Shown: positions 1 through 64,000 of the stretch, piece by piece
Position numbering within the stretch: the stretch's first letter is position 1
Layout: the number at the start of each line of letters is the position of its first letter
NCBI RefSeq assembly: GCF_013141825.1
Contig: NZ_RZNH01000022.1
Coordinates: 21,450 to 85,449 of the forward strand
Length of the DNA: 64,000 bases
Reading direction: 5' to 3'
From: Marinifilum caeruleilacunae
GTDB lineage: Bacteria > Bacteroidota > Bacteroidia > Bacteroidales > Marinifilaceae
Program-made: the position numbers and the translations under genes
Notes under the pieces: model-generated
The model's input: only the letters and a program-made list of their open reading frames with translations
Told to the model about the DNA's origin: nothing
The model's database searches: none

Positions 1-2
1 AA

Positions 3-1445
3 AAGTGGGCTGATAGTCCGTTTAGCTTGAATGCCAGTTTGCGTCATTCGCAAAATAGTCGCGATACTACCATTGCACTTACCTTGCCAAGTATGTCGCT
101 AAATATGACCCAGATTTATCCGTTCAGAAAGAAAGGGAAAAGTACAAATCTACGTTGGTACGATAAGGTGGGTGTGAGTTATTCTTCGAAATTGGAGAAT
201 AGAATCAATACCAAGGAGAGTGAGTTGATGAACTCTTCTCTGCAAAAGGATTGGCAAAATGGATATCAGCATAGCATTCCAATTACAACCAATTTTAAGC
301 TAACGAAGGATTTAACGCTTTCTCCAACTTTGAATTATCAGGGTGTTTTGTACTCAAGATCGATACGCAAATCGTGGGATCCTGAAGCTGATGGAGGAGA
401 TGGTGACGTTAAAGTTGATACCATTCAAGGATTTAGATATGCGCACAATTACTCGACTAGTGCATCTTTATCATTAAGTCCTAAGATTTATGGTATGTAT
501 ACTTTTAAAGAAACATCAAAGGTAGCTGCCATTCGTCACGTAATGACCCCAACTATTAGCGTAAGCTATACTCCTGAAATTGGTGTGCCAAGAGAAAAAT
601 ATTACAAAACTTACATTGACGAGAATACCGGCTTAGAAAAGGAGTATTCGATTTTTGAAGGTAGTTTGTATGGGACTCCATCTGGAGCACAAGAAGCGGG
701 TAGTGTGAGCTTAAGTTTGGATAATAATATTGAGGCTAAAGTTCGTACGGCAAATGATACAACTGGCCTGGAAGATTTGAAAAAGGTAAAAATTCTGGAG
801 AGTTTGAAATTTTCGACTTCCTATAACATGTTTGCAGATTCGTTGAAATGGTCTCCGGTTAGAATGACTGGTAGAACCAAAATCTTTAATAAAAAATTAG
901 ATTTGAATTTTAATGGAACTCTTGATCCTTACAAGCTAAATGCCAACGGAACAAATAAAATTGATGAGTTTGGACCACGTTTAACACAAGCTTCTATCGA
1001 TGTTGGTTTTAGTTTATCCTCTAAAGATTTAAATCCAAATACCAAAAGTGGAAGTGGGGAAAACGATGAAGATCAACCAGAAAAATGGCGCGATCCTCGC
1101 TACGTGGACTTTGATATACCCTGGTCGTTCTCAATTGACTACGGCTGGACTTATTCAAAGCCTAGAAACAGAAAAACAATTAATCAGAATATGGGTGTTA
1201 GCGGACAGTTTAGCCTTACACCAAAATGGAAGGTGAGCTTTTCTTCGGGCTATGATTTTACCGATGGGGAAGTAACGGCAACTCAATTTACCATTACAAG
1301 AGACTTGCATTGTTGGAAGATGTCTTTCAATACCATTCCTTTTGGAACCTATCAGTCCTACAATTTCATGATTAATGTGGATTCTTCAATTCTACAAGAT
1401 TTAAAATACGAGAAGAAACAAGCTTGGCAGGATATTCAATTCTAA
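3..1445 (+). CDS. lptD: LptD-like outer membrane protein, C-terminal part (partial)
   Basis: The reading frame is open to the left edge, so this is the C-terminal half of a longer protein; the TTG at position 27 is an internal leucine, not a start. The visible 480 residues alternate polar and hydrophobic residues and are rich in aromatic residues, as in an outer membrane beta barrel, with repeated strand-like stretches such as SLSLSPKIYGMYTF and a strand-rich end. The composition and the early segment around PSMSLNMTQIYPF match the Bacteroidota putative LPS-assembly protein LptD/OstA family, which places lipopolysaccharide in the outer leaflet. No stop or frameshift interrupts it. A hairpin with a run of eight T follows directly. 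Family assignment is from pattern memory; another large barrel family is possible. Confidence 0.72.
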   Translation, partial: KWADSPFSLNASLRHSQNSRDTTIALTLPSMSLNMTQIYPFRKKGKSTNLRWYDKVGVSYSSKLENRINTKESELMNSSLQKDWQNGYQHSIPITTNFKLTKDLTLSPTLNYQGVLYSRSIRKSWDPEADGGDGDVKVDTIQGFRYAHNYSTSASLSLSPKIYGMYTFKETSKVAAIRHVMTPTISVSYTPEIGVPREKYYKTYIDENTGLEKEYSIFEGSLYGTPSGAQEAGSVSLSLDNNIEAKVRTANDTTGLEDLKKVKILESLKFSTSYNMFADSLKWSPVRMTGRTKIFNKKLDLNFNGTLDPYKLNANGTNKIDEFGPRLTQASIDVGFSLSSKDLNPNTKSGSGENDEDQPEKWRDPRYVDFDIPWSFSIDYGWTYSKPRNRKTINQNMGVSGQFSLTPKWKVSFSSGYDFTDGEVTATQFTITRDLHCWKMSFNTIPFGTYQSYNFMINVDSSILQDLKYEKKQAWQDIQF

Positions 1446-1470
1446 GAAGCTTAAAGATAAAATATCAAGA

Positions 1471-1499
1471 GAGTTGCATAAAGTGCAGCTCTTTTTTTT
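1471..1499 (+). terminator. Rho-independent terminator after the LptD-like gene
   Basis: An 8-bp stem (GAGTTGCA with TGCAGCTC, one G:U pair) is followed by eight T. It lies 26 bases after the stop codon and just before the convergent glutamine amidotransferase gene. Confidence 0.85.
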
Positions 1500-1509
1500 G
1501 CGAAAATAT

Positions 1510-2076
1510 TTAGCCCGAAATCCAGTTTTTAAGCATTAGGTTTCCATTTTCAGTCATAATCGATTCGGGATGAAACTGTACGCCACAAAGGTCCAGCTCT
1601 TTGTGACGAATGGACATGATTACATCCTCTTCATCGGTGGAGGTAATGAGCAGCGAATTGGGAAAGTTTTTTCTTGAAACTGCCCAGGAATGATATCTGC
1701 CCGACAGAAAACGCTCAGAAATGTTCTTGAACAAAACTTCTGAAGACTCCACAATTAGTGTTGTTTTCGGCACACCATGTACGATATCAGGAAGGTTAAA
1801 GATTTTGGCACCATAATACTCGGCAATGTATTGCATGCCCAAACAAACGCCTAGAATAGCTTTTTTGCCTGCATATCGATTTAGAATTTCGCCCATTACC
1901 TTGACCTCTGATGGTAGACCAGGTCCTGGAGAAAAAATAATTTTGTCGCAAGTTTTCAATTCTTCCCAATCAAGTTTATCGTTTCGCATTACAATGCACT
2001 CATCGCAATACTGCTCAACAATGTGCGAAAGGTTATAGGTGAAAGAATCGTAATTATCTATAATAGCTATTCTCAT
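1510..2076 (-). CDS. Anthranilate/aminodeoxychorismate synthase component II (class I glutamine amidotransferase)
   Basis: This 188-residue protein is a single class I glutamine amidotransferase domain. It releases ammonia from glutamine for a chorismate-using partner, in tryptophan or p-aminobenzoate (folate) synthesis. The start has the family pattern DNYDSFTYN at residues 7-15, the oxyanion region SPGPG at 49-53, the nucleophile Cys78 in GVCLGMQ, and the His169/Glu171 pair in FHPES. Length is normal for TrpG/PabA. No trpE, pabB or other tryptophan gene is adjacent, so the two roles cannot be separated from context; an isolated gene favours PabA or a dual-use subunit. It is divergent from ridA, with only 72 bases between the starts. 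Confidence 0.9.
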   Translation of the reverse strand: MRIAIIDNYDSFTYNLSHIVEQYCDECIVMRNDKLDWEELKTCDKIIFSPGPGLPSEVKVMGEILNRYAGKKAILGVCLGMQYIAEYYGAKIFNLPDIVHGVPKTTLIVESSEVLFKNISERFLSGRYHSWAVSRKNFPNSLLITSTDEEDVIMSIRHKELDLCGVQFHPESIMTENGNLMLKNWISG

Positions 2077-2092
2077 TAATGCATTTTTCTTT

Positions 2093-2100
2093 TAACTTTG
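2093..2100 (+). promoter_or_regulatory. Probable -7 promoter element of ridA
   Basis: TAACTTTG matches the Bacteroidota -7 consensus TAnnTTTG exactly and is followed by CAGCC, 49 bases before the ridA start codon. No clear -33 box was seen. Confidence 0.6.
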
Positions 2101-2148
2101 CAGCCGCAAAATAAACGAATTTTTAACAAATACTAATTATTAACTCAA

Positions 2149-2526
2149 ATGAAAAAGTGCATTAATTCAGAAAAAGCGCCAAAGGCTATCGGACCATACA
2201 GCCAGGCAGTAGAAGCAAACGGAACATTATACATTTCAGGTCAGCTTCCTGTTGACGTAACTACCGGTAAATTTGTTGAAGGTGGTGTAAAGGAGCAAAC
2301 TGAACAGGTAATGAAAAACATTGGCTACATTTTGGAAGAAGCTGGTTATAGCTTTAAAGATGTGGTAAAATCGACTTGTTTGTTGAGCGATATCTCAAAT
2401 TTTGCTGTAATGAACGAAGTATATGGTGAATATTACAAAGAAGATTGTCCTGCTCGTGCTGCATTTGCTGTTAAGGACCTTCCACTTGGAGCTTTGGTAG
2501 AAATTGAAACAATTGCTGTAAAGTAA
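2149..2526 (+). CDS. ridA: RidA family reactive intermediate deaminase
   Basis: At 125 residues this has the full length of the RidA/YjgF/UK114 family, which hydrolyses reactive enamine/imine intermediates released by PLP enzymes such as threonine dehydratase. Family features visible are AIGPYSQAV near residues 13-21, YISGQLP near 28-34, and the C-terminal segment with Arg103 in CPARAAF and Glu118 in LVEIE, the residues that bind and activate the substrate in characterised members. The cytoplasmic product is probably a trimer (family knowledge). It has its own promoter and a following terminator, so it is probably monocistronic. Confidence 0.95.
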   Translation: MKKCINSEKAPKAIGPYSQAVEANGTLYISGQLPVDVTTGKFVEGGVKEQTEQVMKNIGYILEEAGYSFKDVVKSTCLLSDISNFAVMNEVYGEYYKEDCPARAAFAVKDLPLGALVEIETIAVK

Positions 2527-2549
2527 TTCAAGAAACCAGGATATAAGAT

Positions 2550-2587
2550 AAGGCTGTTAATCTGTGATTGACAGCCTTTTTATTTTA
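2550..2587. terminator. Terminator between ridA and the convergent EEP-family gene
   Basis: AAGGCTGT pairs with ACAGCCTT around a 13-base loop, followed by TTTATTTT on the + strand. It begins 24 bases after the ridA stop and overlaps the end of the convergent gene, so it may serve both directions. Confidence 0.75.
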
Positions 2588-3532
2588 ATCCAATGCCACA
2601 TATACAGGTAAATGATCGGATGCTCCTCCATGATAGGTATGGTAGGTATAGGTTCGATTTGGTTTGTAAATGCCTGCCTGCTGATCGAAATACAGCAAGC
2701 TTCTGTCGCCGTGAATGGTGAGGCGTGGAGCTGAAATGCGGATGCCTTTCCCTGTAAGCAATCCTTTGCTGATGATAATTTGATCGAACATGAGCCAGTG
2801 TTTTTTCGCGAACAAACTACCCATTTTCTTTTGATAGGGAATGGCAGCAAGGTTATAAAACTGCTGCTCGGTAATGTTTTTATGGGCTTTTGCCTGCAAA
2901 TGCTTACTGATGGATTTGCTCACCGGTAAATCGTTAAAATCGCCCATAATCAGAATTTTGGCTTCTTTATCCTGATTTAATATCTGCTTGGCTTTATTGT
3001 GAAGGCACTCTGCAGCCGCCACTCTTTTTGGATTTGATGCCATAATTCCTTCTCCTCTCGAAGGCCAGTGATTCACAAAAAAATGCACGTTGTCCTGTTT
3101 TATTTTGGCTTTCACATAAAGAATATCTCGGGTTGCGAAATGAGAATTTCCGTTGATTCTAACAGGAATTTTTTCGGATTCCAAAATCTGCACCAGGTTT
3201 TGATTGTAAAGTAGGGCAACATCAATTCCTCTTCTGTCAGGACTATCGAAATGCACATATTTGTATTCCCCTTTAAATGCCGGCTGATAGATTAAATCTT
3301 TCAGTACGGTTGAGTTCTCAATTTCGGCAACTCCAATAACGATGGGCAGTTTTTCGGGCTGTATAGATTCAATAGCGGCAGTAATTCCTTCCACTTTTCC
3401 CAGGTATCGGTTTTCGGTCCAATGGTTACTTCCATGGGGAAGGTAATCATTGTCATTCTTATGAGGATCATCCTTAGTGTCGAAAAAGTTTTCGAGATTG
3501 TAAAAGGCAATTATTTCTTTTGGCTCTTGCAT
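2585..3532 (-). CDS. Endonuclease/exonuclease/phosphatase (EEP) family protein
   Basis: This 315-residue protein has no signal peptide and carries the EEP-fold landmarks in order: FYNLENFFDT near the N-terminus (metal-binding Asn and Glu region), a central NHWPSR block with the catalytic-type His, MGDFND near residue 200 (Asp and Asn of the active site), and a terminal GGASDHLPV containing the DH pair. These are the usual Mg2+-dependent phosphodiesterase residues. Substrate cannot be told from sequence: members cut DNA, RNA or phospholipid/phosphoester substrates. It lies 14 bases downstream of a small membrane protein gene on the same strand and may be co-transcribed with it. Confidence 0.88.
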   Translation of the reverse strand: MQEPKEIIAFYNLENFFDTKDDPHKNDNDYLPHGSNHWTENRYLGKVEGITAAIESIQPEKLPIVIGVAEIENSTVLKDLIYQPAFKGEYKYVHFDSPDRRGIDVALLYNQNLVQILESEKIPVRINGNSHFATRDILYVKAKIKQDNVHFFVNHWPSRGEGIMASNPKRVAAAECLHNKAKQILNQDKEAKILIMGDFNDLPVSKSISKHLQAKAHKNITEQQFYNLAAIPYQKKMGSLFAKKHWLMFDQIIISKGLLTGKGIRISAPRLTIHGDRSLLYFDQQAGIYKPNRTYTYHTYHGGASDHLPVYVALD

Positions 3533-3546
3533 ATTTTTTAAATCAT

Positions 3547-3786
3547 TTACGAAGCGTACCTTTTTTCATTTTTTAGAAATTCTCTTGTGCGATTTCGTTT
3601 GCTTAAGTAATAGATTACAGGACCAATAATTGGTGGAAACAAAGCTAAAAATAGTCTAAAAATACCATTTTTGCCATTTCGATTTTTAATTGCATCCATA
3701 AAAGTAAGTAAGTGCAGTAGTATCAAGGGAATTGTATATAATATTTCCATATTAGATCTGTTTTTTAGGCCCTCGAATATAAGCAT
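3547..3786 (-). CDS. Small membrane protein with a PLDc_N-like segment
   Basis: A 79-residue protein with two hydrophobic segments: one near the N-terminus (ILYTIPLILLHLLTF) and one around FRLFLALFPPIIGPVIYYL, ending in a basic tail. The second helix with its Pro-Pro and Gly-Pro followed by IYY resembles the PLDc_N domain that precedes cardiolipin synthase catalytic domains and also occurs alone in small proteins of unknown role. An internal ATG at 3750 would give a 67-residue form that starts right at the first helix and may be the true start. It is upstream of the EEP-family gene in the same direction. Confidence 0.6.
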   Translation of the reverse strand: MLIFEGLKNRSNMEILYTIPLILLHLLTFMDAIKNRNGKNGIFRLFLALFPPIIGPVIYYLSKRNRTREFLKNEKRYAS

Positions 3787-4190
3787 AATTTGATTTAAAG
3801 ATTGGCTGGTAAAGTAACTCTTATGTTGGAATAGATGGGTGGCTGAATGAGATGTAAATTTTTGTTTTTAAAAAATTAAACAGGAGAGATTATTTTGGAA
3901 GGTTGTAACGGGCACAAGATCAGTCGAAAAGAGTTTATACAGGAAGGACTGTAATGATAAGCTTATTAGAATAGTAAAGCTTTAATTTAAAGTGGGTGTT
4001 AATAATTTTTTAATTCATGTGAACATTATTTTAAATTATTATTTGCACATAATATTAAAAAGGGGTAGTTTTAATGTGTTGTTAAAATTAGCTAACAATA
4101 CTTATTAAACGAGACATAAATCATCACTATAATTTATAAAAGAAGCTCTGATTAGTATTTAATTCATGGTTGATTGAGTACTAAATTAAA
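3787..4190. other. Gene-free AT-rich intergenic stretch
   Basis: About 400 bases with no convincing coding frame on either strand. It contains a short inverted repeat, TTGTTA and TAACAA separated by 8 bases, near 4078-4097. It lies between the start of the small membrane protein gene and two terminators of the next gene. No RNA gene was recognised. Confidence 0.5.
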
Positions 4191-4216
4191 CCCCGAACTG
4201 GTAATTCGGGGTTTTT
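4191..4216 (+). terminator. Hairpin terminator, + strand
   Basis: CCCCGAA pairs with TTCGGGG around a 7-base loop and is followed by TTTTT. No + strand gene ends within 1.6 kb upstream, so it may mark an unrecognised small transcript or act as a second terminator for the - strand gene. Confidence 0.6.
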
Positions 4217-4220
4217 CTTT

Positions 4221-4254
4221 CTAAAAAATCCTCAAGCAGGAATGATTGAGGATT
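4221..4254 (-). terminator. Rho-independent terminator of the LolA-like gene
   Basis: Read on the - strand, AATCCTCAA pairs with TTGAGGATT around a 10-base loop and is followed by TTTTTT. It begins 20 bases after the stop of the gene at 4274-5479. Confidence 0.85.
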
Positions 4255-4273
4255 TTCAAAGGTTCATCCGTAG

Positions 4274-5479
4274 CTATTTTTTCGATAGATTTTCGTTGGT
4301 TTTTCTGGTGTAGGTTAATCTTGCCTGTGGAATCCAGTTTTTGCCTTCATCGTTCGAAATTTTATTTTCTACAGTAAACTGATTCTCATCAATTTTTGTG
4401 TATATGAACTGACGACAGGTTCTGTTTGCATTTTTGTTTTCAGAATAGCTTATATGGGTGTCTTCCATGATTAGGGTATTTTCATTTAAATCTCCCTGGA
4501 ACATGTCAAAAGTTGAGGTAAAATCGTTGAAAGCTGCAATTCTGTATTTCTTACTTGTTGCATCGTATGTGAAATTAATGCTAAGGGTATTTGGAAAATA
4601 GTTTTCGTAGCTAATTTTCTCTTGCAATAAATTGGTTGATGCAAATTGAATACATGACTCTGTAGTTCCCCTTTCCTGATAGGTTCCTTGTCTTCCTACA
4701 AATTCCAGTTTTACATTCCAATCGCCTTGCATAAAGCTTAATTTTGATATTTCTTTACGCTTGGGCATTGCAAATAATGACTTATCAACTTTAGGATTAA
4801 TTTCTACATTTTCAATTTGTGTAATTCGATCGCGTTGCCAGAATATGCGCTCAACAAAGAATGGCAGGATAATACCGTCTACATTTCTAAAATCATCGAA
4901 ATACATTTCGGCTGGCGCTGGTCGTGCAAAATCAACCCAGGAAGCTTCACATTTATATTCCAAATAGGTTTTGGCATCCAAAAACCATTTTTCTGATTTT
5001 CCATCATTTCGAGTGAGTTTCAGAACATACATTTCACTTCCATCTACATTTTCTTTTCCAACGAATTCAACTTGATGTCCTTTTTCCTTATAGTTTAAAA
5101 AAGGAGTAAAAAATTCGGCCTTTTGCTTAAATACATTGGTTTCGATGGTATTTATGTTTCTGGCAAAATCTATCTCCTGCCAGGGATCAATTGTCCAGCC
5201 ACACTTTCCGTTAAAACCTTCGAAAACATGCTGTTCTCCAAGATATAAATCGGAATAGTAGGCACCACATTTGGTTTTGTAGGTAGTAAAATCTTTTTCG
5301 AGGCTAAACGCGGTAAACCTTCCGGTAATTTTTAGCGCATTCACCTGTTCCCATTTTTCTGCTCCTCCATGTGCTTTAATGTGTTTTGCAATAATCTCAT
5401 CAGCGGTTTGAGCTGAGAGAAATGAAGGCGTTAAAAACAGTGCAAACATCACGAAGGCATGTAGTTTTTTCAGTTTCAT
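4274..5479 (-). CDS. Secreted LolA-like protein with a C-terminal DUF1579-like domain
   Basis: The 401-residue product begins with a signal peptide (MKLKKLHAF... cut after FLSA). Residues about 25-235 resemble the LolA/LppX superfamily found in Bacteroidota outer membrane lipoprotein-sorting proteins: an ADEIIAKHIKAHGG helix followed by antiparallel strands with GNG-like turns, including FEGFNGKCGW and GSEMYVLKLTRNDGKSEKWF. Residues about 240-395 form a second beta-rich domain (GDWNVKLEFVG... FDMFQGDL) resembling DUF1579. Periplasmic location and a lipid- or polymer-binding role are inferred from the fold, not shown. It lies 51 bases downstream of a PQQ-propeller gene in the same direction and is probably co-transcribed with it. 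Distinguishing a true LolA from a look-alike would need structure comparison. Confidence 0.65.
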   Translation of the reverse strand: MKLKKLHAFVMFALFLTPSFLSAQTADEIIAKHIKAHGGAEKWEQVNALKITGRFTAFSLEKDFTTYKTKCGAYYSDLYLGEQHVFEGFNGKCGWTIDPWQEIDFARNINTIETNVFKQKAEFFTPFLNYKEKGHQVEFVGKENVDGSEMYVLKLTRNDGKSEKWFLDAKTYLEYKCEASWVDFARPAPAEMYFDDFRNVDGIILPFFVERIFWQRDRITQIENVEINPKVDKSLFAMPKRKEISKLSFMQGDWNVKLEFVGRQGTYQERGTTESCIQFASTNLLQEKISYENYFPNTLSINFTYDATSKKYRIAAFNDFTSTFDMFQGDLNENTLIMEDTHISYSENKNANRTCRQFIYTKIDENQFTVENKISNDEGKNWIPQARLTYTRKTNENLSKK

Positions 5480-5530
5480 TTTGGGTATGTTTTATTGATT
5501 ATTTTTTTTGATCTAGACTCAATTTCTGAA

Positions 5531-6757
5531 TTATTTTAATTCATAGCAAGCCATTTCTGTTAGATTTCTTAAATAGATTTTACCATTTGCAAATGATGGA
5601 GCTGTCCACGATTTGCCTTCTATGGCTTGTATGCTTCCCAACTCTGTGTAGGCTTCAGGCGTTGCTTTTACCTGTATCAGTTTTCCTTTGTCAGATAAAA
5701 CCATAAGCTGGTCGCCAAGGCGAATTAAACTTCCTTTGCCAAAACCTCGTTTGGTCCATTTTTTCTCACCCGTTTCAACAGAAATACATTGCAATGCTGC
5801 TACATGGAAACCGTATACGTAGCCATTGTGATGAAGTGAAGAGCTGTAGTCATTTTTCATACTTGTTCCACGGCTAATTTCTTTTGCCTTGTTATCATTA
5901 ACTTCCAGAACAATAAATGCAGGGTTTCTAACTGCGGAAATAAAAATTTTATTCCCATCAAAAACTATTGGCATTCCTGTAGGATTGCTCACTGGTGAGT
6001 TGTAGGTCCAAAGAGTATCGCCTGCAGTTGTTAAGGAATAAACTTTTCGTCCGTTGGCAAAAATAATGCACTCTTCTTCGTTAATTTTAGTTACCACAGG
6101 AGAGTTGTAAGTTGCCATACCTTCTCCTTTTTTCCATACCTCTTTACCCGTTTCTTTATCGAAAGCCATAAAAGCTCGAGAATCGGTTCCACCAACCTCA
6201 ACAATCACATTCTTGCCAACCAGAACAGGAGATGAGCTAAATCCCCAACGAGGAATTTTACTTCCATACTCCTTCATAAAATCGATTTGCCACAATGTTT
6301 TGCCATCTTTTTTTGAGTTGGCGGTAAGTTTGCCGTAACTACTAAGACTGTAAATGTTATTTTCTCCAATTGCGGGTGTTGACCTTGGTCCATCGCCAAA
6401 GGTATCGAAGAACATTTTATCCACTTTTGTTCTCCAGATTTCATCACCTGTTTTGGCATCAAACGCTGCAATAAATTCATTTCCAGTTATGCTATCTTGC
6501 CTTTCGCTGATCATGGTGTAGATGTTGCCTCCTGCAATGGTTAATTCAGAAAAGCCATCGCCAAGCTTTTTTTTCCAAATGAGTTTTGGGGTTTTTTCAT
6601 TGAAGCTGGTCAGTTGAACATTGTCTGCTGATCCGCTTCTGTTTACTCCTCTAAACTGATTCCACTCCTGATTAGGTGTTTCTTGAGCATGTGCAAAATT
6701 TATAATGGATGATACCATCAGTGCACAAATTGTTACAAATAGGTTTGTCTTTTTCAT
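5531..6757 (-). CDS. Secreted PQQ-like beta-propeller protein (BamB-like)
   Basis: The 408-residue product has a signal peptide (ends FAHAQ) followed by WNQFRGVNRSG, typical of Bacteroidota outer-membrane-assembly-like PQQ-propeller proteins. Repeats of the tryptophan-docking type are spaced along the chain: FDAKTGDEIWRTKV, SKKDGKTLWQIDF, FDKETGKEVWKKGE, TTAGDTLWTYNS and SVETGEKKWTKRG, giving a six- to eight-bladed propeller. No residues for quinone binding or catalysis are evident, so a scaffold or binding role in the periplasm is more likely than PQQ dehydrogenase activity. It is the promoter-proximal gene of a pair with the LolA-like gene, which could point to an envelope role (inference). 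Confidence 0.82.
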   Translation of the reverse strand: MKKTNLFVTICALMVSSIINFAHAQETPNQEWNQFRGVNRSGSADNVQLTSFNEKTPKLIWKKKLGDGFSELTIAGGNIYTMISERQDSITGNEFIAAFDAKTGDEIWRTKVDKMFFDTFGDGPRSTPAIGENNIYSLSSYGKLTANSKKDGKTLWQIDFMKEYGSKIPRWGFSSSPVLVGKNVIVEVGGTDSRAFMAFDKETGKEVWKKGEGMATYNSPVVTKINEEECIIFANGRKVYSLTTAGDTLWTYNSPVSNPTGMPIVFDGNKIFISAVRNPAFIVLEVNDNKAKEISRGTSMKNDYSSSLHHNGYVYGFHVAALQCISVETGEKKWTKRGFGKGSLIRLGDQLMVLSDKGKLIQVKATPEAYTELGSIQAIEGKSWTAPSFANGKIYLRNLTEMACYELK

Positions 6758-7159
6758 TATTTTTTGATTTGATATTGGTCTAATTTAGCGATTAGAGATG
6801 TGATAAAAGATTGAAAATCAAAATCATCACTTTGTGATTGTATCAAATACTAAGCCGAAGGATAGAACTAACAAGTTATTAGAGAATTAATGAAAAATGA
6901 GGATGTAGATTTGTGTGTTTATCTGTACGATAATGAACGTTTTATGTACGCAAATGAATCGTTTTTTACTCTTATTTAGAATGGTTTTCTCACCTGGTTT
7001 AATAAGTATTACTCTGATCTGCCTCCATAAGACTGGCTTATTTAAACCGGTTATGAATAGATTGGATGTGTTCCCAAACACTTTGCAACAGCATTTATCT
7101 GTAACATAAATAGTAAACTTTGCAGAAGTTATTAGGATGCTTGATTTCAATTAGACCTT
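6758..7159. other. Divergent intergenic region upstream of the HydS-like cluster
   Basis: About 400 bases between divergent genes. It holds a small inverted repeat ATCAC-TTT-GTGAT near 6825-6837 and, at 7113-7121, TAAACTTTG, a one-base-longer variant of the TAnnTTTG promoter element about 40 bases before the first HydS-like gene. Short overlapping reading frames here on both strands look non-coding. No FNR-like TTGAT-N4-ATCAA site was seen. Confidence 0.4.
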
Positions 7160-8869
7160 ATGGATGTATTAAAACCAGTTTATACGGAACAGAACGATTG
7201 CCAGGATTGCTACAAGTGTATTCGGGAATGTACTTTAAAGGCAATTAAGGTGGTTAACAATTCAGCACAGATACTTCATAACGATTGTATTTATTGCGGT
7301 ACATGTACACAGATTTGCCCTGTGAATGCCAAAAAGGTTCGAGACGATGTGAAACGCGTAAAGAAGATGATTCTTCGCGGAGAAAGAATTGTTGTTTCAG
7401 TTGCCCCTTCCTTTGTAACGGAGTTCCCTAACCTAAAGGATGAGCAATTTATCGCTGCGCTGAAGGAGTTGGGTTTTGCCGAAGTATCAGAAACAGCGCT
7501 TGGAGCGCAGGAGGTATCCAAACAGGTTTCAAGTTATGTTGATCAGGGTGAGAACGGGGTGTACATATCGTCGGCCTGTCCTTCAATTGTAGAGATGATT
7601 TGTAAACACTATCCTGCTTTCAAGGACAATATCACACCATTTTTATCGCCATTACTGACACATGCCAAGTATCTAAAGCAAAAGTTCCCCGATTCGAAGG
7701 TGGTCTTTATTGGTCCTTGTATTGCCAAAAAGGCCGAAAGCGACGAGTTCCCCAACCTGCTTGATGCATCTTTAACTTTTACGGATCTAAAGAACTGGCT
7801 AGAGGAAGAAAATCTTGATCCATACCTGTTTCCCGAAATTCAAGAAAATAACAGCTTTATTCCTGGTAAAGCCGGACGTGGAATTCTTTACCCGATTGAT
7901 GGTGGAATGATAATGGGGATGAAAGAAAACGTAACAGCAACAGATGCTGTATACATGACTTTCTCGGGAATTGGCAATATTAAAAACGTTCTGAGCGATC
8001 TAAATAAATACCGGAAAACCAATAAATTGTTTTTGGAACTTCTGGCTTGCGAAGGTGGTTGTGTAAACGGACCTGGAGCAGAAAAGGAATATTCAACTGC
8101 TATTAAACGATTAGAGGTAATCAACAAACTGGATTCGGAAGAAGCCGTTGTATTAAATACAGATTTTTCCATTCAAAGAGATTTTGATTCTATTTCGCCT
8201 ATTCCAAAGTACGAACATTCCGAAAATAGTATAAAAGAAGCCTTAACCATGATTGGAAAATACTCCGAAAAGGATGAAATCAACTGTGGTGGATGTGGGT
8301 ACAACTCGTGTAGAGAGTTCGCAGAGGCATATTTGGAAGATCGATCTGAACCCAATATGTGTGTATCATACATGAGAAAAATTGCACAGGATAAATCGTC
8401 GGCCTTGCTTCGTAAAATTCCTTCGGGAGTAGTCATTGTCAACGATGAACTTAAAATTATAGAGGCCAATCAGAGTTTTGCAGGAATATTAGGAGAAGAA
8501 ATAGAGGAGGTTTACCAAACCATCCCAGGCTTGGTTGATGCCGATCTGAAAAAAATTATTCCATTCCATAAGTTATTTGCCTCTGCCTTGTCTACTGGTG
8601 TAGATAATTTGGAAAGAGATATCAAACACGGAAATAAAATGCTGCACGTGAGTGTGTTCAGCATTCATAAAAATAAGATTGTAGGTGCCATTGTTCGCGA
8701 CATGTCTCAACCTTATATTCAAAGGGAAGAGGTAGTAAACAGGGCGAAAACGGTAAACAGGAAAAACCTGGAAACGGTGCAGAAAATTGCTTACCTGCTT
8801 GGTGAAAATGCATCGGAGACTGAAGAAATGCTGAATTCGATAGTTGAATTTTATAAACCGGTGGAATAG
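7160..8869 (+). CDS. hydS: Sensory-type [FeFe]-hydrogenase-like protein with PAS domain (HydS, module 1)
   Basis: 569 residues. Two CxxCxxCxxxC [4Fe-4S] motifs lie at Cys14-24 and Cys43-53. The H-cluster domain follows: L1 motif Ser137-Ser138-Ala139-Cys140-Pro, L2 motif GPC with Cys187, and L3 motif with Cys297 and Cys301 (CEGGC-x2-GP). Alanine at 139 stands where catalytic enzymes have the proton-relay cysteine, as described for sensory HydS of Thermotoga. A further Fe-S domain (Cys376, 379, 384, 401) and a C-terminal PAS domain (about 410-525) complete it. There is no kinase domain. This matches group C (sensory) [FeFe] hydrogenases, and the following phosphatase gene suggests the phosphatase-linked subgroup. 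Likely role: cytoplasmic H2 or redox sensing passed to the phosphatase (inference). First gene of a five-gene run. Confidence 0.85.
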   Translation: MDVLKPVYTEQNDCQDCYKCIRECTLKAIKVVNNSAQILHNDCIYCGTCTQICPVNAKKVRDDVKRVKKMILRGERIVVSVAPSFVTEFPNLKDEQFIAALKELGFAEVSETALGAQEVSKQVSSYVDQGENGVYISSACPSIVEMICKHYPAFKDNITPFLSPLLTHAKYLKQKFPDSKVVFIGPCIAKKAESDEFPNLLDASLTFTDLKNWLEEENLDPYLFPEIQENNSFIPGKAGRGILYPIDGGMIMGMKENVTATDAVYMTFSGIGNIKNVLSDLNKYRKTNKLFLELLACEGGCVNGPGAEKEYSTAIKRLEVINKLDSEEAVVLNTDFSIQRDFDSISPIPKYEHSENSIKEALTMIGKYSEKDEINCGGCGYNSCREFAEAYLEDRSEPNMCVSYMRKIAQDKSSALLRKIPSGVVIVNDELKIIEANQSFAGILGEEIEEVYQTIPGLVDADLKKIIPFHKLFASALSTGVDNLERDIKHGNKMLHVSVFSIHKNKIVGAIVRDMSQPYIQREEVVNRAKTVNRKNLETVQKIAYLLGENASETEEMLNSIVEFYKPVE

Positions 8870-8890
8870 AGCCAAATAATCTTGATTAGG

Positions 8891-10075
8891 ATGCACGATG
8901 ATTTTTACATAGAGGTTGAGTGTCAGCAACGAAACCAATTGGGGCAATCGATTTGTGGAGATGTTTTTATGTCGAGAAAGCTGAAGGACGAAGGCCGAAC
9001 CATTCTTGTGCTTTCCGATGGCCTGGGTAGTGGAGTAAAAGCGAATGTTTTGGCTACCTTAACTTCGTCTATGATCCTGAATTACATGAAGGTGAATAAG
9101 GATATCAGGAAGGCTGCAGAGGTAATTATGAAGACTTTACCGGTTTGTAGCAAACGAAAAGCAGGTTATTCAACTTTTACCATTGTTGAAATAGAGTGTG
9201 ACGGAGAAACCAGGATTATCTGTTATGACAATCCAGATTGCCTAATTCTAAGAGGTTTGGAATCTTTTCAACCAGAATGTGAAGAGTTGCATCCTGAAGG
9301 GGAGGCAAACAAAGGCAAGATTCTTTATTCTTATCGCTTCAAAGCCCAAAAAGAAGATCGTATTATTTTTTGCTCGGATGGCGTTACCAACTCAGGAATG
9401 GGATCGAAAAGATTACCATTTGGTTGGGGAATGGATAATGTTGACCAATTTGCCAGGGGATTGATCAGAAAACAACCTTATATCTCGGCGCGCCGATTGG
9501 GAAATGACATTGTAGAAAGAGCATGTGCAAACAATAGCAATCAGCCTAAAGATGATACTTCATGTGCTGTTTTGTATTACCGCGAACCTCGAAACCTGAT
9601 GATTTGCACAGGACCACCTTACGAAAAAACCAAGGATGCCAAGTTGGTGAGACAAATGCAGGAGTTTGAAGGAACAAAAATTGTGTGTGGTGGTACAACT
9701 GCTGGAATTGTATCCCGCGAATTGCAAAAGCCAATCGAAGTAGATTTAAATGTGTGCGATAGCGAATTGCCACCAGTATCGTTTATCGAGGGAGTTGATT
9801 TGGTTACCGAAGGAATTTTGACCTTGGGGAAAGTGCACAGGATCTTAAACAATTACAATCAAAATACAGTTCTAAGAAACGGGCCGGCCGATCGAATTGT
9901 AAAGCTACTTTTAGAAAGTGATAAGATCTTTATCATTAATGGAACGAAAATAAATGTGGCACATCAGGATCCAAAACTGCCTGTCGAATTAGAAATTAGG
10001 AGAACGGTTGTAAAGAATATCGTTGCACTGCTTGAGGAAAAGTTTTTAAAAGAAGTAGATCTTAGCTATATTTAG
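8891..10075 (+). CDS. SpoIIE-family protein phosphatase (module 1)
   Basis: I place the start at ATG 8891, giving 394 residues, the same length and aligned N-terminus (HDDFYIEVECQQ) as its paralogue downstream; a TTG nine bases earlier is less likely. PP2C/SpoIIE metal-site motifs are present: Asp43 in SDGLGSG, Asp163 in CSDGVTNSGMG, and Asp221-Asp222 in PKDDTSCAVL. The phosphatase fold ends near residue 230; the remaining 160 or so residues (from EPRNLMICTGPP, including CGGTTA and VTEGILTLGK) form an extension shared with the paralogue and of unknown function. It follows the HydS-like gene by 21 bases. Likely role: serine/threonine phosphatase whose activity is set by the neighbouring sensor (inference). 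Substrate unknown. Confidence 0.88.
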   Translation: MHDDFYIEVECQQRNQLGQSICGDVFMSRKLKDEGRTILVLSDGLGSGVKANVLATLTSSMILNYMKVNKDIRKAAEVIMKTLPVCSKRKAGYSTFTIVEIECDGETRIICYDNPDCLILRGLESFQPECEELHPEGEANKGKILYSYRFKAQKEDRIIFCSDGVTNSGMGSKRLPFGWGMDNVDQFARGLIRKQPYISARRLGNDIVERACANNSNQPKDDTSCAVLYYREPRNLMICTGPPYEKTKDAKLVRQMQEFEGTKIVCGGTTAGIVSRELQKPIEVDLNVCDSELPPVSFIEGVDLVTEGILTLGKVHRILNNYNQNTVLRNGPADRIVKLLLESDKIFIINGTKINVAHQDPKLPVELEIRRTVVKNIVALLEEKFLKEVDLSYI

Positions 10076-10105
10076 ACTGCACTAGATATAAAAACAATAA
10101 ACTAA

Positions 10106-10357
10106 ATGGCTGAGAAAATCGAAATCACCATCTGTTTGGGAAGTTCATGCTTTTCAAGAGGGAATGGTAAAGCTCTTAAAGCAATTAATACTTATTTAGA
10201 AGAAAATAAATTAAAAGATAAGGTTTTCTTTCATGGAGAACTTTGTACGGGCAATTGCGCCAAAGGACCAATTCTAAAAATTGATGATGAATTGTATGAA
10301 GAAATTGATCCTGAAGGTGTAATTGAAATATTAAACGGGGTATTTGGCCTTGTTTAA
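10106..10357 (+). CDS. Thioredoxin-like [2Fe-2S] ferredoxin (NuoE-like)
   Basis: An 83-residue protein made only of the thioredoxin-like [2Fe-2S] fold seen at the C-terminus of NuoE/HydC-type subunits. The four ligands are Cys10 and Cys15 (C-x4-C in ICLGSSCFSRG) and Cys47 and Cys51 (C-x3-C in CTGNCAKGP), the spacing expected for this family. It lacks the N-terminal helical part of full-length NuoE. It sits between the two sensor/phosphatase modules, 30 bases after the first phosphatase and 35 bases before the second HydS-like gene, so it probably acts as their electron-transfer partner (inference). Confidence 0.9.
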   Translation: MAEKIEITICLGSSCFSRGNGKALKAINTYLEENKLKDKVFFHGELCTGNCAKGPILKIDDELYEEIDPEGVIEILNGVFGLV

Positions 10358-10392
10358 GAAATCTTTAGTTTCCAACCCTAAAACCCCGTATT

Positions 10393-12246
10393 ATGGCTTT
10401 AATCCTTACAAATAAGGACAAGTGTAATTTAAGTTATACTTGTATTCGCGTTTGTCCTGCCAAAGCAATTAAAATTGAGAATGATTATGCTCATATCATT
10501 GGTAACAGGTGTATTGGCTGTGGAAATTGTGTAACGGTATGTGCACAATCTGCCATCGAATACAGAAGTTCCGAAGAGCAGGTTAAAATGTTGCTTAGTG
10601 GCAACGATCCTGTTGTTGCCATTTGTGATCCGAGTATTTCAGGAGAATTTGATGATATCTTAGATTATCGAAATTTTGTAGGAATGATCCGTGCTTTGGG
10701 CTTCGACTACGTTGTAGAAGCTGCATTTGGCGCCGACCTTGTTGCCTATAAATACAAGAATCTATTCGATAATTTTCATGGTAAATATTACATCTCAACC
10801 AAATGTCCGGCTTTGGTAAATCAGGTCGAAAACTTTCACCCCGATTTGGTTGAAAACCTTGCGCCTATTGTACCACCAGGCGTTGCGATGGCAAAAGTTG
10901 TGCGCAAAAAATATGGGAAGAATGTAAAAATTGTTTCCTTATCGCCATGTGTAGCCAGTAAAAATGATGTGAAAGCTTTTAACGGTTCAGATGGTGATAT
11001 TCATGCCGTACTGAGTTTTGTTGAATTGCGTAAATTATTTAAAGAGTACAAGATTACTGAAAATTCTGTGGAGTTTTCAGAATTCGATCCTCCTTTTGCA
11101 CGATTGGGAGGTTTGTTCCCAATTAGTCATGGTTTGTTCCAGGCTGCCGATATTGATATCAGCATGTTGAATGGTGGCATTATTAGTACAGAAGGAAGAA
11201 ATAACTTTTTGCGATCCATCAATGAGTTTAAAACTCAGCACAACTTGAATCAGCACCTGGATTTATTCTATTGTGAAGGCTGTATTATGGGACCTGGTAC
11301 CTCTGCCGGGGGGCGTAAATTTTCAAGAAGATCGCAGGTAATAAGATATGTAAGAAAGAGACTGAAGACTTTTGACGAAGAGCAGTGGCAAAAAGAAATT
11401 GACGAATACAAAAACCTGGATTTAAACCGTGGATTTAAGTCGAGAGGACAGAGCCTGCCAACCCCTTCGGAAGATGAAGTGCATGCAGTGCTTATCGAAA
11501 TGGGGAAGGAGAAAATTGAGGATCAGTTGGGATGTGGTTCATGCGGTTATGAATCGTGTAGAGAATTTGCCATTGCCAAATGCCAGGGATTGGCTAATTA
11601 CGAAATGTGCTCTTCTTATACCATTAAAAATATGAACTCTGTTATTAAAGAGTTGAATTCGGCAAACGAGAAGTTATCGAAAACAAAAACCGCTTTAAAA
11701 GAATCGGAACGTATTGCCAATGAAGAACGAGTTGTAGCCCAGGAAGCATCGGAAACGGTATCAGCCATGCTACAAAAACTGCCTTCGGGAGTTGTTATCG
11801 TTGATGAGAATTTAAAAGTAATAGAATCGAATAAGAGTTTTGTTGATCTTCTTGGAGAGGAAACCAGGCTGTTGAGTGAAATTATACCAGGTTTAGTAGA
11901 TGCGGATTTAACCAAATTAATCCCTTTTCACAAGCTGTTTTCTACGGTAATTTTAAACGGTGAAGATATCTTGAATAAAGATGTTCATTACGGAAATTCG
12001 CTATTTAATGTATCGGTGTTTACCATTAAAAAGAACAAGATTGTAGGTGGTATTATTCGAGATTTATATGCGCCGGAAGTTCGAAAAGAAGAGGTAATTG
12101 GAAGAGCTAGAGCTGTAATTAAGGAAAACCTCCAAACCGTGCAGCAAATTGCATTTCTGTTGGGAGAGAGTGCTTCCAAAACAGAAAAACTATTGAATTC
12201 AATTATTAAATCTCACACACCGAGTGATGACGAAAAATCTGAATAA
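10393..12246 (+). CDS. HydS-like Fe-S/PAS protein with divergent H-cluster motifs (module 2)
   Basis: 617 residues, same domain order as module 1. The first ferredoxin motif has only three cysteines (Cys11, 17, 21; Ser14 at the second position); the second is complete (Cys40, 43, 46, 50). The H-cluster domain is altered: Lys137 precedes Cys138 in L1, Cys186 lies in SPCVASK (L2), and L3 has Cys294 and Cys297 with only two residues between them instead of three. The Fe-S domain (Cys381, 384, 389) is followed by a helical, probably coiled-coil linker at about 415-455 that module 1 lacks, then a PAS domain to about 570. It may bind a modified cluster or only [4Fe-4S] clusters and sense redox state rather than H2 (inference). 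It overlaps the next gene by one base. Confidence 0.82.
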   Translation: MALILTNKDKCNLSYTCIRVCPAKAIKIENDYAHIIGNRCIGCGNCVTVCAQSAIEYRSSEEQVKMLLSGNDPVVAICDPSISGEFDDILDYRNFVGMIRALGFDYVVEAAFGADLVAYKYKNLFDNFHGKYYISTKCPALVNQVENFHPDLVENLAPIVPPGVAMAKVVRKKYGKNVKIVSLSPCVASKNDVKAFNGSDGDIHAVLSFVELRKLFKEYKITENSVEFSEFDPPFARLGGLFPISHGLFQAADIDISMLNGGIISTEGRNNFLRSINEFKTQHNLNQHLDLFYCEGCIMGPGTSAGGRKFSRRSQVIRYVRKRLKTFDEEQWQKEIDEYKNLDLNRGFKSRGQSLPTPSEDEVHAVLIEMGKEKIEDQLGCGSCGYESCREFAIAKCQGLANYEMCSSYTIKNMNSVIKELNSANEKLSKTKTALKESERIANEERVVAQEASETVSAMLQKLPSGVVIVDENLKVIESNKSFVDLLGEETRLLSEIIPGLVDADLTKLIPFHKLFSTVILNGEDILNKDVHYGNSLFNVSVFTIKKNKIVGGIIRDLYAPEVRKEEVIGRARAVIKENLQTVQQIAFLLGESASKTEKLLNSIIKSHTPSDDEKSE

Positions 12247-13430
12247 TGGAAGATAAATTTCACATTGATATAGATTGCCAGCAGCTGTTTCATCACGGAG
12301 ATATGATATGTGGTGATGTTTTTCTATCGACAAGAATTAAAGAGGAAAACAGAACCATTGCGGTTTTGAGCGATGGAATGGGAAGTGGTGTAAAGGCAAA
12401 TGTTTTGGCCACCTTAACTGCATCTATGGCAATGAATTTTACGGTAGAGCACAAGGATGTTATCTCCATTGCCGAAATCATTATGAATACGCTGCCCGTT
12501 TGTAGTGTTAGAAAGGTGAGCTATTCCACCTTTACAATTATTGATATTGAATACGATGGCACCACCAGAATTATCGAGTTCGATAATCCTTGTTGTGTGG
12601 TGATGAGAGGTTCGGAAGTGTACGATCCGGGTTGGAGAACCATTACCCTGGATAGTGAAGAAAATCAAGGTAAGGAGTTGAGAACCTGTTCTTTCACCGC
12701 CAGAAAAGAGGATAGGATCCTGTTTTGGTCCGATGGCATTATGCAATCGGGAATGGGTAGTCGTGAATTGCCTTTTGGCTGGGGGCACGAAAATGCGCTG
12801 GATTACGTAAAGAATATTGTAAGGTCAACTCCTTTTATATCTGCAAGAAATTTGGGTTTACAGCTGGTGAAAAAGGCCGCTCGGAATGATAATGATCAAC
12901 CCAAAGATGATACGAATGCCGGTGTAATTTACTACCGCGAACCTAGAAAACTATTGATCTGTACAGGTCCTCCTTTTGAAGAAGATAAGGATTCGGAATA
13001 TGCAATGCGCGTATATCATTTTAAAGGAAAGAAAATCATTTGTGGAGGAACTACAGCAGAAATTCTTGCTCGTGAATTGAATTTAAAGTTTGCAGCCGGA
13101 ATGAAAATTACTGATCCTGAATTGCCTCCTGCTTCGTATATGGAAGGGATTAACCTGGTAACAGAAGGGATTTTAACCATTGGTAAGGTGGCCAGAATCC
13201 TTGAGGATTATAATATTGATTACGATTTGGGTGATGGACCTGCAGACCAAATTGTTCACTATTTGTTGCAAAGCGATAAGATCTCCATTATTTCGGGTAC
13301 GCGAATTAATTTTGCACACCAGGATCCGAGTCTGCCTGTTGAGCTTGAAATCAGACGAACTGTAGTGAAAAAGATTGTGAGTTTGTTAGAAGAAAAGTTT
13401 TTAAAGGATGTAAGCTTGACTTTTATTTAA
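12246..13430 (+). CDS. SpoIIE-family protein phosphatase (module 2)
   Basis: 394 residues, a clear paralogue of the phosphatase at 8891. Metal-site motifs are Asp43 in SDGMGSG, the SDGIMQSGMG block, and PKDDTNAGVIYY. It has the same C-terminal extension of about 160 residues with TGPPFEEDKD, CGGTTAEI, VTEGILTIGKV and a shared tail RRTVVKKIVSLLEEKFLK. The start ATG overlaps the stop of the second HydS-like gene (TAATG), indicating translational coupling and supporting one sensor to one phosphatase pairing. Its end overlaps the convergent receiver gene by four bases. Target proteins are unknown; STAS-type anti-anti-sigma factors are usual SpoIIE substrates but none is adjacent. Confidence 0.88.
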   Translation: MEDKFHIDIDCQQLFHHGDMICGDVFLSTRIKEENRTIAVLSDGMGSGVKANVLATLTASMAMNFTVEHKDVISIAEIIMNTLPVCSVRKVSYSTFTIIDIEYDGTTRIIEFDNPCCVVMRGSEVYDPGWRTITLDSEENQGKELRTCSFTARKEDRILFWSDGIMQSGMGSRELPFGWGHENALDYVKNIVRSTPFISARNLGLQLVKKAARNDNDQPKDDTNAGVIYYREPRKLLICTGPPFEEDKDSEYAMRVYHFKGKKIICGGTTAEILARELNLKFAAGMKITDPELPPASYMEGINLVTEGILTIGKVARILEDYNIDYDLGDGPADQIVHYLLQSDKISIISGTRINFAHQDPSLPVELEIRRTVVKKIVSLLEEKFLKDVSLTFI

Positions 13431-13807
13431 AGATACTTATCAATTAAACTAAGCAGCTTTTGACTGGAAATGGGCTTTGAAATGTAATCGTCGCAACCTG
13501 CGGCGATACTTTTTCCACGGTCTTCGGCCATGGCATAAGCTGTTTGTGAAATCACTGGAACTTTCGGGTCAATTTTCTTAATCGCCCTTGTGGCATCAAA
13601 TCCATTTAACAAAGGCATCTGAATATCCATCAGAATCAAATCAATATCATTTTGGGTAAAAATATCAATTGCATTTTGACCATTGGTTGCCCAAATAATA
13701 TTCGCGCCAGTTCTTCCAAGTACCTCTTCCAGAAATAGATAGTTGGATTCAACATCTTCGGCAATTAAAATTGTTTTTTCAGACCAGTTAAAAGTCTTCG
13801 TATTCAT
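13427..13807 (-). CDS. Receiver-only response regulator
   Basis: 126 residues forming a single CheY-like receiver domain with no output domain. Acidic pocket at Glu17-Asp18, phospho-acceptor Asp61 in LILMDIQMP, Thr89 in SQTAYAM and Lys111 in YISKPI are all present, so it should be phosphorylatable. The AMAEDRGK...GCDDYISKP region is typical of receivers paired with hybrid histidine kinases. It is convergent with the phosphatase gene and overlaps its last four bases, so it is not part of that operon; a functional link to the HydS-like cluster is only suggested by position. No histidine kinase gene lies nearby. Confidence 0.92.
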   Translation of the reverse strand: MNTKTFNWSEKTILIAEDVESNYLFLEEVLGRTGANIIWATNGQNAIDIFTQNDIDLILMDIQMPLLNGFDATRAIKKIDPKVPVISQTAYAMAEDRGKSIAAGCDDYISKPISSQKLLSLIDKYL

Positions 13808-14029
13808 TTGGTGGAATTAGGTTTTCATAAATAGATAATCAAATTTAGTTAAATTTTTTGGATTAAAAACAGGATTATCGTTCTATGGCAAACAAACACT
13901 TCCCGTTCTGGATTGTTAAATATTTAGATTGACAATTCTGATGCTTTCTAATTTAGGGTATTACAATGGCTTTGCGGATTGACATTATCAGCTTTATTGT
14001 TATTTTTGGGAATCTATAGAAAAAATCTC

Positions 14030-16114
14030 ATGACGTTTAAAATTTTCAGATCAGGACTTTTGTTAAGTCTTATTATTCTCTCGGGTGCATTAAAAGCACA
14101 AATTTCTCATGGTGGAGAGCCTATCTTCAAATATGGTGGATCAAAAAATCAATTGGTTTCTTTGCAATTGCCAAATTTTGAACTTTTATATAAAAACACC
14201 ATTGCAACAAGTACTAGTCAGGGAATTAGGCTTAAGAATGCCCAATATGCCCATGCTTACAAGGTGAATTACAATAGCTCTGAGCATGGTATTTGGGAAA
14301 TATTGAAAGATGGGAGAAAGGTTTGGAGGTTATCTGTAAAATCGGAAAATGCCTTTTCATTGGGCTTGATATTCTCAAAGTTTAAACTTCCTGAAGGAGG
14401 GCAATTGTTTGTTTACAATAGTCAGTCGAATCGGGTTTTAGGAGCATATACTCACGAGAATAACAAGAAATCAGGAAGATTTTCTATTGAACCGTTACAA
14501 GGGGATGAATTGGTAATTGAATACATTGAACCTAAAAACGTGGGTTTTAGTGCCGAATTGAGAATTGAAAGCATTTTGCACGATTACAAGAACATCTTTA
14601 ATTTACTAAAAGGAGAATCATCGGTTAAAGCTTCGGGTTCGTGTAATGTAGATATCAATTGTCCGGAAGGGAATGATTGGCAGACAGAGAAGAAATCGGT
14701 TTGTCACATTTTATACAATGGCTGGATTGCATCGGGAGCATTAATCAACAATACCAGGCAAGATGGTACGCCTTACCTTTTAACGGCTTATCACGTAATT
14801 CATGAGCAGGAGAATGCTGATATAGCCATTTTCTATTTTAACTACGAAAATTCGGGATGTATGTTTGAAGATGCTGAACGTTCTCAGTCAATCTCAGGCT
14901 CAACCCTGCGTGCAACAACTTCTAATTTGGATTTTAGTCTGCTTGAACTTTCTGTAGTACCTCCAGCTTCGTATACGCCTTATTACGCTGGCTGGGACAG
15001 ATCAGGTCGAATTCCGGCAAATACAACCAGTATACATCACCCTAGCGGAGATGCAAAGAAAATATCCATCGATAACGACTCTCCTGTTACAGCAACTTAT
15101 TCTGATGCTCGTTATACTTTTGATGATAATACAAGCTGGCAAATTCTGGATTGGGAAGTGGGTACAACCGAGGGAGGTTCATCTGGATCACCACTTTTTG
15201 ATGAGAACCATAGAATTATAGGTGACTTAACAGGTGGAGACGCAAGTTGTAGCAATTCAGTGAACGATTACTACGCAAAGTTTTCATCGAGCTGGGAAAA
15301 TTACCCAAACAGTAATGAGCAATTGAAATTTTGGCTCGATCCTTTGGGCCTGGGAGTAGAAACTCTTGATGGATTTGATCCATATGGAGGTTTTCTGGCC
15401 AGCTTTAATTTGTCGGCCGATACCATTTGTCATTCTTCTTCGATTAGTGTTACCGATTTTTCGAGTGGCGATCCAGACTCTTTTGAATGGCATTTTGGTG
15501 ATGGAGCAAGTCCGCAAAACGCTAATACTAAAGGACCACATACCGTAAATTATAGTACTACCGGAATGAAAGAGATCAAGCTAATTGTTGAAAAAGATGG
15601 AGTGAAGGACAGTATTGTAAAAAATGTTTTGGTGATGGATTTACCAATAGTTGATTTTGATTACCAACTTAATAAACTGTCAGTTAATTTGGTGAATGCC
15701 AGCATCGATGCTACTTCGTATAGTTGGAACTTTGGTGATGGCGGAACCTCTGAAGAGGCTAACCCAGTGCACTCTTATTCAAATTCGGGCACCTACACAA
15801 TCAGTTTAAATGCAAGTAATATTTGTGGTTCGGTTAGCTTGAACAAAGAGATAAAAACCTCCTATAACGATCAATTAAAGATCTATCCGAATCCATCAAA
15901 TGGTAAGTTTAGTATCGATTTAAGTAAAATCGTGTTTAGTGAATTGAGTTGGAGTGTATTTTCCACTCAGGGCGCGGAAGTTAAAAATGGACTGGTTTCG
16001 GAATTTACCAACATTTTAGAGTTCAACCTTAACGGACTTTCCGGCGGAGTTTATATCCTTCGAATGAATGTTGATGGGGAGGTATTAACAAGAAAGCTAC
16101 TTCTGGTAGAATAA
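14030..16114 (+). CDS. Secreted trypsin-like serine protease with PKD domains and T9SS sorting domain
   Basis: I choose ATG 14030 over an upstream start 51 bases earlier because it puts a signal peptide (MTFKIFRSG... ending LKAQ) at the N-terminus; the product has 694 residues. A lysyl-endopeptidase-like trypsin domain spans roughly residues 190-450 with His255 in TAYHVIH, Asp301 in SNLDFSLL and Ser385 in GGSSGSPLF. Two PKD-type domains follow (EWHFGDG and SWNFGDGG). The last 80 residues are a type A T9SS sorting domain (YPNPSNGKFSID ... GGVYILRM ... RKLLLVE), so the protein is expected to be exported across the outer membrane and attached or released. Role: extracellular protein digestion (family inference). 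It is followed by a terminator. Confidence 0.88.
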   Translation: MTFKIFRSGLLLSLIILSGALKAQISHGGEPIFKYGGSKNQLVSLQLPNFELLYKNTIATSTSQGIRLKNAQYAHAYKVNYNSSEHGIWEILKDGRKVWRLSVKSENAFSLGLIFSKFKLPEGGQLFVYNSQSNRVLGAYTHENNKKSGRFSIEPLQGDELVIEYIEPKNVGFSAELRIESILHDYKNIFNLLKGESSVKASGSCNVDINCPEGNDWQTEKKSVCHILYNGWIASGALINNTRQDGTPYLLTAYHVIHEQENADIAIFYFNYENSGCMFEDAERSQSISGSTLRATTSNLDFSLLELSVVPPASYTPYYAGWDRSGRIPANTTSIHHPSGDAKKISIDNDSPVTATYSDARYTFDDNTSWQILDWEVGTTEGGSSGSPLFDENHRIIGDLTGGDASCSNSVNDYYAKFSSSWENYPNSNEQLKFWLDPLGLGVETLDGFDPYGGFLASFNLSADTICHSSSISVTDFSSGDPDSFEWHFGDGASPQNANTKGPHTVNYSTTGMKEIKLIVEKDGVKDSIVKNVLVMDLPIVDFDYQLNKLSVNLVNASIDATSYSWNFGDGGTSEEANPVHSYSNSGTYTISLNASNICGSVSLNKEIKTSYNDQLKIYPNPSNGKFSIDLSKIVFSELSWSVFSTQGAEVKNGLVSEFTNILEFNLNGLSGGVYILRMNVDGEVLTRKLLLVE

Positions 16115-16120
16115 AACTAA

Positions 16121-16149
16121 AGCCATTCATGTAAAGAATGGCTTATTTT
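16121..16149 (+). terminator. Terminator of the secreted protease gene
   Basis: AGCCATTC pairs with GAATGGCT around a 7-base loop, followed by TATTTT. It lies six bases after the stop codon and before the convergent proC. Confidence 0.8.
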
Positions 16150-16170
16150 ACATCAAGCTCATGTTATTTA

Positions 16171-16968
16171 TTATTTCTCAATTTTTTCAAATGAGGTAAC
16201 AATTCCTCTTATTAGCGAAGAGGAAAAGCCCTGGTGTTCCATTTCATTCAATCCAACAATGGTACAACCCTTGGGCGTGGTTACTTTATCGATTTCCGAT
16301 TCTGGATGATTGCTGTTTTTCTGAAGCATTTCTGCTGCACCTTTTACAGTTTGCGATACAATTTGATTCGCAGTATTGGCGTCAAAGCCAATCTGTATAC
16401 CACCTTGTATCATGGCACGTATAAATCTGAAAACAAAAGCAATTCCGCAAGCTCCTAAAATGGTTGCAGCTTCCATCAATTCTTCATTGATAATAAGGCT
16501 TTCACCAACTGCATCAAATATGAATTTTACTTTTTCGGTCTGATTTTCATTGGAGTTTCTGCCACAAATACATGTTACCGATTCTCGAATATCTGCAGCA
16601 ATATTTGGCATGGCACGAAAAACAGGGATTTTATGATCCAACATTTCTGATATTTCTGTTGTGCCTAAGCCTGTGGCCAAAGAAACCAAAGTATGTTTGC
16701 CCTCCTTTATTTCAGGTTTAATTTCCCTGATAATTTTGCCGACATTATAGGGCTTTACTGCAAGGAGTATAATGTTGGATTGTTGCACTGCATAAAGGTT
16801 GTCTGAAGTAATTTCGGCACCCAATTTCTTTAAATCTTCAATTACATGCAGTTTTCTTCGGGTTGCAATAAGGTTTTCGGAGTTAAAACTTTCATGTTCC
16901 AACAAACCTTTGGCAATTGATTTTCCCAAATTACCACATCCAATAACACAAATTTTTTCGTTTTTCAT
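16171..16968 (-). CDS. proC: Pyrroline-5-carboxylate reductase
   Basis: 265 residues, the normal size of ProC, which reduces 1-pyrroline-5-carboxylate to proline with NAD(P)H in the cytoplasm. The N-terminal Rossmann motif is VIGCGNLGKSIAKGL (residues 8-22), followed by AVKPYNV and RAMPNIAA, both typical of the family. The C-terminal all-helical dimerisation domain has the signature region VTTPKGCTIVGLNEME, in which Lys replaces the more common Gly before GCT. It stands alone between the protease terminator and the LacI operon; no other proline biosynthesis genes are in the window. Confidence 0.95.
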   Translation of the reverse strand: MKNEKICVIGCGNLGKSIAKGLLEHESFNSENLIATRRKLHVIEDLKKLGAEITSDNLYAVQQSNIILLAVKPYNVGKIIREIKPEIKEGKHTLVSLATGLGTTEISEMLDHKIPVFRAMPNIAADIRESVTCICGRNSNENQTEKVKFIFDAVGESLIINEELMEAATILGACGIAFVFRFIRAMIQGGIQIGFDANTANQIVSQTVKGAAEMLQKNSNHPESEIDKVTTPKGCTIVGLNEMEHQGFSSSLIRGIVTSFEKIEK

Positions 16969-17131
16969 CTTTATCGTACTAGGGTAAAAGGTGTGAGTAT
17001 GCTTTTAGCTTACATACAAATGTACAATTTTACCTGAGTTAGAGAAGCTTATACCCAAGGAAAATATGTCTGCGAATGAACTCAAACCTGATGCTTTCTT
17101 AAAATTATTTTTATTCTTAAAAAAAATGTCA

Positions 17132-17165
17132 TACTTTTGATAAATCGATTTAGTAAACCGATTTA
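17132..17165 (+). promoter_or_regulatory. Promoter with two tandem LacI-type operators
   Basis: TACTTTTG at 17132-17139 fits the Bacteroidota -7 consensus TAnnTTTG. It is followed at once by TAAATCGATTTA (17141-17152, a perfect palindrome with central CG) and TAAACCGATTTA (17154-17165, 10 of 12 bases symmetric). The centres are 13 bases apart. Position at the transcription start and central CG fit LacI-family operators, so the downstream LacI gene probably represses its own operon. Confidence 0.72.
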
Positions 17166-17181
17166 GTAAAAGCGAAAACCT

Positions 17182-18180
17182 TTGAAAAAGAAATCAATTA
17201 AAGATATAGCACAAGAGCTTGGCCTATCCAAAACAACAGTTTCATTTGTTTTGAATAATAAGGGTGATGAAAAAAATATCAGTAAGAAAACCCAGGAAAA
17301 AATTCTTGCCTACGTGCGTGAAGTAAATTATCAGCCCAACCAAATTGCAAAAAGTTTGAAGAAAGGCACAACGCATACCATTGGGTATTTGGTTCCTGAT
17401 ATTTCGAATCCATTTTATGCAAAAATTGGACGATTAATAGAAGATGTATTGGCTGATAAAGGATATCACCTTCTTATTGGCAGCACCGACGAGAAGCAAG
17501 AGAAGGAGGATGCACTGCTAAATATGTTTGTAAACCGACAGGTTGATGGTTTGATTTTAGCCTCCACTTTTGAAAATTTGGGGATGCTTAAAACTTTATC
17601 GGCTCAACGATTTCCAATGGTGTTTTTCGATCGGGAACATCCTGATTTTATTGGCAATTACATTTTGGTTGAGAATAAAAATGCCATGAAGGAGGCAGTA
17701 AATACTGCTATAAATAAAGGAGCAAAGAAAATTGGGCTTTTATCTATAACACCAAATATTTATTCCTTAAAGTTAAGGATAGACGGATATCGTGAATCTC
17801 TGGTTGAGAACCAGCTAAATGTCGACGAAGATCTTATGCGAATTGTTGATAACAGCAGGATTAAAGAGAGTACGCAAGAGGAGTTGAATTATTTAATGGA
17901 TAAGGATGTTGATGCCGTTGTGTTTACCAATAACCAGATTACTGCACTGGCACTTTGGGCAATGAATATCAATCACAAAGATAAAATCGATTCAGTAAGG
18001 TTTGTCAGTTTTGATAACCTGGATTTATTCGATTACTCAAATCCGAAGGTCAATTCAATTGCTCAGCCAATAGATAGCATTGCAAATCATCTTGTTGATA
18101 TCTTGCATGAAGTGATGCAATCAACTGAAAGAGTGAGCAAAAGAATTGTATTAGAACCTAAATTAATAGAACGATTATAA
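17182..18180 (+). CDS. LacI-family transcriptional regulator
   Basis: 332 residues, starting at a TTG codon; the sequence from there (KKKSIKDIAQELG) is the canonical LacI helix-turn-helix start, so this start is well supported. The DNA-binding domain covers residues 1-60 (LGLSKTTVSFVLNN, hinge region NQIAKSLKKG), and the periplasmic-binding-protein-like sensor domain follows (TIGYLVPDISNPFY onward). It is the first gene of an operon with an MFS permease and a ROK kinase, so the effector is probably a sugar or sugar phosphate taken up or made by those proteins. Two palindromic operators lie just upstream, suggesting autoregulation. Confidence 0.92.
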   Translation: MKKKSIKDIAQELGLSKTTVSFVLNNKGDEKNISKKTQEKILAYVREVNYQPNQIAKSLKKGTTHTIGYLVPDISNPFYAKIGRLIEDVLADKGYHLLIGSTDEKQEKEDALLNMFVNRQVDGLILASTFENLGMLKTLSAQRFPMVFFDREHPDFIGNYILVENKNAMKEAVNTAINKGAKKIGLLSITPNIYSLKLRIDGYRESLVENQLNVDEDLMRIVDNSRIKESTQEELNYLMDKDVDAVVFTNNQITALALWAMNINHKDKIDSVRFVSFDNLDLFDYSNPKVNSIAQPIDSIANHLVDILHEVMQSTERVSKRIVLEPKLIERL

Positions 18181-18190
18181 TTAATTATTT

Positions 18191-19348
18191 ATGAAAGAAA
18201 AATCTTCAATTGCGAAAATCCTACCCGTAATGTTCGGGTTTTTTATCATGGGATTTGTTGATGTTGTTGGTATTGCAACCAATTATGTGAAATCTGATTT
18301 TCAGTTAAGCGATACATTGGCGAATATTTTGCCTGTTATGGTATTTGCGTGGTTCCTTGTTTTTTCGGTACCTACTGGCTTATTGATGAATAAAATTGGT
18401 AGAAAAAATACGGTTTTACTGAGTATGGCTGTTACTTTTCTTGCAATGCTTGTACCATTAATTTCGTATAATTTTGCCGTAATTCTTGTGGCTTTTGCAC
18501 TTTTGGGTATTGGGAATACCATTATTCAGGTGGCTTTAAATCCTCTGCTAACCAATGTAGTTTCGGGAGAAAAATTAGCCAGCAGCTTAACTTTGGGACA
18601 ATTTGTAAAAGCAATTGCTGCTTTCTTAGGACCTATTATTGCTGGTTTTGCAGCTGGTAGTCTGGGCAATTGGAAATTGATCTTTCCTCTTTATGCTGGA
18701 ATCACTTTAATTTCAACTTTATGGTTGTGGATGACCTCAATCGATAAAGAGGAGCAGGAAGAGAAGAATGTATCGGTTATTGGTTGTTTTAGCTTGTTAA
18801 AAGATAAATATATACTTGCCTTTTTTATTGGTATTCTTTTAGTTGTAGGTATCGACGTTGGTTTAAATGTAACCATTCCTAAATATTTAATGGAAAGATG
18901 CAGCATTCCTTTGGACCAGGCGGCTTTAGGAATCAGTCTTTACTTTGTTGCCCGTACAGTAGGAACATTCTTAGGTGCAATTATCCTGGCAAAATATGCT
19001 CCTGGTAAAATTTTTATTTACAGTGTAATTCTTGGAATCCTTGGGTTTATTGGTATGTTGGTGGTAAGTAATCTTATATTGCTATCGGTATTTATTTTTA
19101 TCGTAGGTTTTGCTTGTGCTAACTTATTCTCAATTATTTTCTCATATGCACTTAAAAGACAACCAGAAAGAGCAAACGAAGTATCAGGTTTAATGATTAT
19201 GGGTGTATCGGGTGGTGCAATTGCACTATTCCTTGGAGTTGTTTCAGATGCAGTAGGAAGTCAAATTGGTGGTGTAATTGTACTGTTGGTATGCTTGCTA
19301 TACTTCTTGTACCTGGGTAATCTTTTTGCAAAGACAGATAAAAAATAA
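18191..19348 (+). CDS. MFS sugar permease (FHS/FucP-like)
   Basis: 385 residues with about twelve hydrophobic segments and the MFS loop pattern after helix 2 (GLLMNKIGRKNTVLL near residues 63-77). The overall length and the N-terminal GFFIMGFVDVVGIATNYV resemble the fucose/glucose/galactose proton symporters of Bacteroidota. It lies 10 bases after the LacI gene and 20 bases before a ROK kinase gene, so it is expected to bring in the hexose that the kinase phosphorylates. Given the mannoside-degrading locus nearby, mannose or glucose are plausible substrates (inference). Confidence 0.85.
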   Translation: MKEKSSIAKILPVMFGFFIMGFVDVVGIATNYVKSDFQLSDTLANILPVMVFAWFLVFSVPTGLLMNKIGRKNTVLLSMAVTFLAMLVPLISYNFAVILVAFALLGIGNTIIQVALNPLLTNVVSGEKLASSLTLGQFVKAIAAFLGPIIAGFAAGSLGNWKLIFPLYAGITLISTLWLWMTSIDKEEQEEKNVSVIGCFSLLKDKYILAFFIGILLVVGIDVGLNVTIPKYLMERCSIPLDQAALGISLYFVARTVGTFLGAIILAKYAPGKIFIYSVILGILGFIGMLVVSNLILLSVFIFIVGFACANLFSIIFSYALKRQPERANEVSGLMIMGVSGGAIALFLGVVSDAVGSQIGGVIVLLVCLLYFLYLGNLFAKTDKK

Positions 19349-19368
19349 TCGATAAAGAGTAGAGTAAA

Positions 19369-20466
19369 ATGAATATTTGGAGAGATGAAAGAGTTGTAAT
19401 GACTCTTGATGCAGGAGGTACAAACTTTGTGTTTTCGGCAATGAAAAGTGGGGAAGAGATTGTTGAACCAATTCGTAAGCCTTCCAATGCAGATCAACTT
19501 GATTTGTGCTTGAAGACCATTGTTGATGGCTTTCAGGAAGTGTTGGGACAATTGAATGAAGCTCCGGTTGCCATTAGTTTTGCATTTCCTGGACCGGCAG
19601 ATTACAAAAATGGAATCATTGGCGATTTGCCTAATTTATCTGCTTTTAGAGGTGGTGTAGCCTTAGGTCCTATGTTGCAGGAAAAGTTCAATATTCCTGT
19701 GTTTATTAATAACGATGGTGATCTTTTTGCCTATGGTGAAGCACTTGGAGGTGTTTTACCTGAAATCAATAGCAATTTGGTGAAGGCAGGAAGCCCTAAA
19801 AGATATAAAAATTTAATTGGTGTAACCTTAGGAACCGGATTCGGTGGTGGATTGGTACACAATGATGAATTGTTGATTGGTGACAACTCCATTGCCACAG
19901 AAGTTTGGTTAACAACCAGTCGTACATTTCCAGAACGTTTTGCAGAAGAGGGTATTAGTACGCGAGCAATTCAGCGCGAATTTCTATCAAGAGCAAAAGG
20001 AGAATATAGCAAGGAATTAATGCCAAAAGATGTGTACGATGTAGCTATGGATGAGACGCATGCAGATAAAGATGCTGCACTGGAATCGTTCAGAATATTT
20101 GGTAAATGCCTGGGAGATAGTTTGGCCAATTTGCTTACAATTACCGATGGTATTGCTGTAATTGGTGGTGGCTTAACAGGAGCGCACGATTTGTATATGC
20201 CTGCCGCATTGGAAGAAATGAATGGCAAGTGTTTTACCTCAAATGGGGAATCTTTACCAAGGTTGGTTCAGAAAGTCTACAATATCGATAATGAGGATGA
20301 ATTTGCAGAGTTTGCGGCAGATCACTCAACAGATATTAAAATTCCTGGTACAGAAAAGACAATAAAATATGATCCAAACCCTCGTTTGGCTGTGTGCTCT
20401 AGTAAACTTGGGGCAAGTAAAGCCATTGGAATTGGAGCTTATGCATTCGCATTAAAGAATTTGTAG
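19369..20466 (+). CDS. ROK-family sugar kinase
   Basis: 365 residues. The ATP-binding phosphate-1 motif LDAGGTNFVFSA lies at residues 11-22, the substrate/catalytic region NNDGDLFAYGE near 115-125 carries the general-base Asp, and the phosphate-2-like motif GVTLGTGFGGGLV is near 152-164. The zinc-binding CxCGxxGCxE motif of many ROK kinases is absent, as in several Bacteroidota glucokinase-like members. It ends a LacI/MFS/ROK operon and probably phosphorylates glucose or mannose at C6 in the cytoplasm; which hexose cannot be decided from sequence. Confidence 0.85.
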   Translation: MNIWRDERVVMTLDAGGTNFVFSAMKSGEEIVEPIRKPSNADQLDLCLKTIVDGFQEVLGQLNEAPVAISFAFPGPADYKNGIIGDLPNLSAFRGGVALGPMLQEKFNIPVFINNDGDLFAYGEALGGVLPEINSNLVKAGSPKRYKNLIGVTLGTGFGGGLVHNDELLIGDNSIATEVWLTTSRTFPERFAEEGISTRAIQREFLSRAKGEYSKELMPKDVYDVAMDETHADKDAALESFRIFGKCLGDSLANLLTITDGIAVIGGGLTGAHDLYMPAALEEMNGKCFTSNGESLPRLVQKVYNIDNEDEFAEFAADHSTDIKIPGTEKTIKYDPNPRLAVCSSKLGASKAIGIGAYAFALKNL

Positions 20467-20478
20467 TAGTAGTGTGAT

Positions 20479-20514
20479 ATCCGGATCGAGGAGCTTCGGC
20501 AACTCTTTCCGGAT
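20479..20514 (+). terminator. Possible hairpin after the ROK kinase gene
   Basis: ATCCGGA pairs with TCCGGAT, with an inner GAG/CTC pairing, followed by TTATC. The T run is weak; the stronger terminator lies 36 bases further on. Confidence 0.45.
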
Positions 20515-20549
20515 TTATCAAAAGATGCAAGTTTAAAAGTTAGTTAAAA

Positions 20550-20588
20550 AAAAATCCCTGATGTAGTTCAACTGCATCAGGGATTTTT
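20550..20588. terminator. Strong bidirectional terminator
   Basis: A stem of TCCCTGATG with CATCAGGGA, extended by A and T runs on both sides, around an 11-base loop. It separates the convergent ROK kinase and PUL regulator genes and should work for both. Confidence 0.9.
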
Positions 20589-20593
20589 ATTTG

Positions 20594-23131
20594 CTACGAT
20601 ATTTCCTTACTCACAATATCCTTAAAGGAATATTGATACTCTTCGTTGTAGAATTTTAAATACAGTTTCCTGTAATGCTCAAATGTTTCGATTGCCAGAC
20701 TGTGTTTGCCTTGAGTAGCGAGCAGGCAACATTTAGTTTTTAAGGCAGTTTCGTTCATTTGGTCAAATTCAAATATTACATTTGAAATTGCCAGGGCGAT
20801 GACTTTATCGGTTTTAGAATCTTTAATGATTTCTTCCAGAGTACCAACAATCATGCCTGTGTTAAAATCTTTAAATGAATCCAGCCATTCTGGAAAAATA
20901 TCTCTTAGCATGGCACCACGCTGAAGGATAATAATTATTTCTGCAAGGTTTTCAATTTTTCCTTGTTCACGAATGGATTTGATTCCTTTCTGCACATAGT
21001 CAAGATCACAGAAAATATTTTCAGGAAGTGTAATTTTCCAGTAATTGTTGTCGAAAATAATCTCGGTTCCAGGTAAATCTTCAAGAATACCGCGTAGTTT
21101 TTTAATATTAACACCACGGTTGTTTTTGGCTTTACTTTCCGATTTATCGGGCCACAAATATTCCTGAATTCTCTTGGAAGAGATTCCTTTTCCTTCGTTA
21201 ATAGTATTCAAAAGAATAAGCAGGAACAATTCCTTAAGTGTGGGGCTAAATCGATAAGTGATATCTTTTGCTTTCTCATCAAACACCTGGAAACCACCAA
21301 ACATGATAATGGCATTGTTTTTTGGTATTTCGTAATCTGATATTGGAGCTTCAAAAATATCTGGTGATGTATATACTTTATACTCACTTTTGTTTTTCTT
21401 CTCTTTTTCCTTACGGATTTTTCTCACAATTAAAGCGACAAAAAGGACAAGAACAACAGCCAGTATGGTATAGAAAATTTTGACCGGCATTGGTAGGCCA
21501 ACACCGTTAATGTTAAAGTCATCTTTATTTCCTGGTTCGTAACTTATGGTGTAGATATTTACCTCATGGGTCTCATCTTCAGTTTGATGAGAAGTGATGG
21601 CAATCAACTTATTTTCACTGTTCCAGTAATATAGATCGGCAAAGGACTCAATATCAAGAAAATTGTATGGTATGCTGTCGCCAATAAAAACAATTCTTGG
21701 TTCGTGAACAAATCCTTTAATTGCTCTTAGATAGGTATTTTGTTTAGTCGATGGAAACATTAATGTGTAGAAGCTACTGTCGCTTGCATTGAGCTTCATG
21801 CTATTTATTGGCAGGAACTGGAATTGTTCGTCACACTCGTAATCCCACAGGTGCTTAATTTTTTTCTTCTCGAAATCAATTTTGTACAAATCGTAATAGA
21901 ATTCCTTGCCTAAAATTTGCTTCCCCATAGAGTTACCCAATCCCCCAAATAGGAAAACTGTATTTGGGTTTTTTTCCGATTTTCCAAGAGATGCAAGATA
22001 CCTGGGCTGAATGGTGTCGCCAGAAAATTCAATTTTATTCCAGCTGTTTTGCTCAGTGTCAAACGACAGGATATCATTGAAATAAGAATAATATCCATAT
22101 CCACCAATGGTAGTAATTTTGCCGGTTTCGGGATGTAATAATTTGTTGTGATGCCAAAATCTTGGAGCATCATGAACCGAAGATTCAACATTTCGACTCC
22201 AGGTATTAGTGTTTGTATCCAGAGTAGATATCAAATTTTTGTTGAAACTGTAGGTGCTGATATTTCCATTCTTGTCATAAATAATTTGCTGCGCCTTTTC
22301 GAAACATGGAAAACCCTTTACTTCTTCCTTCAGTTTCGATAGGGTTTTGTTTAATGGATTGAACGATTGAATACTTCCATCCATGAAAATGAAATTGATT
22401 AGCTCTTTTTCTTTGTCGTAGAGCAAAGAGGGAAGTGTTGGGAAATTTAAAGATTTGATTTTTACCCATTCGTTATGGTAATCCACAACCCAGTCAGGAT
22501 TAAATACCTTGGCCGACTTGCTCGAGAGTACATCCTTCACCAATGAGTTGTTTGTCTTTTTTAGAGGCCAAAGATGTCTTGGTGCTCCATCAATTCTTAC
22601 ACTAATATCCTTTACGGATATGGATGGAACTTCATCGATAAAAAATCCATATTTATTGACAACACCAAGCGATAGTGCAAAGTCCGAATTTTGAGGAAAA
22701 CTGATGTCCGATTCTAATTTTTTATCTTCAAATAAGAGATTAATTTTATCATTAACCGCATCTATATGTATCTCAAAATCAATCCATCTGTTGTTTTTGA
22801 TTTTTTCATCCTCCAGGTTAAGATGAAATTTCGTTGTGCGCTTGTTATGAATGACAAAAATATCTGGTTTGCGATAGGTAACCTGTATTAAATTTTTGCT
22901 TTGATTTTCTTTTAAGGATAAGATTTCACCATAGTGGGTTTCCGATTCACGAAATGATAGCTTAAAGTGAATCGTAAAATCGGTGATATAGGATATGTTG
23001 CCATTGTGGGTAATATCTATACCAGTCCTATTCTCCTTGGTTACTTCGTTGGACTTAAAGTATATGCCATGATCTGCCATCAGATCAGGTACAAAAAATA
23101 GTAAGAGAATTAAGCAATTTATTAATCGCAT
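20594..23131 (-). CDS. Membrane-spanning regulator: LamG-like/kelch-like sensor fused to a SARP-like DNA-binding domain
   Basis: 845 residues. A signal peptide (ends LMADHG) is followed by a LamG/concanavalin-like region (about 20-200) and a kelch-like propeller region (about 330-450, with GGYGYYSYFND and FLFGGLGNS). One transmembrane helix lies at about 548-570 (FYTILAVVLVLFVALIV) with a basic stop. The cytoplasmic part holds an OmpR/PhoB-type winged helix (about 605-705, with TLKELFLLILL and NNRGVNIKKLRGIL) and a TPR-like bacterial transcriptional activator domain (about 715-845), the arrangement of SARP/AfsR activators. It is divergent from susC, so it probably senses a glycan in the periplasm and controls this locus (inference), replacing the hybrid two-component or ECF sigma/anti-sigma systems usual in Bacteroides PULs. 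Confidence 0.78.
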   Translation of the reverse strand: MRLINCLILLLFFVPDLMADHGIYFKSNEVTKENRTGIDITHNGNISYITDFTIHFKLSFRESETHYGEILSLKENQSKNLIQVTYRKPDIFVIHNKRTTKFHLNLEDEKIKNNRWIDFEIHIDAVNDKINLLFEDKKLESDISFPQNSDFALSLGVVNKYGFFIDEVPSISVKDISVRIDGAPRHLWPLKKTNNSLVKDVLSSKSAKVFNPDWVVDYHNEWVKIKSLNFPTLPSLLYDKEKELINFIFMDGSIQSFNPLNKTLSKLKEEVKGFPCFEKAQQIIYDKNGNISTYSFNKNLISTLDTNTNTWSRNVESSVHDAPRFWHHNKLLHPETGKITTIGGYGYYSYFNDILSFDTEQNSWNKIEFSGDTIQPRYLASLGKSEKNPNTVFLFGGLGNSMGKQILGKEFYYDLYKIDFEKKKIKHLWDYECDEQFQFLPINSMKLNASDSSFYTLMFPSTKQNTYLRAIKGFVHEPRIVFIGDSIPYNFLDIESFADLYYWNSENKLIAITSHQTEDETHEVNIYTISYEPGNKDDFNINGVGLPMPVKIFYTILAVVLVLFVALIVRKIRKEKEKKNKSEYKVYTSPDIFEAPISDYEIPKNNAIIMFGGFQVFDEKAKDITYRFSPTLKELFLLILLNTINEGKGISSKRIQEYLWPDKSESKAKNNRGVNIKKLRGILEDLPGTEIIFDNNYWKITLPENIFCDLDYVQKGIKSIREQGKIENLAEIIIILQRGAMLRDIFPEWLDSFKDFNTGMIVGTLEEIIKDSKTDKVIALAISNVIFEFDQMNETALKTKCCLLATQGKHSLAIETFEHYRKLYLKFYNEEYQYSFKDIVSKEIS

Positions 23132-23562
23132 AATTTAATGAGAGGCTTGGTTAATAATTAAAACGTCGTGTGTGAGTACCAAAGATATTTAAATCTATTA
23201 AGACTAAGAAGAAAGATGCTATAAAATAGTATTAAAAGTGCCAATTTATAAGGCTTTTTGGATAATTACACTTGAAAAAATGTCACTAACTTTTACGAAA
23301 TTTTAAAAGATTTGTATGATATTACCAAACTAAAGCTTCGCATCGGGTAATAGCACGAAATCCTCTTCTAAAATGCGATGATTATAAAAAACAGATTAAT
23401 TCTCCCAAACTCCCTAAAAACAAGCAAATACAGCAAGGTTAATGCATTTCGCGAGGCGATTAATTCAATATTAATCGTGAATTAATACGATTGCGCTAAT
23501 ATTGGTTTCAGAAAAAATTCACATGATTTTTTTGTTCATTGTATAATTAATATTTACTAACT
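23132..23562. other. Divergent regulatory region of the mannoside PUL
   Basis: 431 bases without a coding frame. Besides the palindrome listed separately, TCGCAT near 23338 and ATGCGA near 23371 form a loose inverted repeat. A T run and TATAATTAATATTTAC lie just before the susC start. Confidence 0.5.
23458..23504 (+). promoter_or_regulatory. Putative operator palindrome and promoter of susC
   Basis: GATTAAT-TCAAT-ATTAATC at 23458-23476 is a perfect 7-bp inverted repeat. Twenty bases later TAATATTG (23497-23504) matches the TAnnTTTG promoter element at all but one position. The same palindrome, with a one-base-longer spacer and nearly the same distance to a TAATTTG element, precedes the third GH92 gene. 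Confidence 0.65.
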
Positions 23563-26500
23563 ATGAAGAAATGCTATTTAAGTAATCTTCATTCCATCTT
23601 AACTAACCCATTAAGTTTTGGAAGGAAGATTAGTAGTTTAGCCTTGCTTGTTGCAGTATTAAGTTCGCCTTTTGCTGCAAATGCAAACGTTAACAGTCTA
23701 TCTGAAGACAATTCAGCAGTAGCTGTACAGAAATCTGTAACAGGTACGGTAACTGAAGAGTCTGGAATGTCACTGCCAGGTGTATCTGTTGTTGTAAAAG
23801 GTACAACTGTTGGTACGGTAACCGATGTTGATGGTAAATACGAAATTGCTGCTGATGAATCGGGAGTATTGGTATTTAGTTTTGTCGGAATGACAACTCA
23901 GGAAATTACTGTAGGTTCTCAAACAGTAATTGATGTAGTGATGGCAGCTGATGCTTTACAAGTAGACGAAGTTGTTGTTACTGCCTTAGGTATTAAAAGA
24001 GAAAAGAAAGCTCTTGGTTATGCCGTTCAGGATGTAAAAGCAGATGAGTTAACCCAAACAGGTAATTCTGATCTTGTAAGTTCATTACAAGGCAAGGTTG
24101 CCGGTGTGCAGATTAGTCAATCTGGTGGTGGTGTAGGTGGTACATCAAGAATCGATATCCGTGGTTCCAGTTCATTACTTGGTAACGATGAGCCATTATG
24201 GGTTGTTGATGGTGTGCCATTTAGTAATGGAAGCGGCCGCGATGGTAGTGTTTGGGGCGGTACGTCTCGTGCAGGTGGTGCTTTCGATTTGAACCCGGAA
24301 GATATTGAATCAGTTTCAATCCTGAAAGGTCCTAATGCTGCTGCTCTTTACGGTGAGCGTGGTGGTAATGGTGTTGTTTTGGTTACTACTAAAAAAGGAA
24401 CAAGAGGTAAAGGTCTTGGTATTACTTATTCTGGTGGTTATACCATTTCTGAAGCAGCTTACATGTTAGATCTTCAGGACAAATATGGTCAAGGTAACAA
24501 TGGAGTATATGATAAGAATGCAACAGCTTCATGGGGACCAGAAATGACAGGTCAGATGTTAGAGTCATGGACTGGCGAAACCATTCCATATGAATTACAA
24601 AAAGATCGCTTAAAAGATTTCACAAGAACAGGAACCAACCAAAAACACAGTTTGGCGTTCACTGGTGGAAATGATAAAGGTACTTATAGAGTTTCTTTAG
24701 GAAAAGATATCCTTAATGGAATTTACGAAGACCATAAAGTTGAAAAAGTAACTTTTGATTTAAGAGCTGACTATGATATCAACAATTGGTTAAATGTTGA
24801 TGCTAAGGTATCTTTCTTCAACACAAAAGGTAAGGAACGTCCTGAAATTGGAAACTATTCATATGTTTCATACTTCAATACCATGCCAATGAATATTCGC
24901 AACCAGGATTTGGCTCCAGGTTATGAAATTCTTGGTGGACAGCATGTTGAAAAATTGTATACAACTGCAAATGCAAATTATAGAAACCCTTATTTTCTTC
25001 AGGCGCAAACAACCAACAAGGATGAAAGAAACAGAACCTTCGGTTATATCGCAGCGAATGTAAAAATAACATCCGATTTAAAGGCAAAATTTAAATACGG
25101 TATGGATAGCTACAGTTTCGAAGCACTTGAAGGTTATTTATTTGCTGATAATGTAGATTCTAGTCGTCCAAATTATAATCCTTTACAATCGAACTTTAAG
25201 GAAGAGAATTACGAATTCTTGTTAAGCTATAACAAAGATCTTAATGAAGATTTCACAATTGGTTTGAACTTTGGTGCCAATAGCATGAAGAGCAGAATGA
25301 AGCAATTGTCTTCTACATCGGGTCGCTTGACTTCTGAGAATGATTTCTTCCTGGGAGCTGGTTCAAATATTCAGTCTGCTGAAAGCATTACAGAAAAAGA
25401 AGTTCGCTCGGTATATGGTTTTGGACAAGTAGGATATAAGAACATGTTGTTCCTTGATTTTACGGCTCGTAACGACTGGTCTTCTACTTTGACTTCACAG
25501 ACAGTTGATATGGATAACTCCTATTTTTATCCTTCTGTAAGTTTGAGTGCTTTGGTTTCTGAAATGGTTGATCTGCCTGATTGGGTATCCTTCGCAAAAG
25601 TAAGAACTTCATGGGCAAGATTAGGTAAAGCAACAGATCCGCACTTGGCAGCTGGCCAGGCATTTAATATTGGTAGTTGGAACTATAACCTGTCTACAGG
25701 TAATGTACCTTATCAAGGGGTTCAGGATGGTTTGGATCCAGAGTTGTCTGATTCATACGAGATTGGATTCGATTTGAGAATGTTCCAAAATAGATTAGGT
25801 GTTGATTTTACCTACTATAACGAAAAAACAAAGAATCAAATTGGGTACCTGGAAGCTGTTCAAAGTACAGGATATTCTGAAGTGCTATCGAATATTGGTG
25901 AAGTTTTGAATAAAGGTTTTGAGGTAATGGTTTCAACTGTACCTGTTAAAACAAATGATTTAACTGTTGGACTTGATTTTAACTTTGCTAAGAACAAAGG
26001 TACCTTAGAAAAACTTGCCGGTAGTGTGCCACGTGTTCCACATGGTATGGGCGTTTACTCGTACTTGAATCAAGACCTTGGTCAAATTGTTGGTAGTATC
26101 TATGCTCGTAACGAAAATGGTGATATCATTATCGACGAAAATGGTTTAATGACTACAGAACAAGGTGATGATCACGTAATTGGTAATCTGCAACCAGACT
26201 GGACCGGATCGATTAACCTAAGCGTTGATTATAAAGGATTGTACATGTCTGCCTTAGTTTCTATTCAAGAGGGTGGAGATATTCTTTCTTCATCGGAAAG
26301 AAGCGCAGTGAGTGCAGGTACAGCCGAAAGAACATTAGAAAATGACCGTATGGCTTTCTTTGTTGATGGTGTTGCTATGGATGGTGGACCAAACAACGTA
26401 ATCATTTCGGCTGAGGAATATTGGAGACAATTGTCAAAAGTTGATGAAGAATTCATCTACGATGCATCTCACATGAAATTGAAAGAATTAGCTATTGGTT

Positions 26501-26721
26501 ATAACATTCCAAAGTCAATTTTGAGTAAAATTCCTCATAATCCAATCAAATCTGCTCGTGTTTCAGTAGTAGGTAGAAACTTATTCTATTTCTATAAAGA
26601 TACTCCAGGTACAGCACCGGATGCAAGTGCTTATAGCACTGATTATGCTGCACAAGCGTATGATTTCTCTCCGGTACCAGCTACCAGAACATATGGATTC
26701 TCGCTTAATGTTGGATTTTAA
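23563..26721 (+). CDS. SusC/RagA-type TonB-dependent glycan transporter
   Basis: 1052 residues. A signal peptide ends around FAANAN; a carboxypeptidase-regulatory-like domain spans about 57-135 (VTGTVTEESGMSLPGVSVVVKG); a TonB-box-like stretch VDEVVVTALG is followed by the plug domain (about 140-270, with GNSDLVSSLQGKVAGV and SILKGPNAAALYG), then a 22-strand barrel ending in TYGFSLNVGF with the terminal Phe of outer membrane proteins. No STN domain, so no direct anti-sigma signalling is expected. It forms a complex with the SusD-like lipoprotein encoded 18 bases downstream and imports oligosaccharides in a TonB-driven way. Neighbouring alpha-mannosidases point to a mannose-rich glycan. Confidence 0.96.
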   Translation: MKKCYLSNLHSILTNPLSFGRKISSLALLVAVLSSPFAANANVNSLSEDNSAVAVQKSVTGTVTEESGMSLPGVSVVVKGTTVGTVTDVDGKYEIAADESGVLVFSFVGMTTQEITVGSQTVIDVVMAADALQVDEVVVTALGIKREKKALGYAVQDVKADELTQTGNSDLVSSLQGKVAGVQISQSGGGVGGTSRIDIRGSSSLLGNDEPLWVVDGVPFSNGSGRDGSVWGGTSRAGGAFDLNPEDIESVSILKGPNAAALYGERGGNGVVLVTTKKGTRGKGLGITYSGGYTISEAAYMLDLQDKYGQGNNGVYDKNATASWGPEMTGQMLESWTGETIPYELQKDRLKDFTRTGTNQKHSLAFTGGNDKGTYRVSLGKDILNGIYEDHKVEKVTFDLRADYDINNWLNVDAKVSFFNTKGKERPEIGNYSYVSYFNTMPMNIRNQDLAPGYEILGGQHVEKLYTTANANYRNPYFLQAQTTNKDERNRTFGYIAANVKITSDLKAKFKYGMDSYSFEALEGYLFADNVDSSRPNYNPLQSNFKEENYEFLLSYNKDLNEDFTIGLNFGANSMKSRMKQLSSTSGRLTSENDFFLGAGSNIQSAESITEKEVRSVYGFGQVGYKNMLFLDFTARNDWSSTLTSQTVDMDNSYFYPSVSLSALVSEMVDLPDWVSFAKVRTSWARLGKATDPHLAAGQAFNIGSWNYNLSTGNVPYQGVQDGLDPELSDSYEIGFDLRMFQNRLGVDFTYYNEKTKNQIGYLEAVQSTGYSEVLSNIGEVLNKGFEVMVSTVPVKTNDLTVGLDFNFAKNKGTLEKLAGSVPRVPHGMGVYSYLNQDLGQIVGSIYARNENGDIIIDENGLMTTEQGDDHVIGNLQPDWTGSINLSVDYKGLYMSALVSIQEGGDILSSSERSAVSAGTAERTLENDRMAFFVDGVAMDGGPNNVIISAEEYWRQLSKVDEEFIYDASHMKLKELAIGYNIPKSILSKIPHNPIKSARVSVVGRNLFYFYKDTPGTAPDASAYSTDYAAQAYDFSPVPATRTYGFSLNVGF

Positions 26722-26739
26722 TAGATAAAGAAATTTGTT

Positions 26740-28302
26740 ATGAAAAAAATTAATATAATATTATTCGCATTAGGATTAATTATCCTGGGCAGTAGTTGCT
26801 CCGATGATTTTGGAGATATCAACACTCCTTCTGATGCGACCACCTCAGTAGAACCTAAGTTTTTATTTAATCCATTGGTTCAGGCGGTGTTTGACAACTA
26901 TCAACGTAATGTAAACCTTTATCCTGATTTATATTCTCAGTATTGGGCGAATACCGTTTCTGGTTTTGCTTCACCACGTTATGAATATGTAGATGGATGG
27001 ATTGGAAATCAGTGGAACGAGCACTATACAAAAGATTTACGTAGAGCGAATTCTATTCAAGATTTATATGGAGAAGATCCTTCATATGTTGACGCTATTG
27101 CAATCAAAGAAATTTGGATGTGTTACTGGTGGTCAAGAATTACAGATACATATGGTGATGTTCCTTATTTTGGAGCAGGTAGAACCGAAGCTGTTCCTTA
27201 CCACTCACAAGCAGATATTTATACAGATTTATTTGCAAGATTAGACAAAGCAGTTAATGCCATTACAGGAAATGCAGATCAGTATGAGTATAACGATGGT
27301 TACGATCTGATTTATGATGGTGATGCAATGCAATGGCAAAAGTTTGGTAACTCTTTGCGTTTGCGTTTAGCAATGAGAATTGCAAATATTGATCCAACTA
27401 AAGCAGCTGCTGAAGCACAAGCAGCAGTAAGTGGTCCTGGAGGATTATTGGCAAGCAATGCTGATGTAGTTAAAGTTCCAATGTGGAGCCAGGGGTGGTA
27501 CGATTATTTGCACCAAATGGCGTGGAACTGGAATAACATTCGTATGTCTAAAACTATGTCTGATTATTTATACAATCAATCAAGTGTGGGCGAAGATCCA
27601 AGAGCTCCAAAATGGTTTGCTTACCAGGTAGAAGGAGCACCAACTACTAAGGAAGATGCAGGTTTCGATCGTTATTATGGAATTGAGAATGGATACAATC
27701 TTGTTCCTTCGGATGCAGACGAAAACTATGCAACAATTAACCTTGAAGGTGGTTACATCGACTTTGTTGGAGATGGTGCTAATGATAAGATGTATTGCCC
27801 TGTAATGTTCTACTCAGAAGTTAAATTCCTTGAAGCAGAGGCTGCTATGAGAGGTTGGGTTTCAGGTGATGCAAATGCATTGTACCTGGAAGGTGTACAG
27901 GCATCTATGGATTATGTAGGTGTTGATTCAGGTGACGCAAGCGATTATATCGCAGGTTTGCCAACACTTTCTGGTGCTACCGAAGGCGATCTTAAGCAAT
28001 TGATTACACAGAAGTGGATTGCTAACTTCCCGAATGGTGTTGAAGCATGGGCTGATTTCAGAAGAACAGATTATCCTGACATTACATTGCCACACGATGG
28101 TGTAAGTGGTAGTTCATCAGTTGCATCTGGAACATGGGTGAAACGTGTACGTTACCCAGACAATGAGCACCTGCAAAATGAAGCAAATATGCCTTCTTCT
28201 CTAAACACTTTAGATACAGACAGAATGGATACTAAAGTGTGGTGGGATACCGCTAATACCAAAGATAAAGATGGTAGTGGTTTAATGAATAGCAATTTGT
28301 AA
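26740..28302 (+). CDS. SusD/RagB-family surface glycan-binding lipoprotein
   Basis: 520 residues with a lipobox at GSSC (Cys20) followed by SDD, the acidic pattern linked to surface export in Bacteroidota. The body is TPR-rich as in the SusD-like_2 group, with conserved stretches such as KEIWMCYWWSRITDTYGDVPYF, KFLEAEAAMRG near residue 365 and KWIANFPNGVEAWADFRRT near 425. It covers the SusC barrel as a hinged lid and captures the glycan. Aromatic residues that might stack on sugar are abundant but cannot be assigned without a structure. Confidence 0.95.
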   Translation: MKKINIILFALGLIILGSSCSDDFGDINTPSDATTSVEPKFLFNPLVQAVFDNYQRNVNLYPDLYSQYWANTVSGFASPRYEYVDGWIGNQWNEHYTKDLRRANSIQDLYGEDPSYVDAIAIKEIWMCYWWSRITDTYGDVPYFGAGRTEAVPYHSQADIYTDLFARLDKAVNAITGNADQYEYNDGYDLIYDGDAMQWQKFGNSLRLRLAMRIANIDPTKAAAEAQAAVSGPGGLLASNADVVKVPMWSQGWYDYLHQMAWNWNNIRMSKTMSDYLYNQSSVGEDPRAPKWFAYQVEGAPTTKEDAGFDRYYGIENGYNLVPSDADENYATINLEGGYIDFVGDGANDKMYCPVMFYSEVKFLEAEAAMRGWVSGDANALYLEGVQASMDYVGVDSGDASDYIAGLPTLSGATEGDLKQLITQKWIANFPNGVEAWADFRRTDYPDITLPHDGVSGSSSVASGTWVKRVRYPDNEHLQNEANMPSSLNTLDTDRMDTKVWWDTANTKDKDGSGLMNSNL

Positions 28303-28323
28303 TAACCTAAATCTTTTAGAAGA

Positions 28324-30189
28324 ATGAAATCATTTAAATTAAATATAAAATTGTGGTCTTACCTAGCTGCCTTTTTGATGGTATTTACCTTCGCAGCTTG
28401 TGATGATGACGACAATAAAGGAGGCACTTTCGATACTGCTTCTCTGGAAACATTAATTACCGAGGCTGAAACTCTTATTGAGACAACAGAAGAAGGAATT
28501 AATGCAGGTGATCAAAAACCAGGCTCAAAAGCCGAATTGCAATCTGTAATTGATTGGGTTCGTTGGAAAATAGATAATGCCGAAGCTCAGGCTGATATTT
28601 CTGATGCAGCAGTGAAATTACAGCGTTATATCGATATCTATAAAGCAAATGTTGTAGCAGTTGCTATGCCTTGGATTCAGCAGGAAAATGATACCTACAT
28701 ACAGATTTCTGATAATATCAAAACTGTATTGGGTGGAGCATGGACAATTGAATTGAAGTGTTACATTGTTGATCTAAACACAAAAGGCTATTCAAACAAC
28801 TTATTTGCTGCTGAGCAAATGGGTCCTGATAGTGGTTTCGCTGCAAGATACTTTAGCGATGGTAAAATCCAGATCGTAACAGGAAATAGTAATTGGGTAG
28901 ATTCAGGTGATCAGGCTGGACCTGGTACAATGAAGTCTGGAGAATGGATGGATGTTACTATGACCAGCGATGGAACTCACCACGAACTGTTTATAAACGG
29001 TGCAAAAGTGGCAGAAGTTGATAACACACACCTTTTGGCTGCTGATGCTCCTTTCGTTATCGGTAACAGCCCAACCTGGACCGATCGTGTATGTAATACC
29101 TTAGTGAAAGACTTCAGAGTTTGGAATTCGGTATTGGATGAATCAACCATTAATGCAAACAGAACTGCTTCATTCGAAGGAACAGAATCAGGACTTGTTT
29201 GTTACTTCCCATTGGGATCTGATCTTGGATCTGAATTTAGCGATGTAAGCGGGAACTATACTGCTAGCATTAAAGGGAAAGTAGAGTGGGTTGCTGAACC
29301 TCCGGTAATTGTTTTAGATAAAGCAAAACTTCAGGAAGCGATTCAGGAATTAACAGATTTCAAAGCGACAATTGTAGAAGGTGATCAGGATGGTGATTAT
29401 CCTGCTGGTACTATTGCTTACATTGATGAGTTACTTGCTGATGCGAATGATGCTCTTGCGAACGAAGGTCGTCAATCTGCATTGGATGATAAAGCTGATG
29501 CTTTAGTGGCTGCAATCGAGGTAATCAACTCTATGTTGGTAGCTGATTCTGATGGTATTCTTGTTGACAGAGATGTAGCTTCAGCTATTGGTTTAAGAAT
29601 TACTCCTAACTATACTCCTCAGGGCGATTATACTGTAGAGTTTAACGTAAAAGTGAAGAGCTTCTTCGGATACGGTACAGGTGAATTCTTTAACAATGGT
29701 GAATATGGTATCTGGGTATACGGATATACTGAATTGACCGAGGAAAATGTATTGAATACTGGTCGTCTTTGGAACTTTACCAATGCAGGTAACGGCTGGC
29801 AAGGTCCTAGAGCCGAGGCTCAGTCTATTAAGTCGGGTATCTGGCAACATGTTGCTATCGTTCACGACGATGCTGCAAGAACAACAACAATTTATGTTGA
29901 TGGTGTAGCAAAAGGTGTTCAGGAAGATATAGGTGCTCCAAATGTATCTGGCTGGGGTGAAATGTGGCTAGGTAATGGCTGGGGTAAAATGGATGGTTAC
30001 ATCAAAGACTTCCGCTTATGGGATGTTGCTCGTGATGAAGCTGATCTTGATGCCGATATTGCTGGTAGCGAAGCAGGTTTGAATGTGTACTTACCACTTG
30101 ATAGAGTAAAAGGGGTGAAGTTTGCAGACGAAACTGGAACTTACCAGGCACACATGAGAGGAATCTCTTGGAATGTTGTTGAAGACTAA
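28324..30189 (+). CDS. LamG-domain surface lipoprotein, likely glycan-binding protein of the PUL
   Basis: 621 residues. The lipobox Cys26 (FAAC) is followed by DDDD, a strong surface-export signal. The rest is an internal duplication: a helical FIVAR-like segment (about 36-112), a LamG/concanavalin A-like domain (about 118-330), a second similar helical segment (about 335-410) and a second LamG domain (about 412-618). Both LamG copies contain the KDFR(V/L)W motif near their ends typical of the family. It occupies the SusE/SusF position after susD, so a non-catalytic surface role in holding glycan or glycoprotein is likely. No enzyme motif was seen. Confidence 0.85.
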   Translation: MKSFKLNIKLWSYLAAFLMVFTFAACDDDDNKGGTFDTASLETLITEAETLIETTEEGINAGDQKPGSKAELQSVIDWVRWKIDNAEAQADISDAAVKLQRYIDIYKANVVAVAMPWIQQENDTYIQISDNIKTVLGGAWTIELKCYIVDLNTKGYSNNLFAAEQMGPDSGFAARYFSDGKIQIVTGNSNWVDSGDQAGPGTMKSGEWMDVTMTSDGTHHELFINGAKVAEVDNTHLLAADAPFVIGNSPTWTDRVCNTLVKDFRVWNSVLDESTINANRTASFEGTESGLVCYFPLGSDLGSEFSDVSGNYTASIKGKVEWVAEPPVIVLDKAKLQEAIQELTDFKATIVEGDQDGDYPAGTIAYIDELLADANDALANEGRQSALDDKADALVAAIEVINSMLVADSDGILVDRDVASAIGLRITPNYTPQGDYTVEFNVKVKSFFGYGTGEFFNNGEYGIWVYGYTELTEENVLNTGRLWNFTNAGNGWQGPRAEAQSIKSGIWQHVAIVHDDAARTTTIYVDGVAKGVQEDIGAPNVSGWGEMWLGNGWGKMDGYIKDFRLWDVARDEADLDADIAGSEAGLNVYLPLDRVKGVKFADETGTYQAHMRGISWNVVED

Positions 30190-30207
30190 GAACTAAATAC
30201 AAATCAA

Positions 30208-30235
30208 ATAGGAGCTGCCTTTTGGTAGCTCCTAT
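30208..30235 (+). terminator. Hairpin after the LamG lipoprotein gene (attenuator or processing site)
   Basis: ATAGGAGCT pairs with AGCTCCTAT around a 10-base loop but without a T run. It lies 18 bases after the stop, within a 213-base gap before the glycoside hydrolase genes, and could stabilise the susCD part of the transcript. Confidence 0.55.
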
Positions 30236-30402
30236 TCCCAATTTAACAAGTGTAAATTAATCATAAAGTTACAGGTTAGCTTCTACCTAAAAAAGGAAGG
30301 ATTGTTTTATAGCCTTTTCTCAAAAGGTGTACAAAAAAGAAATACCGAAGCATTAAGCTTATTATATATCAACCTTATTACTAAACCATACAGTAGAACC
30401 AA

Positions 30403-32679
30403 ATGCAAAAATTAAAATCAATCAAAACACTAGGATTATCGTTGCTGTTAGGAGTATTTGCTTCCTGCCAATTATCAGGTGGAAACAATAACGATAATAG
30501 CTTAACTCAATATGTCGATCCATACATAGGGTCGGGCGGACATGGCCATGTGTTTGTTGGAGCCAGTGTACCTTTTGGTGCAGTTCAGGCAGGACCAAGT
30601 AACTTTCACAAAGGCTGGGATTGGTGTTCATCTTACCATTATTCCGACAGCATTATCAAAGGATTTTCGCATTTGCATTTAAGTGGAACAGGTTGTACCG
30701 ATTTGGGCGAATTCTTAATTATGCCAGCAGTTGGCGAACTAAAAGTAAATCCTGGTTCACAGGAAAATCCCGAAGAAGGCTATGCTTCTTACTATAGCCA
30801 TGATACCGAAAAGGCCGAAGCCGGATATTATAAAGTACATTTGGATACCTATAATGTAGATGTTGAAATGACAACAACAGAGCGTGTTGCCATGCATCAG
30901 ATTAGCTATCCGAAATCAGATGAATCCAGGTTGATTATCGATTTAAAAGAAGGAAATGGCGACCAGGCTACTGAGACGTTCTTCCATAAAGTGAACGATA
31001 CCATTGTAGCTGGATATCGTTTTTCGAAAGGATGGGCCGCCGATCAACGTGAATATTTTGCCATGGTATTATCAAAACCAATAAACGAGGTATTGGTTTA
31101 CGATGGAGACAAAAAATTAAAAGGCGATGCTGGTAAAGGAAAAGCCATAAAAGCATTTCTTCAGTTCTCAACTAAATCTTTCGAGAAGGTTCAGGTTAAA
31201 TTTGGAATGTCGCCTGTAAGTATGGAGAATGCATTGCTAAATATTAAAACCGAAATGCCAGCCTGGAATTTCAGTGAAATACTGGCATCAAATAAAGCAA
31301 AGTGGAACAAAGAACTCGAAAAAATTCAAATCGAGACCAAAGATGAGGAAGCCAAGCGAGTTTTCTACACAGCCATGTATCACACTTTAATTGCTCCAAA
31401 CATTTTCGACGATGTAAATGGAGATTATCGAGGCACTGATAAAGAGGTTTACAACAATAAAAACAGAACAAATTATACACTGTTCTCTCTTTGGGATACC
31501 TATCGAACAGCACATCCGCTTTATACCATTACGCAGCCAGAAAGAGTACCTGATATGATCAATTCAATGTTGGAAATTTATCAGCAACAAGGAAAACTTC
31601 CTGTATGGCATTTGCGTGGTAACGAAACCAATACAATGGTTGGTTATAGCGCGGTTCCGGTAGTTGTAGATGCCTACTTGAAAGGTTTTAAAGGATTTGA
31701 TGTAGAGCTTGCATACGAAGCTGTAAAGACAACAGCAATGGGCGATTTTGAGCCAGGCGTGAAAGAGTTGCAAAAGTATGGTTACATTCCTTGCGATATG
31801 ATGCATGAATCGGTAGCAAGTGCGATGGAATATGCAATTAGCGATTGGGGAATTGCTCAAATGGCCCAAGCATTAGGCAAATCGGAAGATGCAAAGTATT
31901 TTACAGAAAGAGCAAAAGCATACGAAAAGTACTTCGACCCAAAAGACCGATTTATGAAAGGTCGCATGAAAGATGGTAGCTGGCGTACTCCTTTCGATCC
32001 AGTTTCGGCTCAGCACCGTGTGAACGATTATTGCGAAGGAAATGCATGGCAATACCTTTGGTTGGTGCCTCAGGATCCCGAAGGATTGATTCAATTGTTA
32101 GGTGGAGATAAGCCATTTGTTGCCAAATTGGATAGTCTGTTTTCTATCTCTTCCGAGCTGGAAGAAGGCGCTTCCGCGGATATTACTGGCCTGATTGGAC
32201 AATATGCTCATGGTAACGAACCTAGTCACCATGTTACCTACATGTACGCTTATGCAGGCGAGCAATATAAAACTGCCGACAAAGTTGATTACATCTTAAA
32301 CGAACTGTATACAGACCAGCCTGATGGCCTTTGTGGTAACGAAGACTGTGGACAGATGTCTGCCTGGTATGTCATGTCATCAATGGGCTTCTACCCGGTA
32401 AACCCATCTAACGGAGCTTATGTATTTGGTCGTCCTTTATTCGACCAGGTTAGTATCGATTTGGGAGAAGGTAAAAAGTTTACAATCAAAACAATTAATA
32501 ATAACAAAGAGAATATTTATATTCAATCAGTAAAATTAAATGGTCAGGATTATAGCAAATCTTTTATTACCCACAAAGACATCATGATGGGTGGTGAGTT
32601 GCTATTTGAAATGGGCGCTGAACCAAACAAACAATTTGGTGCAAAACCTGAGGACAGACCAAAATCGATGGTATACTAA
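30403..32679 (+). CDS. GH92 alpha-mannosidase, lipoprotein (HES type)
   Basis: 758 residues with a lipobox at ASC (Cys22) and no acidic residues after it, so probably periplasmic. GH92 landmarks run through the chain: QYVDPYIGSGGHGH near the start, FSLWDTYRTAHPLY in the middle, EGNAWQYLW and GNEDCGQMSAWYVMSSMGFYPV near the end. These are calcium-dependent inverting exo-alpha-mannosidases. His468-Glu469-Ser470 matches the HE motif that, as I recall, marks alpha-1,2-mannosidases of the family, so alpha-1,2-mannose trimming is the likely job. First enzyme gene after the binding-protein block. Confidence 0.93.
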   Translation: MQKLKSIKTLGLSLLLGVFASCQLSGGNNNDNSLTQYVDPYIGSGGHGHVFVGASVPFGAVQAGPSNFHKGWDWCSSYHYSDSIIKGFSHLHLSGTGCTDLGEFLIMPAVGELKVNPGSQENPEEGYASYYSHDTEKAEAGYYKVHLDTYNVDVEMTTTERVAMHQISYPKSDESRLIIDLKEGNGDQATETFFHKVNDTIVAGYRFSKGWAADQREYFAMVLSKPINEVLVYDGDKKLKGDAGKGKAIKAFLQFSTKSFEKVQVKFGMSPVSMENALLNIKTEMPAWNFSEILASNKAKWNKELEKIQIETKDEEAKRVFYTAMYHTLIAPNIFDDVNGDYRGTDKEVYNNKNRTNYTLFSLWDTYRTAHPLYTITQPERVPDMINSMLEIYQQQGKLPVWHLRGNETNTMVGYSAVPVVVDAYLKGFKGFDVELAYEAVKTTAMGDFEPGVKELQKYGYIPCDMMHESVASAMEYAISDWGIAQMAQALGKSEDAKYFTERAKAYEKYFDPKDRFMKGRMKDGSWRTPFDPVSAQHRVNDYCEGNAWQYLWLVPQDPEGLIQLLGGDKPFVAKLDSLFSISSELEEGASADITGLIGQYAHGNEPSHHVTYMYAYAGEQYKTADKVDYILNELYTDQPDGLCGNEDCGQMSAWYVMSSMGFYPVNPSNGAYVFGRPLFDQVSIDLGEGKKFTIKTINNNKENIYIQSVKLNGQDYSKSFITHKDIMMGGELLFEMGAEPNKQFGAKPEDRPKSMVY

Positions 32680-32757
32680 AATGTATGCCCTACTAATTTG
32701 ACCGATTACAATTATAAAATTTATCAGGCCAAAAGCTTTGATTACTAAATTACAAAA

Positions 32758-35052
32758 ATGAAGAAAGCGAATATTCTATTAATTCTAATGGCATTCCTGG
32801 TTTCCTGTGCAGGAGAGAAAGAGGTAGTGAAAACCAGAATGACTTCCAGTGTTGATATGGTCAATCCATTAATGGGAACCGATTCGGAACACGCACTTTC
32901 CAACGGTAACACTTACCCTGCAATTGCAGTGCCTTGGGGAATGAACTTTTGGACACCCCAAACCGGCAATATGGGAAATGGTTGGACCTATGCTTATGAT
33001 GCAAAAAAAATACGAGGCATTAAGCAAACTCATCAACCAAGTCCGTGGATTAACGATTATGCAGCATTTTCTTTCATGGCTGTAACAGGAGATCTAAAGT
33101 TTAACGAAGATGAGCGTGCCTCCTGGTTCTCGCACAAAGCTGAAGATGCAAAACCATATGCTTATGAAGTGTACCTGGCCGATTATGATGTGAAAACAGA
33201 GGTAACACCAACAGAGCGTGCTGCCATGTTTCGTTTTACATTTCCTGAAAACGACAATTCATACATCCTCTTGGATGCTTACAACGAAGGTTCGGAGGTG
33301 AAAATTATTCCTGAAGAACGCAAAATTATTGGTTACTGCAGAAATAATAGTGGTGGTGTGCCAGAGAATTTCCACAATTATTTTGTAGCCGAATTCGATA
33401 AGGATTTTGAAATTGTTCACACCTGGAACGGTGATCAGTTAAACCAAAAATCGAAAAGTGCAACAGGCGAGCATGTTGGCGCTGTTATCGGATTTAAAAC
33501 CAAAAAGGGAGAACAGGTGCATGTAAAAGTGGCATCATCTTTCATCAGTAAAGAGCAAGCTCAACTGAACCTTTCAAGAGAAATTGGAAATAAAGATTAC
33601 AATCAGATTAAAAAAGAAGCAAAACTGGCCTGGGAAAAGGAGTTTGCAAGAATTAAAGTAGAAGGTGGAACCGATGATCAATTGGAAACATTTTACTCTT
33701 GCTTGTACAGAGTTTTACTATTCCCTCGCAAGTTTTATGAACTAAACGATAAAAATGAAGTAATTCATTACAGTCCTTACAATGGAGAGATACTGCCCGG
33801 CTACATGTTTACAGATAATGGCTTTTGGGATACGTTCCGGGCGGTATTTCCATTTTTTACAGTCATGTATCCTGAATTGAATTCTCAAATCATGGAAGGC
33901 CTTGTAAATACCTACAAAGAAAGTGGATGGTTGCCAGAATGGGCAAGTCCGGGACACCGTGGCTGTATGATTGGTTCAAATTCGGCATCATTAATTGCTG
34001 ATGCTTACCTAAAAGGGATCAAAGGATACGATATCGAAACCCTTTATGAAGCCATCATTAAAAATACCAATGGCTATAACAAAGCGGTAACATCGGTAGG
34101 TAGATATGGTGCAGAATATTACAACAAGTTAGGCTATGTGCCTTACAATGTTGGTATTCATGAAAATACAGCAAGAACATTAGAGTACGCTTACGCTGAT
34201 TTTTGTGTATGGAAACTGGCCCAGGAATTAGGCCGTCCGCAAGAAGAAATCGACTTGTTTGCAAAAAGAGCTCAGAACTTTAAGAATGTTTTCGATAAGG
34301 AAAGCGGATTGATGCGAGGTAAAAATGAAGATGGAAGCTTCCAATCGCCTTTCAACCCTTTAAAATGGGGCGATGCATTTACAGAAGGAAACAGCCTGCA
34401 TTACACATGGTCTGTATTCCAGGATATCAATGGCTTAATCGATTTAATGGGTGGGGAAGATCAGTTCATCTCAACTTTGGACGGTGTATTTGAAATGCCA
34501 CCTGAATTTGATGATTCTTACTATGGATTTACCATACATGAAATACGTGAAATGCAAATTGTGAATATGGGTAATTATGCGCATGGTAATCAGCCAATTC
34601 AGCATATGATTTACCTGTACAATTATGCAGGTCAGCCATGGAAAACCCAAAGCCGTGTTCGCGAAGTAATGGATCAGCTCTATACTCCACAAGCCGATGG
34701 CTACTGCGGCGACGAAGACAATGGACAAACTTCAGCCTGGTATGTGTTCAGTTCTATGGGATTCTATCCAGTATGTCCGGGAACCGATGAATATGTCTTG
34801 GGTTCTCCAATTTTCGATAAAGTAACATTACAGCTCGAAAATGGAAAAGAGTTTGTCATTTCGAGCACAGGAAACTCTAAGGAAAATGTATTTGTAAAAG
34901 ATGTAAGCTTAAATGGTAAAACATACAATTTCAACTACATTAAACATGGCGACATTCAAAAAGGAGGGGAATTGAATTTTGAAATGTCGGCTCATCCTAA
35001 TATAGAGCGAGGCAGCAAAGCCGAAGCATATCCATACTCAATGAGTAAATAA
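32758..35052 (+). CDS. GH92 alpha-mannosidase, lipoprotein (HEN type)
   Basis: 764 residues, lipobox at VSC (Cys17). GH92 landmarks include VNPLMGTDSEHALSNGN near the start, NGFWDTFRAVFPFF, EGNSLHYTWSV and GDEDNGQTSAWYVFSSMGFYPV. The equivalent of the HES motif reads His468-Glu469-Asn470, so linkage preference may differ from the first copy. The N-terminal PAIAVPWGMNFWTPQTGN is unlike the PFGAVQAGP of copy 1. Probably periplasmic, acting with the other mannosidases. It is followed by a terminator, so it may end the first transcription unit. Confidence 0.93.
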   Translation: MKKANILLILMAFLVSCAGEKEVVKTRMTSSVDMVNPLMGTDSEHALSNGNTYPAIAVPWGMNFWTPQTGNMGNGWTYAYDAKKIRGIKQTHQPSPWINDYAAFSFMAVTGDLKFNEDERASWFSHKAEDAKPYAYEVYLADYDVKTEVTPTERAAMFRFTFPENDNSYILLDAYNEGSEVKIIPEERKIIGYCRNNSGGVPENFHNYFVAEFDKDFEIVHTWNGDQLNQKSKSATGEHVGAVIGFKTKKGEQVHVKVASSFISKEQAQLNLSREIGNKDYNQIKKEAKLAWEKEFARIKVEGGTDDQLETFYSCLYRVLLFPRKFYELNDKNEVIHYSPYNGEILPGYMFTDNGFWDTFRAVFPFFTVMYPELNSQIMEGLVNTYKESGWLPEWASPGHRGCMIGSNSASLIADAYLKGIKGYDIETLYEAIIKNTNGYNKAVTSVGRYGAEYYNKLGYVPYNVGIHENTARTLEYAYADFCVWKLAQELGRPQEEIDLFAKRAQNFKNVFDKESGLMRGKNEDGSFQSPFNPLKWGDAFTEGNSLHYTWSVFQDINGLIDLMGGEDQFISTLDGVFEMPPEFDDSYYGFTIHEIREMQIVNMGNYAHGNQPIQHMIYLYNYAGQPWKTQSRVREVMDQLYTPQADGYCGDEDNGQTSAWYVFSSMGFYPVCPGTDEYVLGSPIFDKVTLQLENGKEFVISSTGNSKENVFVKDVSLNGKTYNFNYIKHGDIQKGGELNFEMSAHPNIERGSKAEAYPYSMSK

Positions 35053-35105
35053 AGAATTAGAAATAATATTTCTGATATGATTAGTGAAATAAAAGGGTAG
35101 TAGCG

Positions 35106-35142
35106 AAAGGCTTGCAATTTATGAATTGTGAGCCTTTGCTTT
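35106..35142 (+). terminator. Terminator after the second GH92 gene
   Basis: A 14-bp stem of AAAGGCTTGCAATT with AATTGTGAGCCTTT (two G:U pairs) is followed by GCTTTAT. It divides susC-to-GH92 from the GH125-GH65-GH97 genes. Confidence 0.7.
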
Positions 35143-35264
35143 ATAAAATATTCGAAATTGAGAATGGAGAGAATACAAAATTAATTATTACGCAACCTTA
35201 TCATTTAGAAAGTAAAAACTATTGAGAATTGCTTTCTAAACTCAACAAATAAAACTCAACCAAA

Positions 35265-36692
35265 ATGAAAAGAAGAACTTTTTTAAGAAATTCATTGCTT
35301 TTTACAGGTGGCTTAAGCCTAATTGGAACAAAGGGATTTGCCATTAGTAAGGATTTAAAATATATATCGAACAGGCCAGAAGCCAATCAAAGAAATTTTG
35401 TTAGCAAGGCGGTTGACCGAAAAATTAAGGAGGTGAAAAAAGCCATTGCCAATGAAGAGTTGGCATGGATGTTTGAAAATTGCTTCCCAAATACATTAGA
35501 TACAACAGTTAGCTATTCTGAAGAAAATGGCAAACCCGATTCTTTCGTAATTACCGGCGATATACATGCCATGTGGTTAAGGGATTCTACGGCGCAGGTA
35601 TGGCCTTATTTGCCTTTGGTTAATGATGATGAGCAGCTTCAAAAACTGTTTCGTGGCCTAATTAACCGACAAAGCAAATGCATCAATATCGATCCTTATG
35701 CCAATGCCTTTAACAAAGGAGCAGAAGGCTCGCACTGGGAAAGCGATTTAACCGATATGAAACCCGAATTGCACGAACGCAAATGGGAAATCGATTCGCT
35801 TTGCTATGCCATTCGATTGGCCTATCATTATTGGAAGAAAACAGGAGATACCTCATGTTTCGATTCCGACTGGAGAAATGCCATGAATTTGGTGGTGAGA
35901 ACCTTTAAAGAGCAGCAAAGAAAAGAGGATCAGGGTCCATATAGGTTTGCCAGGAACACCAGTAAACCAACAGATACATTACCTGGAAATGGTTATGGAA
36001 ACCCTATCAAACCAGTTGGACTGATTGTTTCTTCTTTTCGTCCATCAGACGATGCAACCATTCTGCCGTTCTTAATACCTTCCAATTTTTTCGCAGTGGT
36101 ATCCTTACAACAATTGAATGAGATTTTGAACCACCTGAATATTGAAAAAGGCCTGGCAAATTCGGCTATGGAAATGGCTAAGGAAGTGGAAGCGGCACTT
36201 GTAAAATATGCAAGTTCAAATCATTTAAATCAAGGCGAAACTTTGGCCTTTGAAGTCGATGGTTTCGGCAACCAAATGTATATGGATGATGCAAATATTC
36301 CGAGCTTACTTTCCCTTCCATATTTAGGGGCTTTGGATGCAAAATCATCCCTATATCAGAATACAAGAAAGTTTATTTTGAGCGAAAATAACCCTTGGTA
36401 CTTCAAAGGAGAATATGCCGAAGGAATTGGCGGTCCGCATGTAGGAGTTAATATGATTTGGCCAATGAGTATCATCATGCAGGCCATGACTTCCGATCAG
36501 GACAAAGAGATTGAGAACTGTCTGGAAACTTTAATACGAACCCATGCCGGTACCGGTTTTATGCACGAAACATTCCATAAAGATGATCCTAAAAACTTTA
36601 CCCGATCGTGGTTTGCATGGGCCAATACTTTGTTTGGCGAGCTGATATTGAAAATTTACAAGGAACGACCACATTTATTAAAGCAGGTGTAG
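35265..36692 (+). CDS. GH125 exo-alpha-1,6-mannosidase
   Basis: 475 residues. The N-terminus KRRTFLRNS followed by a hydrophobic stretch is a twin-arginine-type signal, so the folded enzyme may be exported by Tat. GH125 motifs are clear: MFENCFPNTLDTTV and VITGDIHAMWLRDSTAQVWPYL near residues 65-105, then GSHWESDLTDMKPELHERKWEIDSL-type sequence and a C-terminal FTRSWFAWANTLFGELI. GH125 enzymes are inverting, metal-independent alpha-1,6-mannosidases that clip the alpha-1,6 arm of N-glycans or mannan. A 9-bp stem-loop (35204-35240) lies in its leader. GH65 starts two bases after its stop. Confidence 0.92.
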   Translation: MKRRTFLRNSLLFTGGLSLIGTKGFAISKDLKYISNRPEANQRNFVSKAVDRKIKEVKKAIANEELAWMFENCFPNTLDTTVSYSEENGKPDSFVITGDIHAMWLRDSTAQVWPYLPLVNDDEQLQKLFRGLINRQSKCINIDPYANAFNKGAEGSHWESDLTDMKPELHERKWEIDSLCYAIRLAYHYWKKTGDTSCFDSDWRNAMNLVVRTFKEQQRKEDQGPYRFARNTSKPTDTLPGNGYGNPIKPVGLIVSSFRPSDDATILPFLIPSNFFAVVSLQQLNEILNHLNIEKGLANSAMEMAKEVEAALVKYASSNHLNQGETLAFEVDGFGNQMYMDDANIPSLLSLPYLGALDAKSSLYQNTRKFILSENNPWYFKGEYAEGIGGPHVGVNMIWPMSIIMQAMTSDQDKEIENCLETLIRTHAGTGFMHETFHKDDPKNFTRSWFAWANTLFGELILKIYKERPHLLKQV

Positions 36693-36693
36693 T

Positions 36694-38730
36694 ATGAAAT
36701 CGTATTTCCTAAAAGTTTGCCTGATAATTGGTTGTGTCCTATCTGTTTTTGCAGCTATGGCTCAAGCACAAAAGGGTGATGAGTGGAATATTATCGCTAA
36801 TGACTATTCTAACTACACAGGAATTTCAATTGCTAATGGTCGCATTGGGATTGTTCCTTCCGAACAGCCTGGTAAAGCCAAATCCATTATTCTAAATCAT
36901 GTTTTCGATAAGGAATCAAAAAATGGAGTGAGTAAGGTTTTACTGGGAATTAACTTTGCCAATTTAGAAATTCTAATTAATGGCGATACGCTTAACACCG
37001 ACAACTGCAGCAATTGGAAGCAAATTTTGAATATGAAAGAGGCTGCTTTTGTTACTTCATGCAGGTTTAAGGATGATGTGGATTTTAGCTTTAGCTATTA
37101 TGCCTTGAGAGGAATGCCTTATTGCGGAATGATAGATGTAAAGGCGCATCCATTAAAAAACAATATCAAGATACAGGTAGGCGGACAAATCATTTGTCCG
37201 GCAGCGTATAAAAATATTGATTCAGGTTTTCGAGTATTGAAAGATTTAGATGCCAGGATGCCTATTTTGCAAACTGTGGCACGCAGTCCTTTCGGCAAGC
37301 ACCAATTGGCAACCAGCGCTTCCTTTATTTTTGATGATGAAACACCCGATTTAAGACACCAGGTTCTAGATTCTCTTCATCATCAGTTGATGTTTAGTAA
37401 GAATTTGCAGAAAGGCGAAGACTTCCAATTTGCCTGGACAGGTGCAGTATGTACTTCGCAGGATTTTTCTGACCCTAAAAGTGAATCGGAGCGAATGGTA
37501 ATCTATCAGTTGCTGGGCAATAAACAAGTTGTAATTAATCGCCATAAGCAGTTGTGGAATAAATTATGGCAAGGCGATATTGTGATTGAAGGTGATCTGG
37601 AATCGCAACAAGATGTTCGTTTGGCGCTCTACCATTTGTATGCTTTTGCCAGGGATGATTCCAATTTAAGCATCGCACCAATGGGCTTGTCGGCTCAAGG
37701 CTACAATGGTCATGTATTCTGGGATACAGAACTCTGGATGTTTCCACCTCTTCTTGTTTTCAATCAAAGCATAGCAGAATCTTTACTGAATTATCGATTT
37801 GACCGCTTGGAAGCAGCCAAAAGAAAAGCTCAAAATTATGGTTTCGATGGTGCAATGTTTCCCTGGGAATCGGATGAAACAGGCGAGGAAGCTACACCAA
37901 CCTGGGCTTTAACAGGAACTTTCGAACATCATATAACTGCAGATATTGGAATTGCTTTTTGGAACTACTATCGTGTAACCGGCGACAAACAATGGCTTGC
38001 AAATAAAGGATATCCTTTATTGAAGGAAGTAGCCGATTTTTGGGTGAGCAGGGCGATGAAAAATAAGGATGGATCTTACTCCATCAACAATGTGGTTGGA
38101 GCTAACGAATTCTATCATCACGCCAATGATAATGCTTTTACAAATGCTTCGGCAAAAACTGTTCTGAACTATGCTGTGAATGCGGCAAATAGTTTGGGAA
38201 AGACTTCAAATCCTTCATGGAAAGAAGTTGCCAATGGTTTATTGTTTCATTATAACAATGATGGAGTGAGAATGGAAAACCGCGAATACAAAGGCGAAAT
38301 CATTAAACAGGCTGATGTCAATTTATTGGCTTATCCTTTGGAAATTGTAACAGATTTTGAAGACATTCGCAAAGACCTCGAGTATTATGAACCCAGAATG
38401 GCTCCAGAAGGACCAGCAATGTCTCACTCCATATTATCGGTGCTCTATTCACGAATGGGAGAATCGGATAAAGCTTACCAATTATTTAAGAGAGCTTATG
38501 TGCCCAATAAACGAGCTCCATTTGGTGCTTTATCGGAGTCGGCATTTAGCAACAACCCTTACTTTGCAACGGGAGCAGGTGGGATGCTACAGGCAGTAAT
38601 TTTTGGATTTGGAGGTTTGCATATCTCCGAGAAGGGAATAGAACAAAAAAAACCGTGCCTGCCAAAGCAATGGAAAAAATTAACAATTAAAGGCGTAGGT
38701 CCTGAATTAAAAACATTTGAAGTAAAATAA
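36694..38730 (+). CDS. Secreted GH65-family protein (alpha-glucoside hydrolase or phosphorylase)
   Basis: 678 residues with a signal peptide ending AMAQAQ. GH65 features: GHVFWDTELWMFPPLL near residues 340-355, PWESDETGEEATP near 395, the general-acid Glu472 in GANEFYHHANDNAFTN, and IKQADVNLLAYPL near 545. Export to the periplasm and the KQAD-LL-YPL form fit the hydrolytic branch (acid trehalase or PGGHG type) better than cytoplasmic phosphorylases, but this is an inference. It is tightly packed between GH125 and GH97, pointing to removal of alpha-linked glucose from the same glycan. Confidence 0.85.
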   Translation: MKSYFLKVCLIIGCVLSVFAAMAQAQKGDEWNIIANDYSNYTGISIANGRIGIVPSEQPGKAKSIILNHVFDKESKNGVSKVLLGINFANLEILINGDTLNTDNCSNWKQILNMKEAAFVTSCRFKDDVDFSFSYYALRGMPYCGMIDVKAHPLKNNIKIQVGGQIICPAAYKNIDSGFRVLKDLDARMPILQTVARSPFGKHQLATSASFIFDDETPDLRHQVLDSLHHQLMFSKNLQKGEDFQFAWTGAVCTSQDFSDPKSESERMVIYQLLGNKQVVINRHKQLWNKLWQGDIVIEGDLESQQDVRLALYHLYAFARDDSNLSIAPMGLSAQGYNGHVFWDTELWMFPPLLVFNQSIAESLLNYRFDRLEAAKRKAQNYGFDGAMFPWESDETGEEATPTWALTGTFEHHITADIGIAFWNYYRVTGDKQWLANKGYPLLKEVADFWVSRAMKNKDGSYSINNVVGANEFYHHANDNAFTNASAKTVLNYAVNAANSLGKTSNPSWKEVANGLLFHYNNDGVRMENREYKGEIIKQADVNLLAYPLEIVTDFEDIRKDLEYYEPRMAPEGPAMSHSILSVLYSRMGESDKAYQLFKRAYVPNKRAPFGALSESAFSNNPYFATGAGGMLQAVIFGFGGLHISEKGIEQKKPCLPKQWKKLTIKGVGPELKTFEVK

Positions 38731-38734
38731 ACTT

Positions 38735-40741
38735 ATGAAAAGAGTATTATTTGCACTTGCAATTTCAATATTTATTTGTGCATGTACCACAAGCAATCAA
38801 GTTGGATTAAAATCACCTTCCGGTGATATTGCTTTCGAACTGAAAATCGATAAAAAAGGTCAAATGCATTATTCCCTTTTGTTGGAAAACAAAGAAGTAA
38901 TCGCATCGTCAAAATTGGGAATGCGCTTGCAAAACGATTCCTCATTTACCAATGGATTGCGCATTGTGGATATCAAGAAAGGAAGTAAAAATGAAGTGTG
39001 GAAACCCGTTTGGGGACCAAACGAAAGTATCAGAGAACACTACAATGAATTGATTCTTTCCATGAGAAATCATGAAAATAAAAAGTTGAACCTGTATGTG
39101 CGTTTGTTTGATGATGGATTAGGTTTTAGATATGAAATTCCGAAGCAAGATGGGATAGACAGTATTCATATCATGAAAGAATTGACAGAGTTTAATTTCG
39201 TGAATAATGGAACGGCCTGGACCATACCTGCCAATTACGAGAGTTACGAAATGCTGTACAGAACAACCACAATTGATCAGGTAAAAGATGCCAATACTCC
39301 AGCCACTTTTAAAACAAATAATGGCAATTATTTCAGCATTCATGAAGCGAATCTTACGAATTTTGCGGGTATGACATTGATAAATTCTGGAGGAACAAAT
39401 TTCCAGGCAAATCTTGTGCCCTGGCCCGATGGTGTAAAGGTAAGAGCAAAGGGTAGTGTCAAATCACCATGGAGAACAATTACCATAAGCAAATCGGCAG
39501 CCGGTTTGGTAGAATCGAATATCATTCAAAATTTAAACGAGCCATGTGTGCTCGAAAATACATCATGGATTGAACCCCTAAAATATATTGGAATTTGGTG
39601 GGGAATGCACCTGGGTGTTGAAACCTGGACCATGGGGCCAAAGCATGGAGCCACAACCGAAAATATGAAGAAGTATATCGATTTTGCTACAGAGAATGGT
39701 GTGCATGCTGTTTTGGCTGAAGGTTGGAATACAGGTTGGGAAAATTGGGGTAAAGCACGTGCTTTCGATCAGCAAACCCCTTATGCCGATTTCGATTTTG
39801 ATGAAATTGTACGTTATGCAAAAGCTAAAAAGGTTGAACTCGTAGGACATCATGAAACCGGTGGCGATTACATTTTTTATGAAGAGTGTATGGAGGATGC
39901 TTTTGCCAAATTGCATGATAATGGCATTAGAATCCTAAAAACGGGTTATGCAGGTCCTATTCCGAATGGTCATTTCCATCATGGGCAAAAAATGGTACAG
40001 CATTATAGAAAAGTGGTCGAAACTGCAGCTAAATATCAATTAATGATTGATGCGCATGAACCCATCAAGGCAACAGGAATTAGCCGTACTTATCCAAATA
40101 TGATGACCCGTGAAGGAGCGCGGGGAATGGAGTGGAACGGATGGAGTGAAGGAAACCCTCCGGAACATCATGTAATATTACCATTTACAAGATGTTTGGG
40201 CGGACCGATTGATTATACGCCTGGAACATTTGATATTTTGTACAAAAACAGGAAAGATTACACAAAATGGAACAGCAACGACAAAGGAAACAGCCGGGTA
40301 AACACTACAATTGCCAAGCAGTTGGCTTTGTGGGTTTGTTTGTATAGCCCTTTGCAAATGGCATCCGACCTGGTGAGCAATTATGAAGGTCAGCCAGCAT
40401 TCAAATTTTTCGAAATGCTACCTGCCGATTTTGATGAATCAAAAGTACTGGCTGCAGAAATTGGAGATGTATATTCGGTCGCACGTCGCAAAAATAAGAG
40501 TTGGTATATCGGTAGCATTACCGATGAAAACAGACGAAATCTTGAGATAAAATTGTCCTTTTTGGAAGATGGTAAAAAGTATATGGCAAGTATTTTTGAG
40601 GATGGTGAGCATGCAAATCTTGAAAATAATCCTACCGATATTAAAATTCGTAATGTGCAGGTCGATTCAAAAAGTGTACTGCATGTAAAAATGATAGAGA
40701 GTGGAGGTCAGGCAGTTGCAATTGTCCCAATAGTCGATTAA
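38735..40741 (+). CDS. GH97 alpha-glucosidase-like lipoprotein
   Basis: 668 residues, lipobox at CAC (Cys17). The N-terminal beta-sandwich (SPSGDIAFELKID) leads to the catalytic barrel with HHETGGDYIFYEE, ILKTGYAGP, Ala440-His441-Glu442-Pro (DAHEPIKATG) and NPPEHHVILPFTR with Glu477. Having Gly in KTGYAGP where retaining alpha-galactosidases of the family have the nucleophile Asp, together with the HE motif, suggests the inverting, SusB-like alpha-glucosidase branch; exact residue equivalence was not checked. Probably periplasmic. It starts four bases after GH65, so the two alpha-glucosidase candidates are expressed together. Confidence 0.88.
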   Translation: MKRVLFALAISIFICACTTSNQVGLKSPSGDIAFELKIDKKGQMHYSLLLENKEVIASSKLGMRLQNDSSFTNGLRIVDIKKGSKNEVWKPVWGPNESIREHYNELILSMRNHENKKLNLYVRLFDDGLGFRYEIPKQDGIDSIHIMKELTEFNFVNNGTAWTIPANYESYEMLYRTTTIDQVKDANTPATFKTNNGNYFSIHEANLTNFAGMTLINSGGTNFQANLVPWPDGVKVRAKGSVKSPWRTITISKSAAGLVESNIIQNLNEPCVLENTSWIEPLKYIGIWWGMHLGVETWTMGPKHGATTENMKKYIDFATENGVHAVLAEGWNTGWENWGKARAFDQQTPYADFDFDEIVRYAKAKKVELVGHHETGGDYIFYEECMEDAFAKLHDNGIRILKTGYAGPIPNGHFHHGQKMVQHYRKVVETAAKYQLMIDAHEPIKATGISRTYPNMMTREGARGMEWNGWSEGNPPEHHVILPFTRCLGGPIDYTPGTFDILYKNRKDYTKWNSNDKGNSRVNTTIAKQLALWVCLYSPLQMASDLVSNYEGQPAFKFFEMLPADFDESKVLAAEIGDVYSVARRKNKSWYIGSITDENRRNLEIKLSFLEDGKKYMASIFEDGEHANLENNPTDIKIRNVQVDSKSVLHVKMIESGGQAVAIVPIVD

Positions 40742-40756
40742 TTTACCTTTTCGATT

Positions 40757-40824
40757 GATTAATGATTCATCTGGCAGATTAATCTCAATATTAATCTTCA
40801 TTTAATCAGGAAAAGTTTAATTTG
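40757..40824 (+). promoter_or_regulatory. Putative operator palindrome and promoter of the third GH92 unit
   Basis: GATTAAT-CTCAAT-ATTAATC (40777-40796) repeats the palindrome found before susC. An extra half-site GATTAAT lies at 40757-40763. TAATTTG at 40818-40824, 21 bases after the palindrome, is a candidate -7 element, a spacing almost equal to that at susC. Confidence 0.62.
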
Positions 40825-40846
40825 AACAAAGATTAGAAATTAGTGA

Positions 40847-40893
40847 ACCGATCGGGAAATGCTTGGCTGGCTACCATCCCGTTCGGTATTATT
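40847..40893 (+). terminator. Hairpin in the leader of the third GH92 gene
   Basis: ACCGATCGGGA pairs with TCCCGTTCGGT (one mismatch) around a 19-base loop and is followed by ATTATTTTT. It lies downstream of the candidate promoter and 33 bases before the ATG, so it could be an attenuator as well as a terminator for the upstream genes. Confidence 0.6.
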
Positions 40894-40925
40894 TTTAAAC
40901 CCACGATTACAATAAAACCTAAATA

Positions 40926-43166
40926 ATGAAGCGCTTTATAGGAATTTCCACGCTACTGTTTTTATGCTTAAGTGGCTTTGCCCAATTTACCGAATACGTA
41001 AATCCATTTATAGGAACTACAAATTTTGGAACCACAAATCCAGGTGCAGTTGTACCACGAGGAATGGTTTCTGTTACTCCATTTAATGTTTCCGGATCGG
41101 ATATCAATAAATACGATAAAGATGCACGTTGGTGGTCTACACCATACTCGTGGGATAACTCTTACCTTACCGGATTTTCGCATGTGAACCTAAGTGGAGT
41201 GGGTTGTCCTGAATTGGGCGTTATTTTACTAATGCCTACTACAGGAAAAGTGAATGCAGATCACAAGCAGTATGGTTCGCTTATGAAGAATCAGGAGGCA
41301 AATCCTGGTTATTATGCTACCAGGCTTGAAAAGTACAATATTAAGACCGAGTTGAGTTCTACAAAACGAACAGGCATTAGTCGATATACATTTCCTAAAG
41401 GGCAGTCGAATATACTGTTGAATTTGGGTTTGGGTTTAAGCAACGAGCTTGGCGCCAAAGTAAGAATTGTAAACAACAAGGAGATTGAAGGCTCAAGAAT
41501 GACCGGAACTTTCTGTTACAACGAAGGTTCGGAACGCCCAGTGTATTTTGTGGCCCGCTTCAGTAAAGCAGCTAAGAATTTCGGAGTTTGGAAAAATATG
41601 CCTGAATTGGAAGCGGAAGCCGCCTGGAGTAAAACATCGGGTAAATACAAATACTATGAAGGCTTTACCCGTGAAATGTTTGGCAACGAAATTGGGACAT
41701 ACTTTACTTTCGATACACAGGAGAATGAAGAAATTATTGTAGAAGTTGGCGTATCCTATGTGAGTATCGAAAATGCCCGATTGAACTTGGATACAGAGAG
41801 CAATGATTTCGATTTCGAGAAAACAAGGCTTGCTGCTCAAAAGGACTGGAACGATATCCTCGGAAGAGTGAATGTTGAAGGAGGAACAAAGGATCAGAAA
41901 ACCATTTTTTACACTGCTTTGTATCACACCCAAATTCATCCCAATATCATTAACGATGTAAATGGGCAATATCCGCAAATGGAATCTTTCGAAATTGGTG
42001 AAACGGCCGATTGCAATCGCTACACCGTATTTTCACTTTGGGATACGTATCGCAATTTTCACCCTTTAATGGCACTGCTTTATCCACAGGAACAATTGGA
42101 TATGGTACGCTCTATGGTAGACATGTACAAGGAAAGCGGGTGGTTACCAAAATGGGAGTTGAACTCAAAAGAAACACATGTTATGGAAGGCGATCCTTCT
42201 ATTCCTGTAATTGTGGATTCTTACTTGCGTGGTTTAACCGATTTTGATGTGGAGGCTGCCTACGAGGCAATGTATAAATCGGCTACCATCGAAGGAGCAA
42301 AAAATAAGTTGCGCCCAGATATCGATCACTACCTGGCCGAAGGTTATGTGCCTATCGAGGAAGAGTTTGATAATTCGGTTTCGCATGCTCTGGAATATTA
42401 TATTGCCGATTGGAACCTTGCTCAGTTTGCAAAAGCTTTGGGTAAAAAGGCCGATTATCAGAAGTTTTTGAATCAATCCTTGGGCTATAAAAATTACTAT
42501 TCAAAAGAGTTTGGAGTCTTAAGACCTAAACTTGCCGATGGTACCTTCTTAAAGAATTTCGATCCTAAACAAGGCGAAAACTTCGAACCATGTCCTGGCT
42601 TTCATGAAGGAACATCATGGCAATATACCTTTTGTGTACCTCACGATATTAAGGGCTTAACCAAATTAATGGGTGGCAAAAAGAAGTTTGTTAACAAGCT
42701 GCAAAAGGTCTTCGACGAGGATTTGTACGATATGGCCAACGAGCCTGATATCCATTATCCATTCTTGTTCAATTATTTTAAAGGTGAAGAGTGGAGAACT
42801 CAAAAAGAAGTTCGCCGTCTGGTTGATAAATACTATAAAAACGCTCCTGATGGAATTCCGGGTAACGATGACTGCGGAACGCTATCGGCCTGGATTGTGT
42901 ACAGTATGATGGGGATGTATCCTGTTTGCCCTGGTGATACAGATTATGCACTAACATCGCCGGTTTTCGATAAAATTACCATTGAACTGAACCAGGAATT
43001 CTATCCTGCAAAGAAATTAGAAATCATTTCGAAGAAGTCAAGTGACAATGATATTTATATCCATAGCATTAAACGAAATGGAGCCAATCATTCAGGCTAC
43101 TTTATCAATCATTCCGATTTGGTAAAAGGTGGAAGCATCGAATTTGAATTAAAATCAAGCAAGTAA
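40926..43166 (+). CDS. GH92 alpha-mannosidase, secreted (FDN type)
   Basis: 746 residues with a cleavable signal peptide (ends SGFAQ), not a lipoprotein. GH92 motifs: TEYVNPFIGTTNFGTTNPGA near the start, FSLWDTYRNFHPL, EGTSWQYTFCV and GNDDCGTLSAWIVYSMMGMYPV near the end. Where copies 1 and 2 have His-Glu, this one has Phe481-Asp482-Asn483, so it is expected to prefer another linkage, perhaps alpha-1,3 (inference). It begins a new promoter unit with the symporter (19 bases on) and GH130. Confidence 0.92.
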   Translation: MKRFIGISTLLFLCLSGFAQFTEYVNPFIGTTNFGTTNPGAVVPRGMVSVTPFNVSGSDINKYDKDARWWSTPYSWDNSYLTGFSHVNLSGVGCPELGVILLMPTTGKVNADHKQYGSLMKNQEANPGYYATRLEKYNIKTELSSTKRTGISRYTFPKGQSNILLNLGLGLSNELGAKVRIVNNKEIEGSRMTGTFCYNEGSERPVYFVARFSKAAKNFGVWKNMPELEAEAAWSKTSGKYKYYEGFTREMFGNEIGTYFTFDTQENEEIIVEVGVSYVSIENARLNLDTESNDFDFEKTRLAAQKDWNDILGRVNVEGGTKDQKTIFYTALYHTQIHPNIINDVNGQYPQMESFEIGETADCNRYTVFSLWDTYRNFHPLMALLYPQEQLDMVRSMVDMYKESGWLPKWELNSKETHVMEGDPSIPVIVDSYLRGLTDFDVEAAYEAMYKSATIEGAKNKLRPDIDHYLAEGYVPIEEEFDNSVSHALEYYIADWNLAQFAKALGKKADYQKFLNQSLGYKNYYSKEFGVLRPKLADGTFLKNFDPKQGENFEPCPGFHEGTSWQYTFCVPHDIKGLTKLMGGKKKFVNKLQKVFDEDLYDMANEPDIHYPFLFNYFKGEEWRTQKEVRRLVDKYYKNAPDGIPGNDDCGTLSAWIVYSMMGMYPVCPGDTDYALTSPVFDKITIELNQEFYPAKKLEIISKKSSDNDIYIHSIKRNGANHSGYFINHSDLVKGGSIEFELKSSK

Positions 43167-43184
43167 AAACTAACTCAGAATATA

Positions 43185-45074
43185 ATGAATCTATCAGTAC
43201 TCGACATATCCATCATTATCGGATACATCATTCTAACCATTGCAATTGGTTACATGTTGTCGGCCAAGGCATCAAAAAACTTATCCAACTATTTTTTGGG
43301 CGGAAATAAAATTCCTTGGTATATGCTTGGGGTTTCAAATGCATCGGGAATGTTCGATATTACAGGAACCATGTGGACAGTAACCATTTTGTTTGTATAT
43401 GGTTTAAAATCGGTCTGGATTCCTTGGTTGTGGCCGGTTTGGAACCAGATTTTCTTGATGATGTTTCTGGCCATCTGGCTTCGCCGATCCAATGTAATGA
43501 CCGGTGCAGAGTGGTTAAAAACAAGATTTGGTGATGATAAAGGTTCACAATTATCCCACCTCATTGTGGTATTGTTTGCCATTGTAAGTGTTATCGGTTT
43601 TATCACCTACGGATTTGTTGGAGTTGGCAAGTTTGCACAAACATTTTTCCCCTGGAACTTGCAAAGTCACTTTTTAGGAATTACCATTAGCTCCGAAAAT
43701 ATGTATGCCATTATCATTATGGGTGTAACTACACTTTACGTGATAAAAGGGGGAATGTATTCGGTAGTTTTTACAGAGGTTTTGCAGTTTGTAATCATGA
43801 CCATTGCCTGTATCATGGTTGGTGTAATTGCCATGTCATTGGTAAGTCCTGAACAAATTTCGGCAGCAATCCCTCCAGGTTGGAAAGATGTTTTCTTTGG
43901 CTGGAACCTCGATTTGAACTGGGACAACTTAATACCTGCTGTGAACAACAAAATTGAAACCGATGGCTATTCTTTGTTCTCGGTATTGATGATGATGATG
44001 CTATTTAAAGGAGTACTGGTTAGTATTGCTGGTCCGGTTCCAAGTTACGATATGCAGAGAATCCTGTCTACAGAAACACCAAAAGATGCTGCAAAAATGA
44101 GTGGAATTGTTTCTCTTGTACTCTTTGTGCCAAGATATTTAATGATTACAGGTTTGGCTGTACTAGCCTTGGTTTACCTGGCTCCTGAATTCAATAAAAT
44201 GGGAGACAATATCGACTTTGAAATGGTATTGCCTTACGCATTGAACAATTTTATCCCGGTTGGAGCAAAAGGACTTTTACTTGCAGGTTTGGTTGCGGCT
44301 TTCATGTCTACTTTTGCTGCCAATGTAAATGCAGGACCGGCTTATATCGTGAACGATATCTATAAAAAGTTTATCAATCCGAATGCATCGCAAAAAAAGT
44401 ACATTAGAATGTCTTACCTGGCTTCTTTTGCAGTGGTTGCTGTTGGTATCTTCTTCGGATTTTTTGCCGAAAGTATCGATACCGTAATGAAATGGCTGGT
44501 AGGTGCATTGTTTGGAGGTTATACGGCTTCGAATTTATTAAAATGGATTTGGTGGAGATTTAACGGATACGGTTACTTCTTTGGGATGCTGGCAGGCTTG
44601 GTTGCTTCTTTAATTGCTCCATTGGTATTCCCAGAAGTATCACCTATTTATGCTTTCCCATTTATCTTCTTGTTTGCTTTTGCATCTTCTATTATTGGAA
44701 GTTTACTTACCAAACCAGAACCAGATGAGGTACTCATAAAATTTTACGATAGTGTAAGACCATGGGGATTCTGGAAACCTGTTTACCTAAAACTGAAAGA
44801 ACAAAAACCAGAAGCGAAACCAAATACCGATTTTTGGAGAGATATGATGAATTGTACCATTGGAACAGGTTGGCAGATGATGCTGGTATTAATTCCGATT
44901 TACCTGGTAATTGGTGAATTTATGTCGCTAACCTGGGTAATTGTACTGTTTGCAGTGTCGAGTGTGGTACTCTACTTTAGCTGGTACAAAAAACTGAAAG
45001 ATTACCCAGAGGATTACAAGTGTGAAGTAAAAAAAGAGGAAGAGCAAGAAATTAAAGAAACTGAATTAGCCTAA
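43185..45074 (+). CDS. Sodium:solute symporter (SSS/SLC5 family)
   Basis: 629 residues with about 13-14 transmembrane helices, beginning LDISIIIGYIILTIAIGYML. SSS-family stretches include NYFLGGNKIPWYMLGVSNASGMFD near residues 30-55 and LLLAGLVAAFMSTFAANVNAG near 365-385, the latter around the conserved sodium-site serine region. The C-terminus is acidic and charged. It is encoded between a GH92 and a GH130 phosphorylase, so its likely cargo is the final periplasmic product, mannose or mannosyl-N-acetylglucosamine, driven by sodium (inference). Sodium coupling suits a marine host. Confidence 0.9.
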   Translation: MNLSVLDISIIIGYIILTIAIGYMLSAKASKNLSNYFLGGNKIPWYMLGVSNASGMFDITGTMWTVTILFVYGLKSVWIPWLWPVWNQIFLMMFLAIWLRRSNVMTGAEWLKTRFGDDKGSQLSHLIVVLFAIVSVIGFITYGFVGVGKFAQTFFPWNLQSHFLGITISSENMYAIIIMGVTTLYVIKGGMYSVVFTEVLQFVIMTIACIMVGVIAMSLVSPEQISAAIPPGWKDVFFGWNLDLNWDNLIPAVNNKIETDGYSLFSVLMMMMLFKGVLVSIAGPVPSYDMQRILSTETPKDAAKMSGIVSLVLFVPRYLMITGLAVLALVYLAPEFNKMGDNIDFEMVLPYALNNFIPVGAKGLLLAGLVAAFMSTFAANVNAGPAYIVNDIYKKFINPNASQKKYIRMSYLASFAVVAVGIFFGFFAESIDTVMKWLVGALFGGYTASNLLKWIWWRFNGYGYFFGMLAGLVASLIAPLVFPEVSPIYAFPFIFLFAFASSIIGSLLTKPEPDEVLIKFYDSVRPWGFWKPVYLKLKEQKPEAKPNTDFWRDMMNCTIGTGWQMMLVLIPIYLVIGEFMSLTWVIVLFAVSSVVLYFSWYKKLKDYPEDYKCEVKKEEEQEIKETELA

Positions 45075-45086
45075 TAGTAAATCAAA

Positions 45087-46055
45087 ATGAATCATAAAAT
45101 GAATATGCCGTGGGAAGAGCGTCCGGAAGGATGTTCAGATGTGATGTGGAGATACTCTCAAAATCCGGTGATTGGAAGATATGATATTCCTTCATCAAAC
45201 AGTATTTTTAACAGTGCTGTTGTACCATTCAAAGATGGATTTGCGGGTGTTTTCCGTTGCGATAACAAAGCGGTACAAATGAATATTTTTGCAGGTTTCA
45301 GTAAAGATGGTATCAATTGGGAGATCAATCATGAACCCATTGAGATGATTGCCGGAAATACTGAGATGATTGAATCGGACTATAAGTACGATCCGCGAGT
45401 TTGCTGGATAGAGGACCGATATTGGATTACCTGGTGCAATGGGTATCACGGACCAACCATTGGTATTGCCTATACTTTCGATTTTAAGACCTTTCATCAG
45501 TGCGAGAATGCCTTTCTTCCTTTTAATAGAAACGGCGTTTTATTTCCAGAAAAAATCGACGGTAAGTATGCCATGTTAAGTCGTCCGAGCGATAATGGGC
45601 ACACACCTTTCGGTGATATTTACATCTCATACAGCCCTGATATGAAATACTGGGGAGAGCACCGTTGTGTAATGAAGGTGGCCGATTTTACCGATAGCGC
45701 ATGGCAGTGTACTAAAATTGGAGCGGGTTCGGTACCAATTAGAACCCAAGAAGGTTGGCTGATGTTCTATCATGGAGTAATTAATACCTGTAATGGGTTC
45801 CGTTACTCAATGGGAGCGGCTTTGCTCGATTTGGAAAATCCTGATCAAGTATTGTATCGTTCTAAGCCATACTTATTGGCTCCTGCGGCTCCTTACGAAT
45901 TGGCTGGCGATGTACCCAATGTTGTATTTCCTTGTGCAGCATTATGCGAAGACAATAAAGTGGCTGTTTACTATGGTGCAGCCGATACTGTGGTAGGAAT
46001 GGCCTTTGGTTATGTAAATGAAATTATCGAATTCCTAAAAGAGAATTCATTATAA
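45087..46055 (+). CDS. GH130 phosphorylase, probable beta-1,4-mannosyl-N-acetylglucosamine phosphorylase
   Basis: 322 residues with no signal peptide, hence cytoplasmic. The start [16 protein letters not shown], the [12 protein letters not shown] block, [10 protein letters not shown], the catalytic Asp102 in [37 protein letters not shown] and [13 protein letters not shown] match, from memory, the gut enzymes UhgbMP and BT1033 that phosphorolyse Man-beta-1,4-GlcNAc to mannose 1-phosphate and N-acetylglucosamine. That reaction destroys the N-glycan core disaccharide, which fits the mannosidases upstream. It lies 12 bases after the symporter gene and ends the unit. A beta-mannan-specific GH130 is the main alternative. 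Confidence 0.88.
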
Positions 46056-46117
46056 GAAATTGGTTAGCCGCATTCTTTCGGAAATACCAATACATAGATT
46101 AGTTTAGCAATAAAAGA

Positions 46118-46150
46118 GGGTGAGACCATTTGGTTTCATCCTTTTTGTTT
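46118..46150 (+). terminator. Terminator of the GH92-symporter-GH130 unit
   Basis: GGGTGAGACCA pairs with TGGTTTCATCC (two G:U pairs), followed by TTTTTGTTT. Its core resembles the terminator at 48237-48270. Confidence 0.82.
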
Positions 46151-46192
46151 GAATAAAGTATCATATGGTTTCAGGGAGTTGATAAACGCTCA

Positions 46193-46879
46193 TCAATACA
46201 ATTTATTCTCCAAATCTTCTGGTTTTGCTTGATTAATTTTCTCTTGGAGATTTTTACTGAGATGTTCATGCTGCACGATTTTATCCTGAAGGAGATTAAT
46301 TTCCAATAACAAGCTATTGACCTTGTCATTCAACCTTTTTCTCATATCTTCATCTTTTTCAATTTTATTGAAAAATGGTAGGCTGAGGATTTTGCCTTTT
46401 AGGTTTTCATATGCTTCTGTTTTTTTTCTTAAATCATTTCTAAGATTTCGATTCGACTTTGTCAGTCGATATAAGGTTGATTTTTGTTTGTCGATTTTCC
46501 GAATTAGCTCTTTGTTTCTTTTAAGTAATTTTTCATGTTTTTGATCTCTCTTTTTATCTCTGTTAATCTCATTGTGTAAATTGGTATTAAGAATTTGCAT
46601 TGCTGCATTTTTATTTTCAGCAACTGTTAGCTTACTCTTTAAATCTTCAAGCATTTGATTTTGTTGCTTTGTATCAAATTGTAATTGATCGGTGTTTTTG
46701 GATTTAGGGCTTAAGGTATCCACAAACTGTAGTTTTACCTTCACATACTCTTTTCCATCAATCCATAAGCTTTCTCCTTTTTTTATGTTTTTGTAATGGA
46801 CAGATTTTTTCACTCTTATTTTTGAAATCCAGGATTTTATTTTGCTGTACAACACGTTCATAATTATTTTGTTATGCAA
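46193..46879 (-). CDS. Hypothetical coiled-coil protein
   Basis: 228 residues, not recognised. A basic N-terminal stretch (KIKSWISKIRVKKSVHYK) is followed from about residue 65 to 215 by a long, highly charged helix with heptad-like leucines (QMLEDLKSKLTVAENK, ELIRKIDKQKSTLYRLTKS, LLLEINLLQDKIVQHEHL), almost certainly a coiled coil. No signal peptide or membrane segment. An in-frame ATG six codons in may be the true start. It is convergent with the PUL end and not in an obvious operon. A scaffold or chromosome/cell-shape role would be guesswork. Confidence 0.6.
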   Translation of the reverse strand: MHNKIIMNVLYSKIKSWISKIRVKKSVHYKNIKKGESLWIDGKEYVKVKLQFVDTLSPKSKNTDQLQFDTKQQNQMLEDLKSKLTVAENKNAAMQILNTNLHNEINRDKKRDQKHEKLLKRNKELIRKIDKQKSTLYRLTKSNRNLRNDLRKKTEAYENLKGKILSLPFFNKIEKDEDMRKRLNDKVNSLLLEINLLQDKIVQHEHLSKNLQEKINQAKPEDLENKLY

Positions 46880-47011
46880 GATTTAAGCTGTGTCTTTTCG
46901 ATACTGTAATTGTTCTTTATTCTTTGATTACCGACATAATCTCTGTTCCATTATCTCTATTTACTTTTGATATCAATTCCATACTTTCACCATTGCAGCC
47001 GTTTATAAAGA

Positions 47012-47040
47012 AGGCTCCCTTACCAATAAAAGGAGCCTTC
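47012..47040 (-). terminator. Hairpin downstream of the SnoaL-like lipoprotein gene
   Basis: AAGGCTCC pairs with GGAGCCTT around a 13-base loop; on the - strand CTTTATAAA follows, a weak T tract. It lies about 110 bases after the stop of the gene at 47151. Confidence 0.55.
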
Positions 47041-47150
47041 CGAGCTTGAGTAAACCTAATAATTCGAAAGTGTATTTACTTTCTCCTCATGCAAATAAAA
47101 TTAATGCTAGCTGTTCAATGACCTTTGCTATACCATCTGCTAGGCCTTGC

Positions 47151-48026
47151 TTAAAACTTTCCGTTCTTGTTCGCCATTTTGGCAGGGATTTCCTGTATTA
47201 CATCCCAGTGTTCTACAATTTTCTCATTTTTTAATCTAAATAAATCATAGTAAGCATGCGGTTTTCCATACCATTCACCTTCACTCATTACAAGTACAAA
47301 GTTTCCTTCACCCAGGATTTTAAATATTTTCTTGTAAACAAACATGTTGTTTTGTGAAATCAGATACTCAATGGCTTCATTCAAGCCAAGTAGTCCATCT
47401 TTTACCAAAGGGTTGTGCTGATCGTACTGTTCTGAACTGATGTAATCAACAATTTTTTCAGGAGCTTTACCGAACAAAACGTCATCCATAAAGTTTTTAA
47501 CGATTTTTTTGTTGATATCAGTTTTGTCCAGATCCTCAACTTTTGTAGGTCCATCAACTTGTGAACGACCACTGGCGGTTTTTGCAACCACTGGTGTAAT
47601 GTTATCCCAATGTTCAGCTACTTTCCCATCTTCCATTCTCCAAACATCAAATGTTACAATTTCTTTGGCTCCAAAAGCTTCGGCATTGTGATAAGAGTTG
47701 TGGAAAACAATGTAGTCGCCATCTTGTAGCAATCTATGATTTGTGTAGGTGGTATTGGCTTCCTTCAGGACGGGAGCAAGTTGCAGTACTGGTTCTATGC
47801 CGGTTGCAACAAAAGGATTGTGCTGAATGTAATCAGCTTTAAAATATTGTTTTATTTCTTCGGTGCTATAATCTTTAAATAGCGCATTCTGTGCTTTTAA
47901 GGCAATGGATTTTAGATCTTTCATATCGTTCATGGATTTATCAGGATTGTTTTTTTTCTGATTGTTTTGGTTGTTGCAAGCAATAAAAATGGTAAAACTC
48001 AAAGCCAGGATCATTAATTTTTTCAT
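47151..48026 (-). CDS. Lipoprotein with two SnoaL-like (NTF2-fold) domains
   Basis: I start at the internal ATG 48026 (MKKLMILALSF), which puts the lipobox at FIAC; a start nine bases earlier is possible. About 290 residues contain two SnoaL/NTF2-like domains in tandem, each with the family pattern of a YIQHNP or YDQHNP motif and a closing VEHWD-type motif (GKVAEHWDNI, EKIVEHWDVI). Such domains form cone-shaped pockets for small hydrophobic substrates; the enzyme activity is unknown. Predicted periplasmic by lipobox. Upstream lies a set of four TATCGAC repeats that may control it. Confidence 0.82.
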   Translation of the reverse strand: MKKLMILALSFTIFIACNNQNNQKKNNPDKSMNDMKDLKSIALKAQNALFKDYSTEEIKQYFKADYIQHNPFVATGIEPVLQLAPVLKEANTTYTNHRLLQDGDYIVFHNSYHNAEAFGAKEIVTFDVWRMEDGKVAEHWDNITPVVAKTASGRSQVDGPTKVEDLDKTDINKKIVKNFMDDVLFGKAPEKIVDYISSEQYDQHNPLVKDGLLGLNEAIEYLISQNNMFVYKKIFKILGEGNFVLVMSEGEWYGKPHAYYDLFRLKNEKIVEHWDVIQEIPAKMANKNGKF

Positions 48027-48111
48027 ATGATACATAGATTTATTGATTAAAAATTGTGGTTAACAGTGTAGAGAAAGGGAAAATGTTGTTCGCCTTGCTT
48101 TACAATAATGA

Positions 48112-48204
48112 TATCGACATTGAATTTTCAAAAAATATATGGTAAATCCTCCTGATATCGACAAACGATATGTGGTTATCGACAAACCCATATTGGTTAT
48201 CGAC
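48112..48204. promoter_or_regulatory. Four TATCGAC repeats, three at exact 21-bp spacing
   Basis: TATCGAC occurs at 48112, 48156, 48177 and 48198 in the same orientation. The last three are 21 bases apart, two helix turns, and the flanking bases (GGTTATCGAC, TATCGACAAAC) are also partly repeated. They lie 86-180 bases upstream of the SnoaL-like lipoprotein gene. The spacing fits a regulator that binds direct repeats on one helix face, such as a LytTR-type protein. Confidence 0.7.
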
Positions 48205-48236
48205 TTATGATTTTGTGCTTTCAAAAAATGATAAAA

Positions 48237-48270
48237 CAAAAGGATGAAACCATATGGTCGCATCCTTTTG
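48237..48270 (-). terminator. Terminator of the PH-like membrane protein gene
   Basis: CAAAAGGATG pairs with CATCCTTTTG, with an inner ACCAT/ATGGT pairing. It lies 60 bases after the stop of the gene at 48330-48875, and its core resembles the terminator at 46118. Confidence 0.75.
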
Positions 48271-48329
48271 TTTGTGATTGGTGATTGAAATCAACTCAGT
48301 AAGTTATTATAAATTGGGTTTTATGCTTC

Positions 48330-48875
48330 TTATCCAAAAATGAAAAATGAAAAGGCGGTTACAGAAAATGGGAGACTTACCAGCATCAGAATAAAGAAGT
48401 TTTTTGTATTGGAAGGTTGATTTTCTTCACGATACTTAGGATTCTCGTCCTTCATCTTCTTTTTAATATAGGCAGTGATTTTATCATCGGCCATTGTTCT
48501 CTTTTGAGAGTGTGAAGGCAAGAAGCAGATTTTCTTTGTATCACCCGATTTTTGATCGAAATATTTAATGGTCATGAACATTGGACCGGCCAGGTCGTAT
48601 TTCGAAACACTTTCAATATCTGAGTAGGGAATTAGTTTTCTTTCGCGTCCTTTTATTATGATTCCAGAATCGGAAGTGGAGATAATTTTTAATCGGAAAG
48701 GCATTTGCGCATAAATCAATAAAAACCAAATGAAAACTACTGCAAAGGCATTTTTAAAGTTATCTGGTGCTTCGCCTACAAAGTTGTTTGCCAGGAAAGA
48801 AGCGCCAAATCCAAAAATAAATAATAATGGAAAGAAATACTTAAAGAAAAGGGTTTGGTTAGAGCTGTTGTACAT
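48330..48875 (-). CDS. Membrane protein with a PH-like domain, function unknown
   Basis: 181 residues. Two hydrophobic helices near the N-terminus (YFFPLLFIFGFGASFLA and AFAVVFIWFLLIYA), a soluble middle of about 80 residues (FRLKIISTSDSGIIIKGRERKLIPYSDIESVSKY) that resembles bacterial PH domains in having an IPYSDIESV-type strand, and a C-terminal helix (FFILMLVSLPFSVTAFSFFIFG). No catalytic residues were recognised. It lies between asnB and the SnoaL-like gene, each with its own terminator, so it appears to stand alone. Confidence 0.65.
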   Translation of the reverse strand: MYNSSNQTLFFKYFFPLLFIFGFGASFLANNFVGEAPDNFKNAFAVVFIWFLLIYAQMPFRLKIISTSDSGIIIKGRERKLIPYSDIESVSKYDLAGPMFMTIKYFDQKSGDTKKICFLPSHSQKRTMADDKITAYIKKKMKDENPKYREENQPSNTKNFFILMLVSLPFSVTAFSFFIFG

Positions 48876-48930
48876 AGGCTTGAAATAATAAGGGTTTAAG
48901 GTTTTTACAAGATACGTTTAAAAATTATAT

Positions 48931-48968
48931 TGTAAAAGAAAAGAGACTTCCCAATTGGAAAGCCTCTT
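48931..48968 (-). terminator. Terminator of asnB
   Basis: On the - strand AAGAGGCTTTCC pairs with GGGAAGTCTCTT (two G:U pairs) around AATT, followed by TTCTTTT. It begins 23 bases after the asnB stop. Confidence 0.85.
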
Positions 48969-48990
48969 CACTAATATAATTATGAAAGAA

Positions 48991-50679
48991 TTATTTCACT
49001 GTTTTCTTTTTTTCTTCGTACCCATCGTTGTGTACCATACTCACTGCACGTCCCGATGGATCGGCATTGTTCTGGAACGCTTCGTCCCAGGCCAAGGCTT
49101 CGGCTGTACTACATGCAATTGAAGGAATTGAAGGAACACAAGCAGCGGCTGTATCAGAAGCAAAATGTTCGGCAAAAATTGCCCTGTAATAATACTCCTC
49201 TTTCGACATTGGAGGATTTACCGGGAAACGATAGGAAGCATTTGCTAATTGCTCATCGCTAATTTCATTTTCTGCTATATTACGCAAGGTGTCAATCCAA
49301 TTGTAACCTACACCATCAGAGAATTGCTCCTTTTGTCTCCATGCCACTTCCTCAGGCAAATAGTCTTCAAATGCTTTACGGATCACCCATTTCTCCATTT
49401 TTCCATCTTTCGCCATCTTATCTTCCGGGTTGATTCGCATGGCAATATCAAGGAATTCCTTATCGAGGAACGGAACACGACTTTCAACTCCCCACGAGGC
49501 CATTGACTTATTGGAACGCAAGCAATCGAACAAATGTAGTTTGCTTAACTTACGAAGGGTTTCGGTGTGAAATTCTTTTGCATTTGGAGCCTTATGGAAA
49601 TACAGATATCCACCAAACATCTCATCAGCACCTTCGCCCGAAAGTACCATTTTAATTCCCATCGATTTAATTACTCGAGCCATCATGTACATTGGAGTAG
49701 AAGCACGAACGGTGGTTACGTCGTAAGTCTCCAAATGATAGATTACATCACGAACGGCATCCAATCCTTCTTGCACGGTAAAGGTAATCTCGTGATGAAC
49801 TGTTCCAATATGATCCGCCACTTTACGAGAAGCTGCCAAATCAGGCGATCCTTCCAATCCAATTGCGAAAGAGTGCAGCTGCGGATACCAAGCATCTTGT
49901 TGATCTCCTGATTCTACACGCTTGGAAGCATATTTTTTGGCAATGGCAGAAATCACTGATGAATCTAATCCTCCAGAAAGAAGCACACCATAAGGCACAT
50001 CAGACATTAGCTGGCGGTGAACCGCATCTTCTAATCCTTTGCGAAGAGCTGCCATGTCGGTTTCATTGTCTTTTACGTTTTCATAGTCCATCCAGTCACG
50101 CTGGTACCATTCTTTAATCTCACCATCTTTGCTGTACAAGAATTTGCCTGGCAAGAATTCTTCAATTTTGTTACAGTAGCCTTCTAAGGCTTTCAATTCC
50201 GAAGCCACATAATAGTTTCCATGCTGATCCCAACCCTGGTACAATGGAATAATTCCCATATGGTCGCGTCCCACAAGGTAACAGTCATTCTCCTTATCGT
50301 ATAGGGCAAAGGCAAAAATTCCATTCAAATCGTCAATAAAATCGATTCCTTTCTGCTTGTACAATGCCAATATTACTTCACAATCAGATTTGGTCAAGAA
50401 CTCATAGGATCCGTTCATCTGATTTCGTATGTCCATATGATTATAGATTTCACCATTAACAGCCAAGACCAGATTACCGTCTTTGCTGTAAAGGGGTTGT
50501 CCTCCTGATTGAGGATCTACAATCGATAGTCTCTCGTGCGATAAAATCGCTTTTTCACCACAGAATATACCTGACCAATCCGGACCTCTGTGACGAATTT
50601 TCTTGGACATTTCCAGTACCTGAGGGCGCAATTCCTGTGCATCCACCTTCAGGTCGAATACTGCTACGAATCCACACAT
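48991..50679 (-). CDS. asnB: Asparagine synthetase B (glutamine-hydrolysing)
   Basis: 562 residues, the usual length for E. coli-type AsnB. The mature N-terminus has the glutaminase nucleophile Cys2 (MCGFVAVFD), then RHRGPDWSG and NGEIYNH of the class II amidotransferase domain (about 1-190). The synthetase domain follows with the pyrophosphate loop LLSGGLDSSVIS near residues 235-246 and SGEGADEMFGGYLYF near 347-361. It converts aspartate, ATP and glutamine to asparagine. A perfect 11-bp hairpin lies 28-53 bases before the start codon and may control expression. Confidence 0.97.
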   Translation of the reverse strand: MCGFVAVFDLKVDAQELRPQVLEMSKKIRHRGPDWSGIFCGEKAILSHERLSIVDPQSGGQPLYSKDGNLVLAVNGEIYNHMDIRNQMNGSYEFLTKSDCEVILALYKQKGIDFIDDLNGIFAFALYDKENDCYLVGRDHMGIIPLYQGWDQHGNYYVASELKALEGYCNKIEEFLPGKFLYSKDGEIKEWYQRDWMDYENVKDNETDMAALRKGLEDAVHRQLMSDVPYGVLLSGGLDSSVISAIAKKYASKRVESGDQQDAWYPQLHSFAIGLEGSPDLAASRKVADHIGTVHHEITFTVQEGLDAVRDVIYHLETYDVTTVRASTPMYMMARVIKSMGIKMVLSGEGADEMFGGYLYFHKAPNAKEFHTETLRKLSKLHLFDCLRSNKSMASWGVESRVPFLDKEFLDIAMRINPEDKMAKDGKMEKWVIRKAFEDYLPEEVAWRQKEQFSDGVGYNWIDTLRNIAENEISDEQLANASYRFPVNPPMSKEEYYYRAIFAEHFASDTAAACVPSIPSIACSTAEALAWDEAFQNNADPSGRAVSMVHNDGYEEKKKTVK

Positions 50680-50706
50680 AAAAATTTGATTTAATAGTTA
50701 CTTAAA

Positions 50707-50732
50707 AGTCGTCAAATTGGGATTTGACGACT
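50707..50732 (-). promoter_or_regulatory. Perfect hairpin in the asnB upstream region
   Basis: AGTCGTCAAAT and ATTTGACGACT are exact inverted repeats around a 4-base loop; on the - strand TTTT follows. It could be a leader attenuator or a regulator-binding palindrome. Confidence 0.6.
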
Positions 50733-50892
50733 GGTTAATTTTGATATACATTTTGAAAATACGATTTTATTTTCAGAATGCCTTGTAAAATCAATACGTT
50801 ATCGTTTGCAACTATGTAAAATTTTATATTATACCCTTTTTTGAGGTGTGTGGCCTCATAAAAAACACTTTTCTAATTTACCTTTTACAATC

Positions 50893-50923
50893 AAAAAAAG
50901 GACACTGTAAATAGTGTCCTTTT
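50893..50923. terminator. Terminator of the TlpA-like gene
   Basis: AAAAGGACACT pairs with AGTGTCCTTTT around a 6-base loop, with T runs on both sides. It follows the stop at 50927 within a few bases on the - strand. Confidence 0.88.
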
Positions 50924-50926
50924 CTT

Positions 50927-52354
50927 TTAATTCTTTTTCATTTCGTTATCCAAAAAAACTTTCAGATTATCGATATCGAGTCGCTTGGCAATGATTTTTT
51001 TGTCTTTATCGAGTAGGTACATGGTGGGTGTGCTGTACACATCGTAATAGATTCTAAAATTGGTTTGAAATTCAGGATCATAACAGTTGATAAAGTCATA
51101 AATGTCGTAATCGTGAATGGCATCTTCCCACATTTCTTTCTGATCTTGTGTACAAACCGCAAACACTTTCAAGCCTTTCTCTCTGTACTGATCGAGTATT
51201 TCAGATTTTAACCTTGGTGTGACTTTCTTGCAGTGGCCACAATCGGGTTCCCAAAAATAGAGAACCGTGAATGGTGCATCTACTTCGTGTAAGCGCACAA
51301 ATTCTCCTTCTGGCGTTTGCATGAGTAAATCCTTCGATTCCATTCCAATGAGATTGAACTGGGTTTTAATTACTCTCTCGCGAATGTTTGCCATTAAGGT
51401 GGAATCGGCCCAGCTTGCCTGACCACTTAAGTAGTATTTTTTTGCCAGCTTCACAAAAGCTGCATCCATTCCCATCACTTTGCTTTTTACAGCATAGTTT
51501 AATGCATACTGGGTTAAATACTGAAAAAAGATAGAATCAGGTCGTGCCTGTTCAATAAGTTTTACCGATTCTTTCACAATGGTATCAGGACTCTGCACCA
51601 ATATCTTTTCGTAGAAGAAATCGAGCTTTTTCTTTAAAATTGGAGTGCGCAAGTACCTGTTATCAGTAAGGTTAACATGGTCGAAATAATGATTTTTATT
51701 GTAGAGGTACGACTTTTTTTGTATTACTTTCTCTCTGTCGGGTGTATTGGCCGGAATCTCATTTTTAAAATCAGGAATTTTAGGAGATAGGGTAAAGCTG
51801 GCGAATTTGTGCACAAAAGAGTTCTCTGGAAATTCTGATGCAAGCTTGCTAATATAAGCTCTAACCTCTACATCTGTATTTTTGAATTCTTTTTTGAATT
51901 TTTCTTTCTCAGCTTCGTTGTTTGACTTTTTGAAAGCCTCCTGAATTTTCTTTGATTTTACATTTTGAGATTTCATGAAATTCTGGAAAGCATGAAAGGC
52001 TTTGCTTTCTTTCGATCCTGTTATATTAATACTGCCAATAAAATCTTTTGGATCTGCCGTTATAGAGAATTCCTGGTCTTCACCTATCAGTAAATCAAAA
52101 TATTTCTGACTAGGCAGATAAATCACATAAATTCCCTGGTCGAGCACTTTATCCTTTGAAAAACTTCCCTGGCCATTAACCAGGCTGGTGGTATCATCGG
52201 CAAAAATTTTACCATCGAAATAGTGAGCCAGGTAGGCTGTTGAATCCTTACAGTTTAACAACTGAACAGAGATGTTGTATTTTTGTGCATGGATATTTGT
52301 GAATGTAAATGTGCAGAAAATCAGCACATAGAGAGATAAAAATTTTAGTTTCAT
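50927..52354 (-). CDS. Periplasmic TlpA/ResA-like thiol-disulfide protein with N-terminal DUF4369/DUF5106-like region
   Basis: 475 residues with a signal peptide ending NIHAQ. Residues about 24-130 resemble the DUF4369 beta-sandwich (LLNCKDSTAYLAHYFDGK), followed by a helical DUF5106-like part (about 135-330), and a thioredoxin domain from about 340 to the end with Cys372-Gly-His-Cys375 in YFWEPDCGHCKK and the cis-proline in STPTMYLLD. A CGHC active site suggests an oxidising or isomerase-type redox potential in the envelope. Similar domain combinations are common in Bacteroidota; partners are not known. Confidence 0.88.
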   Translation of the reverse strand: MKLKFLSLYVLIFCTFTFTNIHAQKYNISVQLLNCKDSTAYLAHYFDGKIFADDTTSLVNGQGSFSKDKVLDQGIYVIYLPSQKYFDLLIGEDQEFSITADPKDFIGSINITGSKESKAFHAFQNFMKSQNVKSKKIQEAFKKSNNEAEKEKFKKEFKNTDVEVRAYISKLASEFPENSFVHKFASFTLSPKIPDFKNEIPANTPDREKVIQKKSYLYNKNHYFDHVNLTDNRYLRTPILKKKLDFFYEKILVQSPDTIVKESVKLIEQARPDSIFFQYLTQYALNYAVKSKVMGMDAAFVKLAKKYYLSGQASWADSTLMANIRERVIKTQFNLIGMESKDLLMQTPEGEFVRLHEVDAPFTVLYFWEPDCGHCKKVTPRLKSEILDQYREKGLKVFAVCTQDQKEMWEDAIHDYDIYDFINCYDPEFQTNFRIYYDVYSTPTMYLLDKDKKIIAKRLDIDNLKVFLDNEMKKN

Positions 52355-52540
52355 GTGTCAATAACTATTGATAGGTATAAGTCAGCGAAAATTACAAAAT
52401 TTTTCTGCTGAAGGATCATATTTAAATGTTAAAAAGTTTAACGAATATCTAACAAAAAGGTTTGGAGTAATTTAAAGTATTGACGAAGTAGAATGGCTAG
52501 CTTCCTTTGTATCCATGTAACTTTTTGATACAAAAGAAAG

Positions 52541-52562
52541 CCTGCCAGATTTCTCTGGCAGG
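52541..52562 (-). terminator. Terminator of the peroxiredoxin gene
   Basis: CCTGCCAGA pairs exactly with TCTGGCAGG around a 4-base loop; on the - strand CTTTCTTTT follows. It lies 28 bases after the stop. Confidence 0.87.
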
Positions 52563-52589
52563 TTAAGGTTTGTTAAACTAGCGTTGAAG

Positions 52590-53324
52590 CTAGTGAGCAA
52601 TCGGTTCTTTTTTTAGAATACAATTCCAAATTTCTTCTTCCTTTAGTTTTTTTGTACAGAAAAACCAATCGTAGCAGGTCAGATCTTCCTCTGCATTTTC
52701 CATTCTGTCTTTGGCAACACCACATGAACCTGCAGGAGGCACAATTACATCCTCTCCAGGTTTCCAATCGGCAGGTGTGGCAACCGAAAATTTATCGGCA
52801 GTTTGCAAGGCCACAAGCACGCGGTAAATTTCTTCAAAATTTCGCCCAAGACTCAAAGGGTAGTAAATAATGGTGCGTATGATGCCGTGCGGATCGATAA
52901 AGAATACAGCCCTTACCGCTTTGGTGCTGTCTTCTCCTGGTTGAACCATGCCATATTTATTGGCAACATCCATTTTAATATCTTCAATAAGAGGAAATTG
53001 AACTTCAATATCTTTCATGCCTTTGTATTCAATTTTTTCTTTTATGGTTCTAAGCCAGGCTATGTGGCTGTATAAACCATCAACCGAAAGGCCAACCAGA
53101 TCGCAATTCACCTGGTTAAATTGGTTTTCCATTTTGGCAAAAGTCATAAACTCTGAGGTACAAACAGGAGTGAAATCGGCTGGATGGCTAAAAAGGATCA
53201 CCCATCTTCCACGATAATCATTCGGAAAGTGAATATCACCCTGTGTGGTAATGGCTCTAAATTCCGGAGCTTTATCTCCGATTCGAGGCATGTTAACTGC
53301 CTTAAGATCGTTGTGTTGGTCCAT
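52590..53324 (-). CDS. Peroxiredoxin, Prx6-like (AhpC/TSA family)
   Basis: 244 residues. Peroxidatic Cys55 lies in DFTPVCTSEF, and the conserved Arg is in the later KAVRAVFFIDPHG region. The C-terminal arm contains CYDWFFC (C-x5-C), the same arrangement as in the archaeal two-cysteine Prx6-type enzymes, so a resolving cysteine is likely available. An in-frame ATG at residue 12 (MPRIGDKAPEF) matches the usual family start and may be the real one. It reduces hydrogen peroxide and organic peroxides in the cytoplasm. It is a single-gene unit with its own terminator. Confidence 0.93.
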   Translation of the reverse strand: MDQHNDLKAVNMPRIGDKAPEFRAITTQGDIHFPNDYRGRWVILFSHPADFTPVCTSEFMTFAKMENQFNQVNCDLVGLSVDGLYSHIAWLRTIKEKIEYKGMKDIEVQFPLIEDIKMDVANKYGMVQPGEDSTKAVRAVFFIDPHGIIRTIIYYPLSLGRNFEEIYRVLVALQTADKFSVATPADWKPGEDVIVPPAGSCGVAKDRMENAEEDLTCYDWFFCTKKLKEEEIWNCILKKEPIAH

Positions 53325-53554
53325 GGTTTAAAGTTTTGATGTTTATTGATTTATTAGATGATTTTACAAGAGAATGGCCGTTTTGTTTAATTATTTTGGC
53401 AACAGCCTGTCAGTGGTCAGGGAGTACAGATTCAAACAGGTATCTGCCGAAGTATATTAAAGTTACTTCATAGATACTGCGATGTCAATAGTAAGATACC
53501 TGTAAACACCTAATTTTAAATGAGTTTTAATTAATATGAAGGGTGGGGAGAGAC

Positions 53555-53935
53555 CTATTTTTTCACTTTAACCGGATCTATTTCAAGCCATTTCATAGCT
53601 TCTTCTTCGGTGTAGAATACCTTTGCATTTTGAATTCTTACCTGAATCTCGAATAGCATAGCCATAGGAGTGTCGTAGCTGTGGCTCACAAGAATTGCAC
53701 ATTTATTCAGAATCGGACTGTACTTTTCGTACTCGTCGATATAGTCATCTAAATCTTTAATATTGAGCAGAACTTTTGCCCTGGTAAAATCAGAAATTAC
53801 ATTATAGGATTCATCAAAAAGTTCATCCTCTCGGGTGCTAAGCGTATGCTGAATCAAATCGTTCCACTTGAAATATCCATAGTAGAATTCTTTAATCAGA
53901 TTTAGTTCGGGAATGATTTCGTATTTGAACTTCAT
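53555..53935 (-). CDS. Hypothetical protein, STAS/SpoIIAA-like
   Basis: 126 residues, not firmly recognised. The pattern of strands and helices (KYEIIPELNLIKEFYYGYFKWNDLIQH, then NVISDFTRAKVLL and MAMLFEIQVR...VFYTEEEAMKWLE) resembles the SpoIIAA-like/STAS-fold proteins common in Bacteroidota, whose C-terminus often ends with an EEAMKWL-type helix. There is no clear phosphorylatable Ser motif, and the function is unknown. It lies 54 bases downstream of the FRG-domain gene on the same strand and may share its transcript. Confidence 0.6.
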   Translation of the reverse strand: MKFKYEIIPELNLIKEFYYGYFKWNDLIQHTLSTREDELFDESYNVISDFTRAKVLLNIKDLDDYIDEYEKYSPILNKCAILVSHSYDTPMAMLFEIQVRIQNAKVFYTEEEAMKWLEIDPVKVKK

Positions 53936-53989
53936 ATCTTAGGCTTTTAATTAAAGATATAAAGATCAATCCTTTCAAGCAAAAAAGTT

Positions 53990-54823
53990 TTACCTATGAT
54001 TTGATTCCAAGTTCAGATGATTTTGCTTTTTCGTTTCTGTAGGTGAATAGTGTCTGCTTAGCCATTTGCTCAAACCATCCATGCCCGGGAACAACACTCT
54101 TTCGTTGATGTTTACCTGGTCAAGTTTATCTCGTATTTCCCATTTCATTTCGGCTGGAATCCTGATTCTAAAATACAATTCAGGCTTATCCATTAACCAT
54201 GAATTTAAAACGGAGGTAGAATGAGACATGAATGTAAAAATGGCATATTGGTTCACAATTCTATCATCTAAAGATGGAGGTTCGAAGGCAACCACAAAAT
54301 CAGATTCTTCTTTCGAAAGTTCTTTTAAATCGCGATACAATTCATGAAGCATCTCTATGGTGAAGCTGTTTGATCCTACCTGGTTCAGCTTGGTATGAAG
54401 TTTCTCTGGCAAATAGTTTTTTAGGTTCTCATAGTTCAGGGCCCATATTACACCATCTTTATGATATTTTTCGATTTCGGCTGTTGCAAAATGCAGTGCC
54501 ACGTAGGGTGAATAGGTCCAATCCAGGAGTCGCGTAGGCAAACCATGATGCTGCGCCAGTGCAAGCCATTCCCAATCCGATTTGTTGTTGATATCAGGAC
54601 GGAAGGAATATTTTTTAAAGTTACGTAACAGGTGAAACTCTAACTCCTCATACGGACCTCTCAGACGAATCAAAGAGGTTTTCAATTGGTAATCAAACTT
54701 TGATAAGCCCCTGTAGATATAGGGAGAACGTGTCCTGTTTATTCTTTCGTTAAACGAATCGGTAAAAAGCACTTCCTGTAATTCTGACCACGAAGTTGGG
54801 ATGATTTCTTTTTTGAGTTGCAT
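53990..54823 (-). CDS. FRG-domain protein
   Basis: 277 residues. The FRG domain spans about residues 10-130 and shows its defining pattern: SWSELQEVL, the aromatic-Arg-Gly motif IYRGL near residue 37, LRRF-type LLRNFKKYS, EWLALAQHHGLPTRLLDWTYSPYVALHFA near 85-113. FRG domains are found in many bacteria and phages, often near mobile or defence loci, but their biochemical activity is unknown. The C-terminal part (about 140-277) has no recognised motif. It is the upstream gene of a likely pair with the STAS-like protein. Confidence 0.85.
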   Translation of the reverse strand: MQLKKEIIPTSWSELQEVLFTDSFNERINRTRSPYIYRGLSKFDYQLKTSLIRLRGPYEELEFHLLRNFKKYSFRPDINNKSDWEWLALAQHHGLPTRLLDWTYSPYVALHFATAEIEKYHKDGVIWALNYENLKNYLPEKLHTKLNQVGSNSFTIEMLHELYRDLKELSKEESDFVVAFEPPSLDDRIVNQYAIFTFMSHSTSVLNSWLMDKPELYFRIRIPAEMKWEIRDKLDQVNINERVLFPGMDGLSKWLSRHYSPTETKKQNHLNLESNHR

Positions 54824-54910
54824 GAGACAAGGCTTAGATGTTCGTACATCTAAAATTGCAAATAAAAAAGAAGAATTGAGTAAACAAAGTTTTAAATTTT
54901 TAAAATTGGT

Positions 54911-54979
54911 GGGGTATTCCGTAGCTTATGATTCAGTTGTAAGTAATGTATGTAGTAATTAAATCATAAAGAATACCCC
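54911..54979. repeat. Long imperfect inverted repeat
   Basis: Two paired blocks, GGGGTATTC with GAATACCCC and TTATGATT with AATCATAA, form a 69-base stem-loop with an uneven internal loop. It lies between cusB (end) and the FRG gene (start) and lacks a T run directly after it. Confidence 0.65.
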
Positions 54980-55092
54980 TTATAGCTTATTTCAATTTGT
55001 ATTTACAGGAAGACAGAAACCTTAGCGTAACCGCCATTCCTATAAGTAAAAACAAACTCTTTTTCATTTTGTTTGCATTTTCATTGATATTG

Positions 55093-56877
55093 TTAGTGAT
55101 GATGGTGACCATTATGCATTTGTTTAGGCATTTCCTGAATCAATGTATCGGTAACTTCACCACAATGAAGCATCACATCTCCGAAATAAGGATTCATGAT
55201 CTTATCTTCCAAACTTAACCAATAAGCTCCTGTATCATTGTCGGCCATCGGACAATATTGTATGTAAATCTTAGAGTCGATGGTACTTAAGGCTTTCATA
55301 CTCACAATTAACCCTTCGTTAAATGGTTTAAAAGCTTTTCTTTGTAGCTCCATATCTTCATTGTTGGTCATATCAGTAAGGTGCCTGTGCAACAAGTCGT
55401 ATTTTTCTTTCCAAAATTTTAATGCTCTTCCTTTCAGATTTACCTCCGAAGGATTCATTTTCAGTAAAGTTTTCATGAGTGATTTGGCAGCCCGATTGCT
55501 TTCTACGTCTTTGGTTTCAACCATGATATCTTTCAGATTCATGTAGGATGTTATCAGTGCATTTAATTTATTGGCAAAAGATTCACTTACATGTGCTTGT
55601 AATTTTGGAGTACCTGGTTTACTTCCAGGCTGGTTCATCATGCTGTATTTGTTGTTCAGCTGGGCAGCAGCATCTACCGTAAAGGTTCCCTTGCTAACCA
55701 CCTCTTCGCCCTCATCAATTCCATCCAAAACGATATAGGAATCACCCAAAGATTCTCCCAACTCAACATCTCGCATTTCGAAACCTCCATCTACTTTTAC
55801 ATAGGCAATGGAACGTTTCCCGGTCCACATAATTGCCGATTTTGGAAGAATTAACTCATTGCCATCCTGCTTAATATCAGCATAAACAATACCTGTGGCA
55901 AACATCTCTGGCTTTAGTTTATAATCGGGGTTGTCGATTTCTGTTCTTACTTTTAAAATCCTCGTTTTCGGATCAATTACCGGATCGATATAGCTTATTT
56001 TAGTGTGGAAAACCTCGGATGGTAAGGCTGCTACTGAATATTCAACTTCATCACCTTTCTGAATAAATGGTAAATCTTTTTCGTAAGCATCAAAAACGAG
56101 CCATACCTTTTTTAAATCAGCAATCTCGAACAGAATGCTTCCGGCTTTTACATAGGCTCCTTCGGCTACATTTCTTTGAAGTACATAACCAGACACATCG
56201 GCTTTGATATCAAACGATTCCATGATTTTACCAGTACTTTTAATCTTATCGATTTCCTGATCTGTTAACTTCCAGAATTTCAATTTTTGCTCTGCGGCTT
56301 TTAGTAATTCAGGATATTTATCACTGGTTTTGACGGCCTGTAGCAATTCTTGCTGTGCACTGATCAGTTTTGGTGCGTAAACACTAGCCAGTGTTTGCCC
56401 TTTCTTGATCTTTTCGCCTTCGAAGTTCACAAATAGTTTTTCAATTCTTCCATCGAAATGTATGGCTTGAGAGCCCATTCTTCTCTCATCGGTAAGCACT
56501 TTCCCATTCAGTAGAATTTCCTTGCTGATTTTGCCTTTTTCAGCCCGTACAGTTTCTACATTGGCAAGTTTGATTGCATCGGCATTCATTTCGATTACAG
56601 CAGGAGAAGAACTGCCACCGGTTTTGTCCAGGGGAATTAAATCCATTCCGCAAATTGGGCAATCTCCTTCTTTTGGCTGTTGAATTTGAGGATGCATCGA
56701 ACAGGTCCATGTACTGGCTTCAGCCTCATTCACGGTTTCTCCATGTTGATGCCCTTCATGAGAATGAGTACTCTCGCTTTTACCACCAAATAGTAACCAG
56801 CCCAATAATAATCCGACCAACAAAACAATTAACTTTTGTTGCCAGTTGCTTGTTATATATTCTAATAATTTTTTCAT
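55093..56877 (-). CDS. cusB: CusB-like periplasmic adaptor with heavy-metal-binding domain
   Basis: 594 residues. An N-terminal membrane anchor (LIVLLVGLLLGWLLF) is followed by a heavy-metal-binding domain at about 55-82 (WTCSMHPQIQQP and CPICGMDLIPL), a membrane-fusion hairpin and barrel region (about 110-410, with FDGRIEKLFVNFEGEKI and DVSGYVLQRNVAEGAYV), and a C-terminal DUF3347-like helical domain (about 430-590) that ends in a histidine cluster (NGHHHH). It connects the RND pump to the TolC-type channel and hands copper or silver ions over. Third pump gene of the operon, 86 bases after cusC. Confidence 0.92.
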   Translation of the reverse strand: MKKLLEYITSNWQQKLIVLLVGLLLGWLLFGGKSESTHSHEGHQHGETVNEAEASTWTCSMHPQIQQPKEGDCPICGMDLIPLDKTGGSSSPAVIEMNADAIKLANVETVRAEKGKISKEILLNGKVLTDERRMGSQAIHFDGRIEKLFVNFEGEKIKKGQTLASVYAPKLISAQQELLQAVKTSDKYPELLKAAEQKLKFWKLTDQEIDKIKSTGKIMESFDIKADVSGYVLQRNVAEGAYVKAGSILFEIADLKKVWLVFDAYEKDLPFIQKGDEVEYSVAALPSEVFHTKISYIDPVIDPKTRILKVRTEIDNPDYKLKPEMFATGIVYADIKQDGNELILPKSAIMWTGKRSIAYVKVDGGFEMRDVELGESLGDSYIVLDGIDEGEEVVSKGTFTVDAAAQLNNKYSMMNQPGSKPGTPKLQAHVSESFANKLNALITSYMNLKDIMVETKDVESNRAAKSLMKTLLKMNPSEVNLKGRALKFWKEKYDLLHRHLTDMTNNEDMELQRKAFKPFNEGLIVSMKALSTIDSKIYIQYCPMADNDTGAYWLSLEDKIMNPYFGDVMLHCGEVTDTLIQEMPKQMHNGHHHH

Positions 56878-56963
56878 TCTTTCTCTATTTTATGTGACTG
56901 CTACAGCCAAAGTGTAGAGTCTTATTATAGCTTTTGATATCATTTTACTCTTGTTGATTTCCT

Positions 56964-58196
56964 TTAGGATCCCAGGTACTTCATCTGTGCCAGGCTTTTT
57001 TGGACCTTAATCTGAGCTTCGATCTGCTTTTGCTGATAAATCCAGATTTTCTGTTGCATATTCAGCACCTCCTCGTAACGTTTAACAGAGCTTTCGTAAC
57101 TACTCGACAATATCTCGTAAGATTGCTTTGCTTTGGTAAGAAGGTTCTGATATAAGCTTTCATCTCTTTTACCGGTTTGGTACATTTCAAGAGCTTTTTG
57201 GTACTCCAGCTGCAATTGATTTAATTCGGATACTTTAAGAGCTTTAAATTCAGCTTGTTTTAGCTGGTTGATTTTTACCGCAGCCCGGTTCTTTTTTCTG
57301 AACACAGGAATACTTAGCGATATCATAGGCATAATTGCATCCTTGCCATTGTCTGCAACATCCATATCTTTTCGTTTGGCCAGAATTGCATAATCCAAAC
57401 CAATACCAATTTTTGGAAATGTGTTTAATTTGGATGCCTTTTCAGCAAATTCTGCTGATTCATGCAAGTGTTCCCAGCTTTCAATTCTGTTATGCTTATC
57501 GAATTCAATATTTGCCGTAGGAATACTTGCCGAAATCATAAAGGACTCATCTGTGGGCGTAATAACTTCCGTTTTTAACTTTCGATTCAATAATGTATTA
57601 AAAGCAATTTGCTGGGTCATCCTTTTGTCTTTAAAGAGGTCCAATTTCGAAATTAGCTCCTCTTTTAGCATTTGAATGTATAACACATTTACCATATCGG
57701 TCTGATCACTCTCATAACGCTTAAGGCTTTGCTCTTCCAAACGTTCCAAAATTTCTACACGCTTTCGAGTAAAAAATATTTTCTTGTCGGTAAGAACAAG
57801 ATCCAACCATGATTTGCTTACATTCATTTCAAGTTTAGCGCTTGCATCTAAATATTTTAAGTAGATGGCATGTGCCTCTAAACTAGCTTGTTGTTCTTTT
57901 GTGCCTAAAGTTCCAAACCATGGAAACATTTGAGAAACAGATAGTTTTGCCTTTTGTGCACCTACTCGTGTTTCAATGGATTGGATAAATACTCCTGCCG
58001 AAAAGCTCGGGTCGGGAAGAGATTTTGCCAGCGATACTTTCTCCATTGCTTGCTGATATTTTAAATCCATAGCTTTTAACTCCGGGTTATTAGCAATGGC
58101 AAAATCAATGTATTGTTTTACATCCTGTTTTGCAGTCTGGGCAAGTACTTTTGCACTTGCAAAAAATAAGAGCGCTATCATGATATAAATTCTCAT
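56964..58196 (-). CDS. TolC-family outer membrane efflux protein (CusC-like)
   Basis: The frame extends further upstream, but the ATG at 58196 starts a good signal peptide (MRIYIMIALLFFASAKVLAQ) and overlaps the cusA stop as ATGA, so I take that start; the product has 410 residues. Two repeats of long amphipathic helices and strands typical of TolC proteins are visible (IDFAIANNPELKAMDLKYQQA, and MISLSIPVFRKKNRAAVKI in the second half). It forms the outer membrane exit duct of the copper/silver pump. It lies between cusA and cusB, translationally coupled to cusA. Confidence 0.92.
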   Translation of the reverse strand: MRIYIMIALLFFASAKVLAQTAKQDVKQYIDFAIANNPELKAMDLKYQQAMEKVSLAKSLPDPSFSAGVFIQSIETRVGAQKAKLSVSQMFPWFGTLGTKEQQASLEAHAIYLKYLDASAKLEMNVSKSWLDLVLTDKKIFFTRKRVEILERLEEQSLKRYESDQTDMVNVLYIQMLKEELISKLDLFKDKRMTQQIAFNTLLNRKLKTEVITPTDESFMISASIPTANIEFDKHNRIESWEHLHESAEFAEKASKLNTFPKIGIGLDYAILAKRKDMDVADNGKDAIMPMISLSIPVFRKKNRAAVKINQLKQAEFKALKVSELNQLQLEYQKALEMYQTGKRDESLYQNLLTKAKQSYEILSSSYESSVKRYEEVLNMQQKIWIYQQKQIEAQIKVQKSLAQMKYLGS

Positions 58197-61100
58197 ACCA
58201 ATCCTCCTTTCTTCAGTTTGATTTCTTTGTACATGGCATAGAGTACAGGCACAACAAATAGTGTGATTAAGGCAATGGTCATGCCTCCAAATGCCGGAAT
58301 GGCCATTGGAATCATAACATCGGCCCCTCGACCTGTTGATGTTAAAATTGGAAGCAATGCCAATAATGTAGTTGCGGTTGTCATTAAACAAGGGCGAATT
58401 CTTTTCTTTCCAGCCTCGATTACCGATAACCTGATTTCGCTAATTGTTTTTGGTTTGTTTTTTTTGAACTCCTGTTCCAGGTAGGAAGCCATAATTACAC
58501 CATCATCGGTGGCAATTCCAAACAGGGCTATAAATCCAACCCAAACTGCTACACTTAAGTATACCGGGTGTACCTGGAATAAATCTTGGAGGTTTATTCC
58601 TAAAATAGAGAAATTTAGGAACCAGTCTTGACCATACAACCAAATCATGATAAAACCACCAGCAAAAGCAACGGCAATTCCACTAAATACCATTAATGTT
58701 GGAGCTATTCCCCTGAACTGGAAATACAGAATCAGGAAGATGATAATCAATACTACTGGAATGACAATTCCCAGCCTTTTTTCGGCACGTATCTGATTTT
58801 CGTAATTGCCTGTGAACTGAAAACTCACACCTGCCGGGACTTCCAGCTCGCCACTCTCAATTTTATTGGTGATAAAGGATTGAGCATCTTCCACAATATC
58901 CACTTCGGAATATCCCTCTTCTTTATCGAAAATAACATATCCAACCTGGAACGTGTTTTCGCTTTTGATTACCTGTGGTCCTTGAACATACTCAATGGTG
59001 GCAAGATCTTCCAATGGTATGGATTTTCCCATACTTGTTGGGATCAAAATCTTTTTCAGAAGATCAGGATCGTTTCTTAATTCACGGGGATACCTTACGC
59101 GAATTGGATACCTTTCTCTTCCTTCAACCGAATTTGTAAGAGTCATTCCACCAACCGCAATGGCCAAATGTTTTTGTACATCCTCAATTTGAAGGCCAAA
59201 TCGAGCAATCGCTTTTCTGTCAATTTTAATTTCCAGATAAGGTTTACCCACCATTCTTTCTGCAAAAACCGAAGCTTCATTTACACCAGGAACATCTTTT
59301 ACAATTTTTTCCAACTGCAAACCGAAACTCTCAATCTGCTTAAGATCACTACCCAAAACCTTGATGCCAATTGGTGCACGCATACCGGTTTGTAGCATCA
59401 CCAAACGGGTCTCAATAGGCTGTAATTTTGGGGCTGATGTAACGCCCGGTATTTTGGTAGCATTTACAATTTCTTGCCAGATATCGTCTGGCGATTTGAT
59501 GTGATCGCGCCATTGGCGATAAAACTCTCCAAAATCATCTGGGATGAATTCTCCATTTTCATCTTTTAAGAAGTTTCCATCTTCATCAAGCGCAAATCGA
59601 ATCCGTTTTCCGTAAGCATCAGTTTTGTATTCGCTTTTGTAGTTAATCACGTTTTCGTACATGGAAATAGGAGCAGGGTCTAAAGCCGATTCAACACGTC
59701 CTAATTTTCCAACCACCATATCTATTTCTGGGATATTGGCAACTGCCAGGTCTAAAAGTTGTAAAACCCTTTTGTTTTCTTCCATACCTGCATGCGGCAT
59801 TGAGGTTGGCATTAACAGAAATGAGCCTTCATCGAGCGCTGGCATAAATTCCTTTCCAATACCTGGATATTTATGATACATCTCTTTCCATACAGAAGTT
59901 GATGTAATATTGATCCCAATTTTATCGAAAGCATGTGCAAGAAAACCGAAGGTGTTAGCAAATCCTAACCAGATAATGACTGCCCAAAGAATGAGTAGGG
60001 AAGGAAGCGATAAAAACAAGAGTTTGTATTTCAATGCCCAGTTTAAAATTCTTTGATAGAAACGAATAAATACAAGGAAAATGGTTAAAAGCAGGGCAAT
60101 ACTTAAGATTACAAATATGAAGTTCGAAAATAAAGAATTTGAAGCTCCCAAAGGCAACCATTCCCTTGCAAGCAGGAATGAAACCGATAATGCTATAACC
60201 AGGATATTGGCATGATTCAGGTATTTATGATATTGCTGGTAAAAATGGCAGATAAAATTAATTGCTCCCAACACAATTATGGTGATACCTAACAAAGCCG
60301 AAGATGCAAAGAGCAAATAAAATCCCATGATTACTAAAAAAGCATTTAAGGCAATTTTAATTTTTCGTATTTCGGTTTTTATTGCAAATAACCAATGTGC
60401 CATGGCTGGCAGAATAATTACAGCCACTACTAAGGCCGCAATCAGTACAAAGGTTTTTGTAAAGGCCAGTGGACGAAAGAGTTTTCCTTCGGCAGCTTCC
60501 ATGCTAAACACAGGAATAAAACTAACGATGGTTGTTAGAACTGCAGTAATTACAGCCGGTGCTACTTCTGTTGTAGCCTCGAAAATGACTTGTCGAAGAT
60601 TCTTATCCGGATTTTTCATTTCCAGATGCCGAATCATATTTTCGGAGAGCACTATGCCTACATCAACAATGGTACCAATGGCAATGGCAATCCCCGAAAG
60701 GGCAACAATGTTGGCGTCTATATGAAAATAACGCATGCCTATAAAAGTCATTAAAACTGCGATGGGAATTAAAGCCGAGATAAGTATGCTCGCTCTTAAG
60801 TTCAATACCATAATAATGATAACGATAATGGTAATGATAATTTCGAGAGTTAATGCATCTTCAAGGGTTCCCAAAGTTTCATAAATCAGCTGTGTACGAT
60901 CGTAAAAAGGTACAATTGTAAGTTTTGAAATACTTCCATCAGCCAGCTGCTTCTCGGGTAATCCAACAGCCAGCTCTTCGATTTTTGCTTTTACATTGTT
61001 AATCACCTCTAATGGGTTTGCTCCATACCGGGCTACCACTACACCACCAACTACTTCGGCACCCATTTTATCGAGCACGCCTCTTCTGTCGGAAGGGCCG

Positions 61101-61951
61101 TAACTTACACGGGCTACATCTTTGATGCGTACAGGAGTATTATTGGTCATCTTCACAACAGCCTCTTCCAAGTCGGCCAATTGTTTCACATACCCAATGC
61201 CTCGCACAAAGTATTCGGCCTGGTTAATTTCTATGGTACGAGCACCAATATCAAGATTGGATTTTTTAACGGCGTTCATGATTTGCATGAGGTTCACCCC
61301 ATTGGCTTGCATGGCGGCAGGGTCAACATCTACCTGGTACTCTTTCACAAACCCACCTATGGAGGCTACCTCGGATACACCATCGGCGGAAGCCAGGGCA
61401 TATTTCACCTGGAAATCCTGAATGCTTCTTAATTCCTGAAGATCCCAACCACCAGTAACTTCTCCTTCAGGTGTTCTTCCTTCAAGGGTATACCAAAAAA
61501 TCTGTCCCAGCGCCGTGGCGTCGGGCCCTAGTGTTGGCTGAACACCATCTGGCAACAGGTTTTGAGGCAGGGAGTTCAGTTTTTCCAGTATTCTTGATCT
61601 GCTCCAGTAAAATTCAATATCATCTTTAAAAATGATGTAGATGCTGGAAAATCCAAACATGGAAGAGGAGCGTATGGTTTTTACACCGGGAATTCCCAGT
61701 AATGAAGTGGTTAAAGGATAGGTGATCTGATCCTCTATATCTTGTGGGGAACGGCCCATCCATTTTGTAAATACAATTTGCTGATTTTCACCAATATCAG
61801 GAATGGCATCTACGGCCACCGGATCTTTTGGCAAAAATTCGATTTTCCAGGGAAATGGTGATGTTATCAATCCCCAGGCAATAAATACAACCAGTAAAAT
61901 GGTTGTAATTAGCTTGTTCTCTAAAAAGAACTTGATGATTTTATTCAACAT
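58193..61951 (-). CDS. cusA: CusA-like heavy-metal RND efflux pump
   Basis: Starting at ATG 61951 (MLNKIIKFFLENKLIT) the product has 1252 residues; an upstream start adds 12. HME-RND landmarks: FPWKIEFLPKDPVAVDAIPDIG and VFTKWMGRSPQDIEDQITYPL near the N-terminus, and the TM4 motif GIAIAIGTIVDVGIVLSEN with the proton-relay Asp typical of the copper/silver group. The methionine positions of the E. coli CusA site appear kept (KEFMPAL, FLLMPTSM, PAPISM). It is about 200 residues longer than E. coli CusA because of an extra hydrophobic insertion around residues 540-680. Exports Cu(I)/Ag(I) with CusB and CusC. Confidence 0.94.
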   Translation of the reverse strand: MLNKIIKFFLENKLITTILLVVFIAWGLITSPFPWKIEFLPKDPVAVDAIPDIGENQQIVFTKWMGRSPQDIEDQITYPLTTSLLGIPGVKTIRSSSMFGFSSIYIIFKDDIEFYWSRSRILEKLNSLPQNLLPDGVQPTLGPDATALGQIFWYTLEGRTPEGEVTGGWDLQELRSIQDFQVKYALASADGVSEVASIGGFVKEYQVDVDPAAMQANGVNLMQIMNAVKKSNLDIGARTIEINQAEYFVRGIGYVKQLADLEEAVVKMTNNTPVRIKDVARVSYGPSDRRGVLDKMGAEVVGGVVVARYGANPLEVINNVKAKIEELAVGLPEKQLADGSISKLTIVPFYDRTQLIYETLGTLEDALTLEIIITIIVIIIMVLNLRASILISALIPIAVLMTFIGMRYFHIDANIVALSGIAIAIGTIVDVGIVLSENMIRHLEMKNPDKNLRQVIFEATTEVAPAVITAVLTTIVSFIPVFSMEAAEGKLFRPLAFTKTFVLIAALVVAVIILPAMAHWLFAIKTEIRKIKIALNAFLVIMGFYLLFASSALLGITIIVLGAINFICHFYQQYHKYLNHANILVIALSVSFLLAREWLPLGASNSLFSNFIFVILSIALLLTIFLVFIRFYQRILNWALKYKLLFLSLPSLLILWAVIIWLGFANTFGFLAHAFDKIGINITSTSVWKEMYHKYPGIGKEFMPALDEGSFLLMPTSMPHAGMEENKRVLQLLDLAVANIPEIDMVVGKLGRVESALDPAPISMYENVINYKSEYKTDAYGKRIRFALDEDGNFLKDENGEFIPDDFGEFYRQWRDHIKSPDDIWQEIVNATKIPGVTSAPKLQPIETRLVMLQTGMRAPIGIKVLGSDLKQIESFGLQLEKIVKDVPGVNEASVFAERMVGKPYLEIKIDRKAIARFGLQIEDVQKHLAIAVGGMTLTNSVEGRERYPIRVRYPRELRNDPDLLKKILIPTSMGKSIPLEDLATIEYVQGPQVIKSENTFQVGYVIFDKEEGYSEVDIVEDAQSFITNKIESGELEVPAGVSFQFTGNYENQIRAEKRLGIVIPVVLIIIFLILYFQFRGIAPTLMVFSGIAVAFAGGFIMIWLYGQDWFLNFSILGINLQDLFQVHPVYLSVAVWVGFIALFGIATDDGVIMASYLEQEFKKNKPKTISEIRLSVIEAGKKRIRPCLMTTATTLLALLPILTSTGRGADVMIPMAIPAFGGMTIALITLFVVPVLYAMYKEIKLKKGGLV

Positions 61952-62098
61952 GAAATAATCAATTACGAATGAATAATTATGAATCACTAATTATTTCGAT
62001 TTAGAAATGATCATGAAGAACCAGATGTATACACAAAAGTTACGGGTACCAGTTTAGCTTACGATAGACTCGTAAAAGATCATTTCCAATTGATTAAA

Positions 62099-62470
62099 TC
62101 ATAAACGGAATACCTGATTTACAACGCATAAATCAGGGAATGGAGGAGGAGAATCCTCGCAGCGAAAGTTATTTAATATATTAGTTGCGGATTCAAGTAC
62201 AACTGGTACAGCTTTGTAGGCAAACAATAAGTCGAATTGAGCCACTTCTACAAGATCGTAGGCCGTTGCCAAATAATCGGCATCAACTTGAATGAAATCT
62301 GTGCTTTCATTGCAACAGGCACATGGGGTTTCGCAACAGGAATCGGCTTCTATAAAGAAAGCGGTAGAGAAGATTTCTCCGCCCGAATAATGCTTATTAA
62401 TGCTTACTCCAGCTGTTGAAATCAGCAAGAGAAAAACCATCGTGATATGCACAAACTTCTTTGTTTTCAT
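62099..62470 (-). CDS. HYC_CC_PP-family small secreted protein
   Basis: 123 residues with a signal peptide (MKTKKFVHITMVFLLLISTAGVSI). The body matches the Bacteroidota HYC_CC_PP pattern: an N-terminal NKHYSGG (Ser in place of the usual Cys), a double-cysteine cluster DSCCETPCACCNE, and a late SPPPFPDLC. Members are found beside copper and cobalt-zinc-cadmium efflux genes, and the cysteines and histidine suggest metal binding or sensing in the periplasm (inference). It is the first gene upstream of cusA, 147 bases away and in the same direction. Confidence 0.82.
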   Translation of the reverse strand: MKTKKFVHITMVFLLLISTAGVSINKHYSGGEIFSTAFFIEADSCCETPCACCNESTDFIQVDADYLATAYDLVEVAQFDLLFAYKAVPVVLESATNILNNFRCEDSPPPFPDLCVVNQVFRL

Positions 62471-62644
62471 TCTTTTAAAGCATTATACATGAACAAAACT
62501 ATTAAATTATACAAGAATAACATGGCAAAAAGCAAACCTTAACAGTATATTAACAAGCCGTTAAGTATTGATAAGAAAGGAAATATCAGTGGGAATTTAT
62601 TGATAATTCATGTCTTATAATTCATCATTCTAAATTGTTTGTGT

Positions 62645-62652
62645 TATTTTTG
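62645..62652 (+). promoter_or_regulatory. Promoter element of the DEAD-box helicase gene
   Basis: TATTTTTG fits TAnnTTTG and is followed by CAGCC, exactly as at ridA. It argues that translation starts downstream at the GTG at 62677, not at the TTG at 62635. Confidence 0.65.
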
Positions 62653-62676
62653 CAGCCAATTAAAAAAAGAATAGCT

Positions 62677-63801
62677 GTGGAAACTTTTAAGGAACTAGGT
62701 GTAAATAAGAACATTGTAAAGGGATTAAATGAGTTGGGGATTGTGAATCCAACCCAGATTCAGAAAGAGGTAATTTCAGTTTTGGCAAATGCTGATACCG
62801 ATTTAATTGGTCAGGCACAGACAGGAACTGGAAAAACTGCCGCTTATGGTGTGCCATTGCTACATCGTATCAACCCAAAAGTTGATAAGGTTCAAGGGTT
62901 AATTCTTTGTCCGACTCGCGAGTTAGGATTACAAATTGCCAAGCAGTTATTTAAATTTACCAAACACAGCGAGAAGACTTTTACCGAATGTGTGTATGGT
63001 GGTGCTCCTATCGAAAAACAGATTTCAGCACTTCGTCGTCCAACACAAATTATTGTGGCCACGCCAGGTCGACTGATTGAATTGGTAAAGAAAAAGGCTG
63101 TTGATTTGACTCATGTGAAAACCGTTATTTTGGATGAGGCAGATGAGATGTTGAGCATGGGATTTAAAGATCAGCTGAATGAAATTCTGACCTACCTATC
63201 AAGAGTAGAAAACAAGTGGTTGTTTTCAGCTACCATGCCACAGGGTATCAAGCAAATTATTAAGCGCCATATTTCTAAAACGGCCCACCGAATTGAAGTG
63301 AGTGGTAAGAATGTTGTAAACAAGAATATCAAACACCAGTTTGTTTTGTGCGACGATGCCGAGAAGTTATCGGTATTGATGCAATTCCTAAAATCGGATA
63401 CCAAAGCAAGAGGTGTAGTTTTCTGTAAAACAAAGGAAGCAGCGCAAAAGTTGAACCAACAACTACAATCGCAAAAGGTGAAGGTTGATGCCATTCATGG
63501 AGATTTAAAACAGATTGAGCGTAATAAAGTAATGCGTGCTTTCAAAAATGAGAAGCTTAGGATTTTGGTTGCCACCGATTTGGCTGCCCGTGGAATCGAT
63601 ATTGAAGGTTTGGCTTTTGTTGTGCATTACCAGTTGCCTGATAAGGAAGAGTATTACACGCATAGAAGTGGAAGAACTGCACGTGCCGGAAAAGAAGGTC
63701 TTTCTCTTTCATTGGTGAACCATAAAGAGATGAAGAGCTTGCGTTACTTTCAGAAAGCTTTAAATATCGGCTTTAGCCAAATTAGAGCGAAAAGACAGTA
63801 A
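62677..63801 (+). CDS. DEAD-box RNA helicase
   Basis: 374 residues from the GTG at 62677; the frame is open further upstream, but a promoter element lies inside that extension. Motifs in order: Q motif with PTQIQKEVI, motif I AQTGTGKT, Ia PTRELGLQ, Ib TPGRL, II DEAD (DEADEMLSMG), III SAT, IV VVFCKTKE, V ATDLAARGID and VI HRSGRTARAG. It lacks the long C-terminal RNA-binding tail of DbpA/CsdA types and ends shortly after motif VI, as in RhlE-like short forms. Likely role: RNA unwinding in ribosome assembly or mRNA turnover. An IS3 element lies about 60 bases downstream. Confidence 0.93.
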   Translation: METFKELGVNKNIVKGLNELGIVNPTQIQKEVISVLANADTDLIGQAQTGTGKTAAYGVPLLHRINPKVDKVQGLILCPTRELGLQIAKQLFKFTKHSEKTFTECVYGGAPIEKQISALRRPTQIIVATPGRLIELVKKKAVDLTHVKTVILDEADEMLSMGFKDQLNEILTYLSRVENKWLFSATMPQGIKQIIKRHISKTAHRIEVSGKNVVNKNIKHQFVLCDDAEKLSVLMQFLKSDTKARGVVFCKTKEAAQKLNQQLQSQKVKVDAIHGDLKQIERNKVMRAFKNEKLRILVATDLAARGIDIEGLAFVVHYQLPDKEEYYTHRSGRTARAGKEGLSLSLVNHKEMKSLRYFQKALNIGFSQIRAKRQ

Positions 63802-63859
63802 ATATAGGTTCAGGTTTACTACTGGGCTTTAAAAATATAAAAACCCACCAGCTTTGAAG

Positions 63860-64000
63860 TGAACCCCAAATATTGGACGGTTATAAAATAAGTTAATGAT
63901 ATTGAGTTCGGTATTTTACCGGACTCAATCCGTTTAAATGAGTCTTTATTCTAATATTATTGTAGTAATTTATATACTCCTCCAGTTCCTTTAGAAAGTG
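63860..64000 (-). mobile_element. IS3-family insertion sequence, one end (cut by window edge)
   Basis: From TGAACCCCAAATATTGGACGG (63860 onward) the sequence looks like the terminal inverted repeat of an IS3-family (IS150-like) element, followed by the end of its transposase gene. The other end lies outside the window, so the target duplication cannot be checked. Confidence 0.75.
63893..64000 (-). CDS. IS3-family transposase OrfB, C-terminal end (partial)
   Basis: Reading inward from the right edge on the - strand gives 35 codons and a stop. The peptide contains [13 protein letters not shown] and then [17 protein letters not shown], the typical closing sequence of IS3-family DDE transposases: the last integrase-core helix with the YYN motif, followed by G-L-S-P-x-x-Y. 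The catalytic DDE residues lie outside the window. Whether the element is intact cannot be seen here. Confidence 0.85.

Follow-up and report, generated by a model that had tools for sequence, protein, structure and literature searches.

Organization of the locus

The window, meaning the whole stretch of 64,000 nucleotides that was analysed, carries five genes on the forward strand between positions 7160 and 13430, in the order HydS1–SpoIIE1–ferredoxin–HydS2–SpoIIE2. HydS1 (7160–8869, 569 aa) and HydS2 (10393–12246, 617 aa) were assigned by Pfam and belong to two lineages, here called type 1 and type 2, respectively. Each is followed by a gene for a PPM-type Ser/Thr phosphatase of 394 aa matching PF07228, namely SpoIIE1 (8891–10075) and SpoIIE2 (12246–13430), whose start overlaps the HydS2 stop. 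A gene for an 83-aa ferredoxin lies between the two pairs (10106–10357; PF01257, 2Fe-2S_thioredx). Coordinates and Pfam matches agree with a sequence-only reading of this DNA, which had described five genes of one direction forming two HydS–SpoIIE pairs with a ferredoxin between them. The intergenic gaps measure, in order, 21, 30 and 35 bases, and HydS2 and SpoIIE2 overlap by one base. Because the gaps are short and the last pair overlaps, the five genes look like one operon. A promoter scan returned 22 sites compared with 21.6 expected from shuffles and was therefore uninformative. For SpoIIE1 the start was taken as the ATG; the list of open reading frames also gives a TTG further upstream.

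The five-gene order was unbroken in all 18 complete Marinifilaceae loci found. This indicates that the tandem arrangement is not due to chance, and the gene order and co-occurrence of the modules are conserved within the family. The absence of a hydrogenase nearby, also claimed earlier, holds for the contig of the window, on which profile searches found no Fe_hyd_lg_C match beyond HydS1 and HydS2 and no STAS or HATPase_c_2 match. It does not hold for the genome, since other contigs encode two HydA proteins above the NCBIfam group A cut-offs and one protein above the monomeric B1 cut-off. HydF and HydG are encoded in the genome as well.

The ferredoxin is a thioredoxin-like [2Fe-2S] protein that resembles the C-terminal part of NuoE, and its four cysteines are present in 19/19 Marinifilaceae rows. 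In many relatives its gene precedes a HydS2-type gene. Comparison with these relatives suggests that, despite its position between the pairs, the ferredoxin is the first gene of module 2 (ferredoxin–HydS2–SpoIIE2) and not a bridge between two equal modules.

The H-cluster sites of the two sensors

HydS1 contains two N-terminal [4Fe-4S] motifs, an H-cluster domain (Fe_hyd_lg_C, 6e-46), a C-terminal FeS motif (PF04060) and a PAS tail (PAS_8, 23.4 bits, above the Pfam cut-off of 21.8). The tail (8393–8866, about residues 412–569) is a putative phosphatase contact. All features of group C (M2f), which are two N-terminal 4Fe-4S motifs, a C-terminal Cx2Cx4Cx16C motif and PAS, are found in HydS1. The protein retains all H-cluster ligands (C140, C187, C297 and C301, present in 19/19 Marinifilaceae rows) as well as K190 (codon 7727–7729), which aligns with what we take to be K358 of CpI, presumably the lysine that anchors the diiron subsite. 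A lysine occurs at this position in 11/11 Marinifilaceae rows aligned there and in 24 of 25 type 1 relatives.

HydS2 likewise matches Fe_hyd_lg_C (3e-35), PF04060 and N-terminal 4Fe-4S motifs. It comes close to group C, with one N-terminal cysteine missing and a PAS_8 match of 19.2 bits, under the cut-off; the tail (11755–12243, about residues 455–617) still aligns to that of HydS1. The missing cysteine belongs to the first N-terminal cluster and is replaced by S14 (19/19 Marinifilaceae; serine in 13/68 type 2 relatives). At the position of the diiron-anchoring lysine HydS2 has S189 (codon 10957–10959), and in its L3 loop C294-x2-C297 (11272–11283) replaces C-x3-C, a spacing also seen in the three kinase-linked HydS compared. 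The four H-cluster cysteines, with this altered spacing, are kept in all 19 Marinifilaceae HydS2, so that a [4Fe-4S] cubane, and perhaps the whole H-cluster, may bind.

Pfam found no kinase domain in either protein, as had been noted from the sequence. Both have PAS-type tails, which sets them apart from group D (M2e), defined by a C-terminal FeS motif without PAS. TamHydS of group D, which has neither PAS nor a phosphatase, is instead similar to a PAS-less, group D-like protein of 454 aa on contig C185, a separate gene beside a HATPase gene and outside the unit in the window. TmHydS of Thermotoga maritima, a group C (M2f) protein shown to bind an H-cluster (PMC10055695 among the sources), resembles HydS1 by description in its two N-terminal clusters, Cx2Cx4Cx16C motif, PAS and alanine at C299. 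HydS2, in contrast, has Lys137 at the C299 position, Ser at M353 and Phe at M497, in addition to the serine at the lysine position.

Among the type 2 relatives the lysine is present in only 1/68, whereas it is found in 9/9 kinase-linked HydS, 23/23 group B and 8/8 group D proteins. It is also missing in 9/44 HydA-type neighbours; hence its absence alone is no proof of lost function, unless these neighbours are dead too. A literature search found no paper on the role of this lysine. All four H-cluster cysteines occur in 25/25 type 1 but 52/68 type 2 proteins, so that about a quarter of the latter (16/68) have lost H-cluster cysteines. The other sites of the type 2 lineage are kept: the second N-terminal cluster in 67/68 (the remaining one is a gap), the C-terminal FeS cysteines in 68/68 and the catalytic Asp of the partner phosphatase in 68/68. 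Kinase-linked HydS keep the lysine together with the four cysteines in 9/9. Judged from these alignments, the alteration of one member noticed earlier, which concerns HydS2, is a trait of the whole lineage and not of one odd gene.

Both HydS proteins might nevertheless be H2 sensors that differ in affinity, with a functional, retuned H-cluster in HydS2 and a wider dynamic range for the pair. This would fit the conserved cysteines of the Marinifilaceae HydS2, the C-x2-C spacing shared with kinase-linked HydS that otherwise look intact, the HydA-type neighbours devoid of the lysine, and the variation around the H-cluster site reported among sensory enzymes in PMC10055695. It fits poorly with the loss of the lysine in 67/68 and of H-cluster cysteines in 16/68 type 2 proteins whose other clusters are kept, and we consider it rather doubtful. 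An H2-blind HydS2 is the reading we prefer.

Relatives, phosphatases and origin of the modules

Within the Bacteroidales, HydS1-type cassettes adjoin a group B hydrogenase in 22/28 cases, and HydS2-type cassettes adjoin HydABC in 52/71 and group B in 0/71, both totals counting the cassettes of the window. The window unites a type 1 and a type 2 cassette without an adjoining hydrogenase. The HydS1 head falls inside the type 1 clade (support 100/99) and that of HydS2 forms the sister group of the heads of kinase-linked HydS (100/97). A simple tandem duplication was rejected on the grounds that the heads share 27% identity and lie in different clades, each spanning several families of the order. 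What had been taken for a doubled module is thus not two copies, but two lineages whose relatives keep different hydrogenase companions.

The two phosphatases are 58% identical. PF07228 spans residues 32–227 and 34–223, and the C-terminal approximately 165 residues of both gave no Pfam family at E 1. At the columns checked, which we picked from PPM motifs, the catalytic Asp is present in 19/19 Marinifilaceae rows of both proteins.

Module 2 could be a decaying remnant, with module 1 alone at work. The changed site residues of HydS2, its lost N-terminal cluster cysteine and, in the two comparisons with the nearest loci, a pN/pS that slightly exceeds the HydS1 value (0.057 versus 0.047 and 0.062 versus 0.056) point in this direction. 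All values were low, however: 0.03–0.06 for the four large genes compared with locus L171, the copy of the unit in Marinifilum flexuosum DSM 21950, and with locus L175, and no higher than 0.21 compared with three more distant loci, with synonymous sites near saturation. Furthermore, the ratio was lower for HydS2 than for HydS1 in the remaining three comparisons and lower for SpoIIE2 than for SpoIIE1 in 5/5, the phosphatase residues are intact, and type 2 has been retained across the Bacteroidales. Decay of module 2 is thus very improbable.

The HydS proteins lack a kinase and stand next to a phosphatase, an arrangement read earlier as one split signalling unit. This idea gains some support, since the PAS tails track the phosphatases better than the H-domains do: the partial correlation with phosphatase distances was 0.68 for the tail compared with 0.41 for the head over all cassettes, and 0.66 compared with 0.28 within type 2. 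Within type 1 the tail has hardly any advantage (0.63 compared with 0.57). The PAS tail is therefore predicted to be the phosphatase contact.

In the phosphatase tree, Marinifilaceae SpoIIE1 is placed within the type 2 clade (99/98), while the HydS1 head is of type 1. A swap of domain or partner in module 1 is hinted at only, as the AU test does not reject a plain history (p 0.065; 0.196 for the PAS tree); 21 diagnostic residues were divided into seven type 1-like, seven type 2-like and seven others. A chimeric origin of type 2, with the head from a kinase-type protein and the tail from type 1, was not retained either, because replacement of an ancestral PAS tail in the kinase-linked lineage explains the data equally well.

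Known counterparts and proposed function

The unit is of a kind that is already known, the phosphatase-linked (C3) sensory [FeFe] hydrogenase. In the HydDB table, group C3 is listed as phosphatase-linked, putative and comprising possible H2 sensors. An H-domain and PAS protein adjoining a Ser/Thr phosphatase is also what we find here, with PF07228 next to each HydS and the C3 placement made by gene context, whereas the HydS2 lineage appears to be H2-blind. By description, the locus is best matched by the hfsABCD operon of Thermoanaerobacterium, in which, according to PMC11837493 and PMC8924675, HfsB is a PAS-type sensory [FeFe] hydrogenase, HfsC a serine phosphatase and HfsD a hydrogenase, termed group B by Morra 2022. 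The order HydS(PAS)–phosphatase is shared, and a group B hydrogenase lies downstream in most type 1 relatives. The window differs in having two units of two lineages, one altered H-cluster site and no hfsD-like gene next to the units; since the contig holds no further Fe_hyd_lg_C match, the unit is hfs-like but not an hfs operon. The literature searched, which leaves out most subscription journals, contained no description of a tandem unit or of an H2-blind phosphatase-linked lineage. The sequence-only reading had regarded the system as poorly described; because the single cassette is known from C3 and the hfs operon, novelty is confined to the pairing and to the lineage that appears H2-blind. 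Kinase-linked, C1-like HydS of Bacteroidales resemble HydS2 in the head and differ from it in having a kinase tail in place of PAS.

We propose that the locus comprises two stacked hfs-type units, a proposal for and against which we attach about equal weight. HydS1 would carry an H-cluster and report H2. HydS2 would lack a functional diiron subsite and respond to Fe-S redox state instead, probably exchanging electrons with the 83-aa ferredoxin. Through a similar PAS tail, each would control its own phosphatase. Both phosphatases would then reverse serine phosphorylation in a pathway that tunes the hydrogenases of the cell, HydABC and group B, whose genes now lie elsewhere in the genome. This is compatible with dual sensing of H2 and redox state, raised earlier as a possibility.

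As in RsbU/SpoIIE partner switches, the catalytic aspartates are present; a STAS substrate and an RsbW kinase are absent from the operon. A candidate opponent of the phosphatases is an RsbW-like kinase on contig C185, adjoining DRTGG, group D-like sensor and HydABC genes. An RsbW-like gene occurs in 95/137 genomes with the phosphatase compared with 25/256 without it, a count that takes no account of shared ancestry. Among the matches listed, the kinase and phosphatase genes are no more than 6 kb apart in at least seven of the 95 genomes with both. As the kinase is absent from 42/137 genomes with the phosphatase and near it in few, it was rejected as a required partner.

Alternatively, the modules, detached from their original operons, might not regulate hydrogenases here; the redox or H2 signal would instead feed into a general pathway of stress response or growth by way of the ordinary STAS/RsbW set of the genome. 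No hydrogenase adjoins the locus, and besides short STAS proteins the genome encodes a second short HATPase_c_2 protein and three further SpoIIE phosphatases. On the other hand, most relatives of both types adjoin hydrogenases, as counted above, and deletion of hfs lowers hydrogenase gene expression according to PMC8924675. We therefore regard a general pathway as unlikely, and tuning of hydrogenases remains our preferred reading.

For sensory [FeFe] hydrogenases, a signalling role continues to be described as putative. Within this one operon, two sensors that share the kind of PAS tail and phosphatase behind them can be compared, the H2 site being present in one and apparently absent in the other. 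Some Bacteroidales genes annotatable as sensory hydrogenases may encode proteins that do not respond to H2, and in such anaerobes two separate signals could govern H2 output. More tentatively, HydS2 may be kept beside the H2-competent HydS1 as a reference channel, by which the H2 reading would be corrected for the Fe-S redox state. A like pairing appears to recur in other Bacteroidales: in 11 of the 13 testable loci, a phosphatase-linked, presumably blind HydS2 is divergent from a HydABC operon that ends in a kinase-linked HydS apparently able to sense H2.

Architecture and conservation of the tandem unit

The five genes at 7160–13430 (HydS1, SpoIIE1, ferredoxin, HydS2 and SpoIIE2) are real, closely packed and located on the forward strand, the final two overlapping by 1 base. 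Pfam searches confirmed that both HydS proteins have the [FeFe]-hydrogenase fold, 4Fe-4S motifs and the C-terminal FeS motif, that SpoIIE1 and SpoIIE2 are SpoIIE phosphatases and that the ferredoxin is thioredoxin-like; as the sequence-only reading had proposed, a kinase domain was found in neither HydS. The PAS cut-off was exceeded in HydS1 only. The C-terminal part (tail) of HydS2 scores under this cut-off, yet aligns to the HydS1 tail. Both phosphatases carry about 165 additional C-terminal residues without a Pfam match. Identity is 58% between SpoIIE1 and SpoIIE2, and 35% between HydS1 and HydS2 (27% in the H-domain, or head).

Scanning genome contigs with HydS1 as query yielded 33 loci, 19 of them with Marinifilaceae names (Marinifilum, Labilibaculum and Ancylomarina, plus two entries labelled Marinifilaceae bacterium) and with 87–95% identity for the Marinifilum matches. 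All 18 complete Marinifilaceae loci showed the order HydS1-SpoIIE1-ferredoxin-HydS2-SpoIIE2; the 19th (L201), a fragment at a contig end, is not part of this count. The unit is under purifying selection: pN/pS of the four large genes was 0.03–0.06 against the loci L171 and L175, and 0.06–0.21 against L186, L178 and L202, where synonymous differences are near saturation. For the two nearest loci the HydS2 value slightly exceeded that of HydS1, and for the other three it was lower. The other 14 loci comprise one Bacillota MAG, one Holophaga MAG and twelve Lentisphaeria, Victivallales or unnamed rumen records. Their HydS proteins all have the canonical C-x3-C in the L3 loop, and the eight loci examined have a ferredoxin-like match before HydS, a SpoIIE match after it and at least one HydABC-type match nearby.

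Convergent with SpoIIE2, a stand-alone response-regulator receiver (PF00072) is encoded at 13427–13807 on the reverse strand. An opposite-strand open reading frame of 126–143 amino acids follows SpoIIE2 in Marinifilum and Labilibaculum loci, similarity being judged by length and place only; Ancylomarina loci and L185 have none of that length there.

Residues at the H2 site

The suggestion that one member is altered held in the 19 Marinifilaceae rows. In HydS1 the set of ligands is complete. HydS2 is changed at the H-cluster site: it retains four H-cluster cysteines with C-x2-C spacing, but its first N-terminal cluster contains Ser14 and the C299 position is occupied by Lys. The CpI numbering of C299, M353 and M497 follows PMC8163306 and PMC10055695. 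At the position of CpI K358 (HydS1 K190), HydS2 has Ser in the 11 rows aligned there. We take this lysine to anchor a cyanide ligand; a literature search on that role returned no text.

Residues were also counted in 93 relatives that do not belong to the Marinifilaceae tandem set (25 of type 1, the HydS1 lineage, and 68 of type 2, the HydS2 lineage), excluding cassettes with a HydS outside 530–700 residues or a phosphatase below 380. Type 1 retains all four H-cluster cysteines in 25/25 and the lysine, three residues past the L2 cysteine, in 24/25. Type 2 has this lysine in 1/68 (A 33, S 18, N 10, T 5, Y 1, K 1); all four cysteines are present in 52 and at least one is lost in 16. These 16 retain the eight cysteines that were checked in the second N-terminal and C-terminal clusters (16/16 each), and 12 of them also retain the second cysteine of the first N-terminal cluster. 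The phosphatase aspartates are intact in 68/68 type 2 cassettes, and in type 1 in 24/25 at one position and 25/25 at the others. Kinase-linked HydS proteins kept lysine and cysteines in 9/9. The lysine is also missing from 9/44 HydA-type neighbours, three of which have Arg, which cautions against over-reading its loss. At three loci (L087, L114 and L130) the HydA-like neighbour lacks the lysine where HydS2 has lost three or four H-cluster cysteines; whole loci may have given up H2 chemistry there, and HydABC-like complexes working without it are possible.

Two cassette lineages and their hydrogenases

The phosphatase occurs in 3/395 genomes of the class sample (our genome and two others from its order) and in 137/393 of the order sample. 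The 103 stretches fetched around a selected part of the listed phosphatase sites gave, with the window, 104 loci with 105 SpoIIE genes, 99 with a HydS directly upstream and six without. Copies for which no HydS was found upstream include those of L040, L157 and L159, from three genomes of one family of the order. HydS type was assigned by best BLAST match to HydS1 or HydS2. Including the window and with counts lowered by short contigs, 22 of the 28 type 1 cassettes have a group B hydrogenase no more than 6 kb away, one has HydABC-type genes and five have neither; over the same distance, the 71 type 2 cassettes have HydABC-type genes in 52, neither in 19 and group B in none. Two of the 22 additionally have an 84-residue ferredoxin-like protein labelled HydC.

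Among 96 fetched loci with a cassette, types 1 and 2 lie side by side in the window only. L097 has two type 2 cassettes facing away from each other. An independent doubling is seen in L109, where two type 1 pairs in succession precede a group B hydrogenase. The typical type 2 unit is ferredoxin-HydS2-SpoIIE2; the typical type 1 unit is ferredoxin-HydS1-SpoIIE1, often followed by a second small ferredoxin and a group B gene. By analogy with these layouts, the ferredoxin of the window is most likely part of module 2, leaving module 1 without its own ferredoxin and hydrogenase.

The proposed absence of a catalytic hydrogenase holds for the surroundings of the unit and not for the genome (5.27 Mb, 202 contigs). 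Besides HydS1 and HydS2, four proteins on other contigs have the hydrogenase domain. Two HydA (contigs C95 and C185) exceed the NCBIfam cut-offs for groups A and A6 and are adjoined by HydB- and HydC-like genes, and a C99 protein that exceeds the NCBIfam monomeric B1 cut-off (525 bits versus 450) is classed here as group B. The fourth, a 454-residue protein on C185 without PAS, resembles group D TamHydS as described; its gene lies in a cluster that also encodes DRTGG proteins, HydABC, an RsbW-like ATPase and a PHP protein. This C185 locus also has ferredoxin genes, with HydG close by. HydF and HydG are encoded in the genome.

In a tree of 49 H-domains, kinase-linked heads were sister to HydS2 heads (100/97) and type 1 heads fell outside this pair, the three grouping together with 98/89. 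Identity between the types is 39–44% in the PAS tails and 28% in the heads. Across 115 cassettes, the partial correlation with phosphatase distance was 0.68 for the tail with head distance removed and 0.41 for the head with tail distance removed (type 2 alone, 0.66 versus 0.28; type 1 alone, 0.63 versus 0.57). These correlations fit a contact between PAS tail and phosphatase, without demonstrating it. Of the 13 type 2 loci whose sequence extends far enough past the divergent HydA, 11 have a kinase-linked HydS after HydA; thus a sensor with an apparently intact H2 site often stands opposite one whose site is apparently disabled.

Known systems and a possible mechanism

The window unit is a module of known kind, and its pairing is new. 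HydDB lists phosphatase-linked group C3 as putative and of undetermined role, and PMC3561251 tabulates PAS-type sensory hydrogenases in Clostridia and Thermotoga, mostly encoded upstream of trimeric hydrogenases. Among studied systems, hfsABCD comes nearest. According to PMC11837493 and PMC8924675, HfsB has a PAS domain, HfsC is serine-phosphatase-like and HfsD is a group B hydrogenase; deletion of hfsB gave high ethanol yield, and deletion of hfs lowered expression of other hydrogenase genes. For the gut, sensory hydrogenases are named as in need of study (PMC12578642). Lineage-wide loss at the H2 site in one partner appears to be a second new element, no description of it being found in the literature searched.

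HydS1 would be an H2 sensor and HydS2 a sensor of Fe-S redox state, a reading that would be worth more if spectroscopy supports it. The PAS tails would set the two phosphatases, which may act on a serine-phosphorylated hydrogenase regulator. The TamHydS C-terminal cluster is reported as unresponsive to H2 (PMC13104023), which weakens simple models with that cluster as carrier of the H2 signal. A candidate opponent of the phosphatases is the RsbW-like ATPase on C185. Such an ATPase is present in 95/137 genomes with the phosphatase versus 25/256 without it (Fisher p 2e-34, shared ancestry ignored), and in at least seven of the 95 (G251, G441, G462, G530, G623, G652 and G761) no more than 6 kb separates the two genes. 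As sole opponent it is ruled out, because it is absent from 42/137 phosphatase genomes.

Elsewhere in the window, 17182–46055 resembles a locus for the use of mannose-rich glycans, with a LacI-type regulator, a ROK kinase, a SusC/SusD-like pair, GH92, GH125, GH65, GH97 and GH130 (Pfam matches for a single member of ROK and of each of the five GH families, the others by eye). An 845-amino-acid protein with Kelch-type propeller matches is encoded at 20594–23131 on the reverse strand; by eye, its C-terminal part looks like a transcription activator. An FRG-domain protein (PF08867) is encoded at 53990–54823, also on the reverse strand; this domain is often found in mobile or defence contexts.
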